A stretch of DNA of 27,404 nt from IMG/VR virus record IMGVR_UViG_3300047330_000010, positions 1 to 27,404 of that record. One strand, given 5' to 3'. The translations under genes and the position numbers were made by a program. The stretch comes from a virus. Of this stretch, positions 1 to 27,404 are shown piece by piece. Every line of letters begins with the position of its first letter. Position 1 is the first letter of the stretch. Under the pieces are notes generated by a model. That model saw nothing but the letters and a program-made list of their open reading frames with translations, made no database searches and was not told the origin of the DNA.

Positions 1-1
1 G

Positions 2-877
2 CCCGAGGGCGGCGGTGGCGGTGACGGCGGTGGAAAGGATCCAGGCGGCAAGGGTGGGCGGCCGAACGGTTCGACGGCCCGTGACCAGGGCAAGACGCCA
101 CGCGGGGCCAAGGGCGACCCTGTGGCCGACCAGAACGGCGGTGGCTTCGATGACGTGCTGCCGCCGCCCATCGACCCCGTGACGGGCGAGGAAGATGTGC
201 CGACCGAGGGCGAGTTCCGCGAGGCCGTGGCGCGTGCCGCAGCGGCGGCGAAGGCCATGGGTAATCTTCCTGGCAACCTTGCCAAGCGCGTAGAGGAGAT
301 CCTCGCGCCCCAGGTCGAGTGGCGCGACCATGTGCGTATGCTGATGACGGGCATGTTCGGGGCCAAGGGCGAGACATGGGCCAAGCTGGATCGGCGCAGC
401 GCGGCGCTCTATGGCCTGGGCATGAAGCTGGGCAGCGACAACCCGTTCTTCCTCAAGCCCGGCCGCAAGGGCTACGGGGCGGACACGGTGATCGTGGCGC
501 GCGATACATCGGGCTCGATTGGCGACGAGGAAGAAAGCGCCTATATGGGCGAGATCGGCGGCATCCTTGCCGACGTGCGGCCGAGGCGCGTAATCCTGCT
601 GGATTGCGACACGCGCATCTGTCAGGTGCAGGAACTCTATTGCCTCGAAGAAGCCAGCGACGAGAAGGTTCGCACGACGCTGGGCCACGGCGGCACGGAC
701 CTGCGTAAGATATTCGATTGGGTGCGCGACAACGATCACAAGCCTGAGTGCCTGATCGTGCTCACGGATTGCCAGACCCCGTGGCCCAACGAGAACCCTG
801 GGTATCCGACCGTGGTTGTCGCGACCACGGATGCAGCAAGCCCGGCCTGGGCGGAACGCGTAAGATTGAAAGTGTAG
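2..877 (+). CDS. VWA-like / DUF2201-family protein, 5'-partial
   Basis: The reading frame is open to the left edge, so the true start lies outside the window; a GTG at 122 is only the first internal start candidate. The N-terminal visible part is a Gly/Lys-rich linker. The C-terminal half carries a MIDAS-like metal-binding motif DTSGS (nt 503-517), followed by alternating beta strands and helices ending in LIVLTDCQTPWP, as in VWA domains. The closest family I recognise is the DUF2201 metallopeptidase-like/VWA family, usually encoded beside a MoxR-type AAA+ ATPase. VWA plus ATPase pairs are also known in N4-like podoviruses. The partner ATPase would be expected upstream, outside the window (inference). 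The role in the phage is unknown; a chaperone-like remodelling function is the usual guess for MoxR/VWA pairs. Confidence 0.8.
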   Translation, partial: PEGGGGGDGGGKDPGGKGGRPNGSTARDQGKTPRGAKGDPVADQNGGGFDDVLPPPIDPVTGEEDVPTEGEFREAVARAAAAAKAMGNLPGNLAKRVEEILAPQVEWRDHVRMLMTGMFGAKGETWAKLDRRSAALYGLGMKLGSDNPFFLKPGRKGYGADTVIVARDTSGSIGDEEESAYMGEIGGILADVRPRRVILLDCDTRICQVQELYCLEEASDEKVRTTLGHGGTDLRKIFDWVRDNDHKPECLIVLTDCQTPWPNENPGYPTVVVATTDAASPAWAERVRLKV

Positions 878-884
878 GTGTGAC

Positions 885-1103
885 ATGAGAGTTTGTTTTG
901 TGCGGCCCGACGAAGTGGACGACGACGGTAACTTAATCAAGTCTCCGCTCATGTTCGCGGACGTGGACGCGATCCCCGACGCGACGCATTTCGTTAAACT
1001 GGAGAACGACGAGAAGACCTACCGTGTGCATAAGGTGATGCACATCGCAGGCACCGGCAAGAAGCATCATGTGGATCTCTACCTGATCCGCGTGAGGCCC
1101 TAA
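885..1103 (+). CDS. small hypothetical protein, 72 aa
   Basis: ATG lies 7 nt after the VWA stop codon, so it is probably co-transcribed with that gene. The product is acidic at the N-terminus (VRPDEVDDDGN) with predicted beta strands later (KTYRVHKVMHIAG, HHVDLYLIRVRP). No membrane segment or recognised motif is visible. The 123-nt gap after it carries the perfect 18-bp palindrome, suggesting this gene ends a transcription or regulatory unit. Function unknown. Confidence 0.65.
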   Translation: MRVCFVRPDEVDDDGNLIKSPLMFADVDAIPDATHFVKLENDEKTYRVHKVMHIAGTGKKHHVDLYLIRVRP

Positions 1104-1226
1104 GTTAGTTTCCCTACCTGTAGGGAACCGCCGGCACCCAGCCGGCAACAGTAAGATTAGGGAAACCATATCCGCCGATGTGGCTTCCCTATCCTTTTAA
1201 CCTCACATAATAAAGGTTTCATCCCC
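1104..1226 (+). promoter_or_regulatory. intergenic leader with clustered TTCCCTA boxes
   Basis: This is the longest gene-free gap in the plus-strand block. It contains the perfect palindrome TTCCCTAC-CT-GTAGGGAA (1110-1127), then a half-box TAGGGAA (1158-1164) and an opposite half-box TTCCCTA (1185-1191). GTTTCCCTA (1108-1116) can also pair with TAGGGAAAC (1158-1166), so alternative hairpins are possible. A CATAAT hexamer (1205-1210) could be a -10 element but no good -35 is seen. AAAGG (1213-1217) is the likely ribosome binding site for the gene at 1227. I infer a regulated leader; the palindromes could be protein-binding sites or RNA hairpins. Confidence 0.5.
1110..1127. repeat. dispersed 18-bp palindrome, copy 1 (perfect arms)
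   Basis: TTCCCTAC, centre CT, GTAGGGAA: both 8-nt arms are perfect inverted repeats. It lies 7 nt after the stop codon of the 72-aa gene, in an intergenic leader. This is the reference copy of the family found at seven other places in the window. Confidence 0.85.
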
Positions 1227-2057
1227 ATGAGCGTGTTCAAACTGACCGACAAGGATCGCGAAGAAATCATAAACGCGACCGAAGCTATCGCGTCGCGCAA
1301 GCAGGACTTCGAGGTATCGCGTTGCCCCATTACGATATCCGATCTTGAGAAGGTGCTCAACGATCCCGAAGGATTGGAGATCGCGAACAAGGCGCTGGCT
1401 ATGGGCTATGATATTACTAAGTTCAACGATATCCGCATGAGGATAAACGACAAATGCCTGGGTGGGGATGAAGCGAAAGGAAACTTACTCTGCCCGCGCT
1501 TCATCGGCGTGGGGTTCGTGCCGGAGAAGGATATACTATGTCGGCTTATGCTAGATAAGCGCGGCAAGGATTGGAGCAAACATCACGAGTGCGGTCACGT
1601 ATTTGATATGACGCGCCTCGGTGAAACCAAGTGCCTTGAGATCGCGGCCTGGGTGAACAAGGTTCATCGTGCGGTGCGTGAGCGTCATCTGTGCGTGAAC
1701 GTAGTCACGAAGTATCTGGCCCACATGCCCACCACGGCCAGTGTGTTGGCGACATGGCCGACGCTTGCGACATTGCCGCGCAAGGATAACAAGGACGGCG
1801 TGCGCCTGCGTGACAGGTTCCGTGCAGGGCCGCCGGCACGCACCCTGTATCGTTACAAGATAACTTGGCCCACGTCGGGCGGTCCCGAGTTCGAGGACGT
1901 GAACACGATGATGGCCGGCGCGGAGGAAGTGCTGGTCAAGGGTCTTATGCTCGAAGGAAAGTATTCTCCCTTGCCGGGCACCGGAATGCGCGTCATCAGG
2001 GTGCATAAGTTCGAGAGCGTGCCCGACGCGCCGTGGTATCTGAGGACTAAGGAATAG
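1227..2057 (+). CDS. hypothetical phage protein, 276 aa
   Basis: Starts at ATG 1227 after AAAGG and the TCATCCCC leader shared with other genes of this phage. The product is soluble-looking, with a helical, charged N-terminus (residues 5-60), a Cys/His-containing stretch around residues 108-130 (CRLML ... HHECGHVFD) and a beta-rich C-terminus (RYKITWP ... RVIRVHKFESVPDAPWYLR). HHECGH resembles a zinc-protease HExxH only loosely: the spacing is H-E-C-G-H, which does match HExxH, but nothing else in the protein supports a protease fold. It lies 14 nt upstream of the polymerase gene, so a role in replication or nucleotide metabolism is plausible but unproven. Confidence 0.7.
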   Translation: MSVFKLTDKDREEIINATEAIASRKQDFEVSRCPITISDLEKVLNDPEGLEIANKALAMGYDITKFNDIRMRINDKCLGGDEAKGNLLCPRFIGVGFVPEKDILCRLMLDKRGKDWSKHHECGHVFDMTRLGETKCLEIAAWVNKVHRAVRERHLCVNVVTKYLAHMPTTASVLATWPTLATLPRKDNKDGVRLRDRFRAGPPARTLYRYKITWPTSGGPEFEDVNTMMAGAEEVLVKGLMLEGKYSPLPGTGMRVIRVHKFESVPDAPWYLRTKE

Positions 2058-2071
2058 GAGGTAACACGCAC

Positions 2072-4081
2072 ATGATCGTCACGCTTGATTACGAAACGAC
2101 TTACCTACCAGCGCAGAAGTATTCACTCACGAATATGTCCACCGTGGATTACCTGCTCGATCCACGGTATGAGACGATCATGTGCGCCATGAAGAAAGGC
2201 GCGGGCAGGACCGAATGCGAAATCGGTCATCGCTATGTCGCGCACATGCTCGCCAGCGTGGACTGGCCCAACGTGGCAATGTTATCTCATAACGCGCAGT
2301 TCGACGCGAGCATATTGTATTGGAAGTATGGATACGTCGCGGGATTGTATCTGGACACGGTTGCCATGGCGCGGGCGCTGACACACCCGCACATAGGCAG
2401 ATCCTCGCTTGCCAAGGTGGCGGAATATCTTGGCCTGCCACCCAAGGGCACCGAAGTTGTCAACGCCGCCAACAAAACCCTGAGCATGTTCACGAGCCAG
2501 GAACTCTACGAGTATATGCGATATTGCAAGCATGATTGCGATCTGGCGTATCAGATATTCCAGCGATTTATTCGGGTGTTCCCGAAGCAGGAATTATCCC
2601 TGATCGACCAGACCGTTCGCATGTTTGTCGATCCCCAGGTCAAACTAAATCCAACCAAACTCAGCGCCTATAGTTTCCAGCTTAAAGCCGAGATGGACCA
2701 GACGCTATCCCGCGTCGCGGGTATGCAATTCCCCGTGCAGGCGACCAAGAAATCCCGTGATCCTATCAAAGAGATATTCTCGTCTAACCCCAAGTTCGCC
2801 GCGATCCTCGAAGACCTGGGCGTGGAAGTGCCCATGAAAATCTCGCCCACGACCGGCTCGCTGACCTGGGCGTTGGCGAAGAACGACAGGGGTTTCAAGG
2901 AACTGTGCGATGATGCGTCACAACCGCCCGAGGTTCAGGCCGTGCTTGCCGCGCGCCTGGGCGTCAAATCCACCATCGACCAAACCCGAACAGATAAGTT
3001 ATTCAACCTAAGTTGCGCGAACTGGCCCGCAGAGTTCGGTGGGCCTGGGGCAGCGTGGATGCCCGCGCCCCTGAGTTATGGCGGCGCGCACACCCTGCGC
3101 TGGTCGGGCTCCGGGGGCTTTAACCTACAGAACATACGCCGGGGTTCGCCCATCAAGGACGCCATCGAGGCACCGCCGGGTATGCGTATCGTGCATCGCG
3201 ACAGTTCGCAGATCGAGGCGCGCATGGTGTGCTGGCTGGCGCGTGCCATGAAACTACTCATGGCGTTCCAGCAAAAGCGTGATGTTTACTCAGAGTTCGG
3301 GACAGGTTTCTATAAGAGACTTATCTCGAAACATACCAAGCAAGAACGGCAAGTTAGCAAAGTCGCCGTGCTGCAATTAGGGTATGGTTCGGGCATACCG
3401 AAGTTCAATCATAGTTTGTATCTTGCGGGGCTTGGGGCCGATCTGGAATTAGCCAAGCGCGTGGTGAATTATTATAGGTTTGATTTCGCCAAAGAGGTTC
3501 CTAAACTTTGGCACGCGCTGGATGATGTTCTTGAGCGCATGTGCATGATGAACGCGCCGGCAAATTATGATGGCGCGATGATGACTAATTATTCTGCATA
3601 TAACATGGGCATGACTTCGCAGCTTTGGGCGCTAGGTAAAGTGTTCGACGTGACCGCCGAGGGCGCGTGGTTTCCTGACGGGCTCGCGATACAGTATCCG
3701 AAGATACGCAAGCATACCTGGATGGATGACACCGGCCGTAATCAGAGCAAGGTCATATACAATGATCCATATGGCGGCGTGAAATCCCTGTGGGGTGGTA
3801 GCTTCCTGGAGAATATATCTCAAAGACTAGCGTGCATCGTCATCAAAGAGGCGATGAAAAGAATATACCATGAGACCAAATATCATCCCTTTTTGACCAC
3901 GCATGACAGCTTGGATTATTGCGTCCCCGAGGGCGATGTGCAATGGTGGGACGCCTATCTCGAAGCCGAGTTCGAGCGCCGGCCCACATGGGCACCCGAC
4001 CTGCCATTGGCCTCGGAAGGCGGCTGGGGGAAGACGCTGCTCGCGGCCGAGGATGAACACCATATCTGGCATAACCAATAA
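2072..4081 (+). CDS. family A DNA polymerase with 3'-5' exonuclease domain
   Basis: A 669-aa phage replicative polymerase of the Pol I / T7 gp5 type, preceded by a strong AGGAGG site (2057-2062). The 3'-5' proofreading domain shows Exo I (D6, E8 in LDYETTY), Exo II (SHNAQFD, residues 72-78) and Exo III (YMRYCKHDCDLAY, about 148-160). Polymerase motif A is HRDSSQIEAR with catalytic D377; motif B is RQVSKVAVLQLGYG with K430 and Y438; motif C is THDSLDY with H611 and D612. Oddities: the O-helix position equivalent to E. coli F762 is leucine (L434), the usual motif A Tyr after Asp is Ser378, and the usual Glu of motif C HDE is Ser613. There is no 5'-3' exonuclease domain, as is normal for phage enzymes. 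It presumably works with the PrimPol-helicase at 11722. Confidence 0.96.
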   Translation: MIVTLDYETTYLPAQKYSLTNMSTVDYLLDPRYETIMCAMKKGAGRTECEIGHRYVAHMLASVDWPNVAMLSHNAQFDASILYWKYGYVAGLYLDTVAMARALTHPHIGRSSLAKVAEYLGLPPKGTEVVNAANKTLSMFTSQELYEYMRYCKHDCDLAYQIFQRFIRVFPKQELSLIDQTVRMFVDPQVKLNPTKLSAYSFQLKAEMDQTLSRVAGMQFPVQATKKSRDPIKEIFSSNPKFAAILEDLGVEVPMKISPTTGSLTWALAKNDRGFKELCDDASQPPEVQAVLAARLGVKSTIDQTRTDKLFNLSCANWPAEFGGPGAAWMPAPLSYGGAHTLRWSGSGGFNLQNIRRGSPIKDAIEAPPGMRIVHRDSSQIEARMVCWLARAMKLLMAFQQKRDVYSEFGTGFYKRLISKHTKQERQVSKVAVLQLGYGSGIPKFNHSLYLAGLGADLELAKRVVNYYRFDFAKEVPKLWHALDDVLERMCMMNAPANYDGAMMTNYSAYNMGMTSQLWALGKVFDVTAEGAWFPDGLAIQYPKIRKHTWMDDTGRNQSKVIYNDPYGGVKSLWGGSFLENISQRLACIVIKEAMKRIYHETKYHPFLTTHDSLDYCVPEGDVQWWDAYLEAEFERRPTWAPDLPLASEGGWGKTLLAAEDEHHIWHNQ

Positions 4082-4089
4082 GGACGAAC

Positions 4090-4320
4090 ATGGCAAACCC
4101 TACCGACGCCGACGCTTATCTCGACACCTTGCGCCGCATGGAGCCAGAGATACATCCTGTGGACGCGGCGGCGTTCTATGCGAGCGCGAGTATATCCCTC
4201 AAGCGCATCGCGGACAGCCTGGAGTTTTTCCAGAACCTTGCGCACCACGGCCTGATACTGGCTGGCAAGAACGAACCCGAGGCGCTTGAAGTGCTTGAGC
4301 GCGTATATGGGCAAAGTTAA
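4090..4320 (+). CDS. small hypothetical protein, 76 aa
   Basis: Starts 8 nt after the polymerase stop; AAGGA (4080-4084) is a suitable ribosome binding site. The product is almost entirely helical by inspection, with an amphipathic segment (ASISLKRIADSLEFFQNLAHHG) in the middle. No catalytic motif or signal peptide is seen. The position between polymerase and lytic transglycosylase gives little clue. Function unknown. Confidence 0.65.
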   Translation: MANPTDADAYLDTLRRMEPEIHPVDAAAFYASASISLKRIADSLEFFQNLAHHGLILAGKNEPEALEVLERVYGQS

Positions 4321-4338
4321 TAATAGGAGATAAAAACC

Positions 4339-4782
4339 ATGAGCCAAGCAGCAACGCATTTGGTAAAGCAAACCATCTTCACGGTCGCGGAGGAATGTGC
4401 GCCGCCTACCTACATGATATTGGCGCAGGCCAAGATCGAAAGCGGGTATAACCCTGACGCCTACAACGCGTCGTCGGGTGCCATGGGCCTGTTCCAGATC
4501 AAGCCGACGACCGCGCGGCAACCCGGCTTTGGCGTGACCCCCCTCACGTCCATCGCGGACCTGAACGATCCCGAGAAAGCTACCTTGTTCGCGTGTGAGT
4601 ATCTGCACGGGCTCTATCTCGACACGGACGTGGGCGCGGGCTCCTGGGCCAAGGCCATATTGCACTACAATGTGGGGCCGGGTGCCGACGTGAACACCGC
4701 GAGCGACGCATACAAGGCGCTGGCGATCATGGTGAGCGTGCTTGAGAGCGAACCCTACCCGCTCACGCAGGGTATCGCCTAA
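4339..4782 (+). CDS. small lytic transglycosylase (SLT domain), candidate endolysin
   Basis: A 147-aa single-domain protein. The SLT signature is clear: AKIESGYNPDAYN with probable catalytic Glu34, then SSGAMGLFQIKPTTA, and a later HYNVGPGA matching the AYNxGxG element of goose-type/SLT lysozyme folds. These enzymes cleave the MurNAc-GlcNAc bond of peptidoglycan to give 1,6-anhydroMurNAc. No signal peptide or membrane anchor is visible, so export would need a holin, and none is recognised in this window. It has a good AGGAG site (4326-4330) and is followed by a hairpin terminator. Its placement among replication genes is odd for a lysis gene. It is distinct from the SLT domain inside the 1050-aa virion protein. 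Confidence 0.85.
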   Translation: MSQAATHLVKQTIFTVAEECAPPTYMILAQAKIESGYNPDAYNASSGAMGLFQIKPTTARQPGFGVTPLTSIADLNDPEKATLFACEYLHGLYLDTDVGAGSWAKAILHYNVGPGADVNTASDAYKALAIMVSVLESEPYPLTQGIA

Positions 4783-4786
4783 ATTC

Positions 4787-4807
4787 AACCCGGCCGCCGC
4801 CGGGTTT
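4787..4807 (+). terminator. hairpin, probable weak intrinsic terminator
   Basis: AACCCGGC (4787-4794), loop CGCC, GCCGGGTT (4799-4806) form a perfect 8-bp stem directly after the transglycosylase stop. The T tract is only three bases before an A, so termination may be partial or Rho-assisted. The dispersed palindrome begins 5 nt further on. Confidence 0.6.
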
Positions 4808-4811
4808 AGTC

Positions 4812-4829
4812 TTCCCTACCAGTAGGGAG
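4812..4829. repeat. dispersed 18-bp palindrome, copy 2
   Basis: TTCCCTAC, centre CA, GTAGGGAG: one mismatch, in the outermost base of the right arm. It lies between the hairpin at 4787 and the start codon at 4853, a position suited to an operator or a leader hairpin. Confidence 0.8.
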
Positions 4830-4852
4830 TTTAGGAAAGGTCAATCATCCCC

Positions 4853-5881
4853 ATGAGCAAAAGTTCTGCACTAAACAAAGTAACATCAAAGTTCTGTGAT
4901 AAAAACAGCCACAGACTCATACGAAGCAAGAACTCCCGGTTAGCACCATACGCCGATCACAACCAAAATCTACCCTACGTCAGCGCAGGCGAAGCCGAAT
5001 TCATGCCCTGGCTCGCGCCGCCGAAAGACATACGCGAGGAAATGATTGACACGGGCGTGGTGATGCTTTCCTTTCAGTTAAAACCCATTCACGTCGAGTC
5101 CAACGTCTACGTGCCCATGATCGTTGATCGCGTCTCGAAGAAATTCAAGACGGGCAAGTTTATCTGGGCCGGCGATCTGACCGATCTCTACAACGACCAT
5201 GATTTGTTTCGCGACGTAATGCAGAGCAAGCCCGACGCCGCCGCGAAGGATCTCCTGATCGACGGCCTTGTAGGCTGGTGTGACACCATCGCCTCGCACA
5301 TCGTTATGACCTGGATCAACGACGAGGGCTTCCATCTGGTGTGCATGGAGTGCGTGCGCGTCAAGGTGAAAGACGACGACGTGGTGCTCAAGTCGAACAA
5401 CGCCGTGGCCGTGGTTGCTTATATTTATTCGCCGGCCGACAGGCAGGGTCAGATCGTCTATCGCATGAACGCGGGCTTCTATGACAACGATCACGAACCC
5501 CCGCAGGAAGCCGCCGAGATATGCGCCCGGTCGGTGGGCATCGTGCAACTGATCTCCTGGCTGATGCAGACCAACGACGCCGCCTACACCCGCGAGAAGC
5601 CGGTCAACAGGGGCGTGCGCCGGCCGCCGCTACCCTCCTACCGGGCGGTGGTGCCCGATGGCTACGTGACCGCCGTGGAGGCGCTGCGCGCCCGGCGCGC
5701 AGCCAGCGAGCCCCAGGGCGGGCATCATGCGTCGCCCACACCCCACGACCGGCGTGGATCGTGGGTCACGAACAAGGCCGGCAAGCGGTTCTGGCGGCGC
5801 GGGGCCAAGGTGCTGGGCGGCGCTGAGAAAGCCGCGCAAGGTAGCATGCCCATCCGTGGGCACTATGAGGTTAGGACTTAG
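4853..5881 (+). CDS. hypothetical phage protein, 342 aa
   Basis: Starts at ATG 4853 with AAAGG (4836-4840) and the TCATCCCC leader. The N-terminal 40 residues are polar and Ser/Lys/Arg-rich. Residues about 60-240 form a mixed alpha/beta region, and the last 80 residues are strongly basic and Pro-rich. The C-terminal HDRRGSWVTNKAGKRFWRR element is of a type I recall from uncharacterised proteins in many podoviruses and siphoviruses, where such a basic tail often ends a protein of similar size. No known catalytic motif is visible. The basic tail may bind nucleic acid (inference). It begins a new transcription or regulatory unit after the hairpin and palindrome. Confidence 0.75.
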   Translation: MSKSSALNKVTSKFCDKNSHRLIRSKNSRLAPYADHNQNLPYVSAGEAEFMPWLAPPKDIREEMIDTGVVMLSFQLKPIHVESNVYVPMIVDRVSKKFKTGKFIWAGDLTDLYNDHDLFRDVMQSKPDAAAKDLLIDGLVGWCDTIASHIVMTWINDEGFHLVCMECVRVKVKDDDVVLKSNNAVAVVAYIYSPADRQGQIVYRMNAGFYDNDHEPPQEAAEICARSVGIVQLISWLMQTNDAAYTREKPVNRGVRRPPLPSYRAVVPDGYVTAVEALRARRAASEPQGGHHASPTPHDRRGSWVTNKAGKRFWRRGAKVLGGAEKAAQGSMPIRGHYEVRT

Positions 5882-5884
5882 ATC

Positions 5885-6340
5885 GTGGCGATACAAACAC
5901 CTGATAGCACGATAAAGTATATGATGGATATTCTTCGGGATAAGATGGGAATTAGTAACATGGACCAGAGCAAAAAACTTGTGATACCCAAAGAGGTTCC
6001 GATGAATGGACCTGAGACAGACCTTTACCTGCGCACTCTTAAACAGTTGGAGGCGCAGTCATCAGCGGGTTATAGACAACAGATGCCTATTCTACAACCT
6101 ATTTTACAAACACGCGCGGGCGACACCGTGGAACCCCGCGTAAATCCGTCCGAATATGATTTGAATACGCTCATAGCCGAGCAGGCGAGGTTGAGTTTGT
6201 GCAAAGACGTGGCAGAGGCGAAACTCAAGCAAGCCAAGCAGGCCGAGAGTGACGCGGCGTTCGCGTGTGAACAGCATATGAATTTAATCAAGGCGGTGAT
6301 CGGGGCCACGGTCGAGAACATCAAGAAGGTATTGAAGTAA
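5885..6340 (+). CDS. hypothetical helical protein, 151 aa
   Basis: GTG start at 5885, 3 nt after the previous stop, with AGGAC (5874-5878) as a possible ribosome binding site; an ATG at 5921 is the alternative. The C-terminal half (about residues 95-151) is a long charged helix or coiled coil. The stop overlaps the next start by one base (TAATG), so translation of the nuclease gene is probably coupled. Function unknown. Confidence 0.65.
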   Translation: MAIQTPDSTIKYMMDILRDKMGISNMDQSKKLVIPKEVPMNGPETDLYLRTLKQLEAQSSAGYRQQMPILQPILQTRAGDTVEPRVNPSEYDLNTLIAEQARLSLCKDVAEAKLKQAKQAESDAAFACEQHMNLIKAVIGATVENIKKVLK

Positions 6341-7017
6341 TGAGCGAAGTAAAACCCTTTACGTGGTCTTATAGCGCGCTCAAGAACTATGACAGTTGCC
6401 CGCTGCGCCACAAGATGATCGACCTGGACAAGAAGTTCAAGGACGAGGAAAGCCCAGCCTTAGCTGCGGGGTGGGAGTTGCATCGAGCGTTTGAGGACCG
6501 GCTCAAGGGCAAGCCCCTGGAGTTGGGTTATACGCACTATGAGCCCATGCTCGCGAAGATCCTATCCAAGCCGGGTAAGACCTATGGTGAGAAGAAACTC
6601 GCGATCACCAATACTTTTCAGCCGTGCGGGTATTTCGATCCGAACGTATGGTTTCGCACCGTCGTGGACTGCACGAAGGTATCCCCGGATAACACCGAGG
6701 TAAGCATCTTCGATTGGAAGACGGGCAAGGTCGCTGAAGATTTAACCCAACTACAGCTTATGAGCGTCACGATCTTCGCGCACATGCCGAGCGTGACGTA
6801 TATCAAGGCGGGGCTAGTGTTCGTGAGTTTCGGCAAAGTCGAGCACGCCGAGTTTGCCCGTGAGAGTATCCCCCAGATATGGAGCGAGATCATCCCCCGA
6901 GTGAAGGAACTTCAACGTGCGCGAGATACCCAGGTTTACCCTCCCAAACCCTCGGGCCTATGCAAAAGATATTGTCCGGTTACGTCATGCCAATACCACG
7001 GAAAAGGAACTTCTTAA
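6340..7017 (+). CDS. RecB/Cas4-like PD-(D/E)XK exonuclease with four conserved-type cysteines
   Basis: A 225-aa PDDEXK_1-family nuclease as found in many phages. Visible elements: SYSALKNYDSCPLRH at the N-terminus (Cys20), GWELHRAFED with His48, then TVVDC (Asp110) and IFDWKTGK (Asp125, Lys127), the D-(D/E)-X-K metal site. The C-terminus has GLCKRYCPVTSCQYHG with Cys208, Cys212 and Cys217. One N-terminal plus three C-terminal cysteines is the arrangement that holds a 4Fe-4S cluster in Cas4 and AddB, so an iron-sulfur staple is likely here too (inference). Probable role: DNA end processing in phage replication or recombination, or degradation of host DNA. It is translated from a start overlapping the preceding gene. 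Confidence 0.88.
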   Translation: MSEVKPFTWSYSALKNYDSCPLRHKMIDLDKKFKDEESPALAAGWELHRAFEDRLKGKPLELGYTHYEPMLAKILSKPGKTYGEKKLAITNTFQPCGYFDPNVWFRTVVDCTKVSPDNTEVSIFDWKTGKVAEDLTQLQLMSVTIFAHMPSVTYIKAGLVFVSFGKVEHAEFARESIPQIWSEIIPRVKELQRARDTQVYPPKPSGLCKRYCPVTSCQYHGKGTS

Positions 7018-7018
7018 T

Positions 7019-7369
7019 GTGCGTATAAACTCAGTAAGACAATTATTCGAGCGTTGGCAAAACTTACTTAAATGGCGTGAGGAAGATGAAATGGTAAGCA
7101 TCATGGACAGCGTAGCACGAGCCACCGCGAACCAGGGGCTCGCGAGTTTTTGTTTGTCGCAACTACCCAGAACCATCCGAGATAAGTTTGAATGTTTCAC
7201 CGAGACCGACGCTTATCTCCTGGCCCCCACGGCAAGGTTCAGGCGCAAGGGCACGAACGAGATATATGATTGCCAACTGGTCGAGACGGAGAGCGTTCAC
7301 CCCGAGTTGGCGAACATGAAGCTCAAAGTGCCCGAGGAATTTATCGCGAAGTTATGTGTTATAGTATGA
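7019..7369 (+). CDS. hypothetical protein, paralogue of the next gene (117 aa)
   Basis: I choose GTG 7019, two nt after the nuclease stop, because AAGGA (7004-7008) sits 10 nt before it; the frame is open further upstream to 6917 but that part overlaps the nuclease gene. The C-terminal half resembles the neighbouring 108-aa protein: QLPRTIRDKF against QLPRAIRNSF, and LKVPEEFIAKLCVIV against LKLPDEFVAMLCVLV. Both N-terminal parts are helical and charged. No known domain is recognised. The pair lies between two nuclease genes, suggesting a DNA-related accessory role, but nothing in the sequence proves it. Confidence 0.65.
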   Translation: MRINSVRQLFERWQNLLKWREEDEMVSIMDSVARATANQGLASFCLSQLPRTIRDKFECFTETDAYLLAPTARFRRKGTNEIYDCQLVETESVHPELANMKLKVPEEFIAKLCVIV

Positions 7370-7381
7370 AGGTTTTTTATT

Positions 7382-7708
7382 ATGCCCTGGCCCAAGTCCA
7401 AACACGAACGTGAAGAAATAGAAGGCGCATCCCTTGTGAGCGAGGAACGCCGCTGGAAGCAGGATCTTCTCAGACGAAATTATCAACTATGGTGTGAGAT
7501 ACTAAGACAACAACTACCACGCGCCATCCGTAATAGTTTTGTCTTTACCCTACAGGTGGGTTTCGAAGGTGATCTTAAAATCCTCATGCGCAAGGCAGGT
7601 TCTCAAACCAAATACGATATTAACATTACGTTCCCAGTGAGCGCCAACATCGTAAACACCCTCAAACTCCCCGACGAGTTTGTGGCTATGTTATGTGTAT
7701 TAGTGTGA
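7382..7708 (+). CDS. hypothetical protein, paralogue of the previous gene (108 aa)
   Basis: ATG 7382 with AAGG just after the previous stop. A helical basic N-terminus (EERRWKQDLLRRNYQLWCEILRQQLPRAIRNSF) is followed by a beta-rich central part and the C-terminal LKLPDEFVAMLCVLV shared with the upstream gene. The intergenic junctions after both genes are also alike (TGA, then AGG, then a T/A-rich run ending in ATTATGCC), which supports tandem duplication of a whole gene unit. Function unknown. Confidence 0.7.
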   Translation: MPWPKSKHEREEIEGASLVSEERRWKQDLLRRNYQLWCEILRQQLPRAIRNSFVFTLQVGFEGDLKILMRKAGSQTKYDINITFPVSANIVNTLKLPDEFVAMLCVLV

Positions 7709-7715
7709 GGATATT

Positions 7716-8024
7716 ATGCCACGCAAGATCAAACTCGAACGCACGGTCAAAGACCGGGTAAAGGATCTTCTTGACCCGCGCAAACCCGATCTATACTATA
7801 ACATGCCCGTGCCCTATGGCTACGGCAAGTCTATGTTGGATTTCGTCGGGTGTTATCGTGGGCTGTTCTTCATGGTCGAGACCAAGCGCGCGAAGAAAGA
7901 CCTGACGGGCGTGCAGGCTTTATGTGCGACCGAGGTTATCGACGCGGGCGGCAGAGTGTTCATAATCCGGGACTATGACGGTCTGGCGGAACTCGAACAT
8001 TGGTTGTTAAGTCTCGAAGGTTAG
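7716..8024 (+). CDS. VRR-NUC domain nuclease
   Basis: A 102-aa stand-alone VRR-NUC protein, the size typical of phage members. The PD-(D/E)XK-type active site is visible as Asp42 (MLDFVG), then Glu55-x-Lys57 (FMVETKR), followed by LTGVQ and a C-terminal GGRVFIIRDYDGL element. VRR-NUC proteins cleave branched or flap DNA; phage copies usually sit beside helicases, as here. It starts 7 nt after the previous gene with AGGA as ribosome binding site and is followed 10 nt later by the SF2 helicase, so the two may act together. Confidence 0.9.
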   Translation: MPRKIKLERTVKDRVKDLLDPRKPDLYYNMPVPYGYGKSMLDFVGCYRGLFFMVETKRAKKDLTGVQALCATEVIDAGGRVFIIRDYDGLAELEHWLLSLEG

Positions 8025-8034
8025 GATTAAGGCG

Positions 8035-9615
8035 ATGCACATAAGTCAGGACTTAACGAAAATAATCATTCCCTACCGGGAGGGAATAGCAAACATCATC
8101 CCGCATGGTAAGCGTTTCGCGTTCCAGGGCGAGGATATGTTCGTGATGCCCAACGAACAGATCGAGGCGAAGATCGCGCGCAACCTGGGCGTCATGGTGC
8201 CCGCGCCGATCCTCACGCGCTACGATTGGCGCGGCACGAAGCCGTGGGATATCCAGCGCCAGACCGCCGCGATGCTGACCGAATGCGAGCGCGCCTACGT
8301 GCTGAACGGCCTTGGGACGGGCAAGACGCGCTCGGTGCTCTACGCCTATGACTTTCTCGAACGGTCAGGTGCGCTCTCTGGACCGATGCTCATATCCGCG
8401 CCGCTCAGCGTGGTGTCGTTCGTCTGGGAGCGCGAGATATTCAACGTCATGGCGACGCGCAAGGTGAGCGTGCTCTACGGCGACCGCAAGAAACGCCTGA
8501 AGAAACTCGCGGAGCCGGCCGACATATACATCATCAACCATCACGGCATGGACATAATTCTGGACGAGTTGATTAAAAAGAAGTTCGGGATTTTCGTGGT
8601 GGACGAACTCGCGATCATGCGGAACAAATCCACCGATCTGTGGAACGCCGCCAACGCCATCGTGGCGAGCCTCGCACCCAGCACGGGGGCTACAAGCCGG
8701 CCGGGCTACGCGTGGGGCCTGACGGGCTCTCCCACACCCCAGGCACCCACGGACGCCTGGGCACAGTGCCGCCTAATTACGCCCGGCACCGTGCCGCGCA
8801 CGAAGGCGCAGTTCATCGACCTGACCATGCGGCGCGTGACCCAGTTCAAGTGGGTGGCGCGGCCCGACGCCATGGAGATCGTTCACAAGGCCATGCAGCC
8901 ATCGGTGCGGTTTACCATACAAGATGTTATGGAATTGCCGCCGACCGTCTATCTCGACAAGATCGTAAAACTCGACCCGCCGGCCAAGCTGGCGTATGAC
9001 AGACTATGGAAAAAGGCCAAGATCGTATCCGACCAGGGCAAGAACATCACGGCGGTGAACGAAGGTGTATTACATAACAAACTCATGCAGGTCGCGGCCG
9101 GCTACATCTACGCCGATGACCGGACCATATATGAGTTACCCCACCAGGGCCGGCTTGACGCGCTGCTGGAAACGGTAGAGGAAGCCGAGGGGAAGGTGAT
9201 CGTGTTCGTGACCTACAAGCACGCCTTGGCGGGCATAGCGGGGTTCCTGCGCGGCAAGGGCTACACCGTAGGCGTGGTGTCGGGCGACGTGCCCAGCACC
9301 GCCCGCAACGCGATCTTCCGGGGGTTCCAGGATGGGGCCACGCCGCGCATAATCTGTGCCCACCCTCAGTGCATGGCGCATGGACTGACGCTCACGGCGG
9401 CCGACACGATCATCTGGTATTGCCCGACCCAGAGCCTTGAGACCTACGACCAGGGCAACCACCGCATCATCCGCCCGAGCCAGACACGCAAGACGCGCGT
9501 GGTGCACCTGTTCGGGACCACGGTGGAGCGCGTCACCTATAATCGCTTGAAGCAACGCGCCAACATGCAGGGCGCGCTTCTCGAAATGTTCGCATCACAG
9601 GAGTTGGTTTTCTAA
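8035..9615 (+). CDS. SNF2-like superfamily 2 DNA helicase/ATPase
   Basis: A 526-aa helicase-like ATPase. Motif Q-like region WDIQRQTAAML, Walker A GLGTGKT (Lys97, Thr98), motif Ia LISAPLSVVSFVWERE, motif II DELA (190-193), motif III GLTGSP (228-233), and the second RecA lobe with VIVFVTYKHAL, AHGLTLTAADTIIWY and motif VI QGNHRIIR (Gln473, Arg477, Arg480). This pattern fits SNF2/DEAD-type translocases found next to VRR-NUC genes in phages. It could drive replication fork remodelling or recombination. The dispersed palindrome lies within its first 18 codons (8069-8086). The stop overlaps the next start (TAATG). Confidence 0.93.
   Translation: MHISQDLTKIIIPYREGIANIIPHGKRFAFQGEDMFVMPNEQIEAKIARNLGVMVPAPILTRYDWRGTKPWDIQRQTAAMLTECERAYVLNGLGTGKTRSVLYAYDFLERSGALSGPMLISAPLSVVSFVWEREIFNVMATRKVSVLYGDRKKRLKKLAEPADIYIINHHGMDIILDELIKKKFGIFVVDELAIMRNKSTDLWNAANAIVASLAPSTGATSRPGYAWGLTGSPTPQAPTDAWAQCRLITPGTVPRTKAQFIDLTMRRVTQFKWVARPDAMEIVHKAMQPSVRFTIQDVMELPPTVYLDKIVKLDPPAKLAYDRLWKKAKIVSDQGKNITAVNEGVLHNKLMQVAAGYIYADDRTIYELPHQGRLDALLETVEEAEGKVIVFVTYKHALAGIAGFLRGKGYTVGVVSGDVPSTARNAIFRGFQDGATPRIICAHPQCMAHGLTLTAADTIIWYCPTQSLETYDQGNHRIIRPSQTRKTRVVHLFGTTVERVTYNRLKQRANMQGALLEMFASQELVF
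8069..8086. repeat. dispersed 18-bp palindrome, copy 3, within helicase start region
   Basis: TTCCCTAC, centre CG, GGAGGGAA: one arm mismatch, with an extra outer A-T pair at 8068/8087. It lies 34 nt after the helicase start codon and encodes IPYREG, a different frame from most coding copies. Confidence 0.75.
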
Positions 9616-9956
9616 TGGCCTGCCGCGAAAGCATGAACGGCGTCGTGTCGCCGCGCCATTGCCCCAAATGCGGGTATGGGTTTTCGAGAGTTCAGGACAG
9701 TCAGGACGCCAAGGGATATGTGCGGCGTCGCCGCAAATGCAGGAGTTTGAAATGTGATTACGTATGGGTTACATATGAAATACATCGCCCGAGCGCCGCC
9801 GAGTTATCGCCAATTAAACACCGTCCCAAAGTTTCTAACCGTGGCCGTAAAACAGTAGAACCTGCACTCGCGAAAATACGCGGTGATCGGTCAGAGTTCA
9901 AAATACCAAATAACCACTACGAAAACGAGGATCATCCCCATGACCAAACCGATTGA
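9615..9956 (+). CDS. NrdR-like zinc-ribbon protein without ATP-cone
   Basis: A 113-aa protein whose N-terminal 55 residues resemble the zinc ribbon of the transcriptional repressor NrdR: CPKCGYGFSRVQDS, then GYVRRRRKCRSLKCDYVWVTYEI. Zinc ligands would be Cys16, Cys19, Cys42 and Cys47; the second pair is spaced by four residues rather than two. NrdR binds NrdR boxes upstream of ribonucleotide reductase genes through this ribbon, and senses nucleotides by a C-terminal ATP-cone. Here the C-terminus is a short basic tail (HRPKVSNRGRKT) with no ATP-cone. It may be a DNA-binding regulator, or could mimic or titrate host NrdR (inference). The gene overlaps the start of the next one by 17 nt. Confidence 0.72.
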   Translation: MACRESMNGVVSPRHCPKCGYGFSRVQDSQDAKGYVRRRRKCRSLKCDYVWVTYEIHRPSAAELSPIKHRPKVSNRGRKTVEPALAKIRGDRSEFKIPNNHYENEDHPHDQTD

Positions 9957-10428
9957 GACAACAGAAGTCGAGTTCAAGCCAGCCTACGATATACCCAAAG
10001 AGAACGCCGTCGAGCCCGTCGCGCCCACAATGGATGCGAGCACACTCATCGACAAATACCGCCGGCTGCGGGCCAAGAAAGAGGAAATCGCTGAAGAACA
10101 AAAGAAAATCATGGCGCAATACAACGCCGGGCTGGATTATCTCGAAGGTATGTTATTGTCGCTGATGAACTCTATGGGCGTGGATAAATTATCAACGTCC
10201 ACCAACGACGAAAAATTCGGCGGCACGGTGTATAAGACCACCACGACCCACACGAGTGTGAACTCCTGGTCTTCGACCCTTGATTTTATCAAAGAACACG
10301 AGGCATGGGAATTGCTCGAAACGCGTGTAAACAAGAGCGCGGTGTTGAGCATACTAGAGGAAACAGGTGAGTTGGTTCCCGGTGTAACTATCGTTCAACG
10401 TATCAATGTGAACGTGCGTAAAACCTAA
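9940..10428 (+). CDS. coiled-coil phage protein, 162 aa
   Basis: I choose ATG 9940 because it has GAGG (9927-9930) and the TCATCCCC leader; the frame is open back to 9883 but without a ribosome site. Residues about 35-70 form a charged coiled coil (DKYRRLRAKKEEIAEEQKKI). Later comes VDKLST, then TLDFIKEHEAWELLETRVNKSAV and ETGELVPGV. This combination recalls a widespread uncharacterised phage family with a coiled coil plus the RVNKxAVLxxxEETGExxPGV ending, often near ssDNA-binding or recombination genes. Function unknown; a recombination accessory role is a guess from context. Confidence 0.78.
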   Translation: MTKPIETTEVEFKPAYDIPKENAVEPVAPTMDASTLIDKYRRLRAKKEEIAEEQKKIMAQYNAGLDYLEGMLLSLMNSMGVDKLSTSTNDEKFGGTVYKTTTTHTSVNSWSSTLDFIKEHEAWELLETRVNKSAVLSILEETGELVPGVTIVQRINVNVRKT

Positions 10429-10444
10429 CCTATAATGTATCGTA

Positions 10445-10486
10445 TTACAAAAAGTCCTTGACAGGGACTTGAACCTTTTGTAAGCT
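10445..10486 (+). promoter_or_regulatory. sigma70-like promoter with overlapping nested inverted repeats
   Basis: A consensus -35 hexamer TTGACA (10458-10463) is followed after 17 nt by TAAGCT (10481-10486), a weak -10. The -35 lies exactly between the arms of AAGTCC (10452-10457) and GGACTT (10465-10470). A second inverted repeat, TTACAAAA (10445-10452) and TTTTGTAA (10476-10483), encloses it. A repressor site over the promoter, or a leader RNA hairpin, would both explain this. It precedes the putative ssDNA-binding protein gene. Confidence 0.5.
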
Positions 10487-10520
10487 ATGTCCGTTAACCC
10501 GACACACAAGGTCTATGAAT

Positions 10521-11651
10521 ATGTCCAACATCGTTCCATTCCAGCGCGGCGGTATGCCGGCCGTCTTCGCGAACCGTGCTCTCCCCGACATGAACGCAGC
10601 CGCGAAAGCGGGCCTTGCGCCATCCTTCGCCGTTATCGGCTACAAGGGCCGTAACTGGCGGCTCAAATACGCCGGCGAGGAAGAACTGCTCAAGGAAGCC
10701 AACGGCGCGCCCGTCGCGACCCTTGACGTGGTGATCGTTGGTATCTCGTCCGCTATCAGCAAGATTTTCTACGAGAAGAAATACCAGGAGGGCGACGATC
10801 AAGCGCCCGATTGCTGGTCCACGGACGGGCTCAAGCCCGACGCCGCCGCGCCTAAGAAACAGTCTGTGGCGTGCGCGAACTGCCCGCAAGGCCAGTGGGG
10901 TTCGCGTGTGACAGACGCCGGCAAGAAGGCCAAGAACTGCCAGGACAGCAGGCGTCTCGTCGTGGTGCCCGCCGACGACGTGGAGAACGATGGCTACGGT
11001 GGCCCTATGTTGCTGCGGCTCCCACCCATGTCTTTGTCAAACCTCGCGGCCTACACGCGGGAACTGGAGAAATATGGCGCGCAGCCATATGCCGTTCGCA
11101 CCGTGCTGGGATTTAACTATGATGTGGCCTATCCCGAGATCACTTTCCAGACGACGGGATGGCTCGACAACGATACCGCCGAACAGGTGGCCGACCTGAT
11201 CGAGAACGACACGCGTATCACTACGATCCTGGCCGAGAGTTCGGTTGTCGCGGAGGAGGCCCCCACGGGTGACGCCGCCGACCCCGAGTTCGCGAACAAG
11301 GCACCCGCGTCGCCGCTGGCGGCAGGGCGTCCCGCAGGCACGAACAAGCACGGCAAAACCCCGGCCCAGGTGCAGGCCGAGGCGGATGCGATCCGCGCCA
11401 AGACCGAGGCAGAGCGGCAGGCGGCGGCCGAGGCCAAGGCACGGGCCGAGGCAGAGGAAGCCGAGCGGGCGAAGGCGGCAGCGGCGCAGGCAGCGGCAGC
11501 GGCTCCCCCACCAAAGAAGAACTCGCCTTTCGGCAAGAAAGCCGCGACCCCGCCGGCCGCCGTCTCGACAAACCATACGGTGAACAGTGCCCCCGTGACT
11601 GTCAAGCCCGCGCCGCAGAATATGGAGGCGGCCATCGACGCCTTGCTGTAA
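10521..11651 (+). CDS. putative phage ssDNA-binding protein
   Basis: ATG 10521 is preferred because AAGG (10508-10511) is 9 nt before it; ATG 10515 is in frame but too close. The N-terminal two-thirds (to about residue 245) look like a beta-rich globular domain with a Cys cluster (CANCPQGQWGS ... KNCQDSRRLVVV) and the ending PEITFQTTGWL. Proteins of this type in podoviruses are commonly located in the replication module and annotated as hypothetical or ssDNA-binding. The C-terminal third is a low-complexity Ala/Glu/Lys helix followed by a Pro-rich linker, consistent with a flexible interaction tail. The ssDNA-binding call rests on context and general resemblance. It has its own promoter region and a strong terminator. 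Confidence 0.6.
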   Translation: MSNIVPFQRGGMPAVFANRALPDMNAAAKAGLAPSFAVIGYKGRNWRLKYAGEEELLKEANGAPVATLDVVIVGISSAISKIFYEKKYQEGDDQAPDCWSTDGLKPDAAAPKKQSVACANCPQGQWGSRVTDAGKKAKNCQDSRRLVVVPADDVENDGYGGPMLLRLPPMSLSNLAAYTRELEKYGAQPYAVRTVLGFNYDVAYPEITFQTTGWLDNDTAEQVADLIENDTRITTILAESSVVAEEAPTGDAADPEFANKAPASPLAAGRPAGTNKHGKTPAQVQAEADAIRAKTEAERQAAAEAKARAEAEEAERAKAAAAQAAAAAPPPKKNSPFGKKAATPPAAVSTNHTVNSAPVTVKPAPQNMEAAIDALL

Positions 11652-11671
11652 CTTTTGACTTGCGCTGCCGG

Positions 11672-11698
11672 GGCCGGATCACCATGATCCGGCCTTTT
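11672..11698 (+). terminator. intrinsic terminator
   Basis: GGCCGGATCA (11672-11681), loop CCA, TGATCCGGCC (11685-11694): a perfect 10-bp GC-rich stem followed by TTTT (11695-11698). It lies 20 nt after the stop of the preceding gene, so it separates that gene from the PrimPol-helicase gene, unless read-through occurs. Confidence 0.85.
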
Positions 11699-11708
11699 CT
11701 CCATCCCC

Positions 11709-11720
11709 ATGGGCGCATAA
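11709..11720 (+). other. possible leader mini-ORF (Met-Gly-Ala-stop)
   Basis: The TCCATCCCC leader directly precedes ATG 11709, just as TCATCCCC precedes the starts of three other genes. This ATG opens only three codons before TAA, and the PrimPol-helicase ATG is at 11722, one base after the stop. It may be a leader peptide that couples or gates translation, or an evolved relic of an earlier start. There is no proof it is translated. Confidence 0.35.
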
Positions 11721-11721
11721 T

Positions 11722-14721
11722 ATGGACCTAATCAATTTCCTTTCCAGGGTTATCGCGCCTGGAAATTTCTTATGCGTTTCATTTTCATCAGGGACAGACA
11801 GTAAGCCTAACAACTCGCGGTTTTTTCCACGCGATGAATTGTCTCACGCTGCCAATTTCATTGAATATCTAGCACGTCAAAATACAGACGTATATCACGC
11901 GCAGTCTTCTTTCGTGGACGCCCACGCCCAGGGTGTCAACAAGATCGGCAAGTCAAAACTCTACGGTGGTCGCAAAGCGGTAAACGCCCAGGCCCTTAAA
12001 ACCTTCTGGATCGACCTTGATATAAAGCGCGATGGCGACAAAAAGACCGCCGCGAACTCCTACCCGGATCGCTTGAGCGCGCTCCAATGGGCCGACGATT
12101 TCTGCACCGCAATAAAAATTCCCAAATGGTCGCTTGCGGTTTCGTCGGGTTTCGGCATCCATCTGTATTGGGTGCTCGAAGATCCTATGCCGGTAGCCGA
12201 TTGGCTCCCCTACGGGCAGGCATGGACGCGGGCCATGGTGAGCCATAAGTTCAAGGGCGACAGCGGCATATCGGGCAACCCCGTATGTTTGCTCAGGCCC
12301 CCCAACACGTTCAACCTCAAGACTGGCTCTGCGGTTCCCACGTTTGTTTACGCGAACAGCGTGCGCGGCGACGTGCCGAACCAAATGATGCTGGACGCGC
12401 TTCAGCCGTATCTACCCACGCACCTGACCCCGACTGCCCCAGGCCAGACCCCATCCAGCATAGCCGCCGCCCTGGCTGGCCCTGGCTCGAACGTGGTCTC
12501 GCTGTATAAGAACGCACCCAATATGAACGCCGCCGCGCAGGCGGCGATGCCCGCGCCCTATCGGCAAAAACGCTCGTTCGCGACCTTGGCTAGTCCCCAT
12601 GGATGCGCGCAAGTAATACACTCGCTGCAAGATCACGGTGCCACCGACACAAGACAACTATGGTATCTCGGCTTTATTTCGATGGCCGTATTCTGTGACG
12701 ACGGCGAAGATTTCATACATATTATTGGCGACGCACACCCGACATACAATAAAACCCAAACCGATGCCGAGTTTCAGCGCGCCAAAACCGAGCAGGCCGC
12801 GAAGGGCACAGGCTGGCCGCTATGCAATCACTTCAACACGCACCGCCCGAGCGTGTGCGCCGGGTGCCCGCATTTCGATCCCGCGAAGATCACGCCACCG
12901 GGCACGCAATCGCCCCTGCATTTTGCCGAGCCCAAAGATGATCTTCCCGAGGGCTACAGACGGCACAACAATAAAATTCAAAAATTTGTCAAAGGCGACA
13001 AGAACGGTTTCTGGGAGACAATACTCGAAGGCGACATATTTGACCCCGAACTAGACGAGATACCGTTCGGGGGTTTTAATCTTCAGTTCAAGCATCGCCT
13101 CGTCAACAAGACCTACACCATAAAAGTATCGCTGCATGATATATTTGGCGATGCTTCTACTATAGCCAGGGTATTTAATAACCAGCATCTTATCGTCCTT
13201 ACTGGTAGGGAACAGGAATGGAGAACTTTCTTGCTTGCATTTACGCAGATGCTTCGCGCGCAGCAGCGCGAGAGAGTGTCACCCCTTGAGCCCTTCGGGT
13301 GGCTGATAGAGAACGAGAAGCACGCGGGGTTCGCCCTCGCGGGCCAAGCCTATATGGCGGACGGCACGGTGGAGGATGCGCCCGGCGGTGATCCCCTTAT
13401 CGTGACCGCCTACACCCCCAAGGGCGAACTCGGTCCTTGGCAGGACGCGGCGCGGTTCACGTTGAACGGGCGGCCGGATCTTCAGGTAATCGTCGCCGCC
13501 AGCTTTGCCGCCCCCCTAGTCAGCCTGACGGGCCACAAGGGCATCATCCTGTCTGCCTGGAGCCGGGAGAGCGGCGTGGGCAAGACAAGCGCCCTGATCG
13601 TCGCTCAAGGCGTGTGGGGGGCTCCCAGCGCCACCATGAGCCTCAACGATACTCACAACGCCGTGAACCACCGGCTAGGCCAGACCAAGGTGTTGCCGGC
13701 GTTCTGGGACGAAATGCAGATCGGCAACGACAAGGCCGGCGAGTTCGTGCAGTTTTTGTTTCGCATGAGCCAAGGCAAAGAGAAGGCGCGCATGGGCTCG
13801 AACATGCAGACGCGCGAGGCCGGCGAGTGGGCGACGCTCATGGTTTCGTGTTCCAATTTCGGGATCATGGATCATGTAGCGAAAATCACCGCCGGCACCG
13901 AAGCGGGCGCGCTGCGGTTGTTCGAATACAAGATCACCCATCCGAGTATGCCGCAGGACCCCACGGCCACGCGGATCATAGCCCAGGCGTCCACCAATTT
14001 TGGACACGCGGGCGTGATATACGCGAAGTATCTCGCGGCGAACAAGGATCGTTTGACCCAGGCACTCGACGTGCAGCTTACCAAAATTATATATGATACC
14101 AACGCATCACAGAGCGAGCGCATGTATAGCGCCTTTATCGCCTGCACGATGATTGGCGCGAGGGTCGCGAAGAAGCTGGGTCTGGTGGATTTCAACCTGC
14201 CTCAGATCGAGAACTTTCTTTACAACGTCTATTATACGTCGCGGAAGGGTCGCAAGAAAAGTTTGCTCGTGTCGCACACAGGCTACCAAACCGAGGATAT
14301 CCTGTCGGGATTTATGTCCGAATTTATGTCACGGAAGATCATCACTAAACGCTACACGTCGGGGAATACGCGTGCTGACGTGAAGTGGTGGCCGCAGGAC
14401 CGTCATAGGGTGGACATTCACATAAGCCAGGACGACGCGCTGCTCAGGTTCGACCGGGAACTATTCGTCGCCTATTGTGACAGCAAAAATCTGGTCGGCA
14501 CTGATGTGGTCGAGCATATGTGCCGCACCTATAACGGTCAGGAACTCAAAGCTACATTGGCGGCCGGCACCGGGTTTGCGTCAGGCCGGCGGCGCGTGGT
14601 CGAGATACCCTTGGTGTTGCCAGAGTTGGAGAGTTACAAGAACACGCCAGAGGATTTTGACAATCACCCGTCGGGGAAAACTATCTCGGAAAGGATGAAA
14701 GAAACCAAAGATGGCACATGA
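11722..14721 (+). CDS. PrimPol (AEP primase-polymerase) fused to a DUF927-like/SF3-type helicase ATPase
   Basis: A 999-aa replication protein. The N-terminal archaeo-eukaryotic primase domain shows motif I FWIDLDIK (Asp98, Asp100), motif II SSGFGIHLYW (His147) and motif III region GDSGI to LRPPNTFNLK (Asp180, Lys200). A central Cys cluster (CNHFNTHRPSVCAGCPHF, about 370-387) may bind zinc. The C-terminal ATPase has Walker A SRESGVGKTSAL (Lys621, Thr622) and Walker B VLPAFWDEMQ (Asp663, Glu664), of the DUF927-like helicase type common in phages. It would prime and unwind DNA for the polymerase at 2072. The dispersed palindrome falls between the two domains at 13195. The stop overlaps the start of the next gene by 11 nt. 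Confidence 0.9.
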   Translation: MDLINFLSRVIAPGNFLCVSFSSGTDSKPNNSRFFPRDELSHAANFIEYLARQNTDVYHAQSSFVDAHAQGVNKIGKSKLYGGRKAVNAQALKTFWIDLDIKRDGDKKTAANSYPDRLSALQWADDFCTAIKIPKWSLAVSSGFGIHLYWVLEDPMPVADWLPYGQAWTRAMVSHKFKGDSGISGNPVCLLRPPNTFNLKTGSAVPTFVYANSVRGDVPNQMMLDALQPYLPTHLTPTAPGQTPSSIAAALAGPGSNVVSLYKNAPNMNAAAQAAMPAPYRQKRSFATLASPHGCAQVIHSLQDHGATDTRQLWYLGFISMAVFCDDGEDFIHIIGDAHPTYNKTQTDAEFQRAKTEQAAKGTGWPLCNHFNTHRPSVCAGCPHFDPAKITPPGTQSPLHFAEPKDDLPEGYRRHNNKIQKFVKGDKNGFWETILEGDIFDPELDEIPFGGFNLQFKHRLVNKTYTIKVSLHDIFGDASTIARVFNNQHLIVLTGREQEWRTFLLAFTQMLRAQQRERVSPLEPFGWLIENEKHAGFALAGQAYMADGTVEDAPGGDPLIVTAYTPKGELGPWQDAARFTLNGRPDLQVIVAASFAAPLVSLTGHKGIILSAWSRESGVGKTSALIVAQGVWGAPSATMSLNDTHNAVNHRLGQTKVLPAFWDEMQIGNDKAGEFVQFLFRMSQGKEKARMGSNMQTREAGEWATLMVSCSNFGIMDHVAKITAGTEAGALRLFEYKITHPSMPQDPTATRIIAQASTNFGHAGVIYAKYLAANKDRLTQALDVQLTKIIYDTNASQSERMYSAFIACTMIGARVAKKLGLVDFNLPQIENFLYNVYYTSRKGRKKSLLVSHTGYQTEDILSGFMSEFMSRKIITKRYTSGNTRADVKWWPQDRHRVDIHISQDDALLRFDRELFVAYCDSKNLVGTDVVEHMCRTYNGQELKATLAAGTGFASGRRRVVEIPLVLPELESYKNTPEDFDNHPSGKTISERMKETKDGT
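13195..13212. repeat. dispersed 18-bp palindrome, copy 4, inside PrimPol gene
   Basis: GTCCTTAC, centre TG, GTAGGGAA: two mismatches in the left arm, right arm perfect. It encodes LTGREQ on the sense strand. Confidence 0.6.
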
Positions 14722-14938
14722 TTATGACCCCGGTAAAAATACTCCGAACGCGTGGGGGTTTCTCGAAAAACTCCCTACTGGTAGGGAAGACTATGTAAGT
14801 CTGCCCAAGGTGCCTATGTTGCTCGCGGGTATGGGGCCGCCGCCCTTTGACGTAACGCTCCCACACACGAACGAGGTTCGGCGCATCATCGAACTCGAAG
14901 AATACGAACCCGGTAAATGGAGGCCGCTCAATGTCTGA
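14711..14938 (+). CDS. small hypothetical protein, 75 aa
   Basis: ATG 14711 overlaps the end of the PrimPol gene by 11 nt, and GAAAG in the preceding codons can serve as ribosome site. The product is Pro-rich with a possible beta segment (FDVTLPHTNEVRRIIELEEYEPGKWRP). Its early codons carry a copy of the dispersed palindrome, reading LPTGRED. Function unknown. Confidence 0.65.
   Translation: MAHDYDPGKNTPNAWGFLEKLPTGREDYVSLPKVPMLLAGMGPPPFDVTLPHTNEVRRIIELEEYEPGKWRPLNV
14771..14788. repeat. dispersed 18-bp palindrome, copy 5
   Basis: CTCCCTAC, centre TG, GTAGGGAA: one mismatch in the outermost base of the left arm. It lies 60 nt after the start of the 75-aa gene and encodes LPTGRE. Confidence 0.8.
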
Positions 14939-15128
14939 GGAAAGTTACGGCTATTTCTGGTGGCGTCACCACAAGGACGCGAGCACGTTCATCGCGTGCC
15001 GGGACAACGATGACGGGCTCTGGTATATGTTCGGCCTGGGGTATCCTATTCGCGATCTATCGGCCTACGCGACATGCCTTGGGCCGGTGCCAAGACGCAC
15101 AACCACGGGTGCGAGTATAGATCAATAA
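14931..15128 (+). CDS. small hypothetical protein, 65 aa
   Basis: Starts at ATG 14931, overlapping the previous gene by 8 nt, with GGAGG (14919-14923) as ribosome site. The product is rich in aromatic residues (YGYFWWRHH, DDGLWYMFGLGYP). No motif is recognised. It is the last plus-strand gene, and its stop is separated by one base from the stop of the minus-strand HNH-like gene. Confidence 0.65.
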   Translation: MSEESYGYFWWRHHKDASTFIACRDNDDGLWYMFGLGYPIRDLSAYATCLGPVPRRTTTGASIDQ

Positions 15129-15129
15129 T

Positions 15130-15384
15130 TTACTTATCGTATTTCTTGCGGTTCGCGGTTGATGTGGTGACGCGGGTATTTTTGGCGTGGTTCCCGCCGC
15201 CCTTTGACAAGGGCTTTTTATGGTCGATCTCGCGGGGATCGTTCTTGCCCGAGAGCCGGCCTTCTTTGATCGCGTCGTTGCGCGCCTTCTCGCGGGCGCG
15301 GCGCTTCTTGAGACCTTCTGGCGAGGTTTCCCTCGCCAGATAGTATTTTTTGTAGTCTTGGTAGTCGTTGGGATTTTTAGGCAT
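15130..15384 (-). CDS. small HNH-endonuclease-like protein
   Basis: An 84-aa basic protein. The N-terminal half is a charged helix; the C-terminal half reads REIDHKKPLSKGG, then NTRVTTSTANRKK, which matches the central and final parts of HNH nuclease motifs (Asp54-His55, then Asn). The first HNH His and the flanking CxxC zinc knuckles seen in many members are not obvious, so it may be a minimal or inactive version. It is the last gene of the minus-strand late block. The start codon directly follows AGGGG, an unusually short spacing. It carries on its antisense strand a plus-strand terminator hairpin. Confidence 0.7.
   Translation of the reverse strand: MPKNPNDYQDYKKYYLARETSPEGLKKRRAREKARNDAIKEGRLSGKNDPREIDHKKPLSKGGGNHAKNTRVTTSTANRKKYDK
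15317..15351 (+). terminator. plus-strand intrinsic terminator inside the opposing HNH-like gene
   Basis: TCTGGCGAGG (15317-15326), loop TTTC, CCTCGCCAGA (15331-15340) form a perfect 10-bp stem, followed by TTTTTT at 15346-15351. It would stop plus-strand early transcripts about 190 nt beyond the last plus-strand gene. The same DNA encodes LARETSPEG in the minus-strand gene. Confidence 0.65.
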
Positions 15385-15387
15385 CCC

Positions 15388-15714
15388 CTAATCTACGTGA
15401 ACGCCGGCCTGGACCGTCGCCACGATGGTGCCGGTGCTGGCGATCAGCGATAGCGCATTGACGGGCACGGGCGCGGGCGCTGCATAGACCTTGGACGCGG
15501 CGGGACCAATCGCATAGGAGCCTACGCCGCCCACGGTGGCCGTGCCGGTGTGCGAGGCCCAGAGCGTGCCCGACGCCGAGTTGTTGGTGATCGCGAGATA
15601 CCGCACGTCATCGGGCAGCGTCTCGGCGGCGATCACGGTGGTTGCGGTGCCGGTCACGCTGGCGGAATAATCGGTCAAAAGGATGGCGACGTTCGGATCG
15701 GGGGTGACTGACAT
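15388..15714 (-). CDS. small Ala/Thr/Val-rich virion-type protein, 108 aa
   Basis: AGGAG upstream of the ATG on the minus strand supports the start. The product is beta-rich and low in charge (TDYSASVTGTATTVIAAE, then YLAITNNSASGTLWASHTGTATVGG), resembling small phage structural or decoration proteins that have a beta-sandwich stretch. No specific family is recognised. It lies between the HNH-like and the DUF2778-like genes at the end of the late block. Confidence 0.65.
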   Translation of the reverse strand: MSVTPDPNVAILLTDYSASVTGTATTVIAAETLPDDVRYLAITNNSASGTLWASHTGTATVGGVGSYAIGPAASKVYAAPAPVPVNALSLIASTGTIVATVQAGVHVD

Positions 15715-15726
15715 TGAGGCTTGCTC

Positions 15727-16134
15727 CTAAACTACGATGTGCTCACGTAGGGGTGGGTTGTCGGCGTCCACGCTCGCCACCACGGTTAGGTGCCGGTCGG
15801 GTGAGGCGTTGATATACGCCCGCGCCACGGGGGGCAAGATTATACACCCGTCGCTCGCGGAGTGGTCGTGCTTGGCGTTGTCGCCATGTATCAAAAATCC
15901 CGAACGCCCGAACATTTCGTTAGACGGCGCGGGGGTGAGCCGCATGGACATAGGCCCGCAGTGTGGGTGATCGAACGCCTGGGAGATTGTGTAGAGCCCG
16001 CAGGGTAAGGGTCCGACGTTTTTATCCCCCTGATCCCCAGGGTTATCCTCGCCCGCGCCATGACCTGAATACCCTTGAGTATATTTCTTGCCCTGTTCGT
16101 AGAGCCAGCCTGTCGATTGGTCGTATGTCCACAT
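15727..16134 (-). CDS. DUF2778 / YkuD-like L,D-transpeptidase-fold protein
   Basis: A 135-aa protein with an excellent AGGAGG site upstream of the minus-strand ATG. N-terminus WTYDQSTGWLY, then GPLPCGLYTI, and the active-site region FLIHGDN (His83-Gly84) followed by SASDGCIILP (Ser94, Gly96, Cys97). The HG plus SxGC pattern is that of L,D-transpeptidase (YkuD) domains and of the related DUF2778 family, which includes the type VI effector Tlde1. Such enzymes act on peptidoglycan peptide stems as transpeptidases, exchange enzymes or carboxypeptidases. No signal peptide is visible. In a phage late block it may help host lysis or cell wall penetration (inference). Confidence 0.85.
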   Translation of the reverse strand: MWTYDQSTGWLYEQGKKYTQGYSGHGAGEDNPGDQGDKNVGPLPCGLYTISQAFDHPHCGPMSMRLTPAPSNEMFGRSGFLIHGDNAKHDHSASDGCIILPPVARAYINASPDRHLTVVASVDADNPPLREHIVV

Positions 16135-16143
16135 GGTATCCTC

Positions 16144-19100
16144 CTAGTTAACGTTCGCGAACCTACCAGCCTGCGCCATGGCTTTCGCTTGACGCGGTGA
16201 CAGTTGCAGGCCGAAGTTTTTCGCATTCGGTTGCGCGGCGGTGTTCAGGCGTTGACGGCGAAGCGCTTCAAAGAGTGTGGGCATCTGGATTTCCTCGCCG
16301 GGGTGCGACGCGTTATAGTCCTGTATCGCCTGCATCGCCTCGGTGCGGGCGTCGTTGTCGGGTGCCGTCACCCATGCCTGGGATAGTTTTTGTTGCTCGA
16401 CCTGAGCCTCGGCCTTGGCCTGCGCCACGGCGGCCCTACCCTCACGGTATTCGCTCACATCGGCCGGCTGGAAGCCAAGGGCTTGCCCGACGAGGCCCGC
16501 AGGGCTCACACCCCCTGGGGGTAGCCCCGGCCGCCCACCAGGGCCAGGAATGCCCTCGTTGGCGTAGCGTATGGCCTTGAGCGGATCGCGCAGTGGTCTC
16601 GGTAGCAGTCCCTCGAAACCCTTTTGAAAGTTACCGCGATACAGGTCGAGCAATCCCGCGACTTCATTGGACGCGTCTTCGCCGGATGCCCCGGTCGCGA
16701 TGGCCCCCATCCATTTCAGGAAACTCTTGCCGTCGTAGCCCTCCAGTTCGGGCATCTCCAAAAGGTTCGAGAGGCCAATGTTATGGGACAGATCAATGCC
16801 GATGGCGTGCGGCAGGCCACGCGAGAATATCTCACCCGCTGTCGGCCCCATGATATCCGAGAAGAAACCGCGTAGGTCTGCCTCGAAATCATGGGGTTTG
16901 TTCTGTCCCGTCGCGGCACCGTAGGCCACGCCAGCCAGCGTCAAGGGATCCCCCAGAATGGTGAACGCGCCCGCCATCAGCGCGTGCGTGCCCAGGATAC
17001 CCGCCAACGCAAGGGCGGCTTCCTTTCGCTCGGTCGCGTCCGCGCCACGCAGAGATTGGTGCGCCAGCCCAAGCATGACGCTATACATATGCAGGCCATA
17101 GTTTTTGAACTGCACGAGTGGCAAAGCGATCTTGCCCAATGGCCCCTTCTCGGTCGCGATGCGCGCCTTGCCGCCGTAGTTGGGGATCGCATCCCGCAGG
17201 GTATCTATGGCGCGCTCGATGGCGACACCCTCGGAACCCGTCTTTTCCAGTTCGAGATCGAACGTCGCTTTCGCGATCACCATGCGGTTCATCACGTCGG
17301 CCGCGTGCGCGCCCACCGTGTTAAAATCCCTGAACCTGTTCCATACGGTTGATAGCTTACCTTTTTCGTAGGAGCCACCTTTGGCGATATCACGAATGTC
17401 CTTGTCCATGGTGTGATCTATCAGGCCGGCGGCGTTGGCCTTCTCAAACAGGCGCTCCATCTGGCCGCGATCAGCGCCGTTCTTGACCAGTTGTTCGAGC
17501 CCATACCGGCCCATGTCCCAATCGCTCGCGCTGAGCCCCTTACGGGCGGCCTTGAACATCGCGGCTGCGCCCTCCTTGACCAGCCGAGGCCCGAGGTCAC
17601 GCATCGCCTTGCCAAGCGCCAGCGTGGCCTTGGCCCCGTGCCGGGGAGCCAGGAGAGCCGCCGCGTTCATCTGGGCTTCCAGCGTGTGCTTGACCATGAT
17701 GGATGGGCTCGCCACGCTCTGCATGAAGCCGAAATTCGTAGCCTTGCGCGCCAGCTCGGACGTGAAACTCGTGGTCAGGCTGCTCGCTTTTACGCGCTGC
17801 TCCATCTCATGCAGCACGGCGTTGGCGACGATCTGAGTGTTCGGCCCGGCCCCGCGCCGGCCCATGTCCACCACGGTGTTGCGCATCCGTGTCAGCGCGT
17901 CCTGTAGGTCGCCGCCGTGCAACATGCGGCCTACCTTGTAGGCGAAGTTCAGGTGCTCGCTCGCCAGCGTGCGCGCCGCCTCCTTGGACGCCCCGCCGAT
18001 GCCCTTGCGCCGGGCGATGCGGCCAGCGTCGCTCGTGGTGCCGTGTTCGAGAACCACGGACGTAAGCAGGTCGCGTGCCTCCTGGATCTGCGCGGCCGAT
18101 AGGGAACTATTCTCAAGGCTGGAGAGCATTTGTTTGACGAAGGGAATGTTACCCTTCAACGACTTGTCCATGCTTTCTTGCTTGGTCATCACGTCGGATA
18201 CATTGGCGTGTCCCGCTTGTTCGAGTTCCGCCTTGCGCGCAATGGCGTCGGCTTTCTTCTCGAACATCTCCATCCCATACCGGGTCAGCGGGTCCGCGTC
18301 GGACGTGGCCTTGTTCGCGCTGTCGCCATAGGTGAGCACGTAGTCGCCATAACGACGTAAGGGGAAATAATCTCCCGCGAGTTTGTTGCCTTTCACCAAG
18401 TCAGCAATGCCGGTCACGAAGTTACGCGAACGATCCCACGTATCCGCGAACATCTTCGCAATGTCCGAGGTATCCGCGTTGTCGATGAACGCCTGTATTT
18501 CCTTGGGCGAACGGTTCTTGAGCAGATCATCCACGGCCTGTTTTTGGGCCGGCGTGGCGTCGGGAAGAAAATTATCTATGAGCGCCGTGCGCTCGGCCGT
18601 CGCACGATCCTCATACATCTTCGCGTAATGGTCTCGAAGATCCTGATAGGTCTGGCGATCATCGGCGCTGAGATTGTTATACCGATCCATGAGTTCCTGA
18701 ATGTTCTTTACGTTCTTGTTGGCTTTCGGGTCAGGGTTGCCCAGGCGTGCCTTCGCAATCGTGGCGTCGTTCATCAGTTCCGCCAGTTCCTCGCGGCCCT
18801 GGAGGCGCTTGATGAGATCATCCACCGTGTCGCCGTTGGCCTTGATATACTGGGCGTTTACACGGTCGATCCTTTCCTTGGCGTTGCGAAGATCGCGCAG
18901 CGCGTCGCCGTGATCCTCGGTCTGGAACATGGACCGGTATTTCTTCACGATCCCGTCCCAGGTTGTCGCGACCAGTAGGGCTTTCCTCGCCCGGTCGGTC
19001 ATTCCGCCCAGGTCGATGTAACGCAACGCCCGGTCCACCTGACCGTCCGCACGCGGCCCCAGCGCGCCGCGCAGCGCCGAGGCTAGTTCATCCCGGTCCC

Positions 19101-22100
19101 CGGTTTCCCTACCGGAAAGGAGGCTCGCAGCGTGGTCGTAGGTCTCGCCGCGCTCATAGGCAGCACTACGCTCCAGGACGTGTTGCAGGGGGGCCATGAC
19201 AGCCTCCAGCAACGATCCCTCAAAGGCGTTGTCGGGTTTCTGAATACCCACCACGCGGCGTAGCCAATCCTTGAAATACTCCCAGAGCGTCGTGGGTGAC
19301 TTATCAAACCCCAGGCGGCGCATCTCCTGGATGAACGCCTCGGATGGCTTGAGTGTTGACGTGAACGCATGAACTTCGGGATTGGTGAGATGCTGGGTCG
19401 CGACTTCATGGTAGAAGGCACCCGTCGCATATTCGACTTGATAACGTGCGATTTTGTCCAGAACTTTAGCGTAATTCGCTTCCCCGGAGGCGCGAACGAA
19501 CTCGTTGTTGATTGCCTTGAGCGCTTCGAACATGGGCCTGAGCGCCGGAATTTTAGTCATGTCCGAAATAGCACGGAACGTGATTGCGTGTATGGCTTCG
19601 TGCGCCAGTGCTACAGGTCCGCCAATGGCTTTCAGGCGTGGGTCCAAGTCTTCCGGGGTGCGCGACGGCATTATGACCGTGCGTTGTTTAATCGACTTAT
19701 CCTCGTTCCTTTCAGTATTATGCAAGCCAGTAACTTGACCATTATCAAAATCATCTTTCCAAAGACGCTTTATTTTACCCAGATCATAAGCGTGGTCACT
19801 CGTCATGATTTCCAGATCGGGAACCATGTTTGCCATATGGTTGAGCAGATTACGGATATAGCCCATCCGCGCGCCGTCTTTCGCGATATTGCGCGCCGCC
19901 AATATCATGGCGTCCTTGAGCCTGTAGGTTTGCCCGTGGTCCTGCGCGTCCTTCATCGCGTCGATGAAATTGGTGTTGAGCGCAAGGTGCCGGTTGACGC
20001 GATCCGCGTAGGGCTCGATCTTGGGCTCATACTTGCGTGCCTTGGCTTCCTCGGCCGCAGCCTTCAGGCGTTGTTTCTTCTCGGTGTCGCGAAGCACCTT
20101 GTCCAGACTTGGACCCTTGGGCTTGATCTCGTCGCGCACCGCGTCGCCAACAGGATCACCTTTTTCCAGGGCTTCTAGGTAGCCCTTATTGCGCTCGTGA
20201 GCATCTAGTTCATTTTTAAGTTTGCCTAATTTGGCTAAAAGATTTGTGACGATCTCCTTCTCGATCACCCGCGCTTCGCGTTTGTCGCCTTTTCTCTTGG
20301 CCTCGTTAACATCTTTGGTAAGACGTTTTTCGCTATCGCTCATATGCGCGATAAGGTCATCCATTTTACGGGTGATCTCATCAGGGTCAGTCAGCTTTAC
20401 GACGTGGTTCAGATAACCTTTCAGCGTGCGTGCCTCATCACGCGCTGGCCGTCCGCCTTTCTTGCCCGGCGTCCACTCGAAATCGTTGGCCGCCTCATGG
20501 ATCGTCATGAGGCCGTCGTCCACCTTGGATATCAGATCTTTCGCATCACGTAGGCGATCCGTGCTCGTGTCCGCGCGTGTCTTGTCGCCCAGGTCAATAT
20601 CCTGCTGCGCGATAATTGGCCCTTCGCCCGCGCCGGGTATAATCTCTGGCTCGCCCTCGCCTGTGTCCTCTTTATAGGCTTCACTTATGTCGTCGCGCGG
20701 TTCTTCTTCGTCTTCGGCTTGTATGGGTTCGGGCTTGGCCTGGATGACAGGCTCGGGTTCTGGCTCACCCTCGGTAGGGGGCTCGACGTGAACATTCTTG
20801 TCTTGCTCGAACTGCTCACCCTTGGTCAGCTTGTCGATACGTGCTTTCTCGGCGGCGCGCTTGGCCTTCTGTTCCTCGCGCACGCGTAAGAGTTTTTGTT
20901 GTGGGGTTTCGGGTGTCTCGGTAGGAGGCGGCGCTTCGGGCGCGGCGGGTGTGGTCTTATCTTCTTCCCTACCAGTAGGGACCGGCGGGGTTTCGGGTGT
21001 CTCGGGTGTCTCGGGTGTCTCGGGAGTTTCGGCCTTGGGCTCGATCACTTCCTGCGCGGCGGGCGCAGGTTCAGTCGCGGGAGTTTCCTCGGGCGCGCTG
21101 GACTCGGTGGGCTTTAACTTACCCGGTTCTTCGAGTTCCTTGATTTTCTCAGGGGTTAATTCCTCGGGTGTGAGGTTTTTGAACGCGATTATCTTCTCGG
21201 GATCGGTAGAATAAAATCTCCCCACGCCCTTCTTGGTCGCGACAAACACACCCTTGAAGCCGACGCCCACACCCTTGGCGTCCGCTGGCACGAATACCGC
21301 GTCACGCGGGTGATCGCGGTCTTGAACTTCCGCGATGCGCTGGCGGTAGGGGGCGGGCTCGGGGGTTGTAGGTGCGGGCTCGGGGGTTGTAGGTGCGGGC
21401 TCGGGGGTTGTAGGTGCGGGCTCGGGCGCGGCTTGGCCGGGTTTGTATTCTGGCCTGATATCGTCGCTATGATCCGGTGGCTTGGCCTTATCCAGCTTGA
21501 CGATCATATTGCCGGCGTGCTGGTTCGCATACGCCTCGTGCTTATATACGTCGTCCGTGGGTTTCCATAACTCGACAGGGGCTAATCCCAGCGCGGGCTC
21601 ATCGGAGTATTGTATATTGCGCGCACCAGGGCTTGCCCCCCACCGGCCTTCTTTCTCGTTCCACGTAAGGCCCCAAGCCTTTCCATCACGGCCCAGCGCG
21701 ACCCTGAACCCTTTTGGACCAGTAATGAGCCCAGCACCCGACAAATAGGGCGCGTTACCTGGACTTACATAGATCGTGCGGACGGAACGCGGCTTAATAC
21801 CTACATCATTAGGATCATGCCCTTGGTGCAACGACTTGTTGCGCGTCGTCGTGCCGTCTTCGTGAATTTGATAAGTGCTGCCCTTGGCGGTCTCAAATGA
21901 GCCAACGACTTTTGGTTCGGGCTTCGGTGCGCTGGGCTCGGATGCTTTGGGGGCGGCGACGCCCGGTTCGATCCTGGCCTTTGCGGTCACGGCCGTTGCG
22001 GGCGTCGCCTCTGGCCCGGCGGCCGGTCCTGATGCACCAGGGGCGGCGGGCGCAGGAGTAACTTGTTGGTCGCCCGCGCCGGGGGGTGATCCTTCCGGCA

Positions 22101-24105
22101 GTATCGGTCCCGGCGCGGGCGGCGCTTTAGGAGCCGGCCCCTGCACAGGCTCCGCAGGCACGGGGGGTGCGTTTGCGGCAGACGGCGGGGGCTGTTCCTG
22201 GGGCGATTGTGCCGCAGGCTCAGGCGTTTGTGAAGGAGGATTTTGAGGCGGGGGCGGGTTCGCGCGTTCCTCGGCTACCTTGGCGTTCTGCTCGATCTCC
22301 TGGCGCTGGACCTGCACGGCCTGCTGGGGCGGCACCTTATCGTCCTGCACGATCTGCTGGATCGAGCGGACGGGCACGCCCTTGGGGGGTGGCGCGGGCT
22401 CGGTAGGCGCGGGAGGCGCGGGAGGCGCGGGAGGCGCGGGAGGCGCGGGAGGCGCGGGAGGCGCGGGAGGCGCGGGAGGCGCGGGAGGCGCGGGTGGTGG
22501 GGCTTCGGCCCCTGGCTGCGCCGCCGGTTCGGGCGGGCTTGCTGATCCTGCCTGCGGGGCCGGCGCAGCCGTGGGTGGCGCTTCTCCTACACCGGGCGCG
22601 GGCGGCGGTGAAGGGGGTGCAGGGGGTTGTGGGGGAGGCTCGGGTGGGCCACCGGGTGTTTGGCTCGCATCCGGTTGATCGGTGGTCGCGGGCGTCGGCG
22701 CGGGCGTCGTCAGGCTCACGTCCAGCGCGGCCTTCTGCGCCGGGTCCACATGGGTCTCGACAGGCTCGGGCACCGCCGCCGGGGGCTTGACGGGCGTGCC
22801 GTCCGCATGCGTGCCATGGAACACACCCAAGGGGCCGCCCAGGGCTACGCCGCCGGCGAACCCCGACGCGGCAGCAATGGCGGTATGGGCCGGATCGAAA
22901 TTTTGCTGCGTGCCAACAGCAATGTTGCCCTCCTGCTGGGCAATATCGCCGCCGGCACCCTGAGCCGCCATCGTGACGCCGGTTTCGCCCGCGCTGACCA
23001 TGGCGCGTTTGAGAAGGGACGCGCCGGCCGGCAGGAGCGCGCCGGTCGCGGTGGCACCCAGGCCCGCACCCGCCAAGGCTCCAACGGCACCCGAGAGCGC
23101 GACAAAGGGAGCGGTCGTGGTATGTATTACGTTCTGACGTGCAACCGTATCGCTGGCACCCTGTTCTATTGAAGCCTTATAGACAGGAACATCCATGAGT
23201 TGCTTGGGCGTAGCAGAAGCAACCTGATCCACCAGCGCGTTGTATGTCTGGCCGGCGTTTAGACCCCCAAAGGTCGCCGCCGTGGCGAGGCTCGCGGTGA
23301 GTTTAGGCCCTAGCAGTCCTGGTAATACTTTGCCCAATACCTCGGGCGCATACCTGGAGATGAGCGCGCCCGTCGCCGCGAAGGCTTCCTCCGGTGCCGC
23401 CGCCGCGCCCGCCACGCCCGCGCCTACCGCAAGCGCGCCCTGGGGGAGCATATCCGCGATGTTCCCCGCGAGATACCTTCCTGGGTTCTGGAACGCGCTG
23501 CCGTCCCATATGCTCGCGGTGAGCGCTTGCTTGCCCGCATTTGAGAGATCGGCGTAGGTAGCATCTATATGTTTCTGGATTGCGTTCTTAATACGATCAT
23601 TGTCAGCGAGTTCTGCAGGGCTCGCACCCGCATAATTCTCAAGGGCCGCGACTGCACCCAGCGCATCTTTGCCGCTTTCAAGGGTGGCACCCCAGAGGCG
23701 ATCACCAAAGTCTCTGAAAAACCCATGATTATTGTCGGGATCAGGGCCGGTTTGTATCTGCGATGCTTCGATGCGCGACGGATCGAGCACACCATCTTTG
23801 ACACCCAGCTTATCCATCCAGGTTTGCGCGTGCTCGGTGCGGGCTTTTTGTTGCTTGTCCGCTAGGTTTTTGAGCGCTTTGTTTATGTCGTCCTGGGACA
23901 TAAGCGGCGCGGAGATCGGCGCAGCCTGAGACTGACCCTGGCTCGTGTCAGGATCGGTCGGTGTTTGAAGCGCCGGCTGATCGGGCGCGGCCGGCGCGGA
24001 ACTCACGGGTGCGGGAGCCGCACCCGTCGCCGGGTATCCTGCAACGACGCCTGCGCTGTAATCCTCGGGTGTGGCGGCGCTCGGATCGACCTGTGGGCCT
24101 GACAT
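16144..24105 (-). CDS. giant polyvalent virion/ejection protein with HExxH protease motif
   Basis: A 2653-aa protein. Residues about 1-430 hold an Ala/Gly-rich region with hydrophobic helices; about 430-1130 is a Pro/Ala/Glu-rich linker with three tandem-repeat arrays; about 1130-1420 is charged and helical; residues 1430-1640 contain HEAIH (1502-1506) with a downstream YHEVATQHLTNPEV (Glu about 1567), a gluzincin-like zinc-protease arrangement. The C-terminal third includes PLGKIALPLVQFKNYGLHM (from residue 2322), like the PLxRFG / large polyvalent protein domains of podoviruses, and a hydrophobic stretch after it. Such proteins are packaged and ejected with the DNA. GGAG in the end of the upstream gene suggests coupled translation. 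It is not an N4-type virion RNA polymerase as far as I can see. Confidence 0.85.
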   Translation of the reverse strand: MSGPQVDPSAATPEDYSAGVVAGYPATGAAPAPVSSAPAAPDQPALQTPTDPDTSQGQSQAAPISAPLMSQDDINKALKNLADKQQKARTEHAQTWMDKLGVKDGVLDPSRIEASQIQTGPDPDNNHGFFRDFGDRLWGATLESGKDALGAVAALENYAGASPAELADNDRIKNAIQKHIDATYADLSNAGKQALTASIWDGSAFQNPGRYLAGNIADMLPQGALAVGAGVAGAAAAPEEAFAATGALISRYAPEVLGKVLPGLLGPKLTASLATAATFGGLNAGQTYNALVDQVASATPKQLMDVPVYKASIEQGASDTVARQNVIHTTTAPFVALSGAVGALAGAGLGATATGALLPAGASLLKRAMVSAGETGVTMAAQGAGGDIAQQEGNIAVGTQQNFDPAHTAIAAASGFAGGVALGGPLGVFHGTHADGTPVKPPAAVPEPVETHVDPAQKAALDVSLTTPAPTPATTDQPDASQTPGGPPEPPPQPPAPPSPPPAPGVGEAPPTAAPAPQAGSASPPEPAAQPGAEAPPPAPPAPPAPPAPPAPPAPPAPPAPPAPPAPTEPAPPPKGVPVRSIQQIVQDDKVPPQQAVQVQRQEIEQNAKVAEERANPPPPQNPPSQTPEPAAQSPQEQPPPSAANAPPVPAEPVQGPAPKAPPAPGPILPEGSPPGAGDQQVTPAPAAPGASGPAAGPEATPATAVTAKARIEPGVAAPKASEPSAPKPEPKVVGSFETAKGSTYQIHEDGTTTRNKSLHQGHDPNDVGIKPRSVRTIYVSPGNAPYLSGAGLITGPKGFRVALGRDGKAWGLTWNEKEGRWGASPGARNIQYSDEPALGLAPVELWKPTDDVYKHEAYANQHAGNMIVKLDKAKPPDHSDDIRPEYKPGQAAPEPAPTTPEPAPTTPEPAPTTPEPAPYRQRIAEVQDRDHPRDAVFVPADAKGVGVGFKGVFVATKKGVGRFYSTDPEKIIAFKNLTPEELTPEKIKELEEPGKLKPTESSAPEETPATEPAPAAQEVIEPKAETPETPETPETPETPPVPTGREEDKTTPAAPEAPPPTETPETPQQKLLRVREEQKAKRAAEKARIDKLTKGEQFEQDKNVHVEPPTEGEPEPEPVIQAKPEPIQAEDEEEPRDDISEAYKEDTGEGEPEIIPGAGEGPIIAQQDIDLGDKTRADTSTDRLRDAKDLISKVDDGLMTIHEAANDFEWTPGKKGGRPARDEARTLKGYLNHVVKLTDPDEITRKMDDLIAHMSDSEKRLTKDVNEAKRKGDKREARVIEKEIVTNLLAKLGKLKNELDAHERNKGYLEALEKGDPVGDAVRDEIKPKGPSLDKVLRDTEKKQRLKAAAEEAKARKYEPKIEPYADRVNRHLALNTNFIDAMKDAQDHGQTYRLKDAMILAARNIAKDGARMGYIRNLLNHMANMVPDLEIMTSDHAYDLGKIKRLWKDDFDNGQVTGLHNTERNEDKSIKQRTVIMPSRTPEDLDPRLKAIGGPVALAHEAIHAITFRAISDMTKIPALRPMFEALKAINNEFVRASGEANYAKVLDKIARYQVEYATGAFYHEVATQHLTNPEVHAFTSTLKPSEAFIQEMRRLGFDKSPTTLWEYFKDWLRRVVGIQKPDNAFEGSLLEAVMAPLQHVLERSAAYERGETYDHAASLLSGRETGDRDELASALRGALGPRADGQVDRALRYIDLGGMTDRARKALLVATTWDGIVKKYRSMFQTEDHGDALRDLRNAKERIDRVNAQYIKANGDTVDDLIKRLQGREELAELMNDATIAKARLGNPDPKANKNVKNIQELMDRYNNLSADDRQTYQDLRDHYAKMYEDRATAERTALIDNFLPDATPAQKQAVDDLLKNRSPKEIQAFIDNADTSDIAKMFADTWDRSRNFVTGIADLVKGNKLAGDYFPLRRYGDYVLTYGDSANKATSDADPLTRYGMEMFEKKADAIARKAELEQAGHANVSDVMTKQESMDKSLKGNIPFVKQMLSSLENSSLSAAQIQEARDLLTSVVLEHGTTSDAGRIARRKGIGGASKEAARTLASEHLNFAYKVGRMLHGGDLQDALTRMRNTVVDMGRRGAGPNTQIVANAVLHEMEQRVKASSLTTSFTSELARKATNFGFMQSVASPSIMVKHTLEAQMNAAALLAPRHGAKATLALGKAMRDLGPRLVKEGAAAMFKAARKGLSASDWDMGRYGLEQLVKNGADRGQMERLFEKANAAGLIDHTMDKDIRDIAKGGSYEKGKLSTVWNRFRDFNTVGAHAADVMNRMVIAKATFDLELEKTGSEGVAIERAIDTLRDAIPNYGGKARIATEKGPLGKIALPLVQFKNYGLHMYSVMLGLAHQSLRGADATERKEAALALAGILGTHALMAGAFTILGDPLTLAGVAYGAATGQNKPHDFEADLRGFFSDIMGPTAGEIFSRGLPHAIGIDLSHNIGLSNLLEMPELEGYDGKSFLKWMGAIATGASGEDASNEVAGLLDLYRGNFQKGFEGLLPRPLRDPLKAIRYANEGIPGPGGRPGLPPGGVSPAGLVGQALGFQPADVSEYREGRAAVAQAKAEAQVEQQKLSQAWVTAPDNDARTEAMQAIQDYNASHPGEEIQMPTLFEALRRQRLNTAAQPNAKNFGLQLSPRQAKAMAQAGRFANVN
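19105..19122. repeat. dispersed 18-bp palindrome, degenerate copy 6
   Basis: TTCCCTAC, centre CG, GAAAGGAG: left arm perfect, right arm with three mismatches. It encodes SGRET on the minus strand, in the same register as three other coding copies. It may be a decayed or weak site. Confidence 0.45.
20965..20982. repeat. dispersed 18-bp palindrome, copy 7, inside giant gene
   Basis: TTCCCTAC, centre CA, GTAGGGAC: one mismatch, in the outermost base. On the minus strand it reads PTGREE within the acidic Pro-rich linker of the giant protein. Confidence 0.8.
20993..21028. repeat. 9-bp tandem repeat encoding Glu-Thr-Pro
   Basis: Three copies of TCGGGTGTC plus one degenerate unit, encoding consecutive ETP triplets on the minus strand. 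It lies directly beside palindrome copy 7 in the linker of the giant protein. Confidence 0.75.
21355..21417. repeat. 21-bp tandem repeat encoding APTTPEP
   Basis: Three identical 21-nt units and the start of a fourth, encoding the heptapeptide APTTPEP on the minus strand. Perfect identity at DNA level suggests recent slippage expansion in the Pro-rich linker. Confidence 0.85.
22406..22495. repeat. 9-bp tandem repeat encoding Pro-Pro-Ala
   Basis: Ten units of GGCGCGGGA, the last ending in T, encode a run of PPA triplets in the giant protein. Perfect copies suggest an unstable array that may vary in length between isolates. Confidence 0.9.
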
Positions 24106-24108
24106 AAA

Positions 24109-27100
24109 CTACATTGCTCCAATCATCGCGGAACCAAGCATCGCGGAACCTGGGTCCACGGCCTGCGGGAGCGCCATGTTGCCGGTGTTTGGGGCATTTG
24201 GGTTTCCAAAAATCTTTGGGCCGGAAGGTGCCTGGGCGGGAGGTTGAAGCGAACCGATAAGACGTGTCACCGTAGATGGCTGTAGGCGCGCAACCACGCG
24301 ACCATCGGCGGTCACGACCGCGCCAAAAGCCTTATCGCCTTTTTTGGTATTCACCGAGTAGCCGGCGTTCTTGTCATGTGTGGCAAGGCTGTTCGCGATT
24401 TCATAGGCGGTAGGGCTCGGCATTGGCATGTCTTGCGAGTGCAGGCTACGAATATCGTAGTAAGCCAGCGCGGCAGCGGAGCGTTGTTGTGGGCTCATGC
24501 CCTTCACGATTGGGTCCGCCAAACCCTTTGGCGTGTCCTGCGTCGCACCGGGACCATACAAGGTTTCAACTTCTTTGCCGTATTGATCGTGGTCTTTCTT
24601 ATCCTGCGCGGCTTGGTTGGCATCAATTTTTGCCTGTTGTTCCTCGCGTTCCTTGAGCAAGCCCGTGCTTTGCTGCAACGTGACTTCATCCATTTTTTGC
24701 TTGCGTTGCATTTCGAGTTCCTGAGAATGCAGCGCGAGCGCATAATTACGCGTGGCATCCGCCTCGTGGGCGTTTTGCTGCGCCGTCACCGCGCGTTCTC
24801 TCGCGGCATCGGCGCGCTCTTTGATGAGATCACCGAAATACGCACCGTGCTGTTTCTCGAACTCGGTTTGTGCGTTTTGTTGATTGAGCGTCTGGATAGC
24901 GCTCAGATATTTGTTCGGGTCGGAAGTCATCACAAGCTGGGGCTGGAGGTTCTGGCGCGTCACCTGGAACGGCTGACCTAATGCCAGGGTCGGATCTTTC
25001 TCGCTAAACTGCTGCGCCCATACCTGCCCCTTGCTGTCCACGCTGAACTTCCCGAAAGACCCATCAGGGAAGAAGGCGTGCGCCACCGCAAGCTGCTGCG
25101 CCGCCGTGGTGCCGTCGCCGGCCGCGAGCGCCCGATCCGCGTTCATCAGGGCATTGGACGCGCCTTGTCTCGACATACCCAGGATGAGTTCCTGCGCCTG
25201 CTGCGCGCCGGCCACGTCGCCTTTCATAAGGCTCGCATACACGAGGCTCGTCTCGGCCGCTGCCCATTTCTGCCCCAAGGGCGTGCTGTCGGGCGCGGTC
25301 TGCGCGATGTAGCGCATCGTCGCATCAGGGCCGGCTTTCATGGCGGCCTGAAGCGCGGTGGGGTCCACGCTGGGCGGCGTGGTGCAGTTTGTGGGACCAG
25401 GGTTCTGGCCTGGGAAACATTTCTTCATGTAATCGAGCGCGGACGGCGGCACCTGATCGGTTTTGCCGGCGGCGAAGCGTGCGGCGTTCTGCGGGCCGGC
25501 GTTGTATCCCACGGCCACGGCCGGCGAGCCAACACCATACGCATTATTCAACGGGTTCAAGATCAAGCCAGCAATATGGGCACCCCCATCAAGTGTATTT
25601 GGATCATACATATGAGTTGGGTCAACCTGATCCCAGGTGCTCGGAAGAATTTGGAACGGTCCAATTTCGCCATCTTTGCCGCGTGGCACATTAGTTTCTC
25701 GCATACCGGCTTCCATATTCCAGTGCAGCGCGAGTTGGTCCGCCGGGACGCCGGTATCTCTTGAAGACTTCTCTAAAGTCTGCATCTGACGCTCAGCGTT
25801 CTGCGCTTTTTCAGGGTCAGGGTCTTTGGTCGCGAGAATAAGCGCAGCATAGGGCTTCGGATCGTAAGGGAGCACACGCACCTTCTCGGTCGCGGGCACG
25901 GGCGGCTGCGATTGGTTCGTGGGCGTCTTCTGATCGGGCACCACTTTCGTGCCCGTAGTAGCGGTGGGGCCGCCCGTGGGGATAGCCTTGGATATGGGCG
26001 CGCTCGGCGCAGCGCCGGGGTCTCTGTATCCCGTATCCTTGCTGTCCCCATCATCGGTTTTTGCCATCGGCAACGCGGCGGCTTTAGGGTTTGTGCCCGG
26101 CGGCGCGGTGGGTTGAGGGGGTGGGGTTTTCCCTCCCGGTAGGGAAGAAGCCCCAGGACGGGCGTTTGGCGGAAGTTCATCCGCCTGCGCGGTGCCGACA
26201 CCAAAAAATCCCATCGCCCGCTGCGCGAATGTAAGCGGGGGTGCTGCGTCGTTGGTTTGGGCGGGCGCGCTCTGGCTTGGCTGGGGTTTTCCCTGGCCGC
26301 CGCCGGGCAGATTTGGGTCGGGTTGATTGATGAGGCGCGGCGTGCCGCCCACGGTAGGGGCCAGGACGTTCGCACCCTGCTTCTGACCAAAGGGTGTGTT
26401 CGTGCCCATGGGTTGCCCGGCGATAGGCACCGCGCCGGGCGCGCGGTTCTGCATCTGCGCCTGCGTCGAGAGCATCGTCTGGGGCGGCGGGGGCGAAACC
26501 GAGGCCACGCCCGCCAAGGGTGTTGTCGGCACCGGAGAGGGTGCCGCCGGCAGCGCCGCCGCCGGCAAGTTGGTTGTCTGCGTCGCCGGCACCGTCGCGG
26601 GCGGCGCGCTCTGCGTGGGCAACGCCGCTGGCACATATGTCGTCGGCGGTAGGCTGAGATTGTAGCGGTTCTCGATATCAGGGGGCACCGTCGCGGGCGG
26701 CGCGCTCTGCGTGGGCAACGCCGCTGGCACATATGTCGTCGGCGGCAGACTGAGATTGTAGCGGTTCTGGATATCGGGGCCGTCCGTGGTGGTAGCGTCG
26801 GGTGCCACCGTGCTCGCGTCCGCGCCGGGCGTCGTGTCGTCTAGTTTTATCCCCTGGGCTTTCATGCCCTTCGTGAGTTTGTCGGTGATGTCTTTTGCAG
26901 CTTTGCTCTTGAAGGGATCGTTCTTCTCGCCATCGGGCTCACCCTTCGCGCTGTCAGGATCGGGCAGGCTCGACGGATCGGCCAAAGGCTGCGCCGTCAC
27001 GGGCGCGGGGCCGGGCGCGGGCTGCGTGCCGTCAGGGTTCGATGATGTGCTGGTAGGCGTAGGCGTCACACCCGTGTTTACGCCCTGCGTAGGGGTTGAA

Positions 27101-27261
27101 TTATTCTGTTGGAGTTCTTGTGTAGCCTGGGCGGTCGCCTGCGCGTCGCGCACGTCTTGCGCGGCCTGTTGCTGCGCACGCGTGGCGTTCATCTGGAGCC
27201 ATTGGTTTTGGATATTGTTCATGCCCTCCGCGCCCTGGAGGAAACCCGACATGAAGCCCAT
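24109..27261 (-). CDS. large virion protein with SLT lytic transglycosylase domain
   Basis: A 1050-aa protein starting at a TAATG overlap with the upstream gene, with AGGAG 10 nt before the ATG. Residues 1-450 are Pro/Thr/Gln-rich low-complexity sequence with a duplicated 32-residue unit. Residues about 470-620 form an SLT domain: LHWNMEAGMRETN with probable catalytic Glu517, GEIGPFQILPSTW, and GYNAGPQNA. The C-terminal part holds long Gln/Glu/Ala helices (about 780-900), likely coiled coil. This fits an internal or tail-associated virion protein that opens peptidoglycan during DNA ejection, comparable in role to T7 gp16 but with the enzyme on a separate protein from the giant one. It is followed 3 nt later by the giant gene. 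Confidence 0.85.
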   Translation of the reverse strand: MGFMSGFLQGAEGMNNIQNQWLQMNATRAQQQAAQDVRDAQATAQATQELQQNNSTPTQGVNTGVTPTPTSTSSNPDGTQPAPGPAPVTAQPLADPSSLPDPDSAKGEPDGEKNDPFKSKAAKDITDKLTKGMKAQGIKLDDTTPGADASTVAPDATTTDGPDIQNRYNLSLPPTTYVPAALPTQSAPPATVPPDIENRYNLSLPPTTYVPAALPTQSAPPATVPATQTTNLPAAALPAAPSPVPTTPLAGVASVSPPPPQTMLSTQAQMQNRAPGAVPIAGQPMGTNTPFGQKQGANVLAPTVGGTPRLINQPDPNLPGGGQGKPQPSQSAPAQTNDAAPPLTFAQRAMGFFGVGTAQADELPPNARPGASSLPGGKTPPPQPTAPPGTNPKAAALPMAKTDDGDSKDTGYRDPGAAPSAPISKAIPTGGPTATTGTKVVPDQKTPTNQSQPPVPATEKVRVLPYDPKPYAALILATKDPDPEKAQNAERQMQTLEKSSRDTGVPADQLALHWNMEAGMRETNVPRGKDGEIGPFQILPSTWDQVDPTHMYDPNTLDGGAHIAGLILNPLNNAYGVGSPAVAVGYNAGPQNAARFAAGKTDQVPPSALDYMKKCFPGQNPGPTNCTTPPSVDPTALQAAMKAGPDATMRYIAQTAPDSTPLGQKWAAAETSLVYASLMKGDVAGAQQAQELILGMSRQGASNALMNADRALAAGDGTTAAQQLAVAHAFFPDGSFGKFSVDSKGQVWAQQFSEKDPTLALGQPFQVTRQNLQPQLVMTSDPNKYLSAIQTLNQQNAQTEFEKQHGAYFGDLIKERADAARERAVTAQQNAHEADATRNYALALHSQELEMQRKQKMDEVTLQQSTGLLKEREEQQAKIDANQAAQDKKDHDQYGKEVETLYGPGATQDTPKGLADPIVKGMSPQQRSAAALAYYDIRSLHSQDMPMPSPTAYEIANSLATHDKNAGYSVNTKKGDKAFGAVVTADGRVVARLQPSTVTRLIGSLQPPAQAPSGPKIFGNPNAPNTGNMALPQAVDPGSAMLGSAMIGAM
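26129..26146. repeat. dispersed 18-bp palindrome, copy 8
   Basis: TTCCCTCC, centre CG, GTAGGGAA: one internal mismatch in the left arm. It lies in the low-complexity region of the SLT virion protein and encodes SLPGGK on the minus strand, a third reading register. Confidence 0.7.
26588..26779. repeat. 96-bp tandem duplication inside the SLT virion gene
   Basis: Two adjacent 96-nt units differing at a few bases, each encoding 32 residues with core NRYNLSLPPTTYVPAALPTQ. Near-identity at DNA level marks a recent in-frame duplication in the Pro-rich part of the protein. Confidence 0.9.
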
Positions 27262-27404
27262 TACGCTTGAACTCCTGCATATGCTGGAATGTATTGCGGT
27301 GCCGGCATCGTCAAACCGCTTGTATCCGTGGGGATCGCCGTGGAAGGTAGATCGGTTGTGGTGGTCGCACCCCCACCAAACATACCTCCCTCGTAAGCGC
27401 CCAA
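27261..27404 (-). CDS. C-terminal end of an upstream virion protein, partial
   Basis: The minus-strand frame is open from the right edge to a TAA at 27261-27263, giving 47 residues (start outside the window). The visible part is Gly/Thr/Pro-rich (YEGGMFGGGATTTTDLP, then MPAPQYIPAYAGVQA). The stop overlaps the ATG of the 1050-aa gene by one base, so the two are translationally coupled. By position it may correspond to the small first internal virion protein of T7-like cassettes, but the sequence alone cannot show this. Confidence 0.65.
   Translation of the reverse strand: MGAYEGGMFGGGATTTTDLPSTAIPTDTSGLTMPAPQYIPAYAGVQA

Follow-up and report, generated by a model that had tools for sequence, protein, structure and literature searches.

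An NrdR-type zinc ribbon without an ATP-cone, encoded beside a phage helicase gene, as a probable accessory DNA-binding protein

Profile search, fold prediction and gene content confirm that a 113-residue phage-encoded protein is a zinc ribbon, without an ATP-cone, of the type found in NrdR, a general bacterial repressor of ribonucleotide reductase (RNR). Its gene lies in the window, by which we mean the whole stretch of 27,404 nucleotides analysed here (one strand of IMGVR_UViG_3300047330_000010, positions 1 to 27,404). Rather than a true NrdR, the protein is probably an accessory DNA-binding protein of a kind already present in other phages. The explanation that we favour, at a probability of about 0.45, is that the ribbon and its flexible basic tail form an accessory, nucleotide-insensitive small transcription regulator expressed with the replication and recombination operon; we infer for it zinc binding, DNA binding, pairing and a regulatory role.

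Results

The ribbon gene and its family

The ribbon gene (Table 1) is real and under purifying selection. An ortholog with 79-80% identity is present in a relative, G001 (IMG/VR contig 3300027860_000010, 59.8 kb), in which the helicase-ribbon-Gam order of the window is shared and the adjacent SNF2 helicase is 95% identical to the window copy; scans for the ribbon protein recovered this one ortholog among viral contigs and zero matches in genome contigs. Between the two copies the NG86 dN/dS ratio over the full length of the gene is 0.20 (0.128/0.656); the ribbon part alone gives 0.07 and the tail 0.35. Of the 63 nucleotide differences, 38 fall at third codon positions, and the basic NRGR stretch of the C-terminal tail is kept. 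Third-position GC is lower in the ribbon gene (0.52) than in the neighbouring genes (0.81 and 0.62), which mildly suggests that the gene was acquired.

Table 1. Features of the ribbon gene and its surroundings in the window, and stand-alone ribbons of other phages
Feature	Positions	Strand	Basis or remark
SNF2-type DNA helicase, upstream of ribbon gene	8035..9615	+	phrog_62 E=1.2e-90
Ribbon gene, 113 aa	9615..9956	+	ATG start; ATG overlaps helicase stop (TAATG), 3' end overlaps Gam-like gene
NrdR-type zinc ribbon domain, residues 15-55, predicted ligands C16, C19, C42, C47	9657..9779	+	PF22811, fold prediction
D28-S29-Q30, equivalents of NrdR D15-S16-R17	9696..9704	+	alignment; essential Arg replaced by Gln
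RRRR motif R37-R40, equivalents of NrdR R26-R29	9723..9734	+	alignment
C-terminal tail, residues 60-113	9792..9953	+	mostly predicted disordered; pLDDT, dN/dS
Gam-like / minor head family protein, downstream of ribbon gene	9940..10428	+	phrog_13900 E=7e-28, phrog_253 E=3e-4
S-CRES2, Montmirail and Ssp-JY39 ribbons			PF22811 above cut-off
YPHTV-1 ribbon			annotated nrdR, after dnaC; adjoins helicase
S31C1 ribbon			before primase
RcZahn ribbon			after ThyX
EBPR siphovirus 2 ribbon			near gene annotated RNR alpha
ctLwi270 ribbon			between two DNA polymerase ORFs

The reading frame contains FSRVQDSQDAKGYVRRRRKC-RSLK-CDYVWVTYEI, with its cysteines arranged as C16-x2-C19 and C42-x4-C47, so that the motif strings on which the original prediction had been built, and the C-x4-C second pair that it had pointed out, are all present in the ORF at 9615-9956. 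The likeness to NrdR claimed there is borne out by PF22811 (Zn_ribbon_NrdR), which matches residues 15-55 at 37.3 bits (cut-off 27.2; E=2.7e-9) and thereby places the domain in this family and not in an unrelated zinc ribbon family. The only other Pfam match, to DUF7838, is below threshold, the sole PHROGs match is a weak one to a family of unknown function, and the score against the NCBIfam equivalog model for NrdR (TIGR00244) is 21.2 bits, short of its cut-off of 124.65. From an input alignment of two sequences only, AlphaFold2 predicts a ribbon of three strands, with pLDDT values of 84-92 for blocks spanning residues 11-50 and of 72 for 51-60, followed by a mostly unstructured tail (pLDDT below 50 for residues 63-104). 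NrdR comes first among the PDB fold matches of this model, in the structural comparison that had been proposed with the prediction: E. coli NrdR 9gex and B. subtilis NrdR 9a6n are at the top, with probability 1.00 and Foldseek E-values of only about 0.01. Among the best viral fold matches are a number of short proteins that bear the name NrdR-like N-terminal domain, and also an Ogr/Delta-type phage protein.

The ATP-cone (PF03477) has no match in the window, G001, TM3_14A, G004 or G007 by profile search, and its suspected absence from the protein agrees both with this and with the predicted disorder of the tail. Likewise, the RNR large chain (PF02867) is not found in the window, where no nrd gene had been seen by eye, nor in G001, TM3_14A, KPP25 or three further contigs of the group. 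A Pfam survey of 54 G001 proteins, which omitted a small number of ORFs (two large ones included), gave no hit to a nucleotide-metabolism enzyme. The NrdR-box-like 16-mers of the phage DNA score no higher, in the window or in G001, than the maxima of shuffled sequences.

DNA-contact residues

In Streptomyces coelicolor NrdR the DNA backbone is touched by R12, R26-29 and R37, and specificity comes from D15 and R17; the R17A protein does not bind its boxes, whereas D15A binds with relaxed specificity, and the ATP-cones set the state of the tetramer that binds the boxes (PMC9110341). By alignment, the phage ribbon keeps five of the six backbone-contact arginines, namely the equivalents of R12 (R25) and of the RRRR run (R37-R40), and has Val (V50) at the position of R37. 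Only the D15 member (D28) of the specificity pair is retained; the R17 position is Gln (Q30) in both the window and G001 copies. A grip on the DNA backbone is thus plausible from the alignment, whereas recognition of the canonical NrdR box does not appear so, because both copies have Gln in place of R17. The loss of R37, together with a loop that is two residues shorter than that of NrdR, could reduce an NrdR-like hold on DNA. In sum, the phage ribbon has in common with NrdR (TIGR00244; PDB 7p37, 9gex, 9a6n) the C-x2-C pair, DS, RRRR, the final C, T-x-E and the predicted fold, and differs from it in these residues and this loop, in its lack of an ATP-cone and of RNR linkage, and in a second pair that is C-x4-C rather than C-x2-C.

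The helicase/Gam-like slot in relatives

The gap between the helicase and Gam-like genes has no gene in G007 (where it is 55 bp), G004 and L010, and holds unrelated small ORFs, Cys-rich or other, in TM3_14A and L011. The content of this slot thus varies between relatives, which marks the ribbon as an accessory gene. The ORF in the slot of TM3_14A (L002 15315-15719) is Cys-rich and unannotated, and that at L011 11546-11971 is ribbon-like. TM3_14A also encodes a ribbon below the cut-off elsewhere in its genome (EVB41_047, 18.7-20.5 bits).

Stand-alone ribbons in other phages

Stand-alone ribbons above the PF22811 cut-off, 51 to 104 aa long, are found in eight or more further phage records (Table 1). 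Like the window protein, the eight compared here are short, have the ribbon as their sole domain above the Pfam cut-off and in several instances adjoin replication or nucleotide genes; the second pair, however, is C-x2-C in each of the eight and C-x4-C in the window ribbon, and the tails are unrelated. The R17 position is Arg in 6/8 of them, Glu in Montmirail and His in S31C1. An alignment of the diverse ribbons offered no stretch conserved enough for a scan. The ribbons of S-CRES2 (L006 1501-1707), EBPR siphovirus 2 (L014 3001-3315) and ctLwi270 (L015 around 2983-3138) lie in unannotated gaps. A literature search on NrdR, zinc ribbons and phages returned no papers on the subject, only passing NrdR annotations in phage genomes, and the literature searched describes no tested role for a ribbon-only phage gene. 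The best reading is that the window protein joins an already known, uncharacterised kind of phage ribbon.

Dispersed palindrome arrays

An 18-bp palindrome, TTCCCTACYRGTAGGGAA, is dispersed across the window in eight copies, starting at 1110, 4812, 8069, 13195, 14771, 19105, 20965 and 26129; that at 1110-1127 reads TTCCCTACCTGTAGGGAA and the seven others are near copies. G001 has 27 copies matching at 13/16 positions or more, many of them 9-100 bp upstream of early genes and others within genes, and about 0 are expected by chance from first-order Markov simulations. The same palindrome is present in five copies in G007, and different arrays are found in TM3_14A (36 copies of AGTTACCT-N4-AGGTAACT) and G004 (eight copies of AGGTTAAAC-N-GTTTAACCT). 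None of these three genomes encodes a PF22811 ribbon above the cut-off by profile search, which makes the arrays a feature of the phage group independent of the ribbon. They look like stoperator-type operators by analogy with the dispersed stoperators of mycobacteriophages (PMC9283540), but the arrays here are palindromic and differ between relatives. Compared with the ribbon, the arrays seem the more novel finding. A 7.3 kb contig (L040; IMG/VR 3300012943_000525) with no blastp match to window or G001 proteins contains 11 near copies of CCCTACNNGTAGGG, and the palindrome core therefore occurs in another element too.

Discussion

The accessory regulator that we favour would work as follows. 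One zinc ion would be held by C16, C19, C42 and C47, with the ribbon folded around it, and the DNA backbone would be gripped through R25 and the RRRR patch, probably by a pair of proteins. Because the protein has no ATP-cone, sensing of dATP or ATP would be impossible and its action constitutive. With Gln at the R17 position its recognition sequence would differ from the canonical NrdR box, and as a small regulator it may control transcription from promoters of the phage or the host.

The position of the gene, which translationally overlaps the helicase gene and precedes the Gam-like gene, fits a role in replication equally well as a regulator, and it is possible, if on balance unlikely, that the protein is a partner of either neighbour that binds intermediates of replication or recombination irrespective of their sequence. 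Other phage ribbons adjoin a helicase (YPHTV-1), a primase (S31C1) or polymerase ORFs (ctLwi270), and D15A NrdR still binds DNA with reduced specificity (PMC9110341), so that binding can survive a change in the specificity residues. However, proximity to replication genes is weak evidence in small phage genomes, and the empty or unrelated slots of the relatives mean that neither the helicase nor the Gam-like gene needs the ribbon. We consider it improbable that the protein occupies the NrdR boxes of the host or competes for them, or combines with the host's own NrdR, thereby derepressing host RNR and raising dNTPs. The NrdR-type ribbon with its RRRR and D15 equivalents intact is consistent with such a role, as is the failure to find an own RNR in the window phage or G001, from which it follows that both depend on host dNTP supply; but R17A NrdR does not bind the boxes and both orthologs have Gln at that position, and the ATP-cones that set the tetramer state (PMC9110341) are missing here. 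Of the original interpretation, then, an NrdR-type ribbon with neither ATP-cone nor nrd genes nearby stands, and the change of R17 to Gln and the loss of R37 weaken the case for an action at the NrdR boxes of the host.

An Ogr/Delta-like activator, that is, a phage-encoded zinc finger that engages the host RNA polymerase and switches on late promoters, seems quite improbable. The C-x2-C ... C-x4-C spacing of the window ribbon is Ogr-like, the second pair being shared with Ogr/Delta zinc fingers (PF04606), an Ogr/Delta-type protein is among the fold matches, and a relative from a Rhodobacter phage carries an Ogr/Delta-like annotation. That protein, however, matches the NrdR ribbon at E=7e-10 and Ogr only at 0.046, and the window protein has a strong PF22811 match and none to PF04606 up to E=10 (HMMER filters may drop weak ones), carries an NrdR-type RRRR patch and is encoded in a replication operon, not among structural genes; a literature search on Ogr/Delta returned nothing. 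Very improbable is the further suggestion that the ribbon reads the dispersed palindrome TTCCCTACYRGTAGGGAA. In its favour are the excess of copies over chance in the window and in ribbon-bearing G001, and the facts that NrdR-type ribbons bind palindromes and that the core CTAnnnnTAG and the NrdR-box core CTATATATAG share one register. But G007 has the palindrome of the window without the ribbon, and TM3_14A and G004 have other arrays, again without it, so that the arrays do not track the gene and the protein is unlikely to be their reader; action on the phage palindrome, which had been proposed as an alternative, is disfavoured by this distribution across relatives with and without the ribbon.

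Phages repeatedly carry only the DNA-binding ribbon of NrdR, several times next to replication genes, and the binding target of one such ribbon would tell whether host dNTP supply, phage promoters or replication is concerned. It is speculative, and improbable too, that ribbon-only relatives of NrdR are a widespread phage tool, nucleotide-blind and in some cases (the Gln-17 form) altered in DNA specificity, which from replication operons of phages without their own reductase would override host dNTP control or reprogram promoters.

Elsewhere in the window, near virion genes, positions 15727-16134 on the minus strand encode a small protein that has an L,D-transpeptidase-type domain (Tlde1/YkuD).
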